Source: Candidatus Omnitrophota bacterium
Lineage (GTDB): Bacteria > Omnitrophota > Omnitrophia > Omnitrophales > JACROU01
Direction of reading: 5' to 3'
Length of the DNA stretch: 64,000 bases
Assembly: GCA_029261035.1 (NCBI GenBank)
Contig: JAJDCD010000004.1
Span: 158,077 to 222,076, forward strand
In this document: positions 1 through 64,000 of the stretch, in pieces
Numbering within the stretch: position 1 is the first letter of the stretch
Layout of the letters: each line of letters begins with the position of its first letter
Notes under the pieces: generated by a model
Seen by the model: the letters and a program-made list of their open reading frames with translations, nothing else
Database searches by the model: none
Told to the model about the DNA's origin: nothing
Made by a program: the position numbers and the translations under genes

Positions 1-497
1 AAATTAAAATTTTTCCTGTATTGCTCGATAGACTCAATACCAATAACTCTAAGGTTTCCATCTTGAAGCAAAGCAAGCTCCGCAGCATTAATTTCTCCTA
101 GATCAACAAGGTGCTCCAGCACATTTTCATTCAATAACGGATCTTGATCCAACTGAAGGTAACTAGAGTCTAACGTTTCAACAGCCCCCTCAAGAAAAAC
201 AATCTTCACTCCTCTTTCTTTGGATAATCGTAAAATAAGCTCAGAGACTTTTCTTTGCCCCTGCGCATTACCATGAGCATCTTGAATATGGATAATATGA
301 GGGTTTTCAGAAGTAAAGGATTGAGAAAAGAGCTTTTGGCTCTGAATTTTTGCTAAGACAGAAGGAATAGAAACTGCTGAAGTCATAGGTGCTGAGAGAG
401 TACTTGAAGAAGCGAAACCTAAACTATTTGAAGTTGCAACCAAACTCACAATTAAACTATAAGAAACTAATTTATATAAATATTGCTTTATGCCCAT
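1..497 (-). CDS. Secreted protein of unknown function, N-terminal 165 residues (continues past window start)
   Basis: An open frame runs from an ATG at 497 to the window edge without a stop, so the C-terminus is missing. Residues 1-30 form a signal peptide (short basic start, hydrophobic core around residues 11-23, small residues near the cleavage site). The mature part has a conserved-looking HIQDAHGN at 70-77, then KIVFLEGA at 98-105 and GIESIEQY near the visible end. An H-x2-D-x-H pattern at the end of a beta strand followed by an acidic strand end recalls TIKI/TraB/EreA-type folds, but I cannot assign it. Start choice rests on the signal peptide; I see no strong ribosome binding site. Confidence 0.6.
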   Translation of the reverse strand, partial: MGIKQYLYKLVSYSLIVSLVATSNSLGFASSSTLSAPMTSAVSIPSVLAKIQSQKLFSQSFTSENPHIIHIQDAHGNAQGQRKVSELILRLSKERGVKIVFLEGAVETLDSSYLQLDQDPLLNENVLEHLVDLGEINAAELALLQDGNLRVIGIESIEQYRKNFN

Positions 498-647
498 GCG
501 TAACCACCGTAAATAAATTTGGGTAAAAGTCTAGCATAAGCACTTATGATTACAAGAGGTTATGTAATAAGAATCTATGATTTTTAGATTAAAACTATCT
601 AAGTACTTGTGGTATAAGAATATAGATATAAAACAAGATTGCTTGGT

Positions 648-672
648 ACCAGACACCTAAAGAGGTGCCTGG
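648..672. repeat. Short hairpin of the GGTGCCTGGCACC type
   Basis: CCAGACACCT and AGGTGCCTGG form a 10-bp inverted repeat with one A/C mismatch and a short AA-rich loop. It lies just after the stop of the small secreted protein at 682-1074, in a 184-bp gap with no gene. It may help end that transcript but has no clear U-run. Confidence 0.5.
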
Positions 673-681
673 CACTACAAA

Positions 682-1074
682 CTACGAGCGAGGAAGATTG
701 GGTATTTCATAAGGCTTAGGAGGTGATTTTGGCTTTTCAGGGATTTTAGTCATCTCACCCGCACCCATAGCATCTAAAGCCGCTCTTTTTGCTCTAACCG
801 CTTGCTGCATATCTCCAATTTCCATATTCAGTTTAGAAATTTTGTCTTTATTGCGATCTCGATCTCTAGAACTTTGAATGTCAGCTCCAAATTCACTTTG
901 TTCTCTAGCAATTCGTTGCTGTTTAAACCTCATCTCTTTTTCCAAATCTTCTATTTCATACTTCAATTGCTCTGCTTCTGATTTCGCTTCAGGCCGTTCA
1001 CTTCCAGCATATAAAGGGCCCATAACTAAACACAATACGATCAAACTCAAACAACTTTTTATCCATACATTCAT
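682..1074 (-). CDS. Small secreted coiled-coil protein
   Basis: Start is placed at the ATG at 1074, 12 codons inside the longest frame, because AGGAGG lies about 6 nt upstream and the longer frame would overlap ppa. The 130-residue product starts MNVWIKSCLSLIVLCLVM, a clear signal peptide ending near AGSE. The mature protein is highly charged (EQLKYEIEDLEKEMRFKQQ) and predicted coiled coil for about 75 residues, ending in a Pro/Lys-rich tail (KIPEKPKSPPKPYEIP). It follows ppa by 10 nt and is probably cotranscribed. Function unknown; a periplasmic structural or chaperone-like role is only a guess. Confidence 0.65.
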   Translation of the reverse strand: MNVWIKSCLSLIVLCLVMGPLYAGSERPEAKSEAEQLKYEIEDLEKEMRFKQQRIAREQSEFGADIQSSRDRDRNKDKISKLNMEIGDMQQAVRAKRAALDAMGAGEMTKIPEKPKSPPKPYEIPNLPRS

Positions 1075-1084
1075 AACACACCTC

Positions 1085-1621
1085 CTATTTTGCTTTAGGT
1101 CTTGCACCATCTAAATAATCCTTATTATACTTTTTTACGATCTCCAAAGCTTTTTCAGCATTTTCCCAACCCATAACAGCCGTTTCTTTCTCTTCCATTT
1201 CTTTATACCGGTTGAAAAAATATTCAATTTCATCTAACTGATGCTTGGGTAATTCATCATAGTCGTTAACATTTAAATAGTACGGATCCGTACAATGCAC
1301 GGCAATAATTTTTTCATCTAGATCTTTCTCATCCCGCATTGTTAAAACACCAATGGGTCTTGACTCAATTAAACAACCGGTAAAAGTAGGCTCTCTTGTT
1401 AACACAAGAACATCTAAAGGATCATCGTCAGGAGCATAGGTGGATGGAATAAATCCATAAGGTGCCGGATATGTAATCGTTGAATAAATAGTTCGGTCCA
1501 GTTTAAAAACTTCCCATTTAGGATCATATTCATATTTACTTCGAGAACCTTGCGGTATCTCAATAATTGCATTCACCAAATTTATTTCTAATTTCCCTGC
1601 TGGTAATTCTGTTAAATTCAT
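1085..1621 (-). CDS. ppa: Inorganic pyrophosphatase (family I)
   Basis: Hydrolyses pyrophosphate to two phosphates in the cytoplasm, pulling biosynthetic reactions forward. The 178-residue length is normal for bacterial family I enzymes. Visible family features are EYDPKWEVFKLDR, YPAPYGFIPSTY and the signature DDDPLDVLVL near residues 64-73, which holds metal-binding aspartates, then a later conserved stretch around KDLDEKIIAV. GAGGG lies about 5 nt before the ATG. A soluble pyrophosphatase together with pyruvate phosphate dikinase (20925-23690), which makes PPi in the gluconeogenic direction, suggests PPi turnover is managed actively. Confidence 0.95.
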   Translation of the reverse strand: MNLTELPAGKLEINLVNAIIEIPQGSRSKYEYDPKWEVFKLDRTIYSTITYPAPYGFIPSTYAPDDDPLDVLVLTREPTFTGCLIESRPIGVLTMRDEKDLDEKIIAVHCTDPYYLNVNDYDELPKHQLDEIEYFFNRYKEMEEKETAVMGWENAEKALEIVKKYNKDYLDGARPKAK

Positions 1622-1628
1622 CTTACCC

Positions 1629-2327
1629 TCACTTTAAAAATTGTTTAGCATTATTCATTAACAAATTAGTTCCATATACATTCTTATTCACTACTTTATA
1701 GACAACATCTCTCTCTCGAACTTTGGACTTTGTAATAATTCCTATCTCTTCTCCTTTACTCGCCTGCTCCACATCTTTGCGATTAATCTGCATCGATTTA
1801 ATCTTTTGCTTAAAATCGCTTGTTACACCTTTAATATGGATTTGATCTCCAATTCTCAAGGTTCCTTTTTCAATCTTAATTATACCCGCTTTTACGCCAG
1901 AAAAGTAATGGGTAATCACTCCAACTTGCTCTCCTAACCCTGAAGAAGCCTTGCCTTTCACTCTACGAAGGGCCTTTTTAACAGGCTTCTTCATTTTTTT
2001 CTTCTTCACCGCTTTTTTCTTTATTTTCTTTTTTAAAGGCTTCTTTTTTAGAACTTTCTTAACTTTCTTCTTAGCGACTTTCTTTTTTGCCTTTTTTTTC
2101 TTAACCGCTTTTTTCTTAACTACTTTCTTTTTTTTGGCTTTTTTCTTAACAACCTTCTTTTTAACTTTTTTCTTCGTCACTTTCTTTTTAGAAACCTTTT
2201 TCTTAACAGGCCTCTTCTTCTTAACGGTTCGCTTTTTTACGACCTTTTTCTTCTTACGTCTTTTAGGCTTCTCATCCTCACCCATCAAAACCTTAAATGC
2301 CCTAACCACTCGCTTAAATATTGGCAT
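1629..2327 (-). CDS. Lysine-rich protein with EF-Tu domain-2-like C-terminal domain
   Basis: Residues about 18-125 are almost entirely Lys with Val, Ala and Arg (KKK runs like histone H1 tails). This is followed by a folded domain at about 133-218 that resembles the small translation-factor domain-2-like proteins also found at the end of U32 peptidases (GVITHYFSGVKAGIIKIEKG, then IGDQIHIKG, SMQINRKDVEQASKGEEIGI and VRERDVVYKV). The tail may bind nucleic acid; the C-domain may contact RNA or ribosomes. Both are inferences. The gene lies 7 nt upstream of ppa and just after repeat element 1. The Lys tract makes a long Phe-rich mirror frame on the other strand, which is not a gene. Confidence 0.75.
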   Translation of the reverse strand: MPIFKRVVRAFKVLMGEDEKPKRRKKKKVVKKRTVKKKRPVKKKVSKKKVTKKKVKKKVVKKKAKKKKVVKKKAVKKKKAKKKVAKKKVKKVLKKKPLKKKIKKKAVKKKKMKKPVKKALRRVKGKASSGLGEQVGVITHYFSGVKAGIIKIEKGTLRIGDQIHIKGVTSDFKQKIKSMQINRKDVEQASKGEEIGIITKSKVRERDVVYKVVNKNVYGTNLLMNNAKQFLK

Positions 2328-2420
2328 AACAAACCATCCCTTTTTTAACGATAAGATGCATATCTATGGAGCTTTTGTTTTCACCCCCCTACCTGCCCCC
2401 ACAAGATAATAACTTCAAAG

Positions 2421-2502
2421 CTCAGAGATTGCTCTTCGCCGCGAGTTCACAAAAGTGACAATCACTTTTGTGCTGTCTGAGCGCCGGAGAGCAATCTCTG
2501 AG
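2421..2502 (-). repeat. Modular hairpin element, copy 1 (module D only)
   Basis: A 15-bp perfect outer stem (CTCAGAGATTGCTCT at 2421-2435 with its complement at 2488-2502) encloses conserved internal-loop strands CGCCGCGAGTTC and GCTGTCTGAGCGCCGG. Inside these is a second perfect stem (ACAAAAGTGA / TCACTTTTGT, loop CAA). The same internal-loop strands recur at 8.6, 11.9, 43.3 and 62.5 kb with quite different stems. The copy sits 19 nt after the gltX stop. The module C hairpin seen in other copies is degraded here; only the pyrimidine-rich stretch 2380-2400 is left. Confidence 0.85.
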
Positions 2503-2521
2503 CGTAAAACCAACTCCTTAA

Positions 2522-3844
2522 TTATTCCTTAAAAGGAAGCTCCCCTAGATTTTCGATCACAAACCCTATTCTCTTAAGAACTTTCTCTTTTCCTAACAAT
2601 TCCATAACCTCAAAAAGCCCCGGACTCACACCCCAACCTGTAATTGCCACTCGTATCGGATGAATCAACGTCGCCGCATTCACCCCTAACGTTTCAGCCG
2701 TTTTCCGAACACACTCCTCTAAACCTTTTTCTGTAAAGTCGCTCAACGCTTCACATGCAGAAAGAACAGAAGTGAGAATGCGACTAACTCCATCTACCTT
2801 TAAATATTTTTCAACAGAACTCTTGTCATACACCAAGGAATCACAAAAACAATAATCAGCTTGAATCAACACATCCTTCCACGTCTTAATGCGTGTCTGA
2901 AAAAGCATAAACACTTTCCTAACATCTTCTTCAGAGCATCTCTCAGGAAAAAGTTTTCTGTTCTTCAAAAAAGACAACCCTTCTTCAGCACAATCTTCTG
3001 GCTTCATCTTTTTTAAATGTTCACTATTAATATAGTTTAACTTTTTTTGATTAAATCCAGCATTCGCTGAATTAACACGTTTTAGAGAAAATTTCTTAAT
3101 CAGAGCTTCTTTAGAAAAAAGCTCTTCATTTCCTCCTGGCCCCCAACCCAACAGAGCCAAATAGTTCAACAAAGCTTCTGGAAGATACCCTTCCTCTTGA
3201 TAAGAGACTAAAGATACGTTGCCATGACGTTTGGATAAAGGAGCTCCGTCATCCCCCACAATCAAAGGAAGATGCGCATACTTAGGGATCTTCCACCCAA
3301 AGGCCTCATACAAAAGAATATGCCTAGGTGTATTCGAAACATGATCTTCTCCTCGAATAACATGAGAAACCTCCATATCATGATCATCGACAACACATGC
3401 AAAATGATATGTTGGAAAACCATCCGACTTTAAAATAACTAAATCATCAAAAAGAGAAGCGTCGAATTCTATTTTCCCTTTAACCACATCCCAGAAGACG
3501 ACTTGTTTATGAGGCATTTTAAATTTTATTGCAGGCGTATCATCAACCTTGTAAGCCACCCCCTCAGCAACAAGCTGCTGAGCTAATTCTTGATAGCGAG
3601 GTAAATGCTCCGTTTGTCGTGAGATGTCCCCATCCCACTCCATACCAATCCACTTCAAACTATTCAAAATCTCATGCGTAAACTCTTCAGCGGAACGCTC
3701 TTGATCCGTATCTTCTATACGAAGAACAAATTGGCCTCCTTGATTTCGGGCGTAGAGATAGTTAAACAAAGCCGTTCGCACACCTCCAATATGAAGATGC
3801 CCAGTGGGTGATGGGGCAAAACGTACTTTAATGTTATTAGACAT
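2522..3844 (-). CDS. gltX: Glutamyl-tRNA synthetase, short form
   Basis: Charges tRNA-Glu with glutamate (or tRNA-Gln in organisms with the indirect route). Class I signatures are clear: APSPTGHLHIGG at 10-21 (HIGH) and LSKRHG at 203-208 (KMSKS-like). At 440 residues it is shorter than the usual 470-490. The loss is local: EGVAY (94-98) runs almost directly into IKFKMP (106-111), whereas typical GluRS has about 40-45 residues here including a Cys-rich, often zinc-binding, segment. The C-terminal anticodon-binding domain is present. It follows the oxidoreductase gene by 29 nt. GluRS versus GluQ-RS: the full C-terminal domain supports GluRS. Confidence 0.93.
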   Translation of the reverse strand: MSNNIKVRFAPSPTGHLHIGGVRTALFNYLYARNQGGQFVLRIEDTDQERSAEEFTHEILNSLKWIGMEWDGDISRQTEHLPRYQELAQQLVAEGVAYKVDDTPAIKFKMPHKQVVFWDVVKGKIEFDASLFDDLVILKSDGFPTYHFACVVDDHDMEVSHVIRGEDHVSNTPRHILLYEAFGWKIPKYAHLPLIVGDDGAPLSKRHGNVSLVSYQEEGYLPEALLNYLALLGWGPGGNEELFSKEALIKKFSLKRVNSANAGFNQKKLNYINSEHLKKMKPEDCAEEGLSFLKNRKLFPERCSEEDVRKVFMLFQTRIKTWKDVLIQADYCFCDSLVYDKSSVEKYLKVDGVSRILTSVLSACEALSDFTEKGLEECVRKTAETLGVNAATLIHPIRVAITGWGVSPGLFEVMELLGKEKVLKRIGFVIENLGELPFKE

Positions 3845-3873
3845 AATTAAACCTATGATTGAATAATGTTAGG

Positions 3874-6800
3874 TTAAGAAGCTTTAGATATCGGCTGAGG
3901 ATCTACTTGCGATGCCGCATTCGCTTTAGAAAGTATATGAGTCACTTTTTTCTTCGCCTCATCCATTTTAGGATAGCGAACTTTTCTATAACCCCGAACA
4001 TATTCAGGAGACTCAAAGATTGTGACATAATCCTGGTAAGAGGTTTTTCCATTTAAAGTCAGCTCATCTACTAAATCAATGTACCAGTCTCTAAATTGTT
4101 TTTCTTTTCGATGCCAAGCTGGAAGTAGTTTTCTTAAAATTCTTAGATGCTTCATAATATTCAACATCCAATCCTTGGTTTTCATATCAAACTCTATATC
4201 CCAAGAACCAATCGTGAATTGAGGACGATTAATATGTGTGTATTTCACTTTATCCCCTCGGTTCAGATCAATACCATATCGTTCCTTGTCTCTTCGATAT
4301 TTCTCGACACTGGTTAGCAAATGAGCCACATAAATCTCGTCTTTAATCAACATCACTTTAGCCAAATACAAAATCACAGCTTTAGTAACAAGATAACCTT
4401 GTTCATCTTTATCTCGAAGATAAATCGACTTAATTCTATCTAAGTATTTTTGCGCATAAGCTAGATCTTCAAACTGAATCAAATCATAAGTTCGAAGAGC
4501 AATTTGCAAGTTCGTTTCATCATCCAATTTTAGGAACTTCACAACCTCTTCAACGTTACGTTTGTACTCTTCAGCTATCTTCTTATTACTATTTTTTTGA
4601 GACAAAATTTCAAACTTATCATCGATCATCTCTTTATATGTTGCTAAACTTTTTTCTTTCTCAAATTGAGCTGGGTTCTCAGCTACTTTTCTACCCAAGT
4701 TAAAAGCTCTTAAATTTTTCTCAAATCCCCGTTTAGTTGCTGTTGCTTTAATTGCCCATTCAATATTTTCTAAATTTATAGGAAGCTCACCCTTTTGATA
4801 TGCAATACCTAGCATCACAATATTAGAAAAAATAGTATTTCCTAAAAGCTTTTGAGCAATGTCAGAAACATTCACTCCAAAAAAACGTTCTCTCTTAGAA
4901 GAAGCACAAATCATTTCTTCTAAATCTGAAGGGTCAAAATCGTCTTCACCCAACAACATCGTAATGGTAGGTGTTTTTGCTGTATTCACAACCGCCGCCG
5001 TGTAATCAGGGCTCCCAACGCGTAAATTAAGTTTAGGGTCAAAACTACGAACACTTTCGAGCAAATCAAGGCCTAAGACCAAGTTAGCTTTTCCGTAAGG
5101 AATAATTGGAGAAATAATATTTAGATGATCTTTCTGTGTAAATGTAACGTGCGAATAAACTCCTCCATTACGAATCGCTAGTCCTTTTTTATCCGCAAAA
5201 TCAACACGATAACCTTGCTTCAAACCCGCTTGAACCAAAATTGCTGTAACCAAACCAATTCCCATGCCCCCCACACCTGCTAAATAGGCACTCCACGAAT
5301 CATCAAACTTATTTAAGTTTGGCAAAGGCAAGTTAGACAAATCAACATCATCCATAGGATCTACTGGTTTTTTATTTCGAACAACAGTCAATTCTTCAAA
5401 AGAAGGGCATGCCTTAACACGAGCACATGCTCCATCTGAAACACACAAAGACAAGTCTGTTGCAATCTTTGGGCCGTAGTGTGTTTTTTCAACCGTCAAA
5501 CCAGGGCAACCTGTTGTTGTAGTACACTCCAAACAATTTTCGCAAACTTCAGGAGTTACATTAACAAATGTTTTTTCAGGAAGAAAACCTTTATCCCGAA
5601 TCACCGTTTGTTCATCCCGAATCACTTGGCGATTATAAGTAATACCACACTCTTTATCCGCTATAACAATTTTAACCCCTTTTTCTAGAACGGTTTTTTC
5701 TAAAAGATCTCTATAGCTATCTCGATATTCAGGGTTAACTCGATAAACTGGGATCTCACTATTTTTCGCCATCCCCTTAACCACTTCTTCAATATTTTGT
5801 TTAAAGGTCGACTCTCCCAAAATATCATAATTCTGTCCCGGAGTTGGCTGATGCCCTGTCATCGCTGTTGTATCGTTATCTAAAATCATAACCATAATAT
5901 CTTGGCCGTGTTTCATAGCATCCGAAATTGCAATCATTCCTGAGTGAAAGAACGTCCCATCTCCCATAAACACAATTTGCTTATTATCAATAAACGGATC
6001 AATACCTGCCCCCGTCGCAATACCGAGCCCCATACCGGAGTAATTATGCATCAAAGACTTATTCGGTTTAAACATCAACATCGTGTAGCAACCCGTATCT
6101 CCATGAAAAACTAAATCCACAGAACCTTTAACACCATGATTCTTTTCCATATACTCGACATTCATAAAATTAGTTTTCATATCTAAGAAAACACTAGAAG
6201 AATCTCTATGGGGACATCCGGGACAAAAAGCAGGTGTTCTTGTTGGAATTTGAATATCAAATTGAGATGTTTTCTCAATTAAATTAATTTCGCGCTCCCA
6301 ATAAGAAATAACTTCTTTTTCCTGTTTCAATTCCATATGTTTTAAAAGAGGCACTAAAATTTCAATTAAGACAGAGGTGTTTAAACCTCGAGTCGAAGGA
6401 ATTGGTGTTATCCCGCCAGGAAAGTTTTTTCCCCAAACAGAATTCCGTCTAGAAATTTTTCCTTTTTGTTCCGCCACTTTTAAAATTTCTGTGATTTGAG
6501 TTTCAATAAAACTTCTCTTCTCTTCCACAACAACGATATGGTCAACCTGATTAGAAAAATTCAAAAGAATCTCAGAATCAATGGGATAAGTTAACCCATA
6601 TTTTAAAATAGGAATTTGTCCTCTAAGCCCTAATAATTCCAAAGCATGTTCCAAGTATCCATAAGCAAGTCCACTCGTAACAAAACCTATTCTTTCAACA
6701 GAACCTTCCTTCGCTGGGTTAATAATTTTATCTAATTGTTGTTTGCGCACGTATTGATGCAACACCTCATAGCGCCCTTGCAACGTCTCTTCTCTTTCCG

Positions 6801-7464
6801 CTGTACGAGGAGAAAGAACAACTGTTTCTTCTACTGGAATTTTTTCTGTATCTAAAGTGACATGATTATGAGCATTAATTTCAGGATATTGATTTGGGGA
6901 AACTTCGACCGTTGCACCACCATCCGCTAAGTTCGTGGTCACAAGATAAGTTATGTAAAGGTTAGAACATTGAGAAGCCTCAAAACCGATTCGAATCCAA
7001 TCCTTTAATTCTTGAAAAGTTGCAGGCTCCATTATTGGCATATGTAAATGTTGGGATAAAAATCGAGAATCTGTTGGAACTTGTGTGCTTTCAGACCATG
7101 GGTCATCACCCACAACAACCAGAGCGCCACCCTTACTGCCTGCTTTAGAAATATTCCCCAAAGCTAAACCGTCAGAGGCTACATGAAGACCTACACTCTT
7201 CATAACACAAAGACCTCGAATATCCGACATCTGAGAACCATTTAAACGCGCAACACCCAAAGCTTCATTATTGGCGATCTGAAGCAGAACACCTTTTTCC
7301 TTCAAAACTTCATCTGCTTGCTTTGCAATATTAAAGAAATCAGCCACAGGAGATCCTGGATACCCTGTAAGTAAACTGGCACCCCCTTCTAAAGCTCCCT
7401 TAAAGAGAAGCTCCGTCCCCGTGTATGCTTGAATTCCTGATTCTTGAATAAATCGTTTGTCCAT
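3874..7464 (-). CDS. Fused indolepyruvate:ferredoxin oxidoreductase (alpha and beta parts in one chain)
   Basis: Oxidises aryl or related 2-oxo acids from amino-acid breakdown to acyl-CoA with reduction of ferredoxin. The 1196-residue chain has an N-terminal pyrimidine-binding domain (GAxxxLTGYPGSPV near 30-40), a TPP domain (FCPGCPHR 413-420, GDTGCY 455-460, GDGTFFH 501-507, DNDTTAMTGHQPTPG 529-543), and an Fe-S segment with Cys at 641, 644, 647 and 653, then 674, 680 and 686. The second Fe-S motif has Asp where a ferredoxin-like motif has its second Cys, which from memory is usual for the large proteobacterial-type enzymes. A gamma-type domain starts at LAGVGGMGIGL (728-738), followed by a long C-terminal domain. 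Exact substrate is not certain. Confidence 0.92.
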   Translation of the reverse strand: MDKRFIQESGIQAYTGTELLFKGALEGGASLLTGYPGSPVADFFNIAKQADEVLKEKGVLLQIANNEALGVARLNGSQMSDIRGLCVMKSVGLHVASDGLALGNISKAGSKGGALVVVGDDPWSESTQVPTDSRFLSQHLHMPIMEPATFQELKDWIRIGFEASQCSNLYITYLVTTNLADGGATVEVSPNQYPEINAHNHVTLDTEKIPVEETVVLSPRTAEREETLQGRYEVLHQYVRKQQLDKIINPAKEGSVERIGFVTSGLAYGYLEHALELLGLRGQIPILKYGLTYPIDSEILLNFSNQVDHIVVVEEKRSFIETQITEILKVAEQKGKISRRNSVWGKNFPGGITPIPSTRGLNTSVLIEILVPLLKHMELKQEKEVISYWEREINLIEKTSQFDIQIPTRTPAFCPGCPHRDSSSVFLDMKTNFMNVEYMEKNHGVKGSVDLVFHGDTGCYTMLMFKPNKSLMHNYSGMGLGIATGAGIDPFIDNKQIVFMGDGTFFHSGMIAISDAMKHGQDIMVMILDNDTTAMTGHQPTPGQNYDILGESTFKQNIEEVVKGMAKNSEIPVYRVNPEYRDSYRDLLEKTVLEKGVKIVIADKECGITYNRQVIRDEQTVIRDKGFLPEKTFVNVTPEVCENCLECTTTTGCPGLTVEKTHYGPKIATDLSLCVSDGACARVKACPSFEELTVVRNKKPVDPMDDVDLSNLPLPNLNKFDDSWSAYLAGVGGMGIGLVTAILVQAGLKQGYRVDFADKKGLAIRNGGVYSHVTFTQKDHLNIISPIIPYGKANLVLGLDLLESVRSFDPKLNLRVGSPDYTAAVVNTAKTPTITMLLGEDDFDPSDLEEMICASSKRERFFGVNVSDIAQKLLGNTIFSNIVMLGIAYQKGELPINLENIEWAIKATATKRGFEKNLRAFNLGRKVAENPAQFEKEKSLATYKEMIDDKFEILSQKNSNKKIAEEYKRNVEEVVKFLKLDDETNLQIALRTYDLIQFEDLAYAQKYLDRIKSIYLRDKDEQGYLVTKAVILYLAKVMLIKDEIYVAHLLTSVEKYRRDKERYGIDLNRGDKVKYTHINRPQFTIGSWDIEFDMKTKDWMLNIMKHLRILRKLLPAWHRKEKQFRDWYIDLVDELTLNGKTSYQDYVTIFESPEYVRGYRKVRYPKMDEAKKKVTHILSKANAASQVDPQPISKAS

Positions 7465-7573
7465 TTATTTCCCTTAACTATAGAATTATTTTGATTTAGA
7501 TATCCCTATCCCAATTACGTCCTATAAGAAGGTTAGAATAAGGTTCATAGAGAGCCTTTATTTCAGATCAAAA

Positions 7574-8407
7574 TCAGAAGGGTATTTTAAACTTTTCTTG
7601 CAGAGTTTGGAAGTAACTTCTTTTAGAACTTTTGATTAATTTGACAGGAGTTTCACTCTGAGTTACCTCTATAAGGTGATTTTCGCCTATTTGAAGGCTA
7701 TTTTGGCCATCTGCCACTAAAAGCGCATGCTCTTCTGGAGCCCGACAAACGATCTTCGAAACGATCTTTTCAGAGCCAGGAACAACAATTGGCCTTAACG
7801 AGGACACATGAGGACAAATCGCTGTAATAATAATGCCGTTCATTCTAGGATGAACAATAGGCCCTCCAGCAGATAAAGAGTACGCCGTCGAACCTGTTGG
7901 CGTCGCAATAATAACTCCATCTCCAGAATAACTCGTAAAAGTTTCTGAGCCAATTTTTAACTCAACTCTCAAATAACGAGTCAAACCTTCCCTATTAATC
8001 ACAATATCATTAAACGCTTGAAAGCGACGGTTCTCATTTGTCTTCTCATCTTTAACACGGCAAGACAACATCGTCCTCTCTTCAATTTTATACTCTCCAG
8101 AAAATACCGTTTTCAATTCTTCAAACAACTCTTCTTTTTTTACTTCCGTAATAAATCCTAAATTTCCCAAATTCACACCCAAAACTGGAACCGAACGATG
8201 AACCATATGATGAGTCAAATTCAAAAGAGTCCCATCACCTCCCATACAAATCAAAAGTTCTGCACTCGCAAGAATCTCATCAATTTGAGTCGTCTCATTG
8301 TCCAAGACAGAGCAACTCCGTTTCTCAAGCCACTGCCTCAACTCTTGCAGCAACTCCAAAGCCCCCTCTTTATTAGAATTAATAACAATACCAATATTTT
8401 TCATCAT
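7574..8407 (-). CDS. nadK: NAD kinase
   Basis: Phosphorylates NAD to NADP with ATP or polyphosphate. The 277-residue product carries the catalytic GGDGT (56-60) and the second family block GDGVIIATPTGSTAYS followed by LSAGGPIVHP. Length is typical. Two adjacent Met codons start the frame (MMKNIG); the second may be used. No strong ribosome binding site is visible; the upstream 40 bp consist of a TAGCG-type repeat. It lies between dxs (beyond repeat element 2) and the large oxidoreductase, with a 109-bp gap to the latter in which I see no gene. Confidence 0.95.
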   Translation of the reverse strand: MMKNIGIVINSNKEGALELLQELRQWLEKRSCSVLDNETTQIDEILASAELLICMGGDGTLLNLTHHMVHRSVPVLGVNLGNLGFITEVKKEELFEELKTVFSGEYKIEERTMLSCRVKDEKTNENRRFQAFNDIVINREGLTRYLRVELKIGSETFTSYSGDGVIIATPTGSTAYSLSAGGPIVHPRMNGIIITAICPHVSSLRPIVVPGSEKIVSKIVCRAPEEHALLVADGQNSLQIGENHLIEVTQSETPVKLIKSSKRSYFQTLQEKFKIPF

Positions 8408-8414
8408 TTGTCAC

Positions 8415-8448
8415 TATAGCGCACAGCGTTTAGCGTAGAGCGTATAGA
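8415..8448. repeat. TAGCG-type short repeat cluster
   Basis: Direct and imperfect repeats of TAGCG/CAGCG/GAGCG steps (tagcgcacagcgtttagcg) lie immediately upstream of nadK. Similar clusters are at 49549-49577 and 51963-52016. They are dispersed intergenic repeats, not replication iterons as far as the context shows. Confidence 0.55.
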
Positions 8449-8506
8449 TTCCTTTATCTTTAAATAAATTTATATTTATTGCGCGAAGCACCTTATCTAC
8501 CTTATA

Positions 8507-8654
8507 ACAAAATTTGGCTCGATGCCAAACTTTGTTACCCCTCCCCACACAAAAAAATATGTGTACTCCCTAAGGAGGAGGAAGCATTCCTTACCGCCGC
8601 GAGTTGCGCAGGGCAAAGCCCGAGCATGTCTGAGCGCCGGAAAGGAATACTTCC
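8507..8654 (-). repeat. Modular hairpin element, copy 2 (modules C and D)
   Basis: Module C is a 12-bp stem at 8507-8518 and 8524-8535 closing the conserved loop TCGAT. Module D has outer arms GGAAGCATTCCTT (8580-8592) and AAGGAATACTTCC (8642-8654) around the conserved strands CGCCGCGAGTT and TGTCTGAGCGCCGG. Its inner hairpin has a GGGC-AAA-GCCC core quite unlike other copies. In both stems the single imperfect pair would be G-U on minus-strand RNA but A-C on plus-strand RNA, favouring minus-strand transcription. It lies 38 nt after the dxs stop. Modules A and B are not clear here. Confidence 0.85.
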
Positions 8655-8692
8655 GACGACTAAAACTTCCCACAACCACCCATTTTTTCCAA

Positions 8693-10579
8693 TTAACTTA
8701 AAGCAGAAAGGTCTTTAGTTTTATCTAAAATAGTTTTGGAGATCTTTTCAGGAGTAAGACCAAACTTATCAAAAATAATCTCACGCTCCCCATGCTGAAT
8801 CACCTCATCCGGCACAGCAATTCGCTGAACATCCACATTCCTCAACTCATTTCTTTCACAAAATTCCAAAACACGCGCCCCTAACCCACCCGAGTACACA
8901 TGATCTTCAATCACCACCCATTTGGTAATAGACTCTGAAAGTTTTTTCAATAAAGTTTCATCTAGTGGCTTAGCAAATCTTAAGTTTACAACCGTCGCTT
9001 GAATCCCTTGTTCTCTTAACAACTCTCTAACCACGAGCGCTCTAGAAACAAAAGACCCTATCGCCAAAATTGCTACATCATTCCCATCTGCAACAATTTC
9101 ACCCTCACCAATCTTAAAGAGGTTCTTTGCTTCCCCTTCAATTTCAGGAACATTTTCTTTAGGATAACGAATTGAAAACACACCTTGATGTTCTAAAGAT
9201 AAACGCATCATCTGATTCATTTCAAAATCAGTCCAAGGACTACAAATCACAGAGTTAGGAATCACTCCTACATAACCAATATCAAACAAACCTTGATGTG
9301 TTGGACCATCAGGACCTACTACTCCAGCTCGATCCAAACAAAAGGTTACATTAACATCTTGTATTGTTACATCGTGAATCAGTTGGTCAAAAGCTCTTTG
9401 AAGAAAAGTAGAATAAATGGCACAAATGGGCTTTATCCCCGATCGGGCTAATGCTCCTGCAAATGAAACAGCATGCTGTTCAGCAATACCAACGTCAAAA
9501 AAACGATCTGGAAATTTATCTTGGAAGGGTCTCAACCCTGTTCCTTCTCTCATCGCTGCCGTAATTGCAACAACCTTAGGATCTTCCTCTGCTAGAAGTG
9601 TCAAATTATTCACAAAACAATTGGTATAACTCAAAGGAGCTGGAGTTACTGTTGCTTTTTTCTTTGGAGCTCCTGATTCCAAATGAAACGGCTGAACTCC
9701 ATGAGAAGTTACAGGGTCTTTCTCTGCAAATTCACACCCTTTCCCCTTCTTAGTAATCAGATGAAGCAAAATAGGTTTTTTAATATCTTTGATATTTTTA
9801 AATAATTTAACCAGCTCTTTAACATCATGGCCATCTACCGGACCAAAATAGCGAAAACCTAATTCCTCAAAAACAATCCCAGGCACTAATAAATTCTTAA
9901 AACCTTCCTCAGCATTCTTAACCAATTTTCTTAACCGAGGAAAATTATTAAGTTGTTCTTCTAATTTTTTTCTAACGCGATTATAAATAGGGGCAGAAAT
10001 AATTCTATTGAGATAAGTGCTAATTGCTCCTACATTTGGAGAAATAGACATTTCATTATCATTGAGAATACAAAGAAAATCTGTTTTGATGTGGCCAGCG
10101 TTGTTTAAAGCTTCATAACAAACACCACCCGTTAACGCTCCATCACCAAAGATAGAAACTATTTTTTCATCTCCACCCTTCAAATCTCGGGCAACCGCAA
10201 GACCTAAACCTTGAGACACTGCTGTGGAGGCGTGTCCAACACTAAAATGATCATGAACACTTTCAGTATGGCTCGTAAAACCACTTAAACCTTCATATGT
10301 ACGAATCGTTTTCATTCGATCCCGCCTGCCCGTAATCAGCTTATGCGCATACACCTGATGACCCACATCCCAGACGAACTTATCTTTCGGAGAATCAAAA
10401 ACATAATGAAGAGCCACAATCAAATCAACCGTACCCAAAGACGCCCCTAAATGCCCCCCTGTTTCAGAGGTTATCTCTACAAGCTCTTCTCTTAAACCAG
10501 CGCACACCTCGGGCAATTGCTCTATCGATAGCTTCTTTAAGTCTTCTGGGCTTTTAATCGTTTCAGACAATCGGGACAT
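8693..10579 (-). CDS. dxs: 1-deoxy-D-xylulose-5-phosphate synthase
   Basis: Condenses pyruvate and glyceraldehyde 3-phosphate to DXP, the first step of the MEP isoprenoid pathway, and feeds thiamine and pyridoxal synthesis. The 628-residue length is normal. Transketolase-fold features include VWDVGHQVYAHKLITGR, the TPP site GDGALTGGVCYEALNNAG, and the C-terminal half with DVGIAEQHAVSFAGALA and DRAGVVGPDGPTHQG. The ispA stop is 7 nt upstream, so the two isoprenoid genes are clearly one unit (xseB-ispA-dxs). A repeat element separates it from nadK. Confidence 0.97.
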   Translation of the reverse strand: MSRLSETIKSPEDLKKLSIEQLPEVCAGLREELVEITSETGGHLGASLGTVDLIVALHYVFDSPKDKFVWDVGHQVYAHKLITGRRDRMKTIRTYEGLSGFTSHTESVHDHFSVGHASTAVSQGLGLAVARDLKGGDEKIVSIFGDGALTGGVCYEALNNAGHIKTDFLCILNDNEMSISPNVGAISTYLNRIISAPIYNRVRKKLEEQLNNFPRLRKLVKNAEEGFKNLLVPGIVFEELGFRYFGPVDGHDVKELVKLFKNIKDIKKPILLHLITKKGKGCEFAEKDPVTSHGVQPFHLESGAPKKKATVTPAPLSYTNCFVNNLTLLAEEDPKVVAITAAMREGTGLRPFQDKFPDRFFDVGIAEQHAVSFAGALARSGIKPICAIYSTFLQRAFDQLIHDVTIQDVNVTFCLDRAGVVGPDGPTHQGLFDIGYVGVIPNSVICSPWTDFEMNQMMRLSLEHQGVFSIRYPKENVPEIEGEAKNLFKIGEGEIVADGNDVAILAIGSFVSRALVVRELLREQGIQATVVNLRFAKPLDETLLKKLSESITKWVVIEDHVYSGGLGARVLEFCERNELRNVDVQRIAVPDEVIQHGEREIIFDKFGLTPEKISKTILDKTKDLSALS

Positions 10580-10586
10580 GATCAGA

Positions 10587-11408
10587 CTACTTCTTTCTAT
10601 TTAATATAAGATCTGCTATTTCTGCTAATCTTTTAGACTTTGAATTCAAAAATTGGATGCTCTTTTTTGCTTTAACCGTCACACTAGACGCTTCATTGAA
10701 AGCTTCATGACGGGACATTATACGTGTAAACCCGTCAGAGTCCAGTATATCATCCACAATTTGGAAGGTGAAACCGAGGTGACATCCATAATCATCCATT
10801 GCCTTCAAATGTTGCTTTGAAGCTTTAGCTATAAGTGCTCCAGATAAACAACTTACACGAATCAGCTGCCCCGTTTTCTGTATATTCACATAAGAAATCT
10901 CTGGCAGCTCTAAAGACTCTTTATTCTCTAATTCTTTATCTACAACTTGCCCACCTACCATACCCATCGATCCTATAGCATGTGTAATTAAAGGAAGTAA
11001 CTTATGAACAACCTTACTATCTTTAACCTCACTCAAAATTTGAAAGGCGATCGTCAATAGAGCATCCCCTGTTAAAACAGCATTCGCTTCTCCGAATCTC
11101 TTATGACATGTTGGTTTTCCACGACGGTAATCATCATTGTCCATACAAGGAAGGTCGTCATGCACTAGTGAATAACAATGAATAAGCTCTAAAGCACATG
11201 CCGCAGGAAGCACATCTTTAAGTTTTCCACCCAAAGCCTCACATACTGCGATCGCTAAAATAGGACGAAAGCGCTTCCCTCCATTAAAAACAGAATAACG
11301 CATCGCTTGATGAATTGTTTTTGGGTAAGCTGTACTTTTAGGAAGGTAATTTTTGAGGGCCTCTTCCACAATTTTTTTATTTTTATCGAAATATTGTTTT
11401 AGTGTCAT
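10587..11408 (-). CDS. ispA: Short-chain polyprenyl diphosphate synthase (FPP/GGPP type)
   Basis: Adds isopentenyl diphosphate to allylic diphosphates to build C15 or C20 chains. The first aspartate-rich motif DDLPCMD is at 84-90 with the two-residue insertion usual in bacterial FPP synthases, preceded by GGKRFRP (43-49). The second, QIVDDILD, is at 216-223. At 273 residues it is slightly short; after the second Asp motif the usual GKT block is replaced by TRIMSRHEAFNE, a small departure that could affect activity. The ATG overlaps the xseB stop by one nucleotide (TAATG), showing translational coupling. Exact chain length cannot be read from sequence alone. Confidence 0.9.
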   Translation of the reverse strand: MTLKQYFDKNKKIVEEALKNYLPKSTAYPKTIHQAMRYSVFNGGKRFRPILAIAVCEALGGKLKDVLPAACALELIHCYSLVHDDLPCMDNDDYRRGKPTCHKRFGEANAVLTGDALLTIAFQILSEVKDSKVVHKLLPLITHAIGSMGMVGGQVVDKELENKESLELPEISYVNIQKTGQLIRVSCLSGALIAKASKQHLKAMDDYGCHLGFTFQIVDDILDSDGFTRIMSRHEAFNEASSVTVKAKKSIQFLNSKSKRLAEIADLILNRKK

Positions 11409-11716
11409 TAAAAAAGGCTTCCCTCATCTTCATCTGATTTAGAAGATTTCTTTTTACGTGTTTTTTTTAAAGCTCCTGTAGATTCATCTTGTTCTAAATC
11501 AAAATCTTCAGTTTCAATCTTACCATTCAATGCTTTGGTTAAAATTTCAACTTTTTTTTCAGCTTGGGTCAATTTCTCAGTACAAATTCGAGATAATTTC
11601 ACCCCTTCTTCATATTGTTTTATCGCATCTTCCAAAGAAACATCCCCAGACTCTAACTGAGAAACAATACTCTCCAACTGATCAATTGCCTTTTCAAACT
11701 TTACTTCTCCGCTCAT
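11408..11716 (-). CDS. xseB: Exodeoxyribonuclease VII small subunit with charged tail
   Basis: Small subunit of Exo VII, which degrades single-stranded DNA to oligonucleotides together with XseA. The first 70 residues hold the family pattern FEKAIDQLESIVSQLESGDV and ALEDAIKQYEEG-like helix pair. Residues 70-102 add a Lys/Asp/Glu-rich tail (KKTRKKKSSKSDEDEG) not needed in typical 75-85-residue XseB proteins. AGGAGGAGG lies 5 nt before the ATG. xseA is upstream, separated by 229 bp filled with repeat element 3; ispA follows with 1-nt overlap. Confidence 0.93.
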   Translation of the reverse strand: MSGEVKFEKAIDQLESIVSQLESGDVSLEDAIKQYEEGVKLSRICTEKLTQAEKKVEILTKALNGKIETEDFDLEQDESTGALKKTRKKKSSKSDEDEGSLF

Positions 11717-11767
11717 AAAACACCTCCTCCTTTTACGCTTAATAATTTATTTCGGATTCAAACCGCA

Positions 11768-11947
11768 TTTCCGCACATGCGGAAATACCTTCAACCAAAA
11801 TAAATTAGGTGCTCGATGCACCTAATTTATTATCCCTCCACACCCCCTAAAGAAGTAAAGAACCATGGAGTTACCCTCGCCGCGAGTTCACAAAAATCGC
11901 ATTTCAATTTTTGTGCTGTCTGAGCGCCGAGGGTAACTCCATGGTTC
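11768..11947 (-). repeat. Modular hairpin element, copy 3 (modules A, C and D)
   Basis: Module A is TTTCCGCA-CA-TGCGGAAA (11768-11785). Module C is a perfect 13-bp stem (11800-11812 with 11818-11830) closing loop TCGAT. Module D has a perfect 20-bp outer stem (GAACCATGGAGTTACCCTCG at 11860-11879 with 11928-11947), conserved internal-loop strands CCGCGAGTTC and GCTGTCTGAGCG, and an inner stem ACAAAAAT/ATTTTTGT. The outer stem overlaps the xseA stop codon (TGA at 11946-11948). The element occupies almost the whole gap between xseA and xseB although they encode partners of one enzyme. Confidence 0.88.
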
Positions 11948-13241
11948 ACAACAACCTCTTAACCTTCTCAACCCTCTTAACTTCCGACTCCACAACCCCC
12001 TTACCCAACTGCGTCCTAATCATCTCCCCAACCTTCAACTGCCCAGCTTCCCTAACCGGCTTCATCTTCTCATCCACCGTAACACTATACCCTCTAGACA
12101 AAATCCCCAAAGGACTCAAAGCATCCAATTGGGCCAGTAATTTAGAAAATCCCGCTTTCTTTTGCAACAAAACATTACTCAACAAAGGAGTCATCTGAAT
12201 TCGAGACAACTGAATTCTCTTATCCGATACCACACCCAAAAGATAATTCGACATCTGCCTCAAAAGCTCATCCAATCTCTGCCTTGCTTGTTCTACTAAT
12301 CGCTCTGGTTGCGTCAGCGCATAACTCTCTTTCGCATTCGTGATTCTCTCTTTTAAATCTTCTAAAAGATTCTTAACAGCCAAAAGCATTCTTTCTTTAT
12401 TTTCTCTCAACTGCCCCAACAACTCATCTCGACTCGGAACCGCTATCTCAGCCGCTTGAGAAGGAGTCGCCGCTCTCTTATCCGCAACAAAGTCACTGAT
12501 CGTCACATCCACTTCATGGCCCACTGCAGAAATAATTGGAATTTCAGAATTAAAAATAGCACGCGCTACAACTTCTTCATTAAAAGCCCATAAATCTTCT
12601 AAACTTCCTCCTCCACGTCCCACAATCAAAACATCACATAACTTATGCTTATTCATCGACTCAATCGCTTCTACAATTTCTTCTCGAGCACCGTCCCCTT
12701 GCACTTTAACGGGGTATAATAAAATCGGTATCCCAGGGAACCTCCTCTGAGACACATTAATAATATCTCGAATAACAGCCCCTGTTGGAGACGTAATCAC
12801 CCCAATTCTTTCCGGCAAAAATGGGATCTCTTTTTTATATTCTTCTTCAAACAAACCTTCATTCTTCAACTTTTCAATCAGCTGTCTCAAAGCCAGCTCT
12901 AAGGCCCCAACACCTTTCGGCTCTACTCTCTCAACAACAATCTGATAATTCCCACGCTTTTCATAAACAGTCACTTTCCCAAACACCACAACCTGCAACC
13001 CATCTTTCATTTCAAAAGGAATTTTTGCGTTTACGTTTCTAAAAATAACTGCGGAAATTTGAGCTCCTTCATCTTTTAAACTCAAATACATATGTCCAGA
13101 AGAATGGTGTACTAGATTAGATATTTCTCCCTCAATCCAAACAGAACCATACTGAGTTTCGAGAGAACGTCGAATTTGTCGGGTAATATCTGAAATGGAA
13201 TGGATTGTTTTTTGTTGCTCATCTTTTTCTAAATCAAGCAT
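11946..13241 (-). CDS. xseA: Exodeoxyribonuclease VII large subunit
   Basis: Catalytic subunit of Exo VII. The N-terminal OB-fold (about 15-110: SVWIEGEISNLVHHSSGHMY, VVVFGKVTVYEKRGNYQIVV) is followed by the conserved nuclease domain with IGVITSPTGAVIRDI, LIVGRGGGSLEDLWAFN and SAVGHEVDVTISDFVAD, RAATPSQAAE, then a coiled-coil region and a C-terminal GILSRGYSV block. 431 residues is normal. Its 3' end runs into repeat element 3. It starts 27 nt after the YmdB-type gene. Confidence 0.96.
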   Translation of the reverse strand: MLDLEKDEQQKTIHSISDITRQIRRSLETQYGSVWIEGEISNLVHHSSGHMYLSLKDEGAQISAVIFRNVNAKIPFEMKDGLQVVVFGKVTVYEKRGNYQIVVERVEPKGVGALELALRQLIEKLKNEGLFEEEYKKEIPFLPERIGVITSPTGAVIRDIINVSQRRFPGIPILLYPVKVQGDGAREEIVEAIESMNKHKLCDVLIVGRGGGSLEDLWAFNEEVVARAIFNSEIPIISAVGHEVDVTISDFVADKRAATPSQAAEIAVPSRDELLGQLRENKERMLLAVKNLLEDLKERITNAKESYALTQPERLVEQARQRLDELLRQMSNYLLGVVSDKRIQLSRIQMTPLLSNVLLQKKAGFSKLLAQLDALSPLGILSRGYSVTVDEKMKPVREAGQLKVGEMIRTQLGKGVVESEVKRVEKVKRLL

Positions 13242-13268
13242 AGATTCCTACCCAAAGTTTAAAGGTTG

Positions 13269-14063
13269 TTATTTCTGTAAAAATTCCTGCACACGTTCTA
13301 TATGAGTTGCTTTACCTGTATTCACATCAACATCAACAATTGCTCCACAAAGCCGTACATCTTCAGTAGCAACATCAAATTTAGAAGGAAGTTGATTTAT
13401 AAATTTATAAAGAACAGGTTCGATTTCGCGGCCAATAACAGATTGATGAGGGCCTGTCATGCCCGCATCCGTGATATAGCCTGTTCCTTTAGGCAACACT
13501 CGTTCATCCGCTGTTTGAACATGCGTATGGGTTCCAAACACACAAGAAACTTGTCCGTCCAAAAACCAACCCATCGCCACTTTTTCTGAAGTTGCTTCTG
13601 CGTGCATATCGACAACAATTACTTTCGCATGACCTTTTATTTCTTTTAAAATCCGTTTTACTTTTCTAAAAGGACAATCCAAAGGCTCCATAAAAACTCG
13701 TCCCATCAAATTAATCACAGCAATAGGAACTCCACCCGGAGTTTCTGTAATCACATAACCACGCCCCGGAGTTCCATCAGGATAATTGGCAGGTCGAATA
13801 ATACGTTCATCTTCCTCGACCAAATCAACAGCTTCTTTTTTTCGGAAGGTATGATCCCCTAAAGTAACTAAGTCTGTTTCTCCTATAAAAATATCTTTAA
13901 TCGTGGAAGGGGTTAAACTGGATCCTCCCGCAATATTCTCTGCATTCGAAATCACATAATCGACATTTTTATTCTTCTTAATTTCAGGAATCAGCTTCAT
14001 ACAAGCTTCTCGTCCTGGTTTTCCAACAATATCTCCAACAACTAAAATTCTCAAATTCGACAT
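13269..14063 (-). CDS. YmdB-type metallophosphoesterase (putative 2',3'-cyclic nucleotide phosphodiesterase)
   Basis: Family TIGR00282, described in Bacillus as a cyclic-nucleotide phosphodiesterase affecting biofilm and motility. The start at 14063 (MSNLRILVVGDIVGKPGREA) is preferred over the longer frame because GAGGAG lies about 6 nt upstream and the longer start lies in a repeat. Metal-binding features are GDIVGKPGR near residue 10, SNAENIAGG, LGDHTFRKKEA, and the C-terminal VVDMHAEATSEKVAMGWFLDG-like block and FGTHTHVQTADERVL. The 264-residue length is typical. It sits between the folate cyclo-ligase and xseA. Confidence 0.9.
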   Translation of the reverse strand: MSNLRILVVGDIVGKPGREACMKLIPEIKKNKNVDYVISNAENIAGGSSLTPSTIKDIFIGETDLVTLGDHTFRKKEAVDLVEEDERIIRPANYPDGTPGRGYVITETPGGVPIAVINLMGRVFMEPLDCPFRKVKRILKEIKGHAKVIVVDMHAEATSEKVAMGWFLDGQVSCVFGTHTHVQTADERVLPKGTGYITDAGMTGPHQSVIGREIEPVLYKFINQLPSKFDVATEDVRLCGAIVDVDVNTGKATHIERVQEFLQK

Positions 14064-14081
14064 AAGACTCCTCTTGTCCTG

Positions 14082-14160
14082 CTTATAGTTTATAGCTCTT
14101 GGCTTTTGGTTGAATTTATTATCAAAAAATGCTTTTACCAAAAGCTAAGAGCCAAAAACC
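14082..14160. repeat. AAGCCAAGAGCTATAAAC-type repeat flanking gap
   Basis: TATAGCTCTTGGCTTTTGG near 14090 is matched by CCAAAAGCTAAGAGCCAAAA near 14140, forming a long imperfect inverted repeat between the YmdB-type gene and the folate cyclo-ligase. Relatives of the same words appear at 18999-19022 and 57848-57872. Confidence 0.5.
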
Positions 14161-14164
14161 ATCC

Positions 14165-14728
14165 TTAGTTATGTATCACCAAATCCATCTGTAAATCATG
14201 CTCTTCAACGGGAAGTTCGCCGACTAATTGAAAATCATATGCCAAACCCACCTTCATTACATGATGATTAAGCTGACTTAAAAACCGATCATAATATCCT
14301 TTTCCCCGACCCAAACGATGATTCTTCCGATCGAAGGCAACTCCTGGAACAAAAACTAAATCCAACTTCTCTATTGGAAACACAGAATCCCACTCTTTCG
14401 GTTCCAAAATACCATATTTACCTGGCTTCAAATGATCTAAGTCATGCAACTGAACTGGCAAAAGAGTCTCTTCACCAAGCTGAACAACCGGCAAAATCAC
14501 TGTTTTGTTTTCTGACAAAGCGTGCTTAATTATTTCTCTCGTATCAACTTCTTCTTCCATTGATAAATAAAACATCACGACAGAAGCTTTTCTATAAGCT
14601 GTTAAGTCATGCACCAAACCATCAATGATCTTACAGTTCTTAAACCGGTTTTCCTCAGACTGATGGCGTAATTTTTTTTTCAACGAATCTCTAAGCTTTT
14701 TCTTATTCTCTTGTATTTTTTGCTTCAT
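14165..14728 (-). CDS. 5-formyltetrahydrofolate cyclo-ligase
   Basis: Converts 5-formyl-THF to 5,10-methenyl-THF with ATP. The C-terminal signature DLVFVPGVAFDRKNHRLGRG then KGYYDRFL is decisive; the middle has MFYLSMEEEVDTREII. I place the start at the ATG at 14728 (MKQKIQENKKKLRDSL), giving 187 residues, the normal family length. The longest frame starts at 14830, but its extra 34 codons read through a dispersed GTCATTGCGAGG repeat and are probably not coding. No strong ribosome binding site supports either start (ATGGG is 5 nt upstream of mine). Confidence 0.88.
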   Translation of the reverse strand: MKQKIQENKKKLRDSLKKKLRHQSEENRFKNCKIIDGLVHDLTAYRKASVVMFYLSMEEEVDTREIIKHALSENKTVILPVVQLGEETLLPVQLHDLDHLKPGKYGILEPKEWDSVFPIEKLDLVFVPGVAFDRKNHRLGRGKGYYDRFLSQLNHHVMKVGLAYDFQLVGELPVEEHDLQMDLVIHN

Positions 14729-14794
14729 AGAACCCATCATTTTAGCTAAGAATCCACATTCGTCCAAGCTTTTTAGTAACAAAGACTTTCTATA

Positions 14795-14908
14795 GTCATT
14801 GCGAGGCATTAGAAAGTCGAGCCGTGGCAATCTCAGATTAAGGGAAGAAAGGTCCGTCTCAAAACCAAGAGATTGCCGCAGCTCCTTTGTGGAAGCCTCT
14901 CAATGACT
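14795..14908. repeat. GTCATTGCGAGG...CCGTGGCAATCTC inverted repeat
   Basis: GTCATTGCGAGG (14795-14806) and GAGCCGTGGCAATCTCAG (14819-14836) are mirrored by GAGATTGCCGCAGCTC (14869-14884) and CCTCTCAATGAC (14896-14907). It is a member of a dispersed palindrome family; a better conserved copy is at 17674-17777 and a degraded one at 47835-47882. Confidence 0.7.
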
Positions 14909-14935
14909 GATTTATAAAAAACTATCATCTGTCTC

Positions 14936-14944
14936 TGATATAAT
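14936..14944 (+). promoter_or_regulatory. Extended -10 promoter for the repeat protein gene
   Basis: TGATATAAT is a perfect extended -10 (TGn plus TATAAT at 14939-14944) 48 nt before the ATG at 14993. No good -35 is seen, as is usual for extended -10 promoters. Ribosome binding site GAGGGA lies about 6 nt before the ATG. Confidence 0.6.
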
Positions 14945-14992
14945 ACGAGTCATTACCCACTTTCATCACTTATAAACTACCGAGGGACTACC

Positions 14993-17227
14993 ATGAGACA
15001 TCTCCTTTTTGTTCTATTATTTTTAGTTATTTCTACCCCTTTTGCTGAGGCCAGCATTATCGGAGCATTAGAGAACGTAACTCGACAAATTGAGTCCGGA
15101 GGTTCATCTAGTAACAACACCTCTTCATCCTCCAGCTCAAGACCTTCTAGCACCACAAATACCAACCCCTCACAATATGAAACTCAATACCCAACACTCA
15201 TGCCTTCAGACGGAAGCAGTGGCTCTGTTATGTCTATCGATCCAACAACAGGCACAGTGACTCAAAGCTCTTTAAATCCTGATGGCTCCAGAACGGTAAC
15301 CGAAACAAACGCGGATGGAAATACAACAGAAGAAGTAATCCCTGAAGATCAACCGGATAGTGCCTCTTCTCTAGATTCCGAAACCGGAATCACAACTACT
15401 TCCGTTGAAAACCCAGATGGGTCTCGTACTGTTATTGAAACGGATGCCGAAGGCAACATCGTAAGTTCAACACGTGTCCCATCAACGCAAACAACATCTG
15501 CCTCTGCTACAGATCCTGACACAGGCATCACAACAACATCTACTCGAAACGCAGACGGATCTAGAACCGTCACACAAACAGACGCGGATGGAAATGTTTT
15601 AAATACGCGGAATGAACCCGCTCGTGGTTCAGGAAGATCTTCTGCTTCTTCTACAAATACAGATACTGGCGTTACAACAACTTCAACTCGCAATGCCGAT
15701 GGCTCTAGCACAGTTACAGAAACAGACTCTCAAGGTAATACCCTCAGTTCGCGCAACGAGCCCGCCCGAGGATCACGCCCAGACTCTGCATCCGCCACCG
15801 ACACCCGTACAGGAAATACAACAACATCCACTCGAAACGCAGATGGCTCTCGCACCGTCACTCAAACAGACTCTCAAGGAAATACTCTTTCAACACGAAC
15901 AGAACCTAATAGAAATTCAACACCTTCTTTTGCATCTTCAACCGATTCTAATACAGGAATTACAACAACTTCGACTCAAAATGCCGATGGCTCTCGTACG
16001 GTCAATCAAACAGACTCTAATGGCAACCTTCTCAATTCTCGAAGAGAACCTGCTCGTGGCTCGAGTCCAAGCTCTGCTTCTTCAACGAACACCGATACAG
16101 GAGTCACTACAACATCGACTCGCAATGCAAACGGCTCCCGTACGGTTACTGAAACGGACGAGCAAGGAAATACATTAAATACTAGGAACGAGCCTGCTCG
16201 TGGTTCCCGTCCAACATCTGCATCTGCCACAGATACAAATACCGGAATCACAACAACGTCCACTCGCAATACAGACGGTTCGCGTACCGTTACCGAAACA
16301 GACGAGCAAGGAAATACCTTAAATACAAGAAACGAGCCTGCTCGTGGTTCCCGCCCTACTTCAGCTTCAGCAACGGATACGAATACAGGCATTACAACAA
16401 CGTCCACACGCAATACGGACGGATCTCGTACCGTTACCGAAACAGACGAGCAAGGAAATACCTTAAGCACCCGAAACGAGCCTGCTCGTGGAACAACCCC
16501 CTCTTCTGCTTCTGCGACAAACCCAGACACAGGAATTACAACAACATCAACACGTAACCCGGATGGTTCTAGAACTGTGACTCAAACGGATAAAGATGGA
16601 AATGTGTTAAATACACGCAACGAACCCGCCAGAGGAACAGGAACATCCTCCGCCTCTTCAACAAATACCGATACAGGTGTCACAACGACATCCACTCAAA
16701 ACGCAGATGGGTCTCGTACGGTTACAGAAACAGATAAAGACGAAAATGTTCTAGGCTCTCGCAACGAACCCGTATCAGGTACAGCCCCCTCTTCGGTAAC
16801 ATCAACAGATATGCTGTCAGGAGCACAAACAACCTCTACTATGAATCCCGATAAAAGCAGAACCCTTATCTTAAAAGACAAAGATGGAAAAGTAATTTCG
16901 AAAGAAACTACATATGGGTCCACAGGAATCGTTTCTAAAGTAACTTATAATAAAGATGGAACAGCTTTATTTATTCAAAAGGATGGAAGAGGTAGAACAC
17001 TGATGGAAAAATCCTTCGCAAAAGTGCTGCAACCTAAATTTAGAAATCAAGCCATTGATATTCTATTTAACGTATCTAGACCGCAGGTGTACTCCTTACC
17101 TGGTTTTGCCAGCGCTCCTGGTTATCCAGCAACTCCAGACAAAACGGTTATCAATAATTCTTTAGGAGAAAAGATACAAGAGTACGAAGGCCCTCCTCGC
17201 GATTATGATGGGTCCAATTACCAGTAG
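14993..17227 (+). CDS. Secreted protein with about twelve 48-residue repeats
   Basis: The 744-residue product starts with a signal peptide (MRHLLFVLLFLVISTPFAEA). After a Ser-rich linker come about twelve tandem repeats of 48 residues (about residues 70-640), each with the frame SASATDxxTGITTTSTRN, xDGSRTVTETDxxGNxL, NTRNEPARGS. The DG-S-R-T-V-T-x-T-D-x-x-G-N pattern recalls YD/RHS beta-hairpin repeats, but Tyr is absent, so this is only resemblance. The C-terminal 100 residues are non-repetitive and end KIQEYEGPPRDYDGSNYQ. No membrane anchor is visible. It is one of the few plus-strand genes and has its own promoter. A surface fibre or adhesin is plausible; function unknown. Confidence 0.85.
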   Translation: MRHLLFVLLFLVISTPFAEASIIGALENVTRQIESGGSSSNNTSSSSSSRPSSTTNTNPSQYETQYPTLMPSDGSSGSVMSIDPTTGTVTQSSLNPDGSRTVTETNADGNTTEEVIPEDQPDSASSLDSETGITTTSVENPDGSRTVIETDAEGNIVSSTRVPSTQTTSASATDPDTGITTTSTRNADGSRTVTQTDADGNVLNTRNEPARGSGRSSASSTNTDTGVTTTSTRNADGSSTVTETDSQGNTLSSRNEPARGSRPDSASATDTRTGNTTTSTRNADGSRTVTQTDSQGNTLSTRTEPNRNSTPSFASSTDSNTGITTTSTQNADGSRTVNQTDSNGNLLNSRREPARGSSPSSASSTNTDTGVTTTSTRNANGSRTVTETDEQGNTLNTRNEPARGSRPTSASATDTNTGITTTSTRNTDGSRTVTETDEQGNTLNTRNEPARGSRPTSASATDTNTGITTTSTRNTDGSRTVTETDEQGNTLSTRNEPARGTTPSSASATNPDTGITTTSTRNPDGSRTVTQTDKDGNVLNTRNEPARGTGTSSASSTNTDTGVTTTSTQNADGSRTVTETDKDENVLGSRNEPVSGTAPSSVTSTDMLSGAQTTSTMNPDKSRTLILKDKDGKVISKETTYGSTGIVSKVTYNKDGTALFIQKDGRGRTLMEKSFAKVLQPKFRNQAIDILFNVSRPQVYSLPGFASAPGYPATPDKTVINNSLGEKIQEYEGPPRDYDGSNYQ
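15210..16925 (+). repeat. 144-bp coding tandem repeats
   Basis: In-frame direct repeats of 144 bp inside the secreted protein gene. The central units (about 16100-16490) are nearly identical at nucleotide level, which shows recent duplication or conversion, while outer units have diverged. Copy number is likely variable between strains. Confidence 0.85.
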
Positions 17228-17265
17228 ATTAGAAGAAGATTTTGTCATCTCCTCCTTGATCCATT

Positions 17266-17370
17266 TGTCATCCCCGAATGCTTTAATCGGGGATCCAGTC
17301 AGACAAAACGATTAATTTAGAAATTAAATAAAGCACAAACACATGGATCCCCGCCTTCGCGGGGATGACA
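17266..17370. repeat. TGTCATCCCC...GGGGATGACA palindromic repeat
   Basis: TGTCATCCCCGAATGCTTTA begins and GCGGGGATGACA ends a 105-bp element whose ends are inverted copies, with GGATCC words inside both halves. A relative is at 57888-57984. Confidence 0.7.
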
Positions 17371-17382
17371 GAAAAGCGCGGG

Positions 17383-17439
17383 AAGATACAAGAATAGGAC
17401 GGTCCACCTCGAAATTATGATGGAAAATTTTATGGGTAG
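17383..17439 (+). pseudogene. Decayed copy of the last 18 codons of the repeat-protein gene
   Basis: Read in frame, this stretch gives KIQE, a TAG stop, then DGPPRNYDGKFYG and TAG. The upstream gene ends KIQE-Y-EGPPRDYDGSNYQ, so 13 of 18 positions agree, with a stop where the Tyr codon was. The copy is joined directly to the end of the palindromic repeat at 17266-17370. It looks like the remnant of a second, duplicated gene (or duplicated 3' end) whose body was lost. Confidence 0.75.
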
Positions 17440-17474
17440 ATTTACGCTTGTCATTATTTAATTCAAAGACCCTA

Positions 17475-17498
17475 GATTCCCGCCTACGCGGGAATGAC
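17475..17498. repeat. TTCCCGC-CTA-CGCGGGAA hairpin
   Basis: Short palindrome GATTCCCGCCTACGCGGGAA plus TGAC. Close relatives are at 18967-18990 (GATTCCCGCCTCCGCGGGAA) and 32924-32945 (degraded). Confidence 0.65.
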
Positions 17499-17518
17499 AA
17501 ACACTTTTATTCATTCTT

Positions 17519-17651
17519 GTCATCCTGAACTAGCGCCTGCCCGCCGTCTTGCCCGCCACGAAAAACGGCGGGTCCGCCAGCTTATTAGGAGGATTGGGCG
17601 GGAAGGATCTCAGACTCAGAGATTCTTCGTCGCAAAGCTCCTCAGAATGAC
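17519..17651. repeat. GTCATCCTGA...CTCAGAATGAC element with a nested GC-rich hairpin
   Basis: Outer words GTCATCCTGAACTAGCG and GATTCTTCGTCGC...CTCAGAATGAC belong to the family also at 23742-23810, 34642-34716 and 52035-52130. Inside is a foreign GC-rich palindrome (GCCTGCCCGCCGTCTTGCCC with its partner near ACGGCGGGTCCGCCAG and GGCGGG). This looks like one repeat inserted in another. Confidence 0.65.
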
Positions 17652-17673
17652 AGCTGTGTAGAAATTTAAATCC

Positions 17674-17777
17674 GTCATTGCGAGGCTAAAACAAAAAGAG
17701 CCGTGGCAATTTCAGGTTTTTACTTCTTATTCATCCCGAGATTGCCACGGCTCAATATGTCGATACCTCGCAATGAC
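17674..17777. repeat. GTCATTGCGAGG...CCTCGCAATGAC inverted repeat
   Basis: Well kept copy: GTCATTGCGAGG and GAGCCGTGGCAATTTCAGG on the left, GAGATTGCCACGGCTC and CCTCGCAATGAC on the right. Together with the three repeats before it, this accounts for nearly all of the 580-bp gap between the repeat protein and the lipase gene. Confidence 0.75.
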
Positions 17778-17808
17778 AGTTTTTCTATAAGCTAATGGCT
17801 GACAGCTT

Positions 17809-18777
17809 TTACTGAACTTGAACTAAATAAGGTTTCATCGCTTTCATTAAAACCCAACTATCATTTGCTTCACCAAAGTGATCTTTGTCCGTATATAAAA
17901 CATCGCCCGAAACATTCACACCAGGAATTTGATTGAGATCTTGACTATTAATCTTAACAACTCCATCGGACCAACTGCATTGTTCCCTTGAAGCAATTAA
18001 AGGACAACCGCTCCCAATAATAATGGAGTACATAATCCCTTGTGGTAAAGGACGGCTGGAAAAATTATTTAAACCATCAATCTCGTCTTCAGGAGCTCCA
18101 TTTAAATTAATATCCTTACTTTTAAATTCTTCAGGAGAATCAGGTTCGAGCCCCCCTTCTAAATAAATACTCTTCGGTCTTAAGTCTCGAACAGCATCAC
18201 TCTTCGTATCTACCTTCCAAACAAGATTTCGAACGGTCTTTGGAATGATCTTAAGGGCTAATTTCTCTACATCAAAATTACTCCCTCTATGCGGAGTCCC
18301 TAAAGAAACAAATCCTCCAACATCCTCTTTATAATAATCTGATTGCAAATATTCTCTTATAGCCAAACCACCCATGCTATGCCCTATTAAAATTACTTTC
18401 TCGGCACGATTGAAAATTTTAATTTTTTCGATGACTGCCGCCAACTCTTTCCCTTGCTGAACAATCGCCAACTCCCCCGAAGAAAAGCTCAGCGTATAAA
18501 TATGTGCAGGCTTCACTATTGTTGGAGAAACCACTACTTCTCCATCAATCAATTTAGGTTTCAGGTCAGCTCCTGTATCCCAACCCAAGTTATTAAATTC
18601 TTTAAAGGTTTTACTCTCTCTCCAATAGTCTCCGCTATAGCCTAATCCATGAACAAAAATAATAGGATACTTCGGAAGATAAACTCCATCCCCAAAACCT
18701 TGTTGTTTAAACTGACTCTGAGCAGAAGAACAACCCACCAAAGTTAAACATAGAAAAATAATCATTAAATTCTTCAT
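17809..18777 (-). CDS. Lipase-like alpha/beta hydrolase lipoprotein
   Basis: Start at the ATG at 18777 (MKNLMIIFLCLTLVGCSSAQ), since the GGGAGG that would encode residues of the longer frame is its ribosome binding site. The N-terminus is a lipoprotein signal with lipobox LVGC, Cys at residue 16. The catalytic fold shows PIIFVHGLGYSGDYW (oxyanion HG) and VILIGHSMGGLAIREYL with the nucleophile elbow GHSMGG, followed by GGFVSLGTPHRGSNFD, a typical PGAP1/lipase class block. A late Asp and His (DHFGEAND) may complete the triad. Probably outer-membrane or periplasmic esterase. It lies alone between two repeat-filled gaps. Confidence 0.85.
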   Translation of the reverse strand: MKNLMIIFLCLTLVGCSSAQSQFKQQGFGDGVYLPKYPIIFVHGLGYSGDYWRESKTFKEFNNLGWDTGADLKPKLIDGEVVVSPTIVKPAHIYTLSFSSGELAIVQQGKELAAVIEKIKIFNRAEKVILIGHSMGGLAIREYLQSDYYKEDVGGFVSLGTPHRGSNFDVEKLALKIIPKTVRNLVWKVDTKSDAVRDLRPKSIYLEGGLEPDSPEEFKSKDINLNGAPEDEIDGLNNFSSRPLPQGIMYSIIIGSGCPLIASREQCSWSDGVVKINSQDLNQIPGVNVSGDVLYTDKDHFGEANDSWVLMKAMKPYLVQVQ

Positions 18778-18827
18778 TCTATTTCCTCCCACTTTTTATG
18801 TATTACGAATTATATCTAAATCAGGAT

Positions 18828-18952
18828 TTCCCCTCTCCCTTTTTAAGGGAGAGGGCTAGGGTGAGGGTTTGAGTTGATTTAGAATTTACCATTAAACCAC
18901 CCTCACCTTAATCCTCTCCCTCCAAAGGAAGGAGAGGAAAATTCAAAGACAT
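18828..18952. repeat. CCCCTCTCCC...GGGTGAGGG inverted repeat
   Basis: CCCTCTCCCTTTTTAAGGGA with GGGCTAGGGTGAGGG is followed about 40 bp later by its inverted counterpart CCCTCACCTTAATCCTCTCC and GGAAGGAGAGG. Dispersed repeat filling the gap between the lipase gene and tRNA-Arg; the rest of that gap (to 19074) holds a TTCCCGC hairpin and a CCAATAGCCAAAAGC-type repeat. No gene seen. Confidence 0.65.
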
Positions 18953-19074
18953 TCACTTGTCTGCCTGGATTCCCGCCTCCGCGGGAATGACCGTATCACC
19001 AAAAGCCAATAGCCAAAAGCTAACGTCTGGCCCGCCAGACAAAGCCAATGACACGCTAGTGCTTTAGCGTAGTC

Positions 19075-19151
19075 TGGCGTCCCCGACTGGAGTCGAACCA
19101 GTGGCCTTCTCCTTAGGAGGGAGACGCTCTATCCATCTGAGCTACGGGGAC
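19075..19151 (-). tRNA. tRNA-Arg (anticodon CCT)
   Basis: A full cloverleaf can be drawn on the minus strand: acceptor GTCCCCG/CGGGGAC, D-arm GCTCAGATGGATAGAGC, anticodon stem TCTCC/GGAGA with loop CTCCTAA, T-arm CTGGTTCGACTCCAG. CCA is encoded. 77 nt. Confidence 0.95.
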
Positions 19152-19186
19152 TCTTAAAATATTCTTCTAATTTTTGTATAAAGGGA

Positions 19187-19720
19187 TCAATACTTTAATA
19201 GAGAAAAAACTTTATGGTCTTTAACCTTAGACCTTCCCTTAAGAAAGGATAATTCAATGAGGTATCCTAGCGCTTTAATGTTTCCGCCCAAACGTTCGAC
19301 TAGCTTTACCACAGCCTTTGAAGTTCCCCCTGTGGCTAAAAGATCGTCAATAATTAAAACGCGATCCCCTTTATTAATTGCATCTTTATGAATCTGAAGA
19401 GTGTCTGTCCCATACTCAAGCTTATATGAAACGGAAGCTGTCTTATATGGAAGTTTCCCTTTCTTTCTTACGGGTACAAAACCCGCTCCTAAATGGCTTG
19501 CGATAATCGGAGCAAAAATAAACCCTCGAGACTCCACTCCAATAACAATATCAATTTTATATTTTTCAGCCTTTTCAGAAAAAAGATCACACGCCAACTT
19601 CAGAGAATCTGGGTCTTTAATTAACGTTGTAATATCTTTAAAGATAACTCCCTTTTTAGGAAAATCTTTAACATCTCGGATCATCTCTTTAAGTCGGGCT
19701 ATTTGAACTGTTGTAGACAT
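19187..19720 (-). CDS. apt: Adenine phosphoribosyltransferase
   Basis: Salvages adenine to AMP using PRPP. The PRPP-binding motif [16 protein letters not shown] is at 121-136, preceded by [14 protein letters not shown] and [13 protein letters not shown] as in the family; 177 residues is usual. GGAGCC precedes the ATG. The gene is followed closely by tRNA-Arg on the same strand and preceded by the sigma factor gene with a 164-bp gap carrying no recognised feature. Confidence 0.95.
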
Positions 19721-19884
19721 GGCAGGAGGCTCCTATGAAAATAAGAAACCAGAGAAAAGAAACAAGAAACCGAGAAACTTACTTGTCTGGTTTCGTATAC
19801 CCTGACTTCTCTTCCCGGTACTAATGCTTCATTATCAAATAAACTTGCAGTCTAAAAAGGGTCTATTAAAAACGAACCCTCTCG

Positions 19885-20793
19885 CTAATAAACGTAGTTT
19901 TCAAACTTATCGTCTTCAAGCAATAACTTTTGACGAACTTTTTGCAGTGCAATTACTTCAATTTGTCGTACGCGTTCTCGAGTAATCCCAAATTGCTTCG
20001 CAGTTTCTTCTAAAGTGTGAGGTTCTTCCCCTTTTAAACCAAATCGAAGCACAATTACTTTTCGTTCACGATCATCCAAAATTTGCATAATTTTATCTAT
20101 GCGTTGAGTCTTAAAAAATTCATCCGTATCTTTTAACGCACGGTCTCCATGCTCATCTTCAATCAAATCGATTAACTCTGCCGATCCATCAATACTTAAG
20201 GGTGTATTCAAAGAGCTTGGTTTATTCGCAATATTTTCAATCTCTTTAATTTTTGCTTCAGGTACTTTCATATATTTGGCAATTTCAGCAGCCGTTGGAT
20301 TACGATCCAACTTTTGCATCAAGGCATCTCGAACTTTTCTCCACTTAGAAACAATATCAAACATATAAACAGGAATACGAATTGTTTTCCCTTGATTAGA
20401 AAGAGATCTCATAATGGCTTGCTTAATCCACCAAGAAGCATATGTTGAAAAACGGTATCCTTTTTTATAATTAAACTTATCTACCGCACGCATCAAACCA
20501 ATATTTCCTTCTTCAACAAGATCAGAAAAAGATAACCCTAAATTGGTGTAACGTTTTGCAATACTGATTACAAGACGCAAATTACTCTGAATCATTTTGT
20601 TTCTGGCTTGTTTTGCTCCGCGAACTTTCGAATGCATTTTCTTTGCTAAATCAACTTCTTCTTGAGGAGTTAATAGAGGGATTTTCTCAATTTGTCTAAG
20701 GTAGATAGACATAGGAGTCTGATTTAATGTAATCTCAGACTGACTGGGTCTTTTTGGCTTGTGTGCTTTTGTAGTTTCAACTCGTTTGCGCAT
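19885..20793 (-). CDS. RNA polymerase sigma-70 family factor (RpoD/RpoS-like, no region 1.1)
   Basis: 302 residues with region 1.2 (TPMSIYLRQIEKIPLLTPQEEVDLA), region 2 (about 70-140: NLRLVISIAKRYTNLGLSFS, DLVEEGNIGLMRAVDKFNYK, FSTYASWWIKQAIMRS, TIRIPVYM), region 3, and region 4 (about 245-295: REEKVIVLRFGL-type helix and TLEETAKQFGITRERVRQIE). Region 1.1 and the non-conserved insert of primary RpoD are absent. In Gram-negatives this size fits RpoS-like group 2 factors, but in reduced lineages the primary factor can be this short. AAGGAAG lies 4-5 nt before the ATG. Which role it plays cannot be settled from this window. Confidence 0.92.
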   Translation of the reverse strand: MRKRVETTKAHKPKRPSQSEITLNQTPMSIYLRQIEKIPLLTPQEEVDLAKKMHSKVRGAKQARNKMIQSNLRLVISIAKRYTNLGLSFSDLVEEGNIGLMRAVDKFNYKKGYRFSTYASWWIKQAIMRSLSNQGKTIRIPVYMFDIVSKWRKVRDALMQKLDRNPTAAEIAKYMKVPEAKIKEIENIANKPSSLNTPLSIDGSAELIDLIEDEHGDRALKDTDEFFKTQRIDKIMQILDDRERKVIVLRFGLKGEEPHTLEETAKQFGITRERVRQIEVIALQKVRQKLLLEDDKFENYVY

Positions 20794-20885
20794 TTATCTT
20801 CCTTATAAACGTTAGAGAAGATGAATCATACGTGAATTTACGGCACGCAATGAAGAGGACTTGAATCTTTAGTATTTTTAATTCT

Positions 20886-20911
20886 GAGGGGCACCATACC
20901 TAGTGCCCCTC
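20886..20911 (-). terminator. Hairpin terminator after ppdK
   Basis: GAGGGGCAC (20886-20894) pairs perfectly with GTGCCCCTC (20903-20911), loop of 8 nt, 14 nt after the ppdK stop. The downstream tract on the minus strand is AGAATTAAAAATAC, a weak U-run only, so it may act partly as an mRNA 3' stabiliser. Confidence 0.6.
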
Positions 20912-20924
20912 AATTAAATTAGAA

Positions 20925-23690
20925 CTATTTCTTTTTCTTTCTTAAACCTTGCTGTACAGAAGCTTGAGCTGCTGCCAAACGAGCAATCGGCACTCGGTAA
21001 GGAGAACAACTCACATAATCCATACCCACAGAGTAACAAAAAGAAACAGAAGCTGGGTCGCCGCCCTGCTCTCCACAAATCCCAACTTTCAACTTTGGAT
21101 TTGTTTTTCTTCCAAGCTCAATCCCTGTTCGAATCAACTGACCAACACCTTCAACATCAACGGATTGGAAAGGATCTTTTTCAATAATTTCTTTACTTAA
21201 GTAATTTTCTAAGAAAACAGCAGCATCATCTCTAGAGAAACCATAAGCCATCTGAGTCAAGTCATTGGTTCCGAAAGAAAAGAATTCTGCATCTTCCGCT
21301 ATTTTGTCTGCAATTAACGCAGCTCTAGGAACTTCGATCATTGTTCCAATCATGTAAGCTACTTTTGTTTTCTTTTGTTTAAAAACCTCTTCAATTACAG
21401 CAAGAGATCTTTTCTTTAAATACGCAAGTTCATTCTTAGTTCCAACCAAAGGAATCATAATTTCTGGAAGAACTTTAATTCCCTTCGCTTTTACATTAAT
21501 TGCCGCTTCAATGATAGCGCGAACTTGCATCTCATAAATTTCTGGATAAGTAATACCCAAACGACAACCACGATGACCCAACATCGGATTAAATTCACTC
21601 AATTGGTGAACCTTCTCCTGAATGGTCTCTAAAGAAACTTTCATTACTTTCGCCATTTCTTTTTGACTGTCAACTTCATGAGGCAAGAATTCATGTAAAG
21701 GCGGATCTAAAAGACGAACCGTTACAGGAAGACCTTTCATTGCCTTAAATATTCCTTCAAAGTCTTTTCGTTGAATTGGAAGAAGTTTCAACAATGCTTT
21801 TTTTCTTTCTTCTAATGTATCTGAAAGAATCATGTCTCGCATTGCAATGATTCGGTCTGCTTCAAAGAACATATGCTCTGTTCGGCAAAGCCCAATCCCT
21901 TCTGCCCCAAAACGACGAGCAACCAAAGCATCATGAGGAGAGTCTGCATTCGTTCTAACGTTGATGTTACGGAATTGATCCGTCATCTTCATCAGCTTAC
22001 CAAACGCTCCACCCAAAGCAGGTTCCACGGTCTTAACTTGTCCTAAGTAAACTTCACCTAAAGTACCGTCCAAGGAAATCCAGTCACCTTCTTTAACAAC
22101 TTTTTTAGCTGTCTTAAATGATTTAGTTTTATAATCGATTACGATATCACTCGTACCCGCAACACAGGTTTTACCCATACCACGAGCAACCACAGCCGCA
22201 TGAGAAGTCATTCCTCCACGAGCGGTCAAGATACCTTGAGCTGCATCCATTCCGGCAATATCTTCAGGAGAGGTTTCAACACGAACCAAAATTACCTTTT
22301 CTCCCTTTTTAGCCAACTCTTCAGCATGCTCTGCAGTAAATACAACCACACCACTTGCAGCCCCTGGAGAAGCAGGCAATCCCTTAGCAATTTTGTCTTT
22401 CTTTGCGTTAGGGTCAAATGTAGGATGAAGCAATTGATCCAACTGTTTTGGATCCACACGAAGAATCGCTTCTTTATCGTTAATTAATTTTTCTTTCACA
22501 AGATCACAAGCAATATTAACAGCAGCCATCGCTGTTCTTTTACCTGATCTTGTTTGCAAGAAATAAAGAGTTCCTTCTTGAATCGTAAACTCCATATCTT
22601 GCATGTCTCTGTAATGTTTTTCCAATCGGTCTTTAATCTGAACCAATTGCTTGTAAACTACTGGATTTTCTTTTTGTAATAAAGGAAGTGGTTTTGGTGT
22701 ACGAATACCAGCAACAACATCTTCCCCTTGTGCGTTCATCAAATACTCCCCGTAGAAATAATTTGCACCGGTAGATGGGTCACGAGAAAAACAAACACCT
22801 GTTCCAGAGGTATCACCCATGTTACCGAAAACCATTGCTTGTACGTTAACCGCTGTTCCGATTAACCCACGGATGTCATTCAACTCACGATACTTGTTTG
22901 CTCTTGGGTTATGCCAAGATTTAAATACCGCATTGATTGACTTACGTAATTGGTCTTTTGGATTCGTTGGAAAATCTTCTCCAGTTTTCTTACGAACTAA
23001 CTTTTTATATGAAGAAACAACTTGCTTCAAATCAGCTGTTGTTAACTCCGTATCTTGAGCTGCATTTACTTCTTCTTTCTTTGCTTCCAAGATATGTTCA
23101 AAATCATGATGATCAATTTCCATCACAACGTTTCCAAACATTTGCATAAAACGACGGTAACTATCCCATGCGAATCGTTCGTTTCCTGTTTTTACAATCA
23201 GCCCTTGAACCGATTCTTCATTAAGACCCAAATTCAAAATCGTATCCATCATACCTGGCATTGAAGCTGCTGCACCAGAACGAACAGAAACAAGTAATGG
23301 ATTATTAGAGTCACCAAATTTTGCACCGAATGCTTTTTCTAATTTTTCGATATTCGTATTAATTTGCGCTTCTAGCCCTGATGGCCATTTGCGTCCACTC
23401 TTGTAATAAAGATCACAAACTTCTGTTGTGATTGTAAACCCTGGAGGAACCGGAATTCCCAAGTTAACCATCTCGGCCAAGTTAGCTCCCTTACCACCAA
23501 GAAGCTCTTTCATTCCTTGTTTACCTTCAGATTTTTTGTTTCCAAAAAAGTATACGTATTTTGTCTTAGAAGCACTTTTAGCTTTAGACTTCTTTTTAGC
23601 AGGCTTTTTAGCTGCTGGTTTTGCTTTTGTTTTCTTCTTCACTGTTGTCTTCCCCTTTTTCTTAGGTTTTGCTTTCAATAATGTAGCCAT
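20925..23690 (-). CDS. ppdK: Pyruvate, phosphate dikinase with N-terminal lysine-rich extension
   Basis: Interconverts pyruvate + ATP + Pi and phosphoenolpyruvate + AMP + PPi. Family length is about 875-880; here 921 because residues 1-45 are a Lys/Ala/Pro tail (KPKKKGKTTVKKKTKAK and on) placed before the usual YVYFFGNKKSEG start. The ATP-grasp part has GGKGANLAEMVNLGIPVPPGFTI-type sequence. The swivelling domain has the phospho-His motif GGMTSHAAVVARGMGK near residue 490. The TIM barrel ends with the catalytic GICGEQGGDP. GGAGGAAAG precedes the ATG. The tail may bind nucleic acid or polyphosphate or be a lineage quirk; compare the tails of xseB and the protein at 1629-2327. Confidence 0.96.
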   Translation of the reverse strand: MATLLKAKPKKKGKTTVKKKTKAKPAAKKPAKKKSKAKSASKTKYVYFFGNKKSEGKQGMKELLGGKGANLAEMVNLGIPVPPGFTITTEVCDLYYKSGRKWPSGLEAQINTNIEKLEKAFGAKFGDSNNPLLVSVRSGAAASMPGMMDTILNLGLNEESVQGLIVKTGNERFAWDSYRRFMQMFGNVVMEIDHHDFEHILEAKKEEVNAAQDTELTTADLKQVVSSYKKLVRKKTGEDFPTNPKDQLRKSINAVFKSWHNPRANKYRELNDIRGLIGTAVNVQAMVFGNMGDTSGTGVCFSRDPSTGANYFYGEYLMNAQGEDVVAGIRTPKPLPLLQKENPVVYKQLVQIKDRLEKHYRDMQDMEFTIQEGTLYFLQTRSGKRTAMAAVNIACDLVKEKLINDKEAILRVDPKQLDQLLHPTFDPNAKKDKIAKGLPASPGAASGVVVFTAEHAEELAKKGEKVILVRVETSPEDIAGMDAAQGILTARGGMTSHAAVVARGMGKTCVAGTSDIVIDYKTKSFKTAKKVVKEGDWISLDGTLGEVYLGQVKTVEPALGGAFGKLMKMTDQFRNINVRTNADSPHDALVARRFGAEGIGLCRTEHMFFEADRIIAMRDMILSDTLEERKKALLKLLPIQRKDFEGIFKAMKGLPVTVRLLDPPLHEFLPHEVDSQKEMAKVMKVSLETIQEKVHQLSEFNPMLGHRGCRLGITYPEIYEMQVRAIIEAAINVKAKGIKVLPEIMIPLVGTKNELAYLKKRSLAVIEEVFKQKKTKVAYMIGTMIEVPRAALIADKIAEDAEFFSFGTNDLTQMAYGFSRDDAAVFLENYLSKEIIEKDPFQSVDVEGVGQLIRTGIELGRKTNPKLKVGICGEQGGDPASVSFCYSVGMDYVSCSPYRVPIARLAAAQASVQQGLRKKKK

Positions 23691-23741
23691 TTAATTCTTT
23701 CCTCCATTTATCCTTGTTAAATTCAAATTTCGTTTATTTTC

Positions 23742-23810
23742 TGTCATTCTGAGGAGCCTAGCGACGAAGAATCTCTTTGTCTAAGATCCTTCACTCCGTT
23801 CAGGATGACA
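23742..23810. repeat. TGTCATTCTGAGG...CAGGATGACA palindromic repeat
   Basis: TGTCATTCTGAGGAGCCTAG, CGAAGAATCT in the middle and CCTTCACTCCGTTCAGGATG, with ACA, at the end. It lies between glyS and ppdK. Near-identical words recur at 34642-34716 and, rearranged, at 17519-17651 and 52035-52130. Confidence 0.75.
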
Positions 23811-23829
23811 AAAAACTAAAAACTCTGTC

Positions 23830-25983
23830 TTATAAATTAGAAATACAAGAAAGATCCGCAACCGAATCAACGTAAAGAGAGTTAATCTTTCTCAATAACG
23901 CCTGTCGATTCGCCCGCACTTTTTGATCTTCTGCATTCACAAGCACTCCATCAAAAAATTGATGAATCGGCTCATAAAAAATATCTCCATAAAACTCAGT
24001 TGCCTCAGCATAGTGCTTACCGACAAGTTTTTCTTTAAACTGAGCTTCATTGGATTCAAACACTTCAAACAACTGCTTCTCTAAATTTTCTTGAAGCAAC
24101 TCTTTCTTAATTTGGGTTGGAATCTCATCTTTAACACCTTTGAGAATTCGCCCCGTTCTTTCTACAACCTTGGCAGCTCGTGTGAACTTGCCTGTTTGCT
24201 TCTTAGCATATTTGTTCAGAAGTTCGAATTTCTGATACACATCGCTCAAATCATCAAACCCCGTCTCCAAAATCGCTTGCAAGATTTCGTAAGACTGCGT
24301 TCCTGATTTTGCTTCCAGCTCATAAACCAAACGTTCTTTAATAAAGGAGTTTAGCTTCTTCCCTGTCTCCGCATTAAACTCAGAAACTTTATTTCCATAA
24401 AGCTCTTTCGCCTTTTCGATCAATGCCAATAAAGAAAAAGAAAAACCAAATGCACGAATGGTTTTAACAACACCCCCACAAGCACGTCTCAGCGCATACG
24501 GATCCTGGCTTCCCGTTGGGATTAACCCAGAACCAAAAGCCCCTACTAATGTATCTAATTTTTCAATTATGGCTAACAGAGCACCCGTAGAATTCATTTG
24601 TTTCTTTAATGCAGAAAAACTTAAATTCAGACTCTTAGGCCAATAATGGGCATCAATGGCCTTGGCTACTTCCGATCTTTCCTTACTGAAGGTAGCATAT
24701 TCTGCCCCCATCACACCTTGAAGTTCAGGGAATTCAAACACCATCGAAGTAACTAAATCTGCCTTACACAGCTCGGCAGCACGGACCAAATCTTGTTTCT
24801 CTTGCTCTGAGATACCAATAGAATCTGATAAGAATAAAGCAAGTTGCTTTAAACGTCCAGTCTTTTCGTAGACCGTTCCCAGTTTCCCTAAAAAGACAAT
24901 TCCTTTAAGCTTAGACACCTTATTTTCCAAGGGTTCGCGCGTATCTTCCTGATAAAAAAACTGAGCGTCTCTCAAACGACTTTCAAGCACATTTTGATAG
25001 TCTGCAGAGACCTTTTTTGCATTCTTTCTTTTTCCATTCAAAACAGCCACAAACTCTGGCACCAACTTACCTTTTGTGGAGAAACAAGCAAAAATTTTCT
25101 GGTTCTTTTTCATACAGGTTGAAAGCACCTGACTCGGCAGCTTGAGGAAGCTTTTATCAAACGATCCCGAACAAGCAAATGGCTCTTCGACCAGATCCGT
25201 AATTTCTTCAACCAGCCCCGCGTCAAAGTAATCCGCATTCCACGATTTCTTCTTTGCCAGTTGGTTAATTTGTTTTACCACCAAAGAGCGTCTTTCTTTA
25301 CGATTCAAAATAACGTGATTTTTCTTAAGAAGCTTTTCATATTCTGCAATGCGCTTCACTTTAAACTCTTTTGGAGAAAGAAAACGATGCCCTCGGGACA
25401 CATTCCCCGTTTTAACTCCTGCAAACTCAAAAGGAACCACTTTATCTTTATATAAAGACAACAACCAACGCACAGGTCGTGTAAAACGAATTCCTGTTTC
25501 TTCCCACCGCATATTTTTAGAAAAAGGTAGCTTTTGAATCAATGTCTTTAACAACTCTGGCACAATCGCTGTGGATTTTTTAGATGACTCAGAGACACGT
25601 GCAATAATGTACGTTCCCTTGTCTGTTTTTTCTTGAGTTGTTTTTGCTAGGGTTACACCTTTGGATTGAAGAAAACCTTGAAGCGCTTTTGTTGGCTTTC
25701 CATCTGCATCAAAGGCTTTATCAACAGAAGGCCCTCTATGTACTTTATCGGATACCTTTTGCTTATCAGAAACACCCTCAAACAAAAATACAATTCGACG
25801 GGGCGTTGTATTAATCTGTAATGAGGAGTACTCCAAACGATACTCTTGAAACAAATCGCTCGCTAACTTCTCCCAAGCTCCCGATGTTACGAAACGCCAA
25901 TGACTGAGAGGAAGTTCTTCAACTCCGATTTCCAGTAACAAACGATTACTCTCTGATTTTAATATTTTCTTTTTGTCTGCCAT
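23830..25983 (-). CDS. glyS: Glycyl-tRNA synthetase beta subunit
   Basis: Partner of GlyQ in the heterotetrameric glycine-tRNA ligase. The start is the ATG at 25983 ([20 protein letters not shown]), which overlaps the glyQ stop by one nucleotide (TAATG). The longer frame only reads back into glyQ. Family blocks include LLLEIGVEELPLSHW, TPRRIVFLFEG, GPSVDKAFDADGKPTKAL, MRWEETGIRFTRPVRWLLSL, the HD-like region DLVTSMVFEFPELQGVMG and the RRACGGVVKTI stretch, followed by the C-terminal DALR-type domain. 717 residues is slightly longer than usual. Confidence 0.96.
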   Translation of the reverse strand: MADKKKILKSESNRLLLEIGVEELPLSHWRFVTSGAWEKLASDLFQEYRLEYSSLQINTTPRRIVFLFEGVSDKQKVSDKVHRGPSVDKAFDADGKPTKALQGFLQSKGVTLAKTTQEKTDKGTYIIARVSESSKKSTAIVPELLKTLIQKLPFSKNMRWEETGIRFTRPVRWLLSLYKDKVVPFEFAGVKTGNVSRGHRFLSPKEFKVKRIAEYEKLLKKNHVILNRKERRSLVVKQINQLAKKKSWNADYFDAGLVEEITDLVEEPFACSGSFDKSFLKLPSQVLSTCMKKNQKIFACFSTKGKLVPEFVAVLNGKRKNAKKVSADYQNVLESRLRDAQFFYQEDTREPLENKVSKLKGIVFLGKLGTVYEKTGRLKQLALFLSDSIGISEQEKQDLVRAAELCKADLVTSMVFEFPELQGVMGAEYATFSKERSEVAKAIDAHYWPKSLNLSFSALKKQMNSTGALLAIIEKLDTLVGAFGSGLIPTGSQDPYALRRACGGVVKTIRAFGFSFSLLALIEKAKELYGNKVSEFNAETGKKLNSFIKERLVYELEAKSGTQSYEILQAILETGFDDLSDVYQKFELLNKYAKKQTGKFTRAAKVVERTGRILKGVKDEIPTQIKKELLQENLEKQLFEVFESNEAQFKEKLVGKHYAEATEFYGDIFYEPIHQFFDGVLVNAEDQKVRANRQALLRKINSLYVDSVADLSCISNL

Positions 25984-26882
25984 TACTTTTTCTTCTTCCC
26001 TGACTTTAGTAACGGGAATCCTAACACACGTCTTTTTTCTAAATAGGCCTCTGCACATCCTTTGGCAATACCTCTAACACGTCCAATATAGCGGGGCCGT
26101 TCAGTAACACTAATAGCACCACGGGCATCCAAAAGATTAAACGCGTGTGACGCTTTCATACAAAAGTCATAGGCGGGTAAAACAAGATTTTTTTCTAAAA
26201 TACGTTTTGCTTCCGATTCGTACTCATCAAAGTGACGCAACAACATCTCGACATTGGCCTCTTCAAAATTAAAAGCGGAGAACTCTTTCTCCCCTTCTAA
26301 ATGAACATCGCCATAAGTTTCTTTTCCATTCCAATCAATATCGAACATCGAATCTCTGTTTTGAAGAAACATCGCAATCCGTTCTAAACCATATGTAATT
26401 TCTATGGGGATCACTTCCAAATCAATACCACCGCATTGTTGAAAATAAGTAAACTGCGTAATTTCTAAACTATCAATCCAAACTTCCCAACCTAAACCCC
26501 AAGCCCCTAAAGTTGGAGACTCCCAGTCATCTTCCACGAAACGTAAATCAAATTCATCCACGTTAATTCCAATATAACGAAGGCTTTCTAAATAAAGTTC
26601 CTGAATGTTTTTTGGAGAGGGTTTTAGAATTACTTGATATTGATAATAGTGTTGTGTTCTCAGTGGGTTCTCACCATAACGCCCATCCGTAGGACGACGC
26701 GAAGGTTCCACATAAGCGGCACTCCAAGGTTCCGGACCTAATGCACGTAAAAAAGTATGTGGAGAGAATGTTCCCGCACCTTTTTCCATATCATAAGGCT
26801 GTACAACGAGACACCCTTGGCGGGACCAAAACTGGTTTAACCGCTGAATCAGATCTTGAAAAGAAATAGTTTTTGTAGGCAT
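25983..26882 (-). CDS. glyQ: Glycyl-tRNA synthetase alpha subunit
   Basis: Catalytic class II subunit. Highly conserved blocks [58 protein letters not shown] and [20 protein letters not shown]-like [20 protein letters not shown] are all present; 299 residues is normal. It is coupled to glyS. The 150-bp gap upstream shows no T-box-like leader that I can recognise. Confidence 0.97.
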
Positions 26883-26980
26883 AAGAGCCAGCTATTCTAG
26901 CAAAAAGCACCTCTCAAATCAAGAGGACTAAGCCCTTTTGAACTCAAGACTTACACAGGGCTTTAATTCCCATTTTTATA

Positions 26981-27020
26981 AAAAAGAGGTGGTTCGGGTT
27001 TTATCCTCTACCACCTCTTT
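26981..27020 (-). terminator. Intrinsic terminator of the comEA-like gene
   Basis: AAAGAGGTGGT and ACCACCTCTTT form an 11-bp stem. On the minus strand the stem is followed directly by TTTTTTATAAAAA, a good U-tract. It lies 40 nt after the stop at 27060. Confidence 0.8.
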
Positions 27021-27059
27021 AACTGGGAAAACTCTAATCGTTAAGAAAATATGTTCAAT

Positions 27060-27350
27060 TTACACGCGAATCTGGCTTTTAATCCTCTCAAAGGTCTTGG
27101 GGCCAATACCCTTTACATTGACGATTTCGTCAATAGAATCAAAGGTTTGATAGACCCTTCGATACTCCAGAATCCGATCCGCGTACTTAGGACCAATACC
27201 CGTAATTTGCTGCAATTCTTCCTTTGTGGCTGTATTGATATTGATCTGGGTTCCTTCAGGTTGAGGGATTTCCTCTGCATTTACTGAGGACACCCCCATC
27301 AAGGCCACCAGACCCAAACAGACTAGAATTAGCTTACTTCGATTCATCAC
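27060..27350 (-). CDS. Exported helix-hairpin-helix DNA-binding protein, ComEA-like
   Basis: 96 residues: a signal peptide (MNRSKLILVCLGLVALMGVS to about 25), then a ComEA-type double HhH domain (ININTATKEELQQITGIGPK and INVKGIGPKTFERIK). In competent bacteria such proteins bind incoming DNA in the periplasm. A single short HhH protein of this kind also occurs in non-competent species, so DNA uptake is only suggested; pilT at 47943 would fit. AAAGGAG lies 7 nt before the ATG. It has its own promoter and terminator. Confidence 0.9.
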   Translation of the reverse strand: MMNRSKLILVCLGLVALMGVSSVNAEEIPQPEGTQININTATKEELQQITGIGPKYADRILEYRRVYQTFDSIDEIVNVKGIGPKTFERIKSQIRV

Positions 27351-27380
27351 ACCGTTCTCCTTTCGTATTAGAGTAAAAGG

Positions 27381-27409
27381 AGCTTAATTCATTATTGATT
27401 TATTGTCAA
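27381..27409 (-). promoter_or_regulatory. Sigma-70 promoter of the comEA-like gene
   Basis: On the minus strand TTGACA (27404-27409) is followed after exactly 17 nt by TAAGCT (27381-27386). The -35 is perfect; the -10 matches weakly. About 30 nt separate it from the start codon. Confidence 0.55.
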
Positions 27410-27477
27410 TATTTAATTTAATATACTAAATATTCATATTTTGCGCTTTTTGTTTTTATTTTTCCCAATCATGTCTA

Positions 27478-27506
27478 TTGCTTAAACAGATCGATAGCGC
27501 TATAAT
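27478..27506 (+). promoter_or_regulatory. Sigma-70 promoter of the XRE-cupin regulator
   Basis: TTGCTT (27478-27483), 17-nt spacer, TATAAT (27501-27506). Expected transcription start near 27513, leaving a leader of under 20 nt that consists mostly of the ribosome binding site. It diverges from the comEA-like promoter. Confidence 0.65.
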
Positions 27507-27530
27507 CTTTTCACTTTGGAGGAAGTAAAT

Positions 27531-28079
27531 TTGGATATCGGTTTTCGCATTCGACAAGTTAGGAAAGAAAAAAACATCACTCTTGTTGAGCTTTCTAAAT
27601 CAACAGATGTTGCTCAAGCCACTCTCTCTCGTATTGAAACTGGAGATATGACGGGGACTTTAGAGTGTCATAGTAAAGTTGCCAACTCTCTCGGTATGAG
27701 TTTGAGCGAACTTTATGAAGGTATCGATAACCGTTCTGCTAAAACCAAGATTACCAAAAATGGAACTGCCGAACTTCTTTCTAAAAGTACGGATCAAATC
27801 CGCAGCGAAATTTTAACTTCAAAAGCTTTAAAGAAAAAACTCCTCCCTATCAAAACAACTCTTAAACCAAATTCAAAGTCCGAACCTGAAAAGGCTGAGA
27901 AAGCGACTGAGAAATTTGTTTATTGTACAGAAGGTCAAATCACGGTTTATCTCAATAATGAAGGTCATGATTTAGAAACGGAAGAAAGTATTTATTTTGA
28001 TGGGTCTTTACCACACAGCTTCGAAAACAAAACCGCTAAGGTTGCAAAACTCATTAGCGTTACTTCTCCACCCGCGTAA
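27531..28079 (+). CDS. XRE-family HTH regulator with C-terminal cupin domain
   Basis: Start chosen at TTG 27531 because GGAGGAAG (27518-27525) is its ribosome binding site; a longer TTG start at 27516 would use that site as coding sequence. Residues 3-65 form an HTH_3 domain (IGFRIRQVRKEKNITLVELS, KSTDVAQATLSRIETGDMTG, LGMSLSELYEGI). After a Lys-rich linker, about 120-180 form a cupin (FVYCTEGQITVYLN, ESIYFDGSLPHSFEN, with one PHSF His). Such regulators sense small ligands or stress; the neighbouring minus-strand glycosyltransferase converges on it with a 16-bp gap and is not an obvious target. Confidence 0.88.
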   Translation: MDIGFRIRQVRKEKNITLVELSKSTDVAQATLSRIETGDMTGTLECHSKVANSLGMSLSELYEGIDNRSAKTKITKNGTAELLSKSTDQIRSEILTSKALKKKLLPIKTTLKPNSKSEPEKAEKATEKFVYCTEGQITVYLNNEGHDLETEESIYFDGSLPHSFENKTAKVAKLISVTSPPA

Positions 28080-28095
28080 ACTTTTTTAAATCGAA

Positions 28096-29178
28096 TTATT
28101 CCTGAGCCAAAACATTTTTATAAATTTCTAATGTTTCTTTCGCTGTTTTTTCCCAGCTAAATTCTGCAGCTTTCATTTGTCCTTTATGCACCAGCTCTTT
28201 TCTTAATTGATCATCTACGAGTATGTTTTCGATACCGATCGAGATTTCTTCTATGTCGTAAGGGTTTACTAGTTCTGCTGAGTCTTTGCCTAATTCTCCG
28301 AGACTGGAGTTGTTCGAGCAAAGCACGGGTGTTCCGCAATGAAAGGCTTCGATGAGCGGTAAACCGAATCCTTCGTACAAAGAAACAAAAGCTACCATTT
28401 CGGCTGCGCTATAAGCACAGCTGAGTATTTCGTCCGAAACGAACCCGGTGGTGATGACGTCTTCTTCTAATCCGTTTTGTTTGACGGCCTTTTCGAACTC
28501 GCTACTTCCCCATTGTTTTGCGCCGACGACTAAGAGTTTGGGGATGTCTTTTCTTCTTTTTTTGACTAGGTTAAATGCTTCGAGGAGTCGGACTAAGTTT
28601 TTTCTGGGTTCGATGGTTCCGACGCACAGGACGAAGGGGTCTGTGAGTCCTAGTTCTTTTTCTAAGATTTGTTTTGCGATATCTGTTGGTTTTTTGACGA
28701 TGTTGTTGTCGGGTGCGATGTAGGTTACGGATATTTTTTCGGGTGCGATGCCTAAGTGTTCGATGAGGTCTTTTCTTGAGTTTTCGGATACGGTGATGAG
28801 GTGGTCTGCTTTTTTAAAGCATTTTGGGAGCCATTTACTCCAGTAGTAGCGTGAGCTGAAAGACAAGTTTTGAGGAAATAGGTACCCGATGATGTCGTGG
28901 GCTGTGATGATGACTTTTGAGTGTTTGAGTTTTTTGACGCCGAAGCCGGGGACGTGGAAGATATCAGCGTTGGATTGCTTGATTATGCGTGGCAGGGTTA
29001 CTGCTTCCCAGTAGAGGCGGTTTGGGGTTTTTAGGTCGCCTGTGATGTTGCCGCCTACCTTTCTTAGGTCTAGGCTTGGGTCGTTGATTTGTTCGATTGC
29101 CTTGATTAGATTGCCTACGTAACGTGGGATTCCTGTGGCGGTTCCGGTTAGGGTGTGGGTGTCTATGGTTAGGTTCAT
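28096..29178 (-). CDS. Family 4 glycosyltransferase (GT-B)
   Basis: 360 residues with N-terminal GTATGIPRYVGNLI, an acceptor domain (FHVPGFGVKKLKHSKVIITA HD-like), then the donor domain: FVLCVGTIEPRKNLVRLLEA near 185-205 and YEGFGLPLIEAFHCGTPVL near 270-290 (the E-x7-E motif of GT4). Likely a mannosyl- or similar transferase for cell-surface glycan. Coding strand is unusually C-rich over G compared with other minus-strand genes. The small membrane protein gene lies 10 nt upstream. Confidence 0.9.
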   Translation of the reverse strand: MNLTIDTHTLTGTATGIPRYVGNLIKAIEQINDPSLDLRKVGGNITGDLKTPNRLYWEAVTLPRIIKQSNADIFHVPGFGVKKLKHSKVIITAHDIIGYLFPQNLSFSSRYYWSKWLPKCFKKADHLITVSENSRKDLIEHLGIAPEKISVTYIAPDNNIVKKPTDIAKQILEKELGLTDPFVLCVGTIEPRKNLVRLLEAFNLVKKRRKDIPKLLVVGAKQWGSSEFEKAVKQNGLEEDVITTGFVSDEILSCAYSAAEMVAFVSLYEGFGLPLIEAFHCGTPVLCSNNSSLGELGKDSAELVNPYDIEEISIGIENILVDDQLRKELVHKGQMKAAEFSWEKTAKETLEIYKNVLAQE

Positions 29179-29188
29179 TTTTTGGCCG

Positions 29189-29422
29189 CTATTTCGTTAA
29201 TTGTATAGCAGCTGATGTCGCTGCTATCAGTATTAGAATTAAAAGGATTATGTATTTTCCTTTGTTTAGCTGGCGTTCTTGTTTTTTTAGCCAGCTTTTT
29301 ACGATGGTTTGTTTTTTGTCGGAATACTCGCCTTTTGTTAGGCGGGCTTCGACTGCTTCTTTGCCTAGGAGTTTTAGGCTCTTTTCGAATTCTTTCCAGT
29401 AGTGGGTATCTTCGTGTTCCAT
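29189..29422 (-). CDS. Small tail-anchored membrane protein
   Basis: 77 residues, start at an ATG with AGAGGA 5 nt upstream. The first 50 residues are charged (MEHEDTHYWKEFEKSLKLLG, SDKKQTIVKSWLKKQERQL), then one membrane helix (YIILLILILIAATSAAIQL) ends the protein. Overlapping open frames on both strands here (29175-29597 minus, 29215-29634 plus) lack such features and I treat them as shadows. No homologue recognised; the glycosyltransferase follows. Confidence 0.55.
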   Translation of the reverse strand: MEHEDTHYWKEFEKSLKLLGKEAVEARLTKGEYSDKKQTIVKSWLKKQERQLNKGKYIILLILILIAATSAAIQLTK

Positions 29423-29558
29423 GGTTATCCTCTTCGCTTTGCATGGGATTTAACGTTGGGGGTATTATACAGGAAGTGGGGGGATTTGGCACGAGTGGGG
29501 TGGTTGTTCGGTTCCCTTTGTCATCTTTGGCTTGGTTGGGGATCTGGGGGTTTTGGAG

Positions 29559-29567
29559 TGGTATACT
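29559..29567 (+). promoter_or_regulatory. Extended -10 of the PIN-like gene
   Basis: TGGTATACT, an extended -10, lies 17 nt before the ATG at 29585; the short leader contains ribosome binding site GAGGA. No good -35. Confidence 0.5.
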
Positions 29568-29584
29568 TTTAGTAGAGGACGAAA

Positions 29585-30241
29585 ATGGGAAATACAATAA
29601 AAATCAAAAAACATCCTACAAAAAACAATCCTAATTATTTTTTAATAGATTCAGACTTTTTTGTTAATAGATACCTATCTAAACATTTGTCATATTTAAA
29701 CCTAAACTCGGGAAATAGTGGTGAAGAATCAATAGAAAAAAGTGCTTTATGGTGGAATGAAATTAATTCTCAGCTAAAAAATGAAATAGCTTATCTATTT
29801 ATTCCAAATGTTTGCATTTCAGAGACATTTAAAGTCCTAGCTAAAAGACAATACGACAAAGATGAAAAAATCATTAAGAAATATAAATATTACAAGGAGT
29901 TAATCGATGAAATTTCAGAAGATCTTCATGTCAACCCTAAACTTCCCGAAACACAGAAGAAAAAACAAAGAATTCATGACCTAGAAACAAACCGTGATAT
30001 TGTTATTGGAACAGATAGATTTTTAAGGTTAATAATGAAAAATGGTTATAAAACAATATCAACATTTGATTTAATGTTGCTAGTTCATGGAAAGTTGCTT
30101 TTGAAACATTACAACTTTAATAAGAGAAATCTCTTTATTATTACAGGAGATAAAACGCTATACAATGCCTCTAAACCATTTCCTGATATTCCACGAGTAT
30201 GCTGTCCTAACATAAACTCATTTGATAGTTCATTCGATTAA
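29585..30241 (+). CDS. PIN-like domain protein (possible nuclease)
   Basis: 218 residues. Acidic residues fall where a PIN fold would place them: YFLIDSDFFVNRYL (Asp pair, about 18-28), FIPNVCISETFKVLAKRQ (Glu about 82), TISTFDLMLLVHG (Asp about 160) and LFIITGDKTLYNAS (Asp about 188). A Lys-rich helical insert separates the first half. No antitoxin gene adjoins. It converges on the large ATPase at 30332-32737 with a 90-bp gap, and both are more AT-rich than their neighbours. Toxin, defence effector or RNA-processing enzyme are all possible; fold assignment is from motif placement only. Confidence 0.6.
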   Translation: MGNTIKIKKHPTKNNPNYFLIDSDFFVNRYLSKHLSYLNLNSGNSGEESIEKSALWWNEINSQLKNEIAYLFIPNVCISETFKVLAKRQYDKDEKIIKKYKYYKELIDEISEDLHVNPKLPETQKKKQRIHDLETNRDIVIGTDRFLRLIMKNGYKTISTFDLMLLVHGKLLLKHYNFNKRNLFIITGDKTLYNASKPFPDIPRVCCPNINSFDSSFD

Positions 30242-30331
30242 ACCCAACGCATTCAATTTTAAAGGTTTAATACCAAAATCGAATTCTAGATAGATTGGAT
30301 ACGTAGTTTACGAGCGTTAAAACAATAACTG

Positions 30332-32737
30332 CTAAAATGGTAAAGAAGATTTATTTTTAAGTAAATAATATTTTGCATGTGCAATCAAGAAAACCTTGTT
30401 TCTAAAGAAAAAGAACCTTTTTTCTCCTAACTTCTTTTTCAAAATCTTAACATCATCGAATGGTTTATCGGCCTTTTTATCATAACCTAGCATGTAACTC
30501 TTATTAAACAAAGTCTCTATTAGCTTCTCTTTTTTTAACTGATTAAACTTAAACTCTCTAAGAATCTTGATAAATTTCCTATACTCAATCTGCTTACCAT
30601 GATACTCTTGCAACCTTGTAAGAATTTCGGATATTTCTGGAAACTCAGCCCTTGTTTCTGCTATTAAATTATTATTCAAAAACTCTGTATAACTTGTAAT
30701 AGCATATTTTAAGTCCTTTCTATCTACTTTGTGATTGCCATTATTGATAGCAGACTCGAATAACTTTGCAACAAAATATATTAAGTCTCTTGGACGCTTC
30801 GTAATAATCTCCTGTATTATTTCAAAAGGGTGCCTTTTCTCTTTAAAGTTAAAAAATTCCCTCCATGCTTTTTTTTCTAACAATTCACTGTCGGACTCAT
30901 CCAATTTTAATATATGCGCAAATCTATTCTCAATTAACTTTTTTAATAGGCCCGGATAATCTTCCCAGTTTATATAGTGAGCCATAAGAACTAACTTATC
31001 AGGCTCTGCTACCTCGTTGCGAATATAGTTGAATATATCTTCTCTTAAAAAAATAATTTGTTTAACCTCAACCTGAGAATCTTTACTAAGTAATTCTTTT
31101 TGTATTTTATTTTCTATCTCTAATAAAGTACTCATCATCTCTGATTGTATTTTAAGATCATTTTTGGGATCCCAAGTCTTATCTAAATTGTCTGCTAAAA
31201 CAATCACTTTATAGTATTTTTTTCTAATTGATGTAAAGTAATTACGCAAACATGCAGTTAATGGCGAAAGGTATTCTTTAAAAAGAGTCTCCATGACCTC
31301 GGGACCGGAAATCTCCCTTGAATTTGTTCTTCTAACATTAACTTCTCGAACAACTCCAAAAAAGTTAAGCTTAGTGAACTCTTCATTTTTTTCTACAAAA
31401 TTTATTATAGCTTCCTCCTCATCAGTCATTGTTACACTATTTTTTTCATCAAGTATACGCTCCACAATAGAAATAGCTAGTTTTGAAAAAATTACTAATT
31501 TCCACACAGCAACAAAAAAGCTTATTCTAGAAGAATCAAATAGTTTGGACAGCTGAATGTCATCAAGCAATTCATCAGACTCAGGTTTCAAACTAACAAT
31601 ATAATTATTTTTTTCTTCTGGCAAATCATCAGATAATTTGATGTAGATAGCAGATTTTCCACTACCTTTTCGCCCAACAACAATCGACTTTTTATAATTT
31701 AATGCTTTTTGATATGAAGCAGTATTAACAAAATAACTTAAGAGTTCCCGACTCTCATTCTCTGCTATGTCACACCCAATACCCAACTCGATTAAATTTG
31801 TTTCATGTTCTATGATTTCACTCTTCTCTTGCGTTGTATCAAAAGCTAGTTGTTTGTCCAACCAAGGACTAATAAATTCCTTTATTTCATCAGAAATTTC
31901 ATAAGTAACCAAAATATCATGGTAATCTAAAGGTGGTTTGAACTTTGCAGGTGCAAGCAACAAAACATCACATCCCCATCCACAAGCAACTCCAGCATAA
32001 AAAGCATTTTTTGCGTTTTCCATAAATGAATTTTGATAATTCTCTCCTAAAAGATGAATAAGAACCACTCTTGCCTTTAAAAGGTTCTGAAAATACCAAG
32101 TTAATGTTTGATATTTAATTTCAGATAAATCATCTGCAACAAGAGATAGTGACTTATTGTCTTTATAATCAATAATATGGTCCGTAAGCTCTATTGAATC
32201 TTGAGTTGCAAGTTTACTTTGAATATAAAATATGTCTGTACTTTTAGAGGTTAGATTTTTAAAATTCACAAACTTATTTAAAAGATTATTTTCAAAGCTT
32301 TTTTGCTGAAGGGCTTTCTGGATACAATATGAATTTTTAAAAGGTATATAACGAATATCTTTTAGAATAAATTCTTTGTAAATCTTATTGGGAAACCCAA
32401 GCTCATTATTAACACTAATATTTTCATTAATTAAGATTAGAATATATTTATTTTTTGCTATAGCATATCCAAGCTCAAACAAAACATTGTGATTAAAATA
32501 CGTCAGATCACACACAAAAACTTCACTTCCGTCAATTGCTGAAAGGATTTCCTTACTAATTGTAGTTGTTTGTTTATATTCCTCCCAACTTCTAGCTTTA
32601 TAAGTTTTTTGGTGTTGATTAAAGGCTTCAATCGCCTTTTTAATTGATTCAACATTGTTATCAGCTAACCCATTAGAACGTCCTTGATAAGCAAAAAATA
32701 TTTTTTTTTGTGGTAATTCAGAATTTTTTGATACCAT
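30332..32737 (-). CDS. Multidomain P-loop ATPase with N-terminal nucleotide-binding (TIR/deoxyribosyltransferase-like) domains; defence-like
   Basis: 801 residues from the ATG at 32737 (the longer frame starts at TTG with the ribosome binding site too close). Residues 10-105 look like a TIR/nucleoside 2-deoxyribosyltransferase-type Rossmann domain (KKIFFAYQGRS, SEVFVCDLTYFNHNVLFELG, YAIAKNKYILILINE). Residues about 165-285 look like a second such domain (ARVVLIHLLGE, FYAGVACGWGCDVLLLAPAK). LIELGIGCDIAENESRELLS leads to a STAND/KAP-like P-loop ATPase: Walker A GRKGSGKS 355-362 and Walker B VIVLADNLD 511-519, with helical C-terminus. The ATPase resembles the Sll1717-type family of my memory. 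Role as an immune sensor-effector is inference. Confidence 0.75.
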   Translation of the reverse strand: MVSKNSELPQKKIFFAYQGRSNGLADNNVESIKKAIEAFNQHQKTYKARSWEEYKQTTTISKEILSAIDGSEVFVCDLTYFNHNVLFELGYAIAKNKYILILINENISVNNELGFPNKIYKEFILKDIRYIPFKNSYCIQKALQQKSFENNLLNKFVNFKNLTSKSTDIFYIQSKLATQDSIELTDHIIDYKDNKSLSLVADDLSEIKYQTLTWYFQNLLKARVVLIHLLGENYQNSFMENAKNAFYAGVACGWGCDVLLLAPAKFKPPLDYHDILVTYEISDEIKEFISPWLDKQLAFDTTQEKSEIIEHETNLIELGIGCDIAENESRELLSYFVNTASYQKALNYKKSIVVGRKGSGKSAIYIKLSDDLPEEKNNYIVSLKPESDELLDDIQLSKLFDSSRISFFVAVWKLVIFSKLAISIVERILDEKNSVTMTDEEEAIINFVEKNEEFTKLNFFGVVREVNVRRTNSREISGPEVMETLFKEYLSPLTACLRNYFTSIRKKYYKVIVLADNLDKTWDPKNDLKIQSEMMSTLLEIENKIQKELLSKDSQVEVKQIIFLREDIFNYIRNEVAEPDKLVLMAHYINWEDYPGLLKKLIENRFAHILKLDESDSELLEKKAWREFFNFKEKRHPFEIIQEIITKRPRDLIYFVAKLFESAINNGNHKVDRKDLKYAITSYTEFLNNNLIAETRAEFPEISEILTRLQEYHGKQIEYRKFIKILREFKFNQLKKEKLIETLFNKSYMLGYDKKADKPFDDVKILKKKLGEKRFFFFRNKVFLIAHAKYYLLKNKSSLPF

Positions 32738-32914
32738 TATTACCAATCTCCATTAATAAATTATTTTTACAGTCCTTCAGTTGTTGCAGCCTCTGGGCTC
32801 AGTTGTTGAATGTTAAAAAAACATTCACTAAACTTTTAACTTATAACTCTCTATTCCTTTTATATTCTTAGAAATAAATTTTGTCAAGGAATCAAGTTTT
32901 TCTGAGGGTATTTT

Positions 32915-32948
32915 CAAGCCTGGATTCCCACCTTCACGGGAATGACAA
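32915..32948. repeat. Degraded TTCCCGC hairpin in the gap before the EEP gene
   Basis: GGATTCCCACCTTCACGGGA plus ATGAC, a copy of the family at 17475 and 18967 with one arm changed. The rest of the 281-bp gap 32738-33018 holds the promoter of the next gene and no other feature I can see. Confidence 0.5.
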
Positions 32949-33006
32949 TTGTCTTGGATTCAGTCGTTAAATATCTAATTATACCTCTTCCCCCTCCTAA
33001 GTACGT

Positions 33007-33012
33007 TATAAT
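33007..33012 (+). promoter_or_regulatory. -10 box directly before the EEP gene (possible leaderless transcript)
   Basis: TATAAT at 33007-33012 leaves only 6 nt to the ATG at 33019, so transcription would start at or next to the start codon. No ribosome binding site is visible. -35 is weak. Confidence 0.45.
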
Positions 33013-33018
33013 TGGGTT

Positions 33019-34629
33019 ATGAAGAGCTACCGTTTCTTATTCACCCTTCTTTTACTCTACCCCTTTCTCATTCTCACCCTTTCTGCTTTTCGGCCGGGGC
33101 CTGTGAACTCTCCTTTTGTGGAATATCAGGAGCCGGAGTTTTTGACTTATGAGGAGCTTCAGGAGTTGAGTCGGAATCCGGAGCCAAATCGGAAGTTGAA
33201 GGCTAAGCTTGAGCGATTTTGGAAGACCCCTATTATTAGTAATGAGGCTTATATTCAAGGGATGATGCCTGCTGTGAAGAAAAATCGGCGTTTGGGCACC
33301 TTTATGCGAGTTGCGAGTTGGAATATTGAGAAGTCTCTTAATATTCCAGATGCGATTACTGTGTTTACTTCTCCTGAAAAATTTAAGGGTTTGATTAACA
33401 CAGATATTCCTGTGGGTTCTACGGATTATGAATATATTCTTTTGCAGCAAAAACGGTTGATGACTTCGGATGTTGTGATCTTGCAGGAAATGGATATCGG
33501 GGTTAAACGATCGGGTTATAGGAATGCGACTGCCGATTTAGCCAAGGCGATGAATATGAATTACGCCTATGGGCCAGAACAGTTGGAAGTGGATCCTGTG
33601 ATTCTGAGTCTTGAGAGTTTAAAGTTTGAAGATGATCGTTTGGATGAGGAAGCTACAAAATACTTTAGAGCCGACCCTGAGAAAGTGAAAGGGGTTTTTG
33701 GGAGTGCTGTTTTGTCTAAGTACCCTATCAAGTCTGCAGAGGTGTTTCAGTTAGAGACTCAGACTTATGATTGGTACTCCGGAGAGATAAAGAAAACTAC
33801 GTTTCTTGAGAAAGGGCGAAGAACGGGTTCGAAGACTGTTTTTAAGAATGAGTTGACGCGTGAGGTTAAGGTTGGCGGGCGAATTTTTTTTAGAGTGGAT
33901 TTGTATGTGCCTGAGCTTCCGAATGAGACGTTGACGGTGATTAATGTGCATCTTGAGATTAAGTGTACGCCTAAAGGGCGTGAAATGCAGATGAAAGAGA
34001 TTTTGAGTTATATTAAGGATATTAAGAATCCGGTGATTTTGGCTGGGGATTTTAATTCTGCCCCTACCGATTTGAGTCCGACGTCGGTGACTCGGGTTGT
34101 GAAACGGACGGCAAAGAATCCGACGACTTGGCTTTCTGTTGGGATTAATTATTTTACGGCTGAGGGGGCTACGATTAACACTTCCCGCTTTCTTTCTAAT
34201 GCGACGAAGAATTTTCAAAATCCTTTGGCGAAGCATATTCCGATTGTGGCTCCGAATGCCGTTAAGGGGTTGTTTGATCGGGTTGAGTATTTTCGGTTTA
34301 AGGATGATGGGGTTTTTGATTTTCGTGGGAATGGTGAAAGGTCGATGAATGGGAAGGATAAGAAGTTGGCTAATTCGAATGAGAGGGATTTGATTGGGTT
34401 TAAGACGACGTTTCGTGTGAGACGGCCTATTGGGTTTATTGGGAAGTATCGATTGGATTGGATTTTTGTGAAATCGTTTTTGAAGGATGGGAACGATGAT
34501 TTTGGGTCGTATCGGTTTGCTCCGCATTTTGGGGAGACGCTTGAGGAGATGAATACGAGTTTGGTGAGAGCGGTTTCGGATCATCATCCGAATGTGGTGG
34601 ATTTGCCTTTTGAGGAGCCGGGGGTTTAG
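33019..34629 (+). CDS. Exported endonuclease/exonuclease/phosphatase-family protein
   Basis: 536 residues. N-terminal signal peptide or anchor (SYRFLFTLLLLYPFLILTLS). EEP-fold motifs: RVASWNIEKSL near 97-107 (Asn), VVILQEMDIGVKRSG near 152 (Glu), VINVHLEIKCTPKGR near 312, VILAGDFNSAPTD near 338-350 (GDFN), RLDWIFVK near 478 and VSDHHPNVVDL near 516-526 (SDH). All catalytic positions appear present. Family members cleave nucleic acids, phospholipids or phosphoinositides; an exported one could be a secreted nuclease or phosphodiesterase. Strong G over C on its coding strand differs from the surrounding minus-strand genes. Confidence 0.88.
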   Translation: MKSYRFLFTLLLLYPFLILTLSAFRPGPVNSPFVEYQEPEFLTYEELQELSRNPEPNRKLKAKLERFWKTPIISNEAYIQGMMPAVKKNRRLGTFMRVASWNIEKSLNIPDAITVFTSPEKFKGLINTDIPVGSTDYEYILLQQKRLMTSDVVILQEMDIGVKRSGYRNATADLAKAMNMNYAYGPEQLEVDPVILSLESLKFEDDRLDEEATKYFRADPEKVKGVFGSAVLSKYPIKSAEVFQLETQTYDWYSGEIKKTTFLEKGRRTGSKTVFKNELTREVKVGGRIFFRVDLYVPELPNETLTVINVHLEIKCTPKGREMQMKEILSYIKDIKNPVILAGDFNSAPTDLSPTSVTRVVKRTAKNPTTWLSVGINYFTAEGATINTSRFLSNATKNFQNPLAKHIPIVAPNAVKGLFDRVEYFRFKDDGVFDFRGNGERSMNGKDKKLANSNERDLIGFKTTFRVRRPIGFIGKYRLDWIFVKSFLKDGNDDFGSYRFAPHFGETLEEMNTSLVRAVSDHHPNVVDLPFEEPGV

Positions 34630-34641
34630 GGAGTAATCGAT

Positions 34642-34716
34642 TGTCATTCTGAGGGATTTGGCAAATGCGCCGAAGAATCTTTTTGTCAGAGATCCTTCAC
34701 TGCGTTCAGGATGACA
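34642..34716. repeat. TGTCATTCTGAGG...CAGGATGACA palindromic repeat
   Basis: TGTCATTCTGAGGGATTTGG, then CGAAGAATCT and CCTTCACTGCGTTCAGGATG. Second good copy of the 23742-23810 element; it begins 12 nt after the EEP stop. Confidence 0.75.
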
Positions 34717-34718
34717 GG

Positions 34719-34922
34719 GGGTTATATGCACCAGTCTTTGGTCTGCTGGGTTTTCAGTATTAGCAATTTTAAAGATTTTGGGAATATATGTACCCGTCTT
34801 GGGTCTGCTGGATTTCGAGTATTAGCAATTTTAAAACTTTTGGGAGTATACGCACCCGTCTGGGTCTGCTTGGATGTGTTGTATTAACAATTTTAAAGAT
34901 GTTGATCCCATGGGGATTCGGC
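34719..34922 (+). repeat. Three degenerate 61-62-bp tandem repeats
   Basis: GTCTGCTGG/GTCTGCTTGG words start at 34741, 34803 and 34864. Each is followed by GTATTAGCAATTTTAAA (or GTATTAACAATTTTAAAG) and, in the first two units, by a TATATGTACCCGTCTT or TATACGCACCCGTCT end; a partial unit end precedes the first. No coding potential seen. The remaining gap to 35096 holds GC-rich words (GGGATTCGGCGCCCTCTG, CTCACTCCGGGTCGGCCACT) but no gene I can support. Confidence 0.7.
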
Positions 34923-35096
34923 GCCCTCTGTTCGTTACTTGCTGGTCGCAAGCACTCACTCCGGGTCGGCCACTCGCTTCTCATAAAGAATTCAACAAAT
35001 AAAGACCTGACATTGGGTCAGTTCTCTATTTATTTCATCGTGATGTATTTGTCGGCGCTCACTTTGAATTCCCAAGGGAATTCAAACATAAAAAAG

Positions 35097-35128
35097 GCCC
35101 AGCTGGTTTTTCAGCTGGGCTTTTTTTT
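35097..35128 (-). terminator. Intrinsic terminator of tRNA-Glu
   Basis: GCCCAGCTG (35097-35105) pairs perfectly with CAGCTGGGC (35112-35120), 6-nt loop. On the minus strand it starts 8 nt after the tRNA and is followed by a U-tract (CTTTTTTATG); the plus strand also has a T8 run, so it can work both ways. Confidence 0.9.
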
Positions 35129-35205
35129 GGCGTCCCCAAGGGGATTCGAACCCCTGTCGCCAGAATGAAAATCTGGTGTCCTAGGCCTGACTAGACGATG
35201 GGGAC
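35128..35205 (-). tRNA. tRNA-Glu (anticodon TTC)
   Basis: Minus-strand cloverleaf: acceptor GTCCCCA with TGGGGAC, anticodon stem CCAGA/TCTGG and loop TTTTCAT, T-arm AGGGGTTCGAATCCCCT, encoded CCA. 78 nt. Promoter and terminator are both visible. Confidence 0.95.
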
Positions 35206-35232
35206 GCAATTTGTTTGTGCAAAAGAGGGCAA

Positions 35233-35261
35233 ATTATAAACTAATGCTGGGGTTATGTAAA
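35233..35261 (-). promoter_or_regulatory. Promoter of tRNA-Glu
   Basis: On the minus strand TTTACA (35256-35261), 17-nt spacer, TATAAT (35233-35238), 27 nt before the mature tRNA end. Confidence 0.8.
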
Positions 35262-35269
35262 TAGCCATT

Positions 35270-35941
35270 TTATGAGCTGCGGGTTACTCCTATTTTTGGG
35301 CAGAATTTTTGCATGGGGCATTGGGTGCATTTGGGGGTTCTGGCTTCGCAGAGGGCGCGGCCGTGGTAGATCATTTCATGACAGAATTGGGTCCAGCGGG
35401 GTTTGGGGATGATTTTCATGAGGTCTTGCTCTACCTTTACTGCTTCCTTATTATACTTTGAGAAGCCGAACCTATAGCTCAAGCGGCCTATGTGGGTGTC
35501 TACTACCATGCCTGGGATGTTGAAGGCGTTGCCTAGGACTACGTTGGCTGTTTTGCGGCCTACGCCTCTTAGTTTGACTAGCTTCTCTAGTTCGTTGGGT
35601 ACTTCTCCTCCGTGGAGCTCTAGGATGTCTCTGGAGCAAAATTTGATGGATTTGGCTTTGTTGCGGTAGAAGCCTGTCGACTTTACGGCTTCTTCTATGT
35701 CTGTTAAGGGGGCTTCTGCGAATGCTTTTACTGTTGGGTATTTTTTGAAGAGGCCCGGGGTTACTTTGTTTACTCGGACATCCGTGCATTGGGCAGATAA
35801 GATGGTGGCAATTAAGAGTTGGAACGGGTTGTTATAGATTAGGGCGCAGTGAGCGTCGGGGTATTCTTTTTTGAGACTGCGTAAGACTTGGCCTACTCGC
35901 TTTTTGAGTTCTTCTTGTTTGGTGCTGGTTTTTTGAGTCAT
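35270..35941 (-). CDS. nth: Endonuclease III (DNA glycosylase/AP lyase)
   Basis: Base-excision repair of oxidised pyrimidines. 223 residues with the HhH-GPD core LVKLRGVGRKTANVVLGNAF (catalytic Lys) and VVDTHIGRLSYRFG (catalytic Asp), and the C-terminal [4Fe-4S] loop C-x6-C-x2-C-x5-C (CEARTPKCTQCPMQKFC). The family normal length is 210-225. Its coding strand is C-rich, opposite to most other minus-strand genes here. It precedes the tRNA-Glu gene. Confidence 0.95.
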   Translation of the reverse strand: MTQKTSTKQEELKKRVGQVLRSLKKEYPDAHCALIYNNPFQLLIATILSAQCTDVRVNKVTPGLFKKYPTVKAFAEAPLTDIEEAVKSTGFYRNKAKSIKFCSRDILELHGGEVPNELEKLVKLRGVGRKTANVVLGNAFNIPGMVVDTHIGRLSYRFGFSKYNKEAVKVEQDLMKIIPKPRWTQFCHEMIYHGRALCEARTPKCTQCPMQKFCPKIGVTRSS

Positions 35942-35956
35942 TCGTTTTGGGTAAGT

Positions 35957-36439
35957 TTAGTTACTTTGCTTGTCTGCTTCTTCTTTGATCATGATGTTCC
36001 ACTCTTCCCTTTTAACACGAAGAAGATCACCTAAGGTGTGTTCGTAAGCTTTGTCTTCTGTTGATATCGGCAAGTTACGGAACTCGGAGTCACAGATGTA
36101 ACATACTTTGAGGAATTGAAGTTTTTTGTAAAGAATCCAATCGATGAAAGCTGCTACGGCTAAACTAAGACCATAAGTCCAAATGCTGAGAATGGCTCCT
36201 GCAATAAAGATGAGGAGGCCTAGCATTTTGTTGAAATCTTTCACCAAGTAAAAGTCATCGTAACCGCATAAGTGGCATTGAAATTTTTCTGCTTTTGGGT
36301 CTGAGACGAATTTAATTTTGTATTCGCAGTTTCCGCACTGGGTTCCCTCGTTAGGATCATCTACGACCACTTCGTTTTTATATTCACAAGCAGGACAATA
36401 ATAACGGAAAATTAAGTCTTCATTTTTTTCTTGGCTCAT
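35957..36439 (-). CDS. Membrane protein with four CxxC zinc-ribbon halves
   Basis: 160 residues from the ATG at 36439 (MSQEKNEDLIFRYYCPACEY), which overlaps the stop of the upstream gene as ATGA; the longer frame lies inside that gene. Cys pairs CPAC and CGNC (about 15-36) form one zinc ribbon, CHLC (about 52) and later CYIC (about 112) a second, split by a hydrophobic segment (MLGLLIFIAGAILSIWTYGL, SLAVAAFIDW). The Cys-rich parts may form a rubredoxin- or ribbon-type knob. Translationally coupled to the multi-span protein. Function unknown. Confidence 0.75.
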   Translation of the reverse strand: MSQEKNEDLIFRYYCPACEYKNEVVVDDPNEGTQCGNCEYKIKFVSDPKAEKFQCHLCGYDDFYLVKDFNKMLGLLIFIAGAILSIWTYGLSLAVAAFIDWILYKKLQFLKVCYICDSEFRNLPISTEDKAYEHTLGDLLRVKREEWNIMIKEEADKQSN

Positions 36440-37278
36440 AATGGAAATCCTATCGCTTGAAAGATGTAGTCTGCAAAAAGTTCTCCTATAAATACAAAAA
36501 TACAGGCGACATACAAAATACCTGTCGCCGCTTGATTCGAACGAAGTTTTGCTGTTTCTAAAATCATAAAAGATAAAATCAACGGTCCTAAAATCCCCCA
36601 CACCACTCTCATGATGAAAAAGAGACCCAACTCGTTAAAAGACACTGCCCGTAACGGCAACGCATGTGCTTGAGGCCCCAGAAAGAAGTAGAACATCACA
36701 AAGAAAAGAATCAGACTCGCACCACGAATGATAGAAGAGGTTACCAAAGTTTTAGAGGCGTTAATCAAGTAACGAAATGGCAAATTAGGGGTTACTAAAT
36801 ACCAGTGCCCTAAGATCATCGTTCCGTAACTCCAACCCAACAGAACTGACCCCAACAGCAAAGATGTTCCGCCTAATATTTGAGCAATAATAGATAGCTC
36901 CCCACTGACACCCATCATCCCTCTAGAAAATACAGTGGCAATCCCAGCAAGTACCGCCACAAACAAAAGGACGCGCGTCATCGTAAAAGCTTTAAATAAA
37001 ACAAACAGATAAGAAAGTAAGAACACAGACATAACGATAATCAGCATAGTTTGAAATGTTGGATAATATAATTCAAACACAGCTGAGTTTGGCGCATTAG
37101 GATAGTTCTGTAAATAGTTTCTGAAAAGAAACAAGGAAAACAAAAGAAAGGAAAATGCAAAGAACCCATTGAGCAAATAAAAATTATGCTTTAATTGTTT
37201 GAGAGGCATAAATAACATAAACAATAATATGCCCACACCAAATTGTAAAAAAAACAAACTTGCTATTTGAGATAACAT
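36436..37278 (-). CDS. Multi-span integral membrane protein, unknown family
   Basis: 280 residues with about eight hydrophobic segments, e.g. IASLFFLQFGVGILLFMLFM, FYLLNGFFAFSFLLFSLFLF, FQTMLIIVMSVFLLSYLFVL, LILFFVMFYFFLGPQ, and a last one VACIFVFIGELFADYIFQ. No catalytic motif recognised; the arrangement loosely recalls NrfD/PsrC-type subunits but without support. Coupled (ATGA) to the zinc-ribbon membrane protein, suggesting a two-part membrane complex. Confidence 0.75.
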   Translation of the reverse strand: MLSQIASLFFLQFGVGILLFMLFMPLKQLKHNFYLLNGFFAFSFLLFSLFLFRNYLQNYPNAPNSAVFELYYPTFQTMLIIVMSVFLLSYLFVLFKAFTMTRVLLFVAVLAGIATVFSRGMMGVSGELSIIAQILGGTSLLLGSVLLGWSYGTMILGHWYLVTPNLPFRYLINASKTLVTSSIIRGASLILFFVMFYFFLGPQAHALPLRAVSFNELGLFFIMRVVWGILGPLILSFMILETAKLRSNQAATGILYVACIFVFIGELFADYIFQAIGFPL

Positions 37279-37288
37279 GGGACTTCCT

Positions 37289-37412
37289 TTCGGTGACTGT
37301 CATTGGCCTGCTTTTAGCAGAGCACAGTGACTGTCACCCAAAACTCATTTTAATCACGGTTCAATAATAGTGACAGTCACTTTGCTCTGCGGTACGCAGG
37401 CAAGTGACAGTC
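37289..37412. repeat. GTGACTGTCAC inverted repeat pair
   Basis: Left part GTGACTGTCATTGGCCTGC, then AGCAGAGCACAGTGACTGTC (with AC), and right part AGTGACAGTCACTTTGCTCT, then GCAGGCAAGTGACAGTCAC, are imperfect inverted copies around an AT-rich middle. The 11-bp word GTGACAGTCAC recurs at 47790-47800 and 49112-49134. It fills the gap between pepA and the membrane protein. Confidence 0.7.
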
Positions 37413-37413
37413 A

Positions 37414-38931
37414 CTATTTCCAATCTTTAAGTAATTGGCACAGAAGACGAACGCCGGCTCCGGTTGCCCCTACAGGAGTGTATGGATTTGGACTGTCGGC
37501 CCATGCAACACCCGCAATATCTAAATGAACCCAAGGATAATCTGCAACAAAATGTTGCAAGAACTTCCCTGCTGTAATCGTTCCCGCTAAACCAGAACTT
37601 ACATTTTGAATGTCACAATATTTACTTTTAATCAGGTCATCATAGTCATCCCACATAGGAAGTTCCCATGTACGCTCACCCGAATCGGTACCTGCTTTAG
37701 TTACCTTAGAACCTAGTTTTGCATTATTAGTCATTAACCCCATGCATTTATCACCAAAAGTGTAAACACACATTCCGGTTAATGTGGCTAGATCAATAAT
37801 TGCGTCCGGCTTAAATTTTTGAGCATAGGCTAAAGCATCCGCCAAAATCAAACGTCCTTCAGCATCCGTATTAATTACTTCGATTGTTTTATTATTGGAA
37901 GCCGTAACAATGTCTCCAGGTCTCTGTGCGTTATGGCCTGGCATATTTTCAACACAAGGGGTTATCCCAATGATATGGATCGGTAAATTCATTTTACTGA
38001 TCGCTTTCATGGTTCCGATTACTGCTGCAGCTCCCATCATATCGAATTTCATTTTTTCCATATCTTTTGAGGGTTTAATCGAAATACCACCGGTATCGAA
38101 CGTAACTCCCTTACCCACTAAACAAATGGTCTTCTTCGCATTTTTGGGTTTCTTCTCAAGCACAATCAGGTTTGGTTTATTGATACTGCCCTGAGCAACA
38201 CCCAAAAGAGCTCCCATTTTCATTTTCTTGAGATCTGCTTCTTTAAAGACTTTGCAAGTAAGACCCTCTTTCTTTGCCATAGCTTGCGCTTCTTTTGCTA
38301 CTTGATCTGGAGTCATCACGTTTGCAGGTTCATTGCCCAGATCTCGAGTAACACACATTGCGTCCGCAACAATAGCTCCATATTCTTTTCCTTTTTCAGA
38401 AAGTTTTTTCTCCCCTGCTTTATCTACAACGTAATCAATCTCTTCTAGAAGAAGTTTTTTGTTCTTAGATTTATCCGAATAATATTTTCCAAACTTATAC
38501 TGAGACAGCACCAAAGATTCTGTAATCGATTGAGCAACCCGTTCTATAGACAACCCTTTTCCAGCAAAACTAGGAAGGTAGATCGCAACTCTTCTTGTTT
38601 TTATTGTTTTAAGCTTTGCAAGTAACCCGGCTACATTTGCCGCCAAACTATGAGCATCCAGTTTCGCTTTACTACCTAAACCTACAAAAAGAATATTGTT
38701 GGTTCGTTTTGCACCCTCTATAAGAGCAAGGTAGCTAGACCCTTTGCTGCCACTAAAGGCATTTTCTTTTTGAATGCGTTTCACAGCTTCTTTTGACGCA
38801 TCACCAAAGCCTTCAACCACACGAGCTAAATTCTTCTCATCTGAAGTACTTCCAACTACGGTTAAGGGATATGGGATATCAATCTCAGATAACGCAACAC
38901 TACGAATATTCATGACAAGCTCCTCATTCAA
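37414..38931 (-). CDS. pepA: Cytosol (leucyl) aminopeptidase, M17
   Basis: 505 residues. Removes N-terminal residues from peptides with two metal ions. The C-terminal catalytic domain holds VGKGVTFDTGGISIKP, MKFDMMGAAAVIGTM and the signature NTDAEGRLILADALAYA (about 360-376). The N-terminal macro-like domain is present (VLVVGLGSK-type FVGLGSKAKLDA). The first Met codons (MNEELVMNIRSVALSE) allow a start at residue 7, where GAGGAGCTTGTC precedes ATGAATATTCG; that start (38913) is likely the true one. Confidence 0.95.
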   Translation of the reverse strand: MNEELVMNIRSVALSEIDIPYPLTVVGSTSDEKNLARVVEGFGDASKEAVKRIQKENAFSGSKGSSYLALIEGAKRTNNILFVGLGSKAKLDAHSLAANVAGLLAKLKTIKTRRVAIYLPSFAGKGLSIERVAQSITESLVLSQYKFGKYYSDKSKNKKLLLEEIDYVVDKAGEKKLSEKGKEYGAIVADAMCVTRDLGNEPANVMTPDQVAKEAQAMAKKEGLTCKVFKEADLKKMKMGALLGVAQGSINKPNLIVLEKKPKNAKKTICLVGKGVTFDTGGISIKPSKDMEKMKFDMMGAAAVIGTMKAISKMNLPIHIIGITPCVENMPGHNAQRPGDIVTASNNKTIEVINTDAEGRLILADALAYAQKFKPDAIIDLATLTGMCVYTFGDKCMGLMTNNAKLGSKVTKAGTDSGERTWELPMWDDYDDLIKSKYCDIQNVSSGLAGTITAGKFLQHFVADYPWVHLDIAGVAWADSPNPYTPVGATGAGVRLLCQLLKDWK

Positions 38932-38955
38932 TAAAACGAAATTTATTAATTTATT

Positions 38956-39942
38956 TTATTTAATTTCTTCCTTAATTTTCTTAACAACTTTCTCAATCAC
39001 TTCATCTAAAGGTTCTTTGCAAAGAGCCCCTGAGGCTGCTTTATGTCCACCACCACCAAAGTGTTCAGCGATATGATTTACGGCAAAAGGAGGTTTAGAC
39101 CTAAAGTTTATCCTAACAGACCCATCTTCCAGTTCTCTAAAGAGCAATGCAAACTGAACCCCTTTAATCGCTCTCAATTCATCTACAAAGCCTTCTGCAT
39201 CCACAAAGTAAGCACCCGTATCTTTAAACATTTGATGCGTAATTTTCATCCAAGCAATAGCACCATCCGCTTCACAGGTTAAAGTACTTAAGGCTTTTTC
39301 CATCAAACGCAATTTTTCCCAACGGTTGTTTTCATAAATATCCTGATAAACTTGATAATGACTAATCCCCAACTTCAATAACTCAGAAGCAACTTGAACC
39401 GCCTCAGCACTCGTATTTTGAAATGAAAACTGTCCTGTATCCGTAATGATTGCGGTATAGATTGCGGTAGCCATATCTTCAGTAACAGTGCCTCCAAAAT
39501 GCTTTATCATTTGATAGAGCAAAAGCCCTGTTGCTGAACCCTTAGGATCAATCAAATCATAATCTGCGAACTTACCCTCTCCCAGATGATGATCAATACA
39601 AATTTTAACTGCTTTGGAAGACTGAATCGGGGCTTTTAAATTCCCCATATGACTCCAGTCACTCACATCCACTATAAATATAACTGGAAAAGATTGGATG
39701 AATTCAACATCCTCTTTGGAGCCGGGTTTTAATTTTCTAAAATCACCCTTATCCAGAAAGTTAAGCTGTTCAGCACTCTCACCTTCATGAATGAGATAGG
39801 CTTCTTTACCTAAGCTTTCTAAGTAAAGCTTTAGAGCTACGGAGGACCCTAGGGCGTCTCCCTCGGGGCGAACATGACTTGTAACTAAAAAACGGTCTTC
39901 TTTATCTAATATCGGCTTAATTTGGTCCCAATCGATCGACAT
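38956..39942 (-). CDS. DHH-family phosphoesterase (NrnA-like oligoribonuclease/pAp phosphatase)
   Basis: Start placed at ATG 39942 with AGGAT 6 nt upstream; a GTG two codons earlier is possible. 328 residues with DHH motifs: FLVTSHVRPEGDALGSSVAL (I), VIFIVDVSDWSHMG (II), ICIDHHLGEG (III), TAIITDTGQFSFQNTS (IV), and the DHHA1 end AEHFGGGGHKAASGA. NrnA proteins degrade nanoRNA and dephosphorylate pAp. It follows tRNA-Lys on the same strand and precedes pepA by 24 nt. Confidence 0.93.
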   Translation of the reverse strand: MSIDWDQIKPILDKEDRFLVTSHVRPEGDALGSSVALKLYLESLGKEAYLIHEGESAEQLNFLDKGDFRKLKPGSKEDVEFIQSFPVIFIVDVSDWSHMGNLKAPIQSSKAVKICIDHHLGEGKFADYDLIDPKGSATGLLLYQMIKHFGGTVTEDMATAIYTAIITDTGQFSFQNTSAEAVQVASELLKLGISHYQVYQDIYENNRWEKLRLMEKALSTLTCEADGAIAWMKITHQMFKDTGAYFVDAEGFVDELRAIKGVQFALLFRELEDGSVRINFRSKPPFAVNHIAEHFGGGGHKAASGALCKEPLDEVIEKVVKKIKEEIK

Positions 39943-40073
39943 AAACACATCCTAAAATAGGTTAACTTCTGCTCTGACTTAAGCTTGGATTTTAGCGAAT
40001 AAATCGACTTGCCGCAATAAATGATTCTTGTAAGTTAATGCGGTGCTAAATATAGAAAAATTGCCCTATTGTG

Positions 40074-40097
40074 AAACAGGTCTAAAGACCTGTCACA
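40074..40097. repeat. ACAGGTCT-AA-AGACCTGT palindrome
   Basis: Perfect 8-bp arms around AA in the 238-bp gap between the DHH gene and tRNA-Lys. Possible terminator of the tRNA transcript but without a U-run; nothing else recognised in the gap. Confidence 0.5.
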
Positions 40098-40180
40098 CTT
40101 GGTACTCAACTGCAGTGTGCCGGACTATATAAATCAATATGAATCTAACTATATTATTCCGAGATAAAAGGCTGGAAAAA

Positions 40181-40256
40181 TGGTGAGGGCAGATGGACTC
40201 GAACCATCGACACCCACCTTAAAAGGGTGGTGCTCTACCGGCTGAGCTATGCCCCC
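40181..40256 (-). tRNA. tRNA-Lys (anticodon TTT)
   Basis: Minus-strand cloverleaf: acceptor GGGGGCA with TGCCCTC (one G-U), D-arm GCTCAGCCGGTAGAGC, anticodon stem CCACC/GGTGG with loop CTTTTAA, T-arm GATGGTTCGAGTCCATC, encoded CCA. 76 nt. Confidence 0.95.
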
Positions 40257-40274
40257 ACACAAGAAAATCAGAGT

Positions 40275-40303
40275 ATTTTAATGGCCTCTATTGGTAATGT
40301 CAA
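40275..40303 (-). promoter_or_regulatory. Promoter of tRNA-Lys
   Basis: On the minus strand a perfect TTGACA (40298-40303), 17-nt spacer and TAAAAT (40275-40280), 18 nt before the tRNA. Confidence 0.85.
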
Positions 40304-40341
40304 TTGATAAAAGTAACTAAATCATCATTTGAGGAAATTAA

Positions 40342-41172
40342 TCAATCCAACAAACGAATTTTTGGATTTCTTTTGAGGTAAATTATTTTGTATTTCTTCT
40401 CTTTCAAGAAAAGAACGGTCTCTTCATCACCATATTGAACTAAAAAGCTCAACACCGCCATCTCTTCTATTGAGTACTTTTTATGCAAATTCTCATAGGA
40501 ACCATAATTAAGAATAAAATCCTCTGCAAAATCTTCGAATAAGTAAGAAAGCGCAATTTCCTTCTTAGCTGATGGGATTTTATTTTTACTGCCCTCCTTT
40601 AAAAAAAGTATAACTGCCTGATTCAGCTCCTCATCAATGTTCTCAGCTTCATAGGCTGTGTTTTTTAATACTGGACCATTCATAGCTCCGTCAAACAAAG
40701 CAAACATAATTCTCTCGTCTCTAAATCCTTTCCTTAAAATGGTGTCTCGAATATCTTGAAGAGAATACTTTTTGTTTTTTAGAGACAAAACTTCATCCAT
40801 CGTTGTGGACTCTTTTAAATCTTTAGAAATAATCTGCTTAACCTTGAGGGCATTAAAAGCATTAATCCAAAAAACGATTTGATTTTCTCTACTCCATGAT
40901 TCTATTTCTGTTTCTGAAACACTTTCTAAGGAAACTAAAAAATTATCTAAAAGGTAGAAGCTAGTTTTTGCTTGTTTCTGAGACAGACCACCCTCTTTAA
41001 CGGCTTTGCCTAAAAACTGATTGTAATGATTGATGTGAACAGGAGAGCCCTTCTGAGCATACAACGGATTCATCGAAGTAATGAGAATAAAAATGAGAGT
41101 GTATATGAGAGTCTTTAAATTAGGCATAAAAAAAAGCCCTGATACCTTTGATATCAGGGCTTTCCTCTTCAT
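40342..41172 (-). CDS. Exported DUF547-family protein
   Basis: 276 residues in the longest frame. DUF547 features: ENQIVFWINAFNALKVKQII (about 95-114), IRDTILRKGFRDERIMFALF, DGAMNGPVLKNTAYEAENID. Function of the family is unknown. The N-terminal helix PNLKTLIYTLIFILITSMNP ends in a signal-peptide-like AQKG. Two starts are possible: 41172, whose first codons run through a terminator-like hairpin, or ATG 41127 (MPNLKTLIYT), which directly follows the hairpin's U-tract. Neither has a good ribosome binding site. See the terminator entry. Confidence 0.8.
   Translation of the reverse strand: MKRKALISKVSGLFFMPNLKTLIYTLIFILITSMNPLYAQKGSPVHINHYNQFLGKAVKEGGLSQKQAKTSFYLLDNFLVSLESVSETEIESWSRENQIVFWINAFNALKVKQIISKDLKESTTMDEVLSLKNKKYSLQDIRDTILRKGFRDERIMFALFDGAMNGPVLKNTAYEAENIDEELNQAVILFLKEGSKNKIPSAKKEIALSYLFEDFAEDFILNYGSYENLHKKYSIEEMAVLSFLVQYGDEETVLFLKEKKYKIIYLKRNPKIRLLD
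41128..41163 (-). terminator. Terminator-like hairpin at the start of the DUF547 gene
   Basis: GCCCTGATA (41136-41144) pairs with TATCAGGGC (41152-41160), then T8 on the minus strand ends at position 41128, one base before the ATG at 41127. It is 19 nt after the stop of the 112-residue protein gene, so it either ends that transcript or attenuates the DUF547 gene. Confidence 0.8.
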
Positions 41173-41181
41173 TGATTGAGG

Positions 41182-41520
41182 TTAAAACTGAATTCCATGA
41201 TTTTTAAGGAAGTCGCGGTCAGTTGAGTTAAGCTCAAACTTCAACTCAGCTTCTGCGGTTTCTTTAGAATTCACTTCACTTCCAAAAAGATAATCTTCAA
41301 ATGAATCTTCAAAATCATCCATTTCATCTCCTGAAATGGGTAAAAATGCAAAGAAGCAGAGATTTAAATTAATTTGTTTGTCAGTAGAATTTAAAAGCTT
41401 ATTCAGATCCAAACCACCATTATCACTAGAAGCAGACGGCTCCTTTGGGGTTTTTAGCATCTTTTGTAATAAAAAGAATAGCTTTTCCATATTTTGATTA
41501 AATTCGTCCCGTGGTTCCAT
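41182..41520 (-). CDS. Small acidic protein of unknown function
   Basis: 112 residues (MEPRDEFNQNMEKLFFLLQK start) with strong ribosome binding site AAGGAG 6 nt before the ATG. N-terminal helix, then a Ser/Asn-rich part, an acidic stretch (DEMDDFEDSFEDYLFG) and ELKFELNSTDRDFLKNHG near the end. No domain recognised. It has a terminator after it, supporting a real transcription unit. Confidence 0.65.
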   Translation of the reverse strand: MEPRDEFNQNMEKLFFLLQKMLKTPKEPSASSDNGGLDLNKLLNSTDKQINLNLCFFAFLPISGDEMDDFEDSFEDYLFGSEVNSKETAEAELKFELNSTDRDFLKNHGIQF

Positions 41521-41596
41521 GTTTTTCTCCTTCCCCCTACTTATGAAATAAAGGAAACTTCATTTATCTATATATTATCAGTTATGTGGATTTTTG

Positions 41597-42079
41597 CTAC
41601 GAATTTTTTTTCAACATTCGTTCGATTTTCCCAATGGGCAAATGCACTCCTGAGTAATCTAATTTACCATTTCCGTCAAAAACTAAATTAGTTGGTATGG
41701 CTCTTACATTGTAAAGACTTCCGACCTCTCCTCCTGTATCCAACAATACAGTGTAATTAATCTTCATTTGTTCTGCAAAGTGAGAAACCACTCCTTTATC
41801 CTCATTCAAATCAATAGCAATAATCTGTAAATCCTCTTCTTTATATTTATTACGAAGCTGAATCAAGGATGGGATTTCTTTAGCGCAAGGAGGACACCAT
41901 GTCGCAAAGAAAACGACCAAAATGGGTTGTTTACCCAAATTTTCAGATAACGTATAGCTCTCGCCTGTTAAACTGGATAAAGTAAAATCTGGAGCAGAAG
42001 CTAAGCGAGGAGATGCTCCAAATTGCATAGCCACAGCAAGCAAAACAAGGAACCACTTCAATTTAAAAATTCGCTTCAT
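41597..42079 (-). CDS. TlpA-like exported thioredoxin-fold protein
   Basis: 160 residues: signal peptide (KLKWFLVLLAVAMQFGA, cleavage near LASA), then APDFTLSSLTGESYTLSEN and active site ATWCPPCAKEIP (Cys 62 and 65), later YNVRAIPTNLVFD with the cis-Pro. A periplasmic disulphide reductase, perhaps for cytochrome c or envelope proteins. trxB lies 7 nt upstream on the same strand, so electrons from NADPH are handled nearby; a CcdA-type membrane link is not in the window. Confidence 0.92.
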   Translation of the reverse strand: MKRIFKLKWFLVLLAVAMQFGASPRLASAPDFTLSSLTGESYTLSENLGKQPILVVFFATWCPPCAKEIPSLIQLRNKYKEEDLQIIAIDLNEDKGVVSHFAEQMKINYTVLLDTGGEVGSLYNVRAIPTNLVFDGNGKLDYSGVHLPIGKIERMLKKNS

Positions 42080-42086
42080 AGTTTTT

Positions 42087-43013
42087 CTACCCTTCTAAGT
42101 CTTCAATATAATGTTGTGCAGACAATGCCGCAGTACATCCTTCTCCACAAGCCGTAACCAATTGTTTCGTCGCATTCTGCCTAATCTCTCCGGCGGCAAA
42201 TATCCCTTTTCTCGATGTTTCTAAAGTTACTAAATCTGCAATAGCATAACCATGGTCATCTAATTGAACAAAATCATTTATGTAAGATGAAGAAGGATCA
42301 TGCCCAATAAAAACAAAAAAACCATCTGTTTTAAAATCAGTGATTTCTTCTGTCTTTAAATTTTTTATTTTCAGGCTCTGAACCTTACCTTCTCCTTCTA
42401 CTTTTTCGACGACAGTATCCCAAATAAATTCAATCTTCTCATTTTCTTTAGCACGGTCCTGTAAAATCGCAGAAGCTCTCAATGCGTCGCGACGATGAAT
42501 AATCGTTACTTTCGTAGCAAACCGCGTCAAAAACAAACCTTCTTGCAAAGCCGAGTCTCCGCCTCCTACAACGACAATCTCACGGCCTTTGAAAAACGCT
42601 CCGTCACAAGTAGCACAATAAGAAACCCCTTTACCTGTAAGCTCCTGCTCTCCTGGAATCTTCAACATACGAGGACTCGCTCCTGAAGCCAAAACAATCG
42701 TTTTGGTTAGATACTCCGCTTTTTCAGACTTAATCAAATAACGATTTCCTTGTTCTTTAAGTTCTTGGACTTCTTCTGTACGAATCTCTGTACCATACTT
42801 CTTGGCTTGTTCTTCCATACGCTCAGCAATCTCAGGGCCTGTGACGCCTTCCGGAAAACCAGGATAGTTCTCTACATCATCCGTCAAAGCAATCTGTCCA
42901 CCAGCACCAATTCTCTCAAAAAGAACGGTTTTCATATTCGCCCTAGAAGCATACAAACCCGCAGTCAATCCAGCTCCACCAGCACCAATTATCGCAACAT
43001 CATACTCTTCCAT
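42087..43013 (-). CDS. trxB: Thioredoxin reductase
   Basis: FAD/NADPH flavoprotein of 308 residues. FAD site AIIGAGGAGLTAGLYASRA (7-25), redox-active CATC at 133-136, NADPH site VVGGGDSALQEGLFL (about 152-166), and C-terminal FAD block KGIFAAGEIRQ. The usual GD at the last motif is GE here. Forms a unit with the TlpA-like gene; trxA is at 49168. The 378-bp gap upstream to the next gene is mostly repeat element 4. Confidence 0.95.
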   Translation of the reverse strand: MEEYDVAIIGAGGAGLTAGLYASRANMKTVLFERIGAGGQIALTDDVENYPGFPEGVTGPEIAERMEEQAKKYGTEIRTEEVQELKEQGNRYLIKSEKAEYLTKTIVLASGASPRMLKIPGEQELTGKGVSYCATCDGAFFKGREIVVVGGGDSALQEGLFLTRFATKVTIIHRRDALRASAILQDRAKENEKIEFIWDTVVEKVEGEGKVQSLKIKNLKTEEITDFKTDGFFVFIGHDPSSSYINDFVQLDDHGYAIADLVTLETSRKGIFAAGEIRQNATKQLVTACGEGCTAALSAQHYIEDLEG

Positions 43014-43168
43014 TAAAGCCCCCTCATATTCAACTTTTAATATCTAACCTTTACCACAAGATGTGGATCCGCGATCTCTTTAGCGGATTAATAAATCCTA
43101 AAACAACGCCTCTAAACAGTACTCACCTTTATCCCTGAAGCCTTACAAAACCCTGTAAACAAAAAAGC

Positions 43169-43364
43169 GTTTCGTTATTCAGGTCAATAACGAAACACAT
43201 TATTCCAAAGGTAAAACAAGTGCTCGATGCACTTTTTTTACCAACACTTCACACCCTCATATTACAATATATCAAAGTCTGGAAAGTATTCCTCCGCCGC
43301 GAGTTCACAAAAATCGCTATTCAATTTTTGTGCTGTCTGAGCGCCGGAGGAATACTTTCCAGAC
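43169..43364 (-). repeat. Modular hairpin element, copy 4 (modules B, C and D)
   Basis: Module B: GTTTCGTTATT/AATAACGAAAC (43169-43196). Module C: 14-bp stem with one mismatch (43210-43223 with 43229-43242) closing TCGAT. Module D: perfect 20-bp outer stem (GTCTGGAAAGTATTCCTCCG at 43277-43296 with 43345-43364), internal-loop strands CCGCGAGTTC and GCTGTCTGAGCG, inner stem ACAAAAAT/ATTTTTGT. It ends 27 nt after the stop of the bifunctional-nuclease gene. The rest of the 378-bp gap toward trxB carries only a short GGATTTATTAATCC palindrome. Confidence 0.88.
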
Positions 43365-43391
43365 ACACCTCACTAACAAGTAAATCCTCGC

Positions 43392-43832
43392 CTACGAATC
43401 CCCTTGAGTAGGAAAGTTCGGCAAATCACCATTTTCAGAAATGGAAGCTTCATTCAACACAACTTCCTCTACAAAAATAGGCACTTCTGCTCTTAATGCC
43501 AATGCAATACTATCTGAAGGCCTTGCATCTACCCATATCTCTTTTTCATCACTATCCAGGATAACAATCTTAGCAAAAAAAGTATTATCTTCTAAATTAT
43601 CAATGATAACGGATTTTAAATTCCCATGAAGCTTCTCGATCAAAGAAAGCAACAAGTCATGCGTTAAGGGTCTGGGTAACTGAATCCCACTGAGTTTCAG
43701 CTTAATTGCATTAACCTCACTAACTCCAATAACAACCGGCAAATACCGAGTTCCCTCTTTTTCCTTTAAAACAATTACTTGTTCACTTCTCTTCTCATCA
43801 ATCTTAATTTTGGATAATTCCATTTCAACCAT
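43392..43832 (-). CDS. Bifunctional nuclease (BFN/DUF151) family protein
   Basis: 146 residues. Family blocks: ILKEKEGTRYLPVVIGVSEV with NAIKLKL, RPLTHDLLLSLIEKL, and VDARPSDSIALALRAEVPIF (the conserved AxPSDAIALA-type motif). Plant and Thermotoga relatives have nuclease activity reported; in bacteria function is little known. Often near membrane or redox genes. It stands alone between repeat element 4 and the coiled-coil gene. Confidence 0.92.
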   Translation of the reverse strand: MVEMELSKIKIDEKRSEQVIVLKEKEGTRYLPVVIGVSEVNAIKLKLSGIQLPRPLTHDLLLSLIEKLHGNLKSVIIDNLEDNTFFAKIVILDSDEKEIWVDARPSDSIALALRAEVPIFVEEVVLNEASISENGDLPNFPTQGDS

Positions 43833-43934
43833 TAAGAGACTCCCGGTAAGAAATTTTGAGAAAAACTGATTATATCACAAGGATAAAAAGGAGGTCCTGC
43901 TTATGAAACCTATTCACGAAACAAGAAAAGGAAC

Positions 43935-46900
43935 TTATTCCTGGGTAGAAGACATTTCGCTTGCGACAGCGTTTGAGCCCTGACCATTCGTACCATTTGT
44001 TTCTTGAGACCCTGCTTGATCTTGTCCATTTACTTCAGAAGACGGCTTCGCAAAACGATTTTTTTCTTTCATCTTAACAGTCTCAATCAAATGCTTTAGC
44101 GCTTGCTTACCTTTGATCATTTCTCTTTCAATAGATTCTTGAGACCCAATAACTTCTTTTACTAATTCTTGACGAGAAACAATTTCTTTTTCTAAATCAT
44201 CTTGCTTTTTTAATAGCTCTTTTAAATTACCTTCTTTATCTTTAAGCTCATTCTGGAGCCGTAAACGCTTACTCATAATTTCCTGTTGTTCTTTTTGAGT
44301 ATACACCTGCTTAATTTGATTTTGAGCTACTTCCAATTGACTTTCAAGACGTCTAGATACACTCTCAAGCTCAGGGATACGACTAGCTTGTTGACCCAGC
44401 TCGATCTTAATTTGCTTCAGCTCTTCATTTTCTGTTTCTAAAGAACTAATGCGAGAACAAGCTTGTTCAAAGGAGTGCTGACTGCGCTCCAAACGATCTT
44501 TAACACTTGAAGACTCCGTTGACAAAGCTTCAAAACGGATCTTCAGTTCAGACAACGCTTTGCTGGTCTGAGTTAATTCCTTGCCCATACTTTCAGAAAG
44601 CTTCGTTTTGTCTTCCAACCTTTTATTTAATGAAGAAATCTGAGCTTCCTTAGTTTGGTTATCTTGCGATGCCGCATTAAACTGCTCCGTTAGCTCGCCA
44701 TGCTTCTGTGTTAAATCCGTCATTTTATCTTCTAAGAAGCCCCTTAATTCGCTCCACTCTTTCAAATCTTTTTCCCAACGTTTAGAAAGCTGCTCACCCT
44801 TTTCTTTCTCTTCTTTCCATTGCAGCTCAAGAGTCTGATAACTATTCTTTAAATCAACTAGTTCTGAGTTTACTTTCTGATACGTTGAACTTACCTGATC
44901 ATAATCATCCGACTTTTCTTGATAACGACTGTCTGCATTTTTCTTTTCCACCTCAAAACGCTCTTTTAAAAATTCTAACTCTTTCTTAACATCTGATAGC
45001 TGAGTTCTCTTAGATTCTAATTCTTCTTCTAATTTTTTATATCTACCATTCAAATCTTGGTAGCTTAAGTTAAGCTGGTTAAGCTGATCATTCTGTTGCG
45101 AAATGGTTTGAATCTTTTCTTGGATTTCAGAAGAAAGATCTCGTTGAAGCTGAGCCTTTTCTCTTTCTAAATTCTCATACTGATTCGATTTTTCACTTAA
45201 TTTTTCTTCAACCTGCCTTAACTGATTTCGAACATCTTCCAAGAGAGCCTGCGCTTCTTGAATATTTTGATTTTTTTGCTCAATACTTAAATCTCTATTC
45301 TGAACTTCCTGTTCCTTATTCTTAACCTCAGCAATAAAACGAGCCTCATCATTTTTTCTCTGCACATTCAAATTCTCTATCTGTGCCTTCGCATTCGTGA
45401 TTTCATTTTCTAAACCGCGGTAACGATGCTGTATGTCTTGCTTGAACTCTTGCAATTCTTGGATCTGTTCATCCCGTTGCTTGATTTGAGACTCTTTATC
45501 AGAAATTTGAGAACGAAGAGTCTGCTCTAAAACAGACTTTTCCTCACTAATAGAATTTAAATTAGAAGTTAAACTTCGACTCTCTTCTTCTCGTCTTTGA
45601 GAAACGTCGCTAAGCTTTGCTTGCTCCTGATTAAGCGCGTCTTGTAATTGATTCACCGAAGCTTCTAATTGTTTATTTTCATTCATCAGATTCTGAGTAT
45701 CTGCTATTTGCTTTTCAGAAAAATGGTCTCTCTTTTCAATTTCCTTTTGAAACTCAAGTTGACGACTCGAATTTTCTGCAGTTAAAGCATCTAATTCTTC
45801 TCTCAATTTAGCTGATAAAGTAGAAAATTTGTTCGTACTTTCGGTGTACGCTTTTAATTCTTGAGAAAGCTTCTCATTGTGATCTTTTCTTTCTAAAACT
45901 TCACGCTGACGTTCATCATGCTCTTTTCTAAGGTCGTTAATTTCTATCTGAAGTTTTCTGTTTAATTCTTTTTGAACATGATAACTATGTTCTTCCTGCT
46001 TTAAGTTTTGTTTTAACTTCGAATTCTCATCTTTATTTTTTCCTAAATTTTCAGAAGTACTAAAATAGTCTTTCTTCAAGTGCCCTACTTCATCCTGCAA
46101 CTTTTTAGCTAAAGCTTGTTTCTCTTTTAATTTTTGATGATCCAAGCTTAATTCTTGTTTTAACCGATCATTTTCCTGACCCTTTTCCATCAATTCTTTC
46201 TGAGTTTGCTCAATCATTTTTTCCTTTTGAGTCATATCCCCAGTTAAATTTCTAAGACGGTGTTCAAGTTTATTTTTATCTTCCTGAAGCTCTCTAACAA
46301 ATAATTCGTATTCGATTTTAGTGCCTTCAAATTGTTCTCGTTGAGATCGGTAATCCGAAATTTGCTTTTTCTGCTTATCACTTTCTTTCTTTATCTTTCT
46401 TAGCTCTTCATTCTCTTTCTGAGAATCCATCAATAATTCTTGTATTCTCTTTTTTTCTAATTCCAATTTCTGAGCTTTCTCATCTTTTTGATGAAGTTCA
46501 CTTTTGATTCGAGCCTCTTCTTTAGAAGAAATGTCAGACATTTCCCCTTCTGACTTTGGAGGTAATCCACTAAAAGAAAAACCATTTTTCTTCTTTTCCT
46601 TAATTACATCCTGAGGTTCTGGATTAGAGAATTGCTGAGGTTCTTTTTCTTTCGAAGTCATCATTTGATTTAATTTAGATATTTCTTCTGTTTCGTTCTG
46701 ATTTGTTTTTCCTTGATTGGATGACTGGCGAATACTCCCTTGGCTCAAAATACGTTCTGGGGAAGGTTTTGTTGGCCATACAGTTCTAAAACATTTTCTT
46801 TTTACCAAATCTTCGTTGGTAATAACCACTTCCAAACTCGCATGAATAAATACCTGCCTAACCTTCTCTGCGGTTGGTTGATCTAAGTCATCTAATAAAA

Positions 46901-47066
46901 TAATAGGTGTATTTGCGATTAAATCTTTAGCTTCTTCTTGGGAAACAGAAAAGAATATTTGCAGTTTCTGAATTGCAGAACGTTTTTGAATCTCATCTCT
47001 CAAAGGATTAAGAACAACACTCCAACTTTTTTCTTCTTTGTTTCTCTTTAATAAATTTAAAACCAT
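43935..47066 (-). CDS. Very long coiled-coil protein with small N-terminal domain
   Basis: 1043 residues. Residues 1-85 form a globular domain (IQKRSAIQKLQIFFSVSQEE, TPIILLDDLDQPTAEKVRQV, EVVITNEDLVKRKCFRTVWP) whose pattern recalls the ribosomal L7/L12 C-terminal fold. A low-complexity linker follows (about 90-180), then about 820 residues of near-continuous coiled coil rich in Glu, Gln, Lys and Leu. The end is Asn/Gly/Ser-rich. No signal peptide, so probably a cytoplasmic filament or scaffold. The membrane protein at 47106 lies 39 nt upstream. Similarity to SMC or myosin tails is only compositional. Confidence 0.8.
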   Translation of the reverse strand: MVLNLLKRNKEEKSWSVVLNPLRDEIQKRSAIQKLQIFFSVSQEEAKDLIANTPIILLDDLDQPTAEKVRQVFIHASLEVVITNEDLVKRKCFRTVWPTKPSPERILSQGSIRQSSNQGKTNQNETEEISKLNQMMTSKEKEPQQFSNPEPQDVIKEKKKNGFSFSGLPPKSEGEMSDISSKEEARIKSELHQKDEKAQKLELEKKRIQELLMDSQKENEELRKIKKESDKQKKQISDYRSQREQFEGTKIEYELFVRELQEDKNKLEHRLRNLTGDMTQKEKMIEQTQKELMEKGQENDRLKQELSLDHQKLKEKQALAKKLQDEVGHLKKDYFSTSENLGKNKDENSKLKQNLKQEEHSYHVQKELNRKLQIEINDLRKEHDERQREVLERKDHNEKLSQELKAYTESTNKFSTLSAKLREELDALTAENSSRQLEFQKEIEKRDHFSEKQIADTQNLMNENKQLEASVNQLQDALNQEQAKLSDVSQRREEESRSLTSNLNSISEEKSVLEQTLRSQISDKESQIKQRDEQIQELQEFKQDIQHRYRGLENEITNAKAQIENLNVQRKNDEARFIAEVKNKEQEVQNRDLSIEQKNQNIQEAQALLEDVRNQLRQVEEKLSEKSNQYENLEREKAQLQRDLSSEIQEKIQTISQQNDQLNQLNLSYQDLNGRYKKLEEELESKRTQLSDVKKELEFLKERFEVEKKNADSRYQEKSDDYDQVSSTYQKVNSELVDLKNSYQTLELQWKEEKEKGEQLSKRWEKDLKEWSELRGFLEDKMTDLTQKHGELTEQFNAASQDNQTKEAQISSLNKRLEDKTKLSESMGKELTQTSKALSELKIRFEALSTESSSVKDRLERSQHSFEQACSRISSLETENEELKQIKIELGQQASRIPELESVSRRLESQLEVAQNQIKQVYTQKEQQEIMSKRLRLQNELKDKEGNLKELLKKQDDLEKEIVSRQELVKEVIGSQESIEREMIKGKQALKHLIETVKMKEKNRFAKPSSEVNGQDQAGSQETNGTNGQGSNAVASEMSSTQE

Positions 47067-47105
47067 ATTACGCCACCTACCTTATATAAATTTTTACTGC
47101 CAAAG

Positions 47106-47483
47106 CTAAAACGAGATCTTTTGAGCAATGTCATAAACATATGGCATTTCCCAATATTCATCCATCAACACTTTTACAATTGCAACCAAAGACAAAAGCC
47201 CAAACGCAACAAACGCCAAACTAAATACAATGTCTCCAACAACAGGAATAGACTTTAAAATTGCAGCCGCTGCTTCTAAAATAAATAGAACCAAAGCTTG
47301 CTTGCCATGAAACTGTGCAAATTTATTATCTTTTTTTAATATAAGAGGAACTAAACAGAGAATTGAAAAGTATCCTATAACAGCAAAAAACTTACCTTCT
47401 TTTATTATAGGATCTACTTCTTTCTTGTGAGACGAGGTGTCATCTTTTTGAGGCTCTAAATTGTCTTTTTCTTGCTCTTCCAT
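47106..47483 (-). CDS. Small DUF4870/Tic20-like membrane protein
   Basis: 125 residues: acidic-charged N-terminus, then EGKFFAVIGYFSILCLVPLI, NKFAQFHGKQALVLFILEAA and VFSLAFVAFGLLSLVAIVKV, i.e. three to four membrane segments with the QFHGKQAL motif typical of the DUF4870 family. Role unknown. It is transcribed just before the coiled-coil protein and could anchor it. The ATG is preceded by AAGGAGTAATTC. Confidence 0.85.
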   Translation of the reverse strand: MEEQEKDNLEPQKDDTSSHKKEVDPIIKEGKFFAVIGYFSILCLVPLILKKDNKFAQFHGKQALVLFILEAAAAILKSIPVVGDIVFSLAFVAFGLLSLVAIVKVLMDEYWEMPYVYDIAQKISF

Positions 47484-47780
47484 GAATTACTCCTTTAAAC
47501 TGAATTGAGCTAAAGCATTATACTGAGCCTATATAATAAGTCAAGAAACAGAGAAAAGACTTGGGAAAACAGGGTGAATTAAGGGGGTTTTGGCCTATTT
47601 TTAGAAAAGTTGGCTAGCACCTGGATCATTCAAAAGTGTAAAGTGAAAAGTCAAACCCATAACTAAAAGCTCAAAAAAAAACCTTCGTGTGTCCTAACTA
47701 GATTGGTCATTTTTATAATTTCAACTTTTGATTTATAACTTTGATTTTTTAATATTGATTTTTTATTTTATTTAAATGGG

Positions 47781-47812
47781 TGTCCCTCTGGTGACAGTCA
47801 CTTTGGGGACAG
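47781..47812. repeat. Nested palindrome: GTGACAGTCAC inside TGTCCC/GGGACA
   Basis: TGTCCCTCTG, GTGACAGTCAC, TTTGGGGACA: two palindromes, one within the loop of the other. The remaining 459-bp gap 47484-47942 holds AT-rich sequence, an AAAGTCAAA-type repeat (47640-47760) and a degraded GCAATCTC repeat at 47835-47882; no gene seen. Confidence 0.65.
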
Positions 47813-47942
47813 GGATTAAGTAATTTCAAAAAACCCAATGTCTGAGATTGCCACAGCCCCAAACTCTACACTTCGCAATGACCTTTTTGGAGGAATCTAT
47901 GAGAATGACAAAAGAGGTTTTTTCTGACTTCTGTTCTCTGTC

Positions 47943-49061
47943 CTAAAACCACTTCTTTTTGTCGGATTTCTCTGTGTCTGAACCTGAGGATTCAGGGGGA
48001 GGATTCGAGGCTTGTTCTGAAATCATTTCTTCATTATAGGATTTATCAAGCATGTCCTCGTAAGAAATGATGCCTTTTTGGTTTAATTCCAGCAAATGAG
48101 TATCCAATGTTCTCATGCCATAGCGCTGTCCAGTCTGGATTTCTGAAGTTAATCGGAAGGTCTTTCCATCTCTCATTAAATGTGCAATTGCAGGTGTCAT
48201 TACCATAATTTCAAACGCAGCAACTCGCCCATCCTTGTCCGTGCGCGGAATCAAGCTTTGAGAAATAACAGCTAAGATAGAAACCGAAAGTTGTGCTCGA
48301 ATTTGATTTTGATGATGACTTGGAAAAGCACTGATAATTCTATCCACCGTTCGTGCCGCTCCTGTCGTATGCAAGGTGGCAAAAACAAGATGGCCTGTCT
48401 CCGCAGCTGTAATTGCCGCTTCCATTGTTGGCAAATCTCTCATTTCACCTACGAGAATAACATCGGGATCTTGTCGAAGACCTCGACGCAACGCTTCGGA
48501 GAAACTTGGAACATCTACCCCTATTTCTCTCTGATTCACAACCGCCTTGTCATGTTTGTGGTAATACTCGATAGGATCTTCAATCGTCAAGATATGGCAT
48601 TCTCTTTCATGATTAATCATATTAATCATTGAAGCAAGTGTTGTTGTTTTACCAGAGCCTGTAGGGCCTGTTACCAAGATAAGTCCTCTTGGTTTGTTGA
48701 GCAAAGGTTTCAGAGTTTTTGGCAACCCTATATCTTCAAAAGTAAGAAACTTCGTTGGTAATTGTCTTAGCACAATACCGAAAAAGCCTTTTTGACGATA
48801 AACACTCACACGAAATCGAGCTTTGTCTTTATAGGCAAATCCGAAGTCAACACCACAAGCTTCATCCATCTGCTTCATATGTTCTTCAGAACAAACGTGT
48901 TTTATGTATTTTGCTGTATCTTCCGGGGTTAAATCAGGTTCTTCTAAGGATTTTAATTTTCCGTGAATACGTAAGGTAGGAGGACGACCTACAGTGAGAT
49001 GAATATCAGAAGCATTAACTTCGATACATTTGTCTAATATTGCTTCAAAGGATAAAGCCAT
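47943..49061 (-). CDS. pilT: PilT twitching-motility ATPase
   Basis: Retraction motor for type IV pili. Start at ATG 49061 (MALSFEAILDKCIEVNASDI) because GGGAGG of the longer frame is its ribosome binding site. 372 residues with N-terminal DIHLTVGRPPTLRIHG, Walker A GPTGSGKTTT, Asp box EDPIEYYHKH, Walker B RQDPDVILVGEMRD and the His box TGHLVFATLHTTGA; the AIRNLIRE-type C-terminal motif is not obvious, and the end is Ser/Lys/Asp-rich. No other pilus genes in the window. Confidence 0.94.
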   Translation of the reverse strand: MALSFEAILDKCIEVNASDIHLTVGRPPTLRIHGKLKSLEEPDLTPEDTAKYIKHVCSEEHMKQMDEACGVDFGFAYKDKARFRVSVYRQKGFFGIVLRQLPTKFLTFEDIGLPKTLKPLLNKPRGLILVTGPTGSGKTTTLASMINMINHERECHILTIEDPIEYYHKHDKAVVNQREIGVDVPSFSEALRRGLRQDPDVILVGEMRDLPTMEAAITAAETGHLVFATLHTTGAARTVDRIISAFPSHHQNQIRAQLSVSILAVISQSLIPRTDKDGRVAAFEIMVMTPAIAHLMRDGKTFRLTSEIQTGQRYGMRTLDTHLLELNQKGIISYEDMLDKSYNEEMISEQASNPPPESSGSDTEKSDKKKWF

Positions 49062-49092
49062 ATAAACCTCCCTCATTTGAAGAGGGACTTAA

Positions 49093-49157
49093 TTTTAGTT
49101 TTGGAGCAAGTGGTGACTGTCACTTGAGTGACTGTCACCATCACACCAAAACTAAAT
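49093..49157. repeat. Palindromic repeat between trxA and pilT
   Basis: TTTTAGTTTTGG and CCAAAACTAAAT are outer arms; inside are two copies of GTGACTGTCAC separated by TTGA. It may terminate trxA transcription; family of 37289-37412. Confidence 0.65.
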
Positions 49158-49167
49158 GAATTAAATG

Positions 49168-49491
49168 CTATAAAAGAGCTTTCAACTTTTCTTCTATAGC
49201 ATTCTTGGGAACAGCCCCAACAAGCTCATCTACTTTATTACCATCTTTAAAGAAAACAAGAGTTGGAATACTCATAACTTGAAACTGTTGTGCAATTGCA
49301 GAATTCTCATCCACATTCACTTTTAATATTTTTGCTTTACCTTCGTACTCGTTTGCTAACTCTTCGACAATAGGACCAATCTTACGACACGGTCCACACC
49401 ACTCAGCCCAAAAATCTACGAGCACAGGCACATCTGCTTTTATATCATTCTCAAAACTTGTTTCGGTTGCATCAACAACATTTCCAGCCAT
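49168..49491 (-). CDS. trxA: Thioredoxin
   Basis: 107 residues with active site FWAEWCGPCRKIGP (Cys 32 and 35) and cis-Pro MSIPTLVFF (about 75-83), canonical in length. Reduces cytoplasmic disulphides using TrxB (42087-43013). Ribosome binding site AAAGGAG about 7 nt before the ATG. Stands between rnfD and pilT, each with repeat-bearing gaps. Confidence 0.96.
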   Translation of the reverse strand: MAGNVVDATETSFENDIKADVPVLVDFWAEWCGPCRKIGPIVEELANEYEGKAKILKVNVDENSAIAQQFQVMSIPTLVFFKDGNKVDELVGAVPKNAIEEKLKALL

Positions 49492-49548
49492 TTCTAACTC
49501 CTTTTTCTTTTCATTTGTTATATAAATAAGAATAACACATATACTAGC

Positions 49549-49577
49549 GGATAGCGCATAGCGTTTAGCGAATAGGT
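49549..49577. repeat. TAGCG-type short repeat cluster
   Basis: AGCGGATAGCGCATAGCG, TTTAGCGAATAGG between trxA and rnfD. Same family as 8415-8448 and 51963-52016. Confidence 0.55.
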
Positions 49578-49641
49578 TCCTATGTCATAAAACCCCCTAT
49601 ATCCAAAAGCTCTGTCAGCTACCAGCAATACTACAAAACCC

Positions 49642-50634
49642 TTACGCTCTAGATCTTATTCTAATATATCGATCAAGTACAGGCGTAAACATTTGAGCTG
49701 CTAAAACACCCAAAATAACTGCTTCCGGTGAGCCAACCCAAGTCCTTGAAACCTCTGTAATAACACCTGCAATTAAAGCATATAAAGCCTGAGCTTTTCC
49801 TGTTAAAGGTGATGAGCTCCATTCGGTCAGCACAAAAAAAGCAACCAATAGTATACTGCCCGATAAGATTTCAACCAAAGGGTTTTTACCCAACACAAAA
49901 GACAAAACGGCGATAGACGCTAAATAGACAAACGGTGTCTGCCACCGAATCGCTTTCTTAGCTAATAAATACAAAGCTCCAACGCAAATAGGCCATTGAG
50001 GCAAAGCATACTCACTTCCTTTAAAAAACAACACACTTGGATTTATCGATAACTCCTGAGGAATGGCCGGATACATCAAATTCATAGGGGTAGAAAAACG
50101 AAGAAAAAATTCAGGAAAGAAAATCGTCAAACTTAACAAAGCTAAAATCGAAGGGTGCAATCGATACTTCCCCAATCCCCCAAGACTTTCTCTGCCTAAA
50201 AAAATCCCAAAAAACAATGCAAACCAAATCCCCCACCACGTAACTTGTTGTGGAATTAAAAATAAAAATGCCAAAGCCAACAGAATCACATTTCCATTCC
50301 AAAAACGAAGTGGTCTTTTAAAGATTATCGAACCTACAATTTCAAACACAAATGCGGCTAATACCGCATGCCCTAACTGAGGCAAGAACAAAGAGCCTCG
50401 TTCAAAGAAAGCCACTCCCAAAAGTGGGCTTAAAGCCAAAATAAAAACTCCCATTTTTCGAGACACGGTATTTACCGAACGGACAAAAGGAGCTTGCGTT
50501 ACCAGAAAAGGCTCTTCCTTTTTTACGATCTTAAAAACCTTTTGGGCAATCTTTCTATTACCTTCTGTTTTTTCTCTGCCCAAAAAGCGAGTAACTTCTG
50601 GTTTTGTTTTATTCGTAATTGTTTTCTTTTCCAT
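49642..50634 (-). CDS. rnfD: RnfD/NqrB-family membrane subunit
   Basis: Start at ATG 50634 (MEKKTITNKTKPEV); the longer frame reads back into rnfC. About nine membrane segments over 330 residues (ILALSPLLGVAFF, GHAVLAAFVFEIVGSIIF, VILLALAFLFLIPQQVTWWG, KNPLVEILSGSILLVAFFVL and others) with the family end GGVITEVSRTW-like ALIAGVITEVSRTWVGSPEA and LAAQMFTPVLDRYI. The canonical SGAT segment for covalent FMN is not clear; RFSTPMN may stand in for it. Follows rnfC by 7 nt. Part of a ferredoxin/NAD-linked ion pump; other subunits are not here. Confidence 0.85.
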   Translation of the reverse strand: MEKKTITNKTKPEVTRFLGREKTEGNRKIAQKVFKIVKKEEPFLVTQAPFVRSVNTVSRKMGVFILALSPLLGVAFFERGSLFLPQLGHAVLAAFVFEIVGSIIFKRPLRFWNGNVILLALAFLFLIPQQVTWWGIWFALFFGIFLGRESLGGLGKYRLHPSILALLSLTIFFPEFFLRFSTPMNLMYPAIPQELSINPSVLFFKGSEYALPQWPICVGALYLLAKKAIRWQTPFVYLASIAVLSFVLGKNPLVEILSGSILLVAFFVLTEWSSSPLTGKAQALYALIAGVITEVSRTWVGSPEAVILGVLAAQMFTPVLDRYIRIRSRA

Positions 50635-50641
50635 AATAAGC

Positions 50642-51949
50642 CTATATTGCTTCCAACTGATTTTTAGTCTCTTTAATCCACTCCACCATTGGGATTTTGG
50701 ATGGACAAACATAGGTGCAATTTCCACACTCCACACAAAGGTCCGGAGAAAATTTAAATGCTTTTTTCCACTGTTGGTTCATCGCATCTTCTACAATCAT
50801 TGCAGGATTAATGGATACCGGACAAACAGGAATACAATCTCCACATCGAATACAAGATTCCGATTCGTGGAAAGGCGTATCCTCTTTAGGTAACGCCAAA
50901 ATCGCATCCGTATTTTTAATCACAGGAGTCTGCAGATCCGTTTGACTGGTTCCTGTCATAGAACTCCCTAAAATAAGTCGATAAGGATAACGTAACAAAC
51001 CCCCACACACTTCAAATACACTTTCATAACTCATCCCAATACGCGCCCAAACATTCTGAGGATAAACCACACAAACACCCGAAACCGTAACAACTCTCTC
51101 AATCAAAGGCTTCCTCCATTGAACAGCTTCATAAAAAGCAAAGGCTGTAGCTAAAGAATAGAAATGAACCCCCACATCTTCAGGTTTCGTTTTTAATGGC
51201 ACTTTCTTCTTAAGAACTTCGGACAACAAATTGCTTTCTATATCATAAGGGTACTGACCTTTAGATTGCACTATCTCAATATTGGATATTTTCAAACTAA
51301 AAAGTTTACTCGATATAATTTCCTGATTTTCAAAATCACGTTCACTAAAAACAATATAAGCTTTACTTGCACCTGAAGCACGAACGAGCCATTCAAAACC
51401 TCTTAAAATTTCTACTGCTTTTAATTTAATTAAAATGGAGTCCGACGTAACAAAGGGTTCCATATGCGCCGCATTCAAAATAAGAGTATCAACAGAGCTT
51501 TCGATACCTTCTTTCAGTTTTTGATGGGTAATTTCCCCAGAGCGCAAATCACATAAACCAAACTCCCGAGACATCTGAATAAGATTTTCAGAAGACAGTG
51601 ATTTTAAATCATCTTGTGTCTGCTCGACATGACAACCTTGCTTCCATTGATCTTGACCATCAGAAGTAATGGCAATAGAAACGTGAATCCCTTCTTTTGG
51701 ATGAACCGCAGGCCCCACACTGCTAACTCTTCCACTAATAGATGCGTGCACAGGCAAGGCTCCAGGTTCATTCGAATCTGCTATTACCTGCCCTTTAAAA
51801 ACACGGTCTCCAACACTCACAATCGGTTTTGCAATAATTCCGCGGTGTTGTAAAAGTGGAATAACAACTGCAGAGGGAGTATCTGGAGTTTTAATTACGG
51901 GGTCTAAAAGACTCACATCATGGTGAAGGGCAATTTCTATTCCTGCCAT
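50642..51949 (-). CDS. rnfC: RnfC-family ferredoxin:NAD oxidoreductase subunit
   Basis: 435 residues. N-terminal barrel-sandwich start (VVIPLLQHRGIIAKPIVSVG, VIADSNEPGALPVHASISG), middle NADH/FMN-binding part (DTLILNAAHMEPFVTSD matches the usual D-L-I-N-A-E-x-E/D-P block), and two C-terminal 4Fe-4S motifs CIRCGDCIPVCP and CVECGNCTYVCP. NqrA lacks the Fe-S motifs, so RnfC is preferred. Some positions (GGLLRYPYRLILGSSMTGT) match the RnfC signature. Partner of rnfD; ferredoxin from the oxidoreductase at 3874-7464 could feed it if a complete complex exists elsewhere. Confidence 0.92.
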   Translation of the reverse strand: MAGIEIALHHDVSLLDPVIKTPDTPSAVVIPLLQHRGIIAKPIVSVGDRVFKGQVIADSNEPGALPVHASISGRVSSVGPAVHPKEGIHVSIAITSDGQDQWKQGCHVEQTQDDLKSLSSENLIQMSREFGLCDLRSGEITHQKLKEGIESSVDTLILNAAHMEPFVTSDSILIKLKAVEILRGFEWLVRASGASKAYIVFSERDFENQEIISSKLFSLKISNIEIVQSKGQYPYDIESNLLSEVLKKKVPLKTKPEDVGVHFYSLATAFAFYEAVQWRKPLIERVVTVSGVCVVYPQNVWARIGMSYESVFEVCGGLLRYPYRLILGSSMTGTSQTDLQTPVIKNTDAILALPKEDTPFHESESCIRCGDCIPVCPVSINPAMIVEDAMNQQWKKAFKFSPDLCVECGNCTYVCPSKIPMVEWIKETKNQLEAI

Positions 51950-51962
51950 ATTATTTCCTTTG

Positions 51963-52016
51963 TCTATTAGCGTTTAGCGCCTGCCTACCGGAGGTAGGTA
52001 GAGCGTGTAGCGGATA
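51963..52016. repeat. TAGCG-type repeat with nested CCTACCGGAGGTAGG palindrome
   Basis: TTAGCGTTTAGCGC, then CTGCCTACCGGAGGTAGGTA, then GAGCGTGTAGCGGATAG. The central palindrome interrupts the TAGCG array. Confidence 0.6.
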
Positions 52017-52034
52017 GTAACTATTAAAGTAATT

Positions 52035-52130
52035 TGTCATCCTGATCCGCCTCTGACGGGGAAGAATCTAAAACAAATGTTTAAAATGACAAATCACCGA
52101 AGATTCTTCGCTACACTCAGAATGACAAAC
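52035..52130. repeat. GTCATCCTGA...CAGAATGAC palindromic repeat
   Basis: TTTGTCATCCTGATCCGCCT, GAAGAATCTAAAAC and mirrored GATTCTTCGCTACACTCAGA, ATGACAAAC. Same family as 17519-17651 and 23742-23810, between mnmA and rnfC. Confidence 0.7.
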
Positions 52131-52152
52131 AATATCCTACATTATTCTGTTA

Positions 52153-53232
52153 CTAGAGTTGGACTTGGTCAATCCAACCACCGGCAATCACTTTATCTTC
52201 ATCATAAAAAACAGCCGCTTGTCCTGGGGTGATTGCTTCTTGAGGCTCATCAAAAGTTACTACAGCTGATTGTTCCGAGTCACATTCGATACTCGCTTTT
52301 GATTGCGCGTGCGCCGATCTAATTTTAACGTCGGCATTAAATTGTTTTCGAGGATTCATATGCCAGATCAAACGATTCACCACAAATCGTGGAGACTTAA
52401 CTTGGCTTTTATCTCCAACAATAACTTCATTCGTCTCTGGTTTGATATCAACCACATACAAAGGATAGGAGTAAGCAACCCCCAACCCTCTTCTTTGGCC
52501 AATTGTAAAATGTTGGTATCCAGGGTGCTTTCCTAAAACTTCCCCTTCGACTGTTTTGATATCACCTGTTTCTGTTTTGACATTAAAATTCTTCTTCATA
52601 AAAGCTGCATAATCATTACTAGGAATAAAACAAATTTCCTGAGAGTCTGGTTTGTTATGAACACCCATCCCTACTTTTTTTGCAATTTCACGAACTTCAT
52701 CCTTTTTAAGCTCACCTACAGGCAACAACAAACGAGACAATACTTCTTGTTTTAAAGGAAACATCACATAGGATTGATCTTTGTGGTCATCTACCCCTCT
52801 AGAAATATGATAACGCCCTGTATCCGTCTCTTGCTGCACACGTGCGTAATGGCCCGTAGCAACATAATCCATACCCAAAGATTTTGCTTTTTCCCAAAAG
52901 AGCCCAATCTTTACTTTTTCGTTACAGGCAATACAAGGATTGGGGGTTCTTCCCTTTTGATACTCATCTACAAAGTAATCAATCACTTCCGTCTTAAAAA
53001 TTTCTGACATATTCATTACATTGTATTTTAGACCTAATCCCACAGCAACAGCACGTGCATCTTCCACTCCCTTCGTACCGCAACACGAACGGGTGCTTTT
53101 CTCATCACAGTCATCCGGCGCCCAAGTACGAATCGTCACTCCCGTTACTTCATAACCTTGCTCTTTTAATAAATAGGCCGCGACCGAGCTATCAACTCCA
53201 CCCGACATTGCTAATAAAACTTTTTTTGCCAT
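52153..53232 (-). CDS. mnmA: tRNA-specific 2-thiouridylase
   Basis: Makes 2-thiouridine at position 34 of tRNA-Lys, -Glu and -Gln; two of these substrates (tRNA-Lys TTT and tRNA-Glu TTC) are encoded in the window. 359 residues: PP-loop LLAMSGGVDSSVAAYLL (5-21), first catalytic Cys in TPNPCIACNEKVK, central DHKDQSYVMF, second catalytic Cys in DSQEICFIP, and YVVDIKPETNEVIVG near the end. Follows bioD by 6 nt. Confidence 0.97.
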   Translation of the reverse strand: MAKKVLLAMSGGVDSSVAAYLLKEQGYEVTGVTIRTWAPDDCDEKSTRSCCGTKGVEDARAVAVGLGLKYNVMNMSEIFKTEVIDYFVDEYQKGRTPNPCIACNEKVKIGLFWEKAKSLGMDYVATGHYARVQQETDTGRYHISRGVDDHKDQSYVMFPLKQEVLSRLLLPVGELKKDEVREIAKKVGMGVHNKPDSQEICFIPSNDYAAFMKKNFNVKTETGDIKTVEGEVLGKHPGYQHFTIGQRRGLGVAYSYPLYVVDIKPETNEVIVGDKSQVKSPRFVVNRLIWHMNPRKQFNADVKIRSAHAQSKASIECDSEQSAVVTFDEPQEAITPGQAAVFYDEDKVIAGGWIDQVQL

Positions 53233-53238
53233 TATTTT

Positions 53239-53952
53239 TTAATCTCCAAATATTGCATCTAAATTTACTTTTTCTTTCATCACTTCTCTGAGCGTACCAA
53301 AATGCAACGTTTCTGGATTCAACCCTTGAATATGAGGAACTAAACCCAAAATCGGAACTCCACTCATGTCCGAAACTATTTTAGGACTCGTTCTCTCATC
53401 AATCGTTTGATTTTCTTCATCATAATCATTAAAAATAACCCCTTTCACATTGAGACCCTTTGCTTTCGCAACCTCAATCGTGAGCAAGGTATGATTAATC
53501 GTACCCAACTTAGTTCTGGAAACAATCACAACAGGCAAATCCATTTGCTTCACTAAATCATAAACAAAATAATCTTCAGTGAAAGGCACCATCAATCCAC
53601 CGATTCCTTCCACAATCATAAACTCAAAATTCTCACTCAAGTCTTCATAGGCTCTTAAAATCTGGGTCGTGTCCACAGGACGAGATTCTTCTCGAGCTGC
53701 AGGAAGAGGCGCTAGAGGATTTCTAAACCGAATAGGATTAGCCCTCTCATGATCTTTCCCACCACTTGCTTCAAGCAAGAAGAGTGTGTCATGACTAAAC
53801 AGTTGGCCTTCTCGAACAAAACATCCCGTTGCCACAGGTTTCATAACACCAATACGCATTCTGCGCTCACGCGCAACCAAAGCCAATCCAGCAGAAATAA
53901 CGGTCTTTCCTACCTCTGTATCTGTTCCAACTATAAAGACACCTTTACTCAT
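53239..53952 (-). CDS. bioD: Dethiobiotin synthetase
   Basis: ATP-dependent closure of 7,8-diaminopelargonate to dethiobiotin. 237 residues with P-loop GVFIVGTDTEVGKTVISAGL (4-23), catalytic Lys in MKPVATGC, and VEGIGGLMVPF (the EGAGG-type block with Ile for Ala). Upstream of mnmA with a 6-nt gap. bioA and bioF are on the same strand at 58.0 and 62.6 kb. No BirA-type operator is visible upstream. Confidence 0.95.
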   Translation of the reverse strand: MSKGVFIVGTDTEVGKTVISAGLALVARERRMRIGVMKPVATGCFVREGQLFSHDTLFLLEASGGKDHERANPIRFRNPLAPLPAAREESRPVDTTQILRAYEDLSENFEFMIVEGIGGLMVPFTEDYFVYDLVKQMDLPVVIVSRTKLGTINHTLLTIEVAKAKGLNVKGVIFNDYDEENQTIDERTSPKIVSDMSGVPILGLVPHIQGLNPETLHFGTLREVMKEKVNLDAIFGD

Positions 53953-54115
53953 AGGATCCTATAACCTCCAATTGAATTTCTAATTATAGGGGAAAACGGG
54001 TTTTCATCAAAGCAACATTTAAAATGACAAAAAGAGAGGTAATATAAATAATGTGTAAAATTCAGCTCTATATGGGCGATACATACTATTAACTGTTATT
54101 TACTGCTGAAATCGA

Positions 54116-54121
54116 TATAAT
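54116..54121 (+). promoter_or_regulatory. -10 box of the plus-strand GT-C gene (near-leaderless)
   Basis: TATAAT at 54116-54121 lies only 9 nt before the ATG at 54131, leaving 2-3 nt of leader. A weak -35 (CTGTTA at 54093) sits 17 nt upstream. No ribosome binding site. Confidence 0.5.
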
Positions 54122-54130
54122 GGAAACCCT

Positions 54131-55987
54131 ATGGAACTACTGATAATACTTATAGTTGCGGCGATTGTAAGAGCACCCTTCATTCTTCAGGGAACGAATC
54201 TGTTCGACTTTGATGAGGCCACTTTTGCTCTTATGGCTAAGAGAATTCTAGAGGGAGAACTGCCTATCTTTATTTCCGGTCATTCTTACTCTGGCAGCTT
54301 CATTTCCTTTTTAAGCGCTCCCTTTATTGCTCTTTTCGGAAACACGGTATTCCCTTTAAAAATAGCTTCCCTAACCCTCTTTCTTTCTTTTATTAGCGCA
54401 AACTACATCGTGTTGAAAAAAATATTCAATGGGCGTGTTGCCGCCTTCGCTTCCTTAATTCTTATTTTTATGACACCCGGGATGATGGATGTCAGCCTTC
54501 GGGTCTGGGGCGGACATGCAAGTATTTGGATATTTCAAGCACTGACTCTTTATGCTTTCTACATCTACTTCGATGGACCTTCTCGTTTTTTTAATGGAAA
54601 ACTTCTTTTTGGTCTTGGGCTTTTAATTGGATGCGCGTTATGGATTAGCGAAATGTTTTTTCTCTTTTTAATCCCCTGCTTGCTTTATTACTTTTTACGC
54701 TTCAGGAAACCTAGAGAAGAAAATGTATTTCAATGGTTCATCAACTTTTTTCGTCTTTGGAATTTTAAACTTTCAAAAAAAATACGTTTTCTCTTTATGG
54801 GTTGGCACGCATTTCTTTTAATATTTTTTCTCGTGCACATCTCTGCACTGTTCATTTCCCAAACAGAATTCATGAATCAATACTGGGTTGAAAAAACCTA
54901 CAAACTTTTCGGAGCGATACCTCCTTTTCAAATGAAAGCTCTTGGAAAAATTGTTCTCAGCATTGGAGTAGAACTTATTCTCCTTTACGGAATCAATGCC
55001 CACGTCTTCTCAAAGCTTTTAATCATTCGTAATTTAGGACCCTTTCTTGGCGGACTCTTTGTTGGGTACCTCCCTGTTTTGTTTTTTACTATTGCAGGAG
55101 GTGAAGGTCTTAGAATTTTTCAAAAGTCAGGACTTCTTTCTTCTGGAGAACTTCTAACACGAGCCTCACAAATCTTCACTCAGAAATTGCCTCAATTTGT
55201 ATTCGGTTTTAATGATATTTATTATGCGCCCGAAACCCAAATTCAACGTTGGGGTGGATTGTTTTTTATTACAATTTTTGTTTTATCTGTTCTTAACTTA
55301 GTTTGGATCTACAAGAAAGATCTTCTCGCTTTTTTTGTGCCTATTAAACACAAAATCAAACCTTCTTACATCTGGGTTTTTGTTTTTACTGTACTTATTA
55401 CCTTGCTAGCCAATTTAAGCAGCACCTTGGAAGCCGCTCGTTACTTAGCCCCTATCTATCTGTCGGGATCTGTTCTTATCGCTGTCTTCTTAGGAGATAT
55501 CCTTTGGCAAAAAGCCAAGGTGATTTCAATAACAATTCTTTTGTTACTTCTCTGTCATGGAGGTTATGCCAGCTATCAATACCTTCAAGCTATTCCCCAG
55601 GAAAGACAACCTAGTTATGAAGCTATGTTAGATTATTTAAAAGAAAATCAGATTCAAGGGGGAGAAGCTTCTAGAACCGTGTCCCATATTCTCACCTACC
55701 TTTCAGGTGAAAGCATTATCTTCAGCACTTACCGACAACAGGAGCGTTACCTTCCTCACGAGGTCTATACTAAATCATTAAACAACAAAGCTTATGTCTT
55801 TGAAACGGATGATAGTACTGCAGAATTTTTTAGAAACAACACCGAGCTTTTCAGTCAAGTCACCAATCAAAAAGAATTCGGTCGATATGTAGTTTACCTC
55901 ATACAAACAGACTCCAACACTCCAGACAAACGTTATCAAACATCAGAAAAACGCTTCCCTATTTCTTTTTATCTAAACGAACTGTAA
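54131..55987 (+). CDS. GT-C membrane glycosyltransferase (ArnT/PMT-like), copy 1
   Basis: 618 residues, about 11-12 membrane segments. The first luminal loop shows FDFDEATFALMAKRILEGEL (Asp/Glu pair, catalytic in GT-C enzymes) and PIFISGHSYSGSF; later LSLRVWGGH-like VSLRVWGGHASIW, and a soluble C-terminal part (QGGEASRTVSHILTYLSGES). Transfers sugars from polyprenyl-phosphate carriers. The minus-strand gene 55990-57840 is a paralogue sharing the loop motif, GGEGLRI/GGEGYRL and the C-terminal plan. The two genes converge with a 2-bp gap. Confidence 0.85.
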   Translation: MELLIILIVAAIVRAPFILQGTNLFDFDEATFALMAKRILEGELPIFISGHSYSGSFISFLSAPFIALFGNTVFPLKIASLTLFLSFISANYIVLKKIFNGRVAAFASLILIFMTPGMMDVSLRVWGGHASIWIFQALTLYAFYIYFDGPSRFFNGKLLFGLGLLIGCALWISEMFFLFLIPCLLYYFLRFRKPREENVFQWFINFFRLWNFKLSKKIRFLFMGWHAFLLIFFLVHISALFISQTEFMNQYWVEKTYKLFGAIPPFQMKALGKIVLSIGVELILLYGINAHVFSKLLIIRNLGPFLGGLFVGYLPVLFFTIAGGEGLRIFQKSGLLSSGELLTRASQIFTQKLPQFVFGFNDIYYAPETQIQRWGGLFFITIFVLSVLNLVWIYKKDLLAFFVPIKHKIKPSYIWVFVFTVLITLLANLSSTLEAARYLAPIYLSGSVLIAVFLGDILWQKAKVISITILLLLLCHGGYASYQYLQAIPQERQPSYEAMLDYLKENQIQGGEASRTVSHILTYLSGESIIFSTYRQQERYLPHEVYTKSLNNKAYVFETDDSTAEFFRNNTELFSQVTNQKEFGRYVVYLIQTDSNTPDKRYQTSEKRFPISFYLNEL

Positions 55988-55989
55988 TA

Positions 55990-57840
55990 TTAATTACCAG
56001 GAAGTGGAAAATCTTTGCCTACAACATAGACGCGGTATGTCTTATATGTGTAGGTTTCGATAGGATCAAAGGTAGGGTTTGCTGCTAAATATTCGTCTTC
56101 ATTGTTAGAGTTTGCTGGAAAAATAAAAGCTCTACGATTTAAGTTTGCTACATATTTTTTATACTCTTGGTTTCTAATAATTCCTACCAGAGGAATAAAA
56201 ACTAAATCTTCATTACTATAAAAAGTAAAACGGTAAGAGTTATCATAATCTGTAATTCCACCTTGAAGCTGTTTTTCTTTCAAAAACTCAATCAGGCCCT
56301 CAACATCTTCGTGCTCCCACTGATTCATGTACCCGTATCCCGACTTCAAATAAATCACCAAAAAAGGAATAATCAGCAAAGCTCCTATTCCCTTTGTTAA
56401 CGCTGTTACGCGAGATAAAAAATAACCCAAACAAACGGTAGTCACCCAATAGAAAGCAATCAGATATCGATCTGCAACTAAGGAACTAATAAAACTGATA
56501 ACAATCACGGAAAATCCTAGAAAACAAAAAAAGAAACTTGTTCTAGAAACGCCCGGCTCTCTAAAAAACAAGCAATTCCAAATTTCTTTACTGTGCGATA
56601 ATAAATAACAAAAGATACTCCCAACAATTAATATGAGCATAAAAATTTTAAGGCCAACCCACAAATTTCCATCTTCCATTGAAAGCTGTACTCCCCACAA
56701 AACTCTCGGAATTAAATCTGTAAAAATTAACTGCAACTTACCTAAAAACTGACTGGCTCCTATAGCTCCAGAACCATGAAGCAAACGATACCCTTCCCCC
56801 CCGAATAAACTGTAAAGAACTGAAGGCGCCACTCCTAATAAAAATCCAAAAATTAATACTTTCCACTGATTTAAAAAAGAAACAAACCTCTTAAGCCCTA
56901 AAGTAACAATCGTTAGCAACACAACATCTCCTGAAATCAACAGGAGAATTTTTTTAACTCCTTTCCATTTGAAAGCAGGCTCTTTAAAAGCAATAAGACC
57001 GAAAAGTTTTTCTTCCAAGGGGCCTTGAATCAACACATAGACTTGTTGAAAAATATAAAAGAGAACAAAAAGATGTACGCAAACAAAAGGAATTTTAAGC
57101 CAAATGGGAATAGAAAAACCGCGAAGAAAAATAAGGTTGAGAGGACGAAATAGATGAATTCGACCCGAGATATTCTCACTCCAAAAAAAAGTCATCATAC
57201 CAAAAGCAACAAGATACATGATAAACAAGGAGTTTAACCATAAAGCCACCCCCAGAGTAAACCCTAAAGGAAATAAAAATCTATTTTTCTTCTCCTGAAA
57301 GACTTTGATCCAGAGTAGAAAGCTCAACGCTCCCAAAAACAAAATTTCAGAATACCCACCCAATGCACGAATACTCAACTCGAGTATCATTGTTGGGGCA
57401 ATCACCAACAGTAACGTCGTGAAAAAAGCGGCATCAAAATTAAAAACTTTTTTTATAAGAAAATAGTTTGTGACTAAGAAAAGAATATAAAAGAAGAAAC
57501 CACCTAATTGAACGGTTAACCCACTCATACCAATAACAAGAGAAAATAAAGCGGTAACATAAGCCTCCAGGGCTCCTAAATAAGATTGCCCCCAATAAAA
57601 TATAGGAAGCTCTCCTTGAAGGATATGATTGCCCATAAGCCCAAACATCACTTCATCGCCTGGCAACAAAAATTCTCGAGAAAGTATAAAAGGTATACGA
57701 ATTAAAATGGCAAGAGTCACTAAAACAAGAATCACAAACCAGTCTAATATAAGTGATCCGTTCCCAGATTGCTGGCCCACATTATTAGGGTTCGAATAAT
57801 TTTTAAGCTGCTCATCAAAATGTTTCCGAATTTGATTCAT
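55990..57840 (-). CDS. GT-C membrane glycosyltransferase (ArnT/PMT-like), copy 2
   Basis: 616 residues. After a 30-residue cytoplasmic N-terminus, about 12 membrane segments. First loop RIPFILSREFLLPGDEVMFG, LMGNHILQGELPIFYWGQSY: Asp-Glu pair as in copy 1. ELSIRALGGYSEI and LFGGEGYRLLHGSGAIGASQ match copy 1 positions. The C-terminal part begins near HEDVEGLIEFLKEKQLQGGI. Probably acts with or in place of copy 1 on different sugars or acceptors. Between bioA and the other GT-C gene. Confidence 0.85.
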   Translation of the reverse strand: MNQIRKHFDEQLKNYSNPNNVGQQSGNGSLILDWFVILVLVTLAILIRIPFILSREFLLPGDEVMFGLMGNHILQGELPIFYWGQSYLGALEAYVTALFSLVIGMSGLTVQLGGFFFYILFLVTNYFLIKKVFNFDAAFFTTLLLVIAPTMILELSIRALGGYSEILFLGALSFLLWIKVFQEKKNRFLFPLGFTLGVALWLNSLFIMYLVAFGMMTFFWSENISGRIHLFRPLNLIFLRGFSIPIWLKIPFVCVHLFVLFYIFQQVYVLIQGPLEEKLFGLIAFKEPAFKWKGVKKILLLISGDVVLLTIVTLGLKRFVSFLNQWKVLIFGFLLGVAPSVLYSLFGGEGYRLLHGSGAIGASQFLGKLQLIFTDLIPRVLWGVQLSMEDGNLWVGLKIFMLILIVGSIFCYLLSHSKEIWNCLFFREPGVSRTSFFFCFLGFSVIVISFISSLVADRYLIAFYWVTTVCLGYFLSRVTALTKGIGALLIIPFLVIYLKSGYGYMNQWEHEDVEGLIEFLKEKQLQGGITDYDNSYRFTFYSNEDLVFIPLVGIIRNQEYKKYVANLNRRAFIFPANSNNEDEYLAANPTFDPIETYTYKTYRVYVVGKDFPLPGN

Positions 57841-57847
57841 GAATGGC

Positions 57848-57984
57848 CTTTGGTTCTTAGTTCTTGGCTTTTAGTTTTAAGACAAGAGTATTGTCATCCC
57901 CGACTTGATCGGGGATCCAGTGTCTTTAAGATAAGCATTTAAAAACATAAAGCCGCTGGATCCCGCATCAAGTGCGGGATGACA
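57848..57984. repeat. TTGGCTTTTAG and TGTCATCCCC palindromic repeats
   Basis: TTGGTTCTTAGTTCTTGGCT at 57848-57872 and then a palindromic unit TTGTCATCCCCGACTTGATC to GCGGGATGACAAC (57888-57984) whose inner words GGATCCAG and CTGGATCC are mirrored. Family of 17266-17370. Confidence 0.7.
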
Positions 57985-58001
57985 ACAAAAAAAACAAAAA
58001 C

Positions 58002-59360
58002 TTAATTGCATACAATGGAAATGCTTTTTTCTACTACATCTAACAACGTCGTCAATTCGTCTTGAGAAAGCGCCAAGGGAGGCATCAGAACCACAACATT
58101 TCCAAGAGGCCTTATAATAACCCCCAACTTTTTAGCTTCCTCACACACCCTCATCCCTCTTTTTTCAACAATATCATAAGGGATTTGCTTTGTTTTGTCT
58201 TTAATCAATTCAATACCAACCATAAAACCTATATGACGAATACTCCCCACATGATTCTGCTTCTTCAAGTGATCTAAACGCTCTGAAAGGTACTCTATTT
58301 TAGGTTGCAACACTTCCATCGTTTTATTCTTCTCAAACAAATCTAAATTCGCTACAGCAACCGCACATGCCAGTGGATTAGCCGTAAAAGTGTGTCCATG
58401 AAAAAAAGTTTTATACTCTGAATAATCCCCAAGGAAGGCCTCATAGATTTCTTCTGTAGTGATTGTTGCTGACAAAGGTAAATAACCTGCCGTTAAGCCC
58501 TTGGCCACAGAAAGAATATCAGGAGTAATTCCAACATGATCACAGGCAAACATTTTTCCAGTTCGGCCAAAACCTGTTGCTACCTCGTCACAAATAAGAT
58601 GAACCTCATATTGCTTTGTAATTTGTCTAACTCTTTTTAAGTAAGATAAAGGTTGTTGCAACATACCCGCCGCTCCCTGCATCAAAGGTTCCATCACGAA
58701 AGCACAAATCTCTCCCCCCCTATCTTTCAAAAGAGCTTCTAGCTCATCACACGCTTTGTCTGCCGCTTCTTCTAGCGAAATAGTATCTTGTTGCTGATAA
58801 TCATAAGGGGGATGAACACTTAAAGTTTTAAACAACATACTTCGATAACGATCATGAAATAGCTCAATTCCTCCAATGCTAACCGAACCCAATGTATCCC
58901 CATGATAAGCCGAGTTTAAATGAACAAACTTTTTTTTCGGAGTATCATCTCCTTTTATTTGCTGCCAATACTGATAGGAAATCTTAATGGCAATTTCCAT
59001 CGCTTCCGATCCACTATCCGAATAAAAAACACGTTTTAGCCCTTGAGGAACAATCTGAATTAAACGTTCTGCTAACTGAATCGCTGGCACATTAGATAAA
59101 CCTAAAAACGTGGTGTGCGCCACTTTTCCCAATTGCTCTTGAATAGCCTCATCAAGTTCTGGTACTTGATGTCCATGCACATTACACCAAAGGCTCGAAA
59201 CACCATCGAGATAGGAATTGCCTTCCGTATCTATCAAAGAACATCCTTCCGCTCTTTCTATAATAGTAATGTCATCCTCTTGCCATTCTTGCATCTGCGT
59301 AAAAGGGTGCCAAACATACTGTTTATCAAGTGTCGATAATTCTTGCTTTAATTTTGTCAC
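58002..59360 (-). CDS. bioA: Adenosylmethionine-8-amino-7-oxononanoate aminotransferase
   Basis: PLP enzyme converting KAPA to DAPA. 452 residues: VWHPFTQMQEWQEDD start, LDGVSSLWCNVHGHQVPELD, FYSDSGSEAMEIAIKIS, YHGDTLGSVSIGG, LICDEVATGFGRTGKMFAC, catalytic Lys in ILSVAKGLTAGYLPLSA, and HGHTFTANPLACAVA. The HPFTQM N-terminus and VSSLWCNVHGH are diagnostic for BioA among class III aminotransferases. Bacillus-type BioK would also use lysine; sequence cannot separate them here. Confidence 0.95.
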   Translation of the reverse strand: MTKLKQELSTLDKQYVWHPFTQMQEWQEDDITIIERAEGCSLIDTEGNSYLDGVSSLWCNVHGHQVPELDEAIQEQLGKVAHTTFLGLSNVPAIQLAERLIQIVPQGLKRVFYSDSGSEAMEIAIKISYQYWQQIKGDDTPKKKFVHLNSAYHGDTLGSVSIGGIELFHDRYRSMLFKTLSVHPPYDYQQQDTISLEEAADKACDELEALLKDRGGEICAFVMEPLMQGAAGMLQQPLSYLKRVRQITKQYEVHLICDEVATGFGRTGKMFACDHVGITPDILSVAKGLTAGYLPLSATITTEEIYEAFLGDYSEYKTFFHGHTFTANPLACAVAVANLDLFEKNKTMEVLQPKIEYLSERLDHLKKQNHVGSIRHIGFMVGIELIKDKTKQIPYDIVEKRGMRVCEEAKKLGVIIRPLGNVVVLMPPLALSQDELTTLLDVVEKSISIVCN

Positions 59361-59490
59361 TACGCTCGCCTTTCTTAAGTCAAAATTTTAAAGTAAAAAG
59401 TCAAATCCATAGATCAAAATTAGAAATTTATTCATTCCCAAAAAAAATAACTCTTTTGAATTATTAATTATGGTTTTTACTTTTGACTTT

Positions 59491-62229
59491 TTATTTTTCA
59501 ATTTCTTTATCCCCTGCAACCACAATATTTATTTTATCTGGATGATAATATTTTTGAATAACTCGATTAACCTCTTCCAAATTTAAGTCTTTAATCAATT
59601 GTGGGTATTGATCTAAATAATCAATCCCTAATTCCAACTCCTCCATCCGAATAATAGAATTTGCGATATCATGAGTCGTCGAAAGAGAGGTCTTAAATCG
59701 GCCTACAATCGTATTTTTTCTTTGTTTCATCTCTATATCAGAAATACCCTCTTCTCTAAATCGCCCCACTTCCTTCATCGTTTCCTCAATCCCCTGTTCT
59801 AAAATTTCAGGAAAGGAAATCATTCGAATTAACCAAACTCCTTCTAAATCATTGGTAACACCTGCAACATTAGAAGAAATAGAATAAGTCAATCCTCGCT
59901 CATGACGTACTTTGGTTGAAAGTCGAGAAGAAAAATTGCCCCCCAAAACAAAATTAGAAAACGATAAAGGGATATAGTCAGGACTCATTCGATTTAAAGG
60001 CATCACATGTGCAAAGAAAACATCCAAATTCCTTTTACCTTTTACCGGAATATACTTTCTGCTCTTATCTTTCAACTGAACCGAAGAATCAAAATTTGAA
60101 ATCATATTTTTATCTTCCCAACTCCCAAAATGTTTTTCAAACGCAGATACAGAAGCCCCATGCTCAACATCCCCAACGGTTACAAAAAGAAACTGAGTCG
60201 GGGAATATTGTTTCTCAAAAAATGTTTTCACATCATCTAAAGTAGTTTTGTTTAAAATATTTATTTGCTCTTCAAAAGGCAAATCATAACCAGGGTGTGC
60301 TGGATCATAAACAATACGAGACAGTTCAGAATAGCCTAAGCTACCCGTATTCGTCATTTGGTGTTTAATTAAAACTTCGGTATGCTGTTTAACCCGCTCA
60401 AATTCTTTACTGTCAAACAAAGGCTCTCTCAGCTGTTCAGAAATCATAGAAACCACCAAATCCAAATCTTCCCTCAAGCAACTAGCATCAAAAGAAACTC
60501 TTTTGTAGTCTGTGCTAAAGGCTATCTCAGCGCCTCGGTCTCCTAGAATCTCAGCAATCTCTATCTTACTCTTATTTTGAGTCCCCTTATCTAACATCGA
60601 AGCCGTTAAATAGGACAACAAGGGATTATCCGTAAAAACACTTCCTGCCCCCTGAAAAGAACCTACAATTTGAACAATATTATCATTCTGAGTTTTGAAA
60701 CTCATTACCTTAGCGCCACTCACCTCAGAACTTTTAACACGACTAGCAAAATTAGTATTCACCTCAGACTTTGAATTTAAAACTTGATTAAAAATTTCAG
60801 GCTCTCCTACACGAGGAGGTTCTTGAACATTTTTAAGATCGGATAAAGAAACAGCTCCCGTTCCTTGTCCCGCATCTGATTGACTAAGCAAATAACCAAT
60901 AGTCATTTTTTCTTTCTGAAAAAAGGTATTTAATTTATTCAAAATCTGTTTGGTTGTCACCTCTTTTAGTTGAGGTACATAGCGATGAAACAAACTCCAA
61001 TCTCCTACAGCAATAGATTTAACTAATTCCGAAGCAACTTGAACAGCACCATCCTGAGCAAAATAAGTATCCACTTCAATTTGCTTAACCGCTCTTGTGA
61101 GCTCTTCCTCACTTACCCCTTTAAGCTTCATTTCATCCAAAACAGATAAAATCCGATCTTCCACAACACGATGATCTGCTTCAGAAGACAACACAACATA
61201 GATCAGGAAAAGACCCTTATCTTTCGTATCAGGAGGCATACTCATCACTTCAACAGCCAAACCTTCCTCAACCAAAGAATACAAACGGCTTGTTTTACCC
61301 CCTGTTAAAACCCTGCTTAAAACATCCAAAGGAATATACTGCGGATCAGTACCAGAAACACTCTGAACACCGATCATGACCACATTCACCTGATCCTCTG
61401 TCTTTAATTCAAACCGACGAAGCTCTGTTTGTTCTGGTTCTTTTTCTAAAACCGAAGGTATTTCAAAAGAAGCGCGTTCTAAAGAGCCAAACTTTTCTCC
61501 AATGAGTTTCAAAACAGACTTAGAATCAAAATCACCCACCAAAGTAAGAACCGCATTATTAGGCCAATAGTACTGGTTATAAAAATCACGAAAATCCTGT
61601 TCACTCATATTTTTAATATCTTCTTCAAGACCAATCACAGGTCTACGATAGGGATGTTTTTGATACGCTTCATTCCACAACTTTTGATACAACTTCACCA
61701 TCGGAGAATTCTCTCGATGCTGCAACTCATTCAAAACAACATTCTTCTCAAACTGAATATCCTTATCTCTCAACAAAGCTCCACGCATCCGATCTGCTTC
61801 AATATCCAAAGCCAAATGCACCCACTCGCTCGGCAACACTTCATAATAATTTGTGTAATCCATGCTCGTCACAGCATTAATCTCAGCTCCAATTTGTTCA
61901 AACATAGGCGCGATCGGAGTCTCCGACTCTCGATTATAATTACCTGAGCCCTTAAACATCATATGCTCTAAAAAATGCGCCGTCCCCGTCTTCCCTTCAA
62001 CCTCATTGCGAGACCCCACCTGATAAGTCACATTCACACTCAAGACAGGAAACGAATGATCCTCTAATAATAAAACACGTAGCCCATTACTCAAAAGCTC
62101 ATACTCCTGAACCCCAAACTCTTCTCTCACTAACTTAAAATCCATACCATCTCCCACATCCGCCCTTAAACCCAACACAGGCATTAAAATTAACATAAAA
62201 ATCAAAACTCTCAACTTCACAATACCCAC
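59491..62229 (-). CDS. Exported M16 zinc metalloprotease, full-length two-half form
   Basis: 912 residues. Signal peptide (KLRVLIFMLILMPVLGLRAD). The zinc site is the inverted HxxEH motif HFLEH at 85-89 with the distal Glu in NVVLNELQHREN (about 160-172). The second half (from about 480) is the inactive M16C-like copy with PAHPGYDLPFEEQI and RHERGLTYSISSN (the R/Y substrate motif). Processive peptidase of pitrilysin/PqqL type in the envelope. The start is GTG at 62229 or a second GTG at 62220; both are weakly supported. Repeat element 5 lies directly upstream. Confidence 0.92.
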   Translation of the reverse strand: MGIVKLRVLIFMLILMPVLGLRADVGDGMDFKLVREEFGVQEYELLSNGLRVLLLEDHSFPVLSVNVTYQVGSRNEVEGKTGTAHFLEHMMFKGSGNYNRESETPIAPMFEQIGAEINAVTSMDYTNYYEVLPSEWVHLALDIEADRMRGALLRDKDIQFEKNVVLNELQHRENSPMVKLYQKLWNEAYQKHPYRRPVIGLEEDIKNMSEQDFRDFYNQYYWPNNAVLTLVGDFDSKSVLKLIGEKFGSLERASFEIPSVLEKEPEQTELRRFELKTEDQVNVVMIGVQSVSGTDPQYIPLDVLSRVLTGGKTSRLYSLVEEGLAVEVMSMPPDTKDKGLFLIYVVLSSEADHRVVEDRILSVLDEMKLKGVSEEELTRAVKQIEVDTYFAQDGAVQVASELVKSIAVGDWSLFHRYVPQLKEVTTKQILNKLNTFFQKEKMTIGYLLSQSDAGQGTGAVSLSDLKNVQEPPRVGEPEIFNQVLNSKSEVNTNFASRVKSSEVSGAKVMSFKTQNDNIVQIVGSFQGAGSVFTDNPLLSYLTASMLDKGTQNKSKIEIAEILGDRGAEIAFSTDYKRVSFDASCLREDLDLVVSMISEQLREPLFDSKEFERVKQHTEVLIKHQMTNTGSLGYSELSRIVYDPAHPGYDLPFEEQINILNKTTLDDVKTFFEKQYSPTQFLFVTVGDVEHGASVSAFEKHFGSWEDKNMISNFDSSVQLKDKSRKYIPVKGKRNLDVFFAHVMPLNRMSPDYIPLSFSNFVLGGNFSSRLSTKVRHERGLTYSISSNVAGVTNDLEGVWLIRMISFPEILEQGIEETMKEVGRFREEGISDIEMKQRKNTIVGRFKTSLSTTHDIANSIIRMEELELGIDYLDQYPQLIKDLNLEEVNRVIQKYYHPDKINIVVAGDKEIEK

Positions 62230-62253
62230 AACCTTTAGCTTTCAATAAAAACA

Positions 62254-62527
62254 ATCGTCACACATGTGACGATACGATTAGATCTAAATCCTAAATCAAT
62301 TCATCTGCTCAACTAAGCTTTTATCCCCGTAATATTTTATAATCACCTAACAACAAACAAGCATTGCGTTATATACACTATAACGAAATACATTAAACCA
62401 AGGCAACAACAAGGGCTCGATGCACTTTTGTTGCCAACCCTCTAAGCCCTCACAAGCATTCGCGAGTTCACAAAAGGGACAGTCCCCGAAGGGGACTGTC
62501 CCTTTTGTGCTGTCTGAGCGCCGGAGA
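62254..62527 (-). repeat. Modular hairpin element, copy 5 (modules A, B, C and partial D)
   Basis: Module A: ATCGTCACA-CA-TGTGACGAT (62254-62273). Module B: CGTTATA/TATAACG (62367-62385). Module C: imperfect stem 62402-62435 with loop TCGAT. Module D: conserved strands CGCGAGTTC and GCTGTCTGAGCGCCGG, inner stem lengthened to 18 perfect bp (ACAAAAGGGACAGTCCCC at 62470-62487 with 62491-62508, loop GAA). The left outer arm of D is lost, so the outer stem cannot form. It fills the 326-bp gap between bioF and the protease; D ends about 30 nt after the bioF stop. Confidence 0.85.
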
Positions 62528-62555
62528 ACTATCCGTGGCCGCCAACAACCTCTAC

Positions 62556-63734
62556 TCACCCCTTCTTAATACTCTCCAAAACTTTCAACAACTTCTCTTT
62601 GTCTTCATCTAAATGCCCTGCACTTACAGTTAATCTTAATCTAGACTTACCTACCGGAACTGCTGGAGGACGAATCGCAGGAATGAAAAATCCTGCATCC
62701 ATTAATTTTTGACTCAACTCTAATGCATCTTTCTTTTCTCCAACAATCAATGGGATAATAGGAGATTCTGTTCCACCCACATCAAAAGATAATTGTTTTA
62801 CTAATTCATCTTTTAAATTAAAAGAGTCCCACAACAACTTTCTTCTCAAATCCTTATCTGATTCAATAATATCGATCGCAACAACAGCCGCTGCACACAA
62901 ATGAGGAGCTAAACCTGTAGAAAAAATCAAAGGTCGAGAAAAATTAATCATAAACTCAATTATATTTTTATCAGCTGCAACAAAACCACCCTGAGAACCG
63001 ACAGCTTTTGAAAAAGTTCCCACACGGACATCTACGTCCTCTTCTACTTTTTGCTCTTCACACAAACCGCTACCCTTCATTCCAAAAACCCCAGTTGCAT
63101 GAGCTTCGTCCACTAATAAAATTGCATTAAACTTCTTTTTAATCTCAACCAATCGTTTTAAATCTGCCAAGTCTCCATCCATACTAAAGACAGCGTCTGT
63201 CACTATTAACTTTTTTTCTTTAGAAGGATATTGATGTAAAATTTCTTCAAGACGATCATACTTCTTATGTGGAAATGTTCTAAACTCAGCTCCGGATAAA
63301 CGACAACCATCAATCAATGAAGCGTGGTTCAGCTTGTCCATAATCACCAGATCGTCTTTTCCAACTAAAGAACTAATCACACTGATGTTCGCTTGAAATC
63401 CACTTGGAAAAATAAGCGCCGCTGCTTTATTCATAAAACGAGCCACTCGTTCTTCTAACTCCTGATGCTTGGATGTATGCCCAGAAACTAACTGAGAAGC
63501 TCCAGAACCCACACCAAACTCTTGTATCGTATCTATAGCAGCTTGTTTCACCAAAGGGTGTTGACTGAGTGCTAAATAATCATTCCCAGCAAAAAGAACA
63601 ACTTCCTTACCTTGAATACGGACATGCCCATACCGCCCATCCACAAACTCACCTCGAGTTCTAAAGAACCGAAAACTATCCTCTTCCTTCACCCGAGACA
63701 ACTCCTCATCTACATAATCAAATAAACTCATCAC
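62556..63734 (-). CDS. bioF: 8-amino-7-oxononanoate synthase
   Basis: PLP enzyme joining pimeloyl-ACP/CoA with alanine. 392 residues: VLFAGNDYLALSQHPLVKQA, GVGSGASQLVSGHTSKHQEL, FPSGFQANISVISSLV, HASLIDGCRLSG, VTDAVFSMDGDLADL, VDEAHATGVFG, catalytic Lys in VGTFSKAVGSQGGFV, FSTGLAPHLCAA. Relatives such as glycine C-acetyltransferase share these; bioA and bioD on the same strand favour BioF. Two Met codons start the frame (MMSLF). Confidence 0.93.
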   Translation of the reverse strand: MMSLFDYVDEELSRVKEEDSFRFFRTRGEFVDGRYGHVRIQGKEVVLFAGNDYLALSQHPLVKQAAIDTIQEFGVGSGASQLVSGHTSKHQELEERVARFMNKAAALIFPSGFQANISVISSLVGKDDLVIMDKLNHASLIDGCRLSGAEFRTFPHKKYDRLEEILHQYPSKEKKLIVTDAVFSMDGDLADLKRLVEIKKKFNAILLVDEAHATGVFGMKGSGLCEEQKVEEDVDVRVGTFSKAVGSQGGFVAADKNIIEFMINFSRPLIFSTGLAPHLCAAAVVAIDIIESDKDLRRKLLWDSFNLKDELVKQLSFDVGGTESPIIPLIVGEKKDALELSQKLMDAGFFIPAIRPPAVPVGKSRLRLTVSAGHLDEDKEKLLKVLESIKKG

Positions 63735-63777
63735 TTCCCCTTATATATCGCTTTAGCCATTGCCTTTTAGCAAAACC

Positions 63778-64000
63778 ATCGTCACACATGTGACGATACC
63801 CTCTAAATCCTAAACCAACTCTTTTGAGCAATTAACGCCTTTAGCCCTGAAGCAGTATTAAAAACTAAAACAAACAAGCATTTCGTTATTTACATTATAA
63901 CGAAATACATTAAACCAAGAAAACAAAAGCCCTCGATGGCCCTTTTGTTTTCAACCTCTACACACCCCACCAAAGTCCATAACTTAAAAGGCCAGAGAAT
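63778..64000 (-). repeat. Modular hairpin element, copy 6 (modules A, B, C; D expected beyond window)
   Basis: Module A is identical to copy 5 (ATCGTCACA-CA-TGTGACGAT, 63778-63797). Module B: ATTTCGTTAT/ATAACGAAAT around TTTACATT-like loop (63880-63906). Module C: stem 63919-63932 with 63938-63952 closing TCGAT by CC/GG instead of GC/GC, an exchange that keeps pairing. The pyrimidine-rich spacer that precedes module D in other copies follows, and the window ends there. No gene in 63735-64000. Confidence 0.8.

Follow-up and report, generated by a model that had tools for sequence, protein, structure and literature searches.

The gap between xseA and xseB at positions 11768-11947 of the window (the whole stretch of 64,000 nucleotides analysed here) raises the question of whether a hairpin that keeps its pairing while changing its sequence is a selected RNA or the product of a DNA process. 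The first-pass annotation of this DNA had described six intergenic copies of an element with four modules, A to D. These copies are real, except that the one at 63778-64000 (minus strand) shows only A, B and C, as its D lies past the end of the contig, which is reached at window position 64000 (the genome assembly comprises 2.70 Mb in 26 contigs). We are nearly certain that module D represents a real, dispersed hairpin family that was gained by insertion, has a conserved internal loop and runs in gene sense both in this genome and in the majority of Atopobiaceae copies.

Architecture of module D and its copies in the window

Read 5′ to 3′ in gene sense, here the minus strand, D consists of an outer stem, GGCGCUCAGACA, an inner stem, AACUCGCGGC and the returning outer stem, with GGCGCUCAGACA / AACUCGCGGC forming the fixed strands of an internal loop. 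The outer stem spans approximately 15-25 bp, and both outer and inner stems are free in sequence. The constant part comprises UCRRACA in the 5′ strand and RAACUC in the 3′ strand, plus a short GC-rich clamp. Natural variants of the core include GUGCUC[AG][AG]ACA..AACUGCGC and GAACUCGAACA..GAACUCGUUC, fully paired clamps are another, and UCG..CUGC is a second recurrent feature present in many inner stems. Among 47 copies of this genome, identity reached 99.5% in the D core and 46% in the D arms (26% expected by composition), the invariance of the core, including that across phyla, being in part a consequence of the pattern used in the search. No copy with the core in circular permutation (AACTCGC..GCTCAGACA) was present in 1.16 Mb of loci.

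The hairpin modules described in this paragraph all lie on the minus strand. The D hairpin at 2418-2505 has an outer stem of 16-18 bp and the inner stem CACAAAAGTGA, and is found 18 nt past the stop codon of a gltX-like gene (2522-3844). The one at 8580-8654, 38 nt past the stop codon of dxs (8693-10579), has an inner stem of the type UGCUCG..CUGCGCA and is accompanied by a C hairpin with the loop ATCGA (8504-8538). Between xseA and xseB, D (11860-11947) has a 20-bp outer stem, the foot of which overlaps the xseA stop codon (11946-11948), and the gap also holds a C hairpin (11797-11833, loop ATCGA) and an A hairpin (11768-11786, TTTCCGCATGTGCGGAAA). An outer stem of 20 bp is likewise present in the D hairpin at 43277-43364, located 27 nt past the stop codon of a gene with a bifunctional nuclease domain (43392-43832), together with C (43210-43242) and B (43164-43201, TTTCGTTAT/ATAACGAAA). 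The D copy at 62459-62529 is damaged: its outer stem is gone, and what survives is the two strands of the core with a long inner hairpin (62469-62509, GGGACAGTCCC). It is associated with C (62402-62436), B (62360-62390) and A (62255-62274, ATCGTCACATGTGTGACGAT). The earlier statement that D stems of unrelated sequence pair over 13-20 bp therefore holds generally but fails at 62459-62529, where the outer stem is unpaired.

The window contains further repeats. Palindromes like GTGACTGTCAC / GGGACAGTCCC occur both free-standing and within the D loop (37293-37414 and 62469-62509), form inner stems at other loci (L069, L070, L075, L078, L212, L213, L218 and L219), and have closely similar counterparts (GGGGACTGTCCCC) in Olsenella loci that also bear D. 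Other hairpin repeats (GTCATTGCGAGG.., CCCGCCTNCGCGGGAATGAC) were seen at 14795-14839, 17342-17783, 18964-18991 and 32919-32946. A long ORF at 14993-17227 carries approximately eleven 144-nt repeats, a protein matching an elongation-factor domain-2 (1629-2327) includes a stretch of 15-nt lysine-rich repeats, and a 62-nt repeat is present three times in tandem at 34718-34903.

Copy number, pairing and accompanying modules

Allowing up to three mismatches, GCTGTCTGAGCGCCG occurred six times in the window, compared with 0.32 expected occurrences. A covariance model built on 34 copies detected 57 copies genome-wide at E ≤ 1, of which 55 scored approximately 1e-9 or better, so that the repeated hairpin element proposed from the window was confirmed and found to be more numerous than first described. 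In the 34 copies, 93% of cells were paired, as opposed to 65% after shuffling and 41-53% after shifting, and the covariation score was 0.706 vs. 0.187 in shuffles. When 64 copies from several phyla were considered, these values were 95.5% of cells paired and a score of 0.762 vs. 0.155. At least 12 of 15 outer-stem Watson-Crick pairs were found in 49 of 51 core matches in this genome and in none of the 22 matches that arose by chance in viral contigs; core letters alone do not bring the outer stem along. The same 12 of 15 pairs were present in 18 of 19 cases in Eisenbacteria, 16 of 22 in other Omnitrophota, and 111 of 123 in the remaining, mainly Atopobiaceae, loci, the last set still including some coding chance matches. 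Some near-identical copies do sit at contig ends (C16, C19), as chance or an assembly artefact might produce, but these controls (the excess of GCTGTCTGAGCGCCG, the pairing relative to shuffles, the 57 copies and the viral matches) refute such an origin and leave it a negligible probability.

Modules A, B and C were seen in this genome only, where 44 of the 47 copies carry C, 23 carry B and 13 carry A. Across these copies, identity was 88.5% in the B arms, 86% in the C loop and 46% in the C arms. Comparison of the D core and B arms with the D arms indicates that constraint, or copying, kept the core and B alike as the stems diverged. The annotated C hairpin with a fixed TCGAT loop was borne out by the stem it forms and by its constant position behind D, on which grounds module C is real; as a bare word, however, GCTCGATGC was not more frequent in the window than expected by chance with one mismatch allowed. 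With its loop fixed as (A/G)TCGA and its arms 46% identical, C is a second module having free stems like those of D (e.g., 11797-11833).

Position, gain and retention

In this genome, a gene of the same direction precedes 43 of 45 copies, at a median of approximately 20 nt past its stop codon; individual copies start from a few to approximately 40 nt past it. The next gene is codirectional in 34 of the 45 cases and convergent in eight. Considering gene ends within 60 nt, 34 copies have one on the sense side only and none on the antisense side only. The locations behind stop codons and the common direction relative to genes were thus borne out, the gene-following orientation being the minus strand of the window. 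The corresponding figures in Atopobiaceae were 50 vs. 9, with a median distance of approximately 11 nt past the stop codon, and D was mostly located 5-25 nt past the stop codon in a second set consisting mainly of Atopobiaceae. Judged by ORF position, many Eisenbacteria copies also lie behind stop codons, although a simple ORF count there gave no clear bias towards the sense side (6 vs. 5). The genes ahead of D are ordinary ones: in the window gltX, dxs, xseA and the gene with a bifunctional nuclease domain, and in Olsenella what we take, from the sequences, to be nrdD and genes for ispG- and argJ-like proteins. No shared neighbour gene able to mobilise D was found among these housekeeping neighbours.

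The xseA-xseB gap of this genome measures 229 nt and holds D, C and A. In most of 26 relatives the two genes overlap, abut or are separated by at most approximately 20 nt, and in a genome of the same family (G001) they overlap by 16 nt, which indicates that the D-C-A unit was inserted. Moreover, the 57 copies found here, compared with none or one in two genomes of the same family, indicate amplification. Insertion and amplification give no support to the earlier view that the element was not of a copy-and-paste kind. The xseA-xseB gap of some relatives (L288, L307, L310) contains other hairpin repeats, similar to those seen in the window (GTCATTGCGAGG.., CCCGCCTNCGCGGGAATGAC).

The 3′ flank of nrdD in Atopobiaceae provided a view of the element at a single site. 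A D-type hairpin was present in nine of 18 readable species, with outer stems that were mostly unrelated, so the element can be retained at a site even though its stems are exchanged. The other flanks had a plain hairpin with or without a T tract, another long hairpin, or none, and one (L264) was ambiguous; D shares this site with terminators and other hairpins.

Distribution across genomes

The same core as in this genome occurs in Atopobiaceae and Eisenbacteria, bringing its distribution to three phyla including Omnitrophota. A scan of genome contigs returned at least 107 stretches, including a few coding chance matches, mostly from Olsenella, Thermophilibacter and other Atopobiaceae, followed by Omnitrophota and Eisenbacteria. 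Using a broader model, matches were obtained in 15 of 384 genomes of the element's own phylum and 11 of 396 genomes from the Olsenella phylum, both under strict filters, and in seven of 20 of the Eisenbacteria phylum. The covariance-model matches in one genome (G254, L240-L248) are doubtful and were left out, being near-identical repeats without the usual outer stem. No copy of D was found in the viral contigs, phages and plasmids searched; 26 viral pattern matches considered as carriers were rejected, as their stems are missing and they look like coding chance. Olsenella-type genomes also contain many other long perfect hairpins (arms of 30-52 bp) without the D core, such as those at L097 632-741 and L131 6024-6131, and further ones occur at L146 7806-7892 and in L278.

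At the gathering score, Rfam contained no family matching the window, 14 further loci or a single Olsenella copy, the last giving sub-threshold matches only, mainly to miRNA hairpins. This agrees with the annotation of the element as not belonging to a known family, and the papers that matched the core strings were, to judge by their titles, unrelated.

A REP-like transposase had been suggested to act on the element, and a search for Y1 genes gave no support for this. This genome has four Y1 genes, none with a D copy within approximately 1.5 kb, no D copy was present at the 24 Y1 loci examined, and Y1 is absent from seven of 18 element-bearing genomes. A Y1/RAYT transposase as the mover of D was rejected for this lack of linkage.

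RNA selection or a DNA process

Selection on a sense RNA would predict G.U as the commonest intermediate between paired states. In D stems (positions 1-14 without position 5) we counted 28 G.U and 31 A.C mismatches, and a second count of all groups with position 5 included gave 37 and 87, respectively. Module C stems had three G.U and nine A.C mismatches. At stem position 5 from the core, the Atopobiaceae copies had 29 A.C (or C.A) and no G.U, a pattern compatible with wobble on the antisense strand only. A tRNA control gave 21 G.U vs. 0, but is biased because the program brackets only pairs that it accepts. The claim that the stems show the covariation expected of a selected structure is therefore not supported in that form: the stems do covary, but their mismatches have no G.U preference, and covariation alone is not proof of selection on RNA.

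Template switching during replication can re-establish a paired stem in a single event (Monttinen and Loytynoja, 2022, PMC8794818), and it could both keep D stems paired and give the observed balance of G.U and A.C. However, it would erase the internal loop, and yet the loop is kept, which suggests that it is the loop, and not the paired stems, that speaks for selection.

Inverted pairs of D occur in Olsenella (L092, L096, L109, L118, L134, L146, L169, L177, L178, L180). Their 3′ ends always face each other, and the gaps between them cluster near 19-20 or 39-42 nt, a spacing suggestive of helical turns. Most are located between codirectional genes, where the second member is antisense and is left unexplained by a pure RNA reading.

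Possible roles of the element

We tentatively favour the interpretation that D is an undescribed REP-like interspersed hairpin repeat that may act in the mRNA of the preceding gene. D would be transcribed together with the gene ahead and would form a 3′-end or intercistronic hairpin in that mRNA, where it may block 3′ exonucleases, set a processing point or slow the ribosome at the stop codon in the manner of REPs. The fixed loop could be bound by a factor or mark the cut, whereas the stems would need pairing only, which replication template switching may help to maintain. In this genome, the unit has been enlarged by hairpins C, B and A. This interpretation is favoured by the location and orientation of D relative to genes, its gain between xseA and xseB, its retention at nrdD, the pairing of its stems, its near-invariant core and the niche it has in common with terminators and REPs. 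The stems without G.U preference, the A.C mismatches at position 5 in Atopobiaceae, the antisense members of inverted pairs and the indistinct sense bias in Eisenbacteria speak against it.

Alternatively, D may be a selfish palindromic repeat of the MITE or REP type that acts as DNA only, its folded single strand being recognised by a hypothetical strand-specific enzyme; we consider this rather unlikely. The insertion between xseA and xseB, the lineage-specific amplification with a patchy distribution, the stems without G.U preference and the inverted pairs with set spacing are all consistent with it, and location behind stop codons could simply be where insertions do least harm. Harm avoidance does not, however, explain the 43:2 orientation, there is neither a linked Y1 gene nor a recurrent neighbour gene, and D was retained at nrdD in nine species. 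An unusual form of transcription terminator is improbable. Behind nrdD, D does occupy the site at which other Atopobiaceae have plain T-tract hairpins, and T makes up 47% of the 8 nt past the stem in this genome, compared with 22%; elsewhere, however, the values are 23% and 18%, five or more T were found in only four of 109 copies, and codirectional genes flank 34 of the 45 copies in this genome, among them the copy between xseA and xseB.

It is similarly improbable that the UCRRACA / RAACUC loop is a new self-standing RNA module, serving either as a small ribozyme or as the binding site of its own dedicated factor. If this were true, the loop would define mRNA 3′ ends behind stop codons, would have moved between three phyla and would need only pairing of its stems. 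That D as a whole is a free-standing functional 3′ UTR RNA defined by this loop, such as a self-cleaving ribozyme or a dedicated protein site, is quite doubtful. In its favour is a single internal loop with approximately 14-20 fixed nucleotides, enclosed by two sequence-free helices and found in three phyla; the stems without G.U preference and the lack of a match to known ribozyme families argue against it.

D is a hairpin repeat that is constant only in its internal loop, has no Rfam entry and is found in three phyla that are unrelated to one another. Its many copies serve as natural replicates in which one loop is combined with unrelated stems, making the function of the loop separable from stem sequence. 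It also provides a warning: the covariation here is very strong, yet the stems do not show the bias towards G.U of an RNA under selection, so that a covariation test used by itself might mistake palindromes maintained by template switching for selected structures.

Comparison with known systems

Like intrinsic terminators, D is located behind stop codons and has a stem of free sequence; unlike them, it has a fixed internal loop, sits within operons and shows little sign of a T tract outside this genome. Integron attC sites are defined by the core sites RYYYAAC / GTTRRRY and an associated integrase. D resembles them in keeping its structure while its sequence is free, in lying directly behind an ORF and in its fixed orientation, but its conserved part is mid-stem rather than at the foot, and its copies are scattered behind housekeeping genes rather than forming cassette arrays. 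Reading by eye, we saw no attC core sites at the feet of D stems. Template-switch hairpins (PMC8794818) would account for the compensated stems of D without repeated selection, but they reflect a mutation process rather than an element and leave its preserved internal loop unexplained.

The closest comparison is with REPs in the wide sense, as D copies are hairpins dispersed among intergenic sites, a short way past the end of the preceding ORF. REPs mostly lie less than 20 bp behind ORFs, in both codirectional and convergent gaps, often as inverted dimers; they possibly act in mRNA, and the stop codon may be provided by one end of a REP (Di Nocera, 2013, PMC3733652). Ribosomes are reported (in PMC12306157) to stall at REPs located within 15 nt of a stop codon. 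REP stems measure 5-13 bp and are grouped by sequence into named families, GTAG- and CGTC-tagged REPs, BIMEs and REPINs having been described (PMC3733652; Bertels and Rainey, PMC3116915), whereas D stems measure approximately 15-25 bp, are free in sequence and flank a single fixed internal loop, and D pairs have their 3′ ends facing. In contrast to GTAG REPs, the feet of D stems have no GTAG consensus and no RAYT/Y1 gene is flanked by D. CGTC REPs have a CGTC tag, an 8-9 bp stem, a 4-5 nt loop and a CCA tail; D differs in stem and loop, and CGTC was found in only 19 of 109 and six of 42 D copies. We classify D as REP-like rather than as a REP: the niche is common to both, while the tags, the stem size and the association with RAYT are not.
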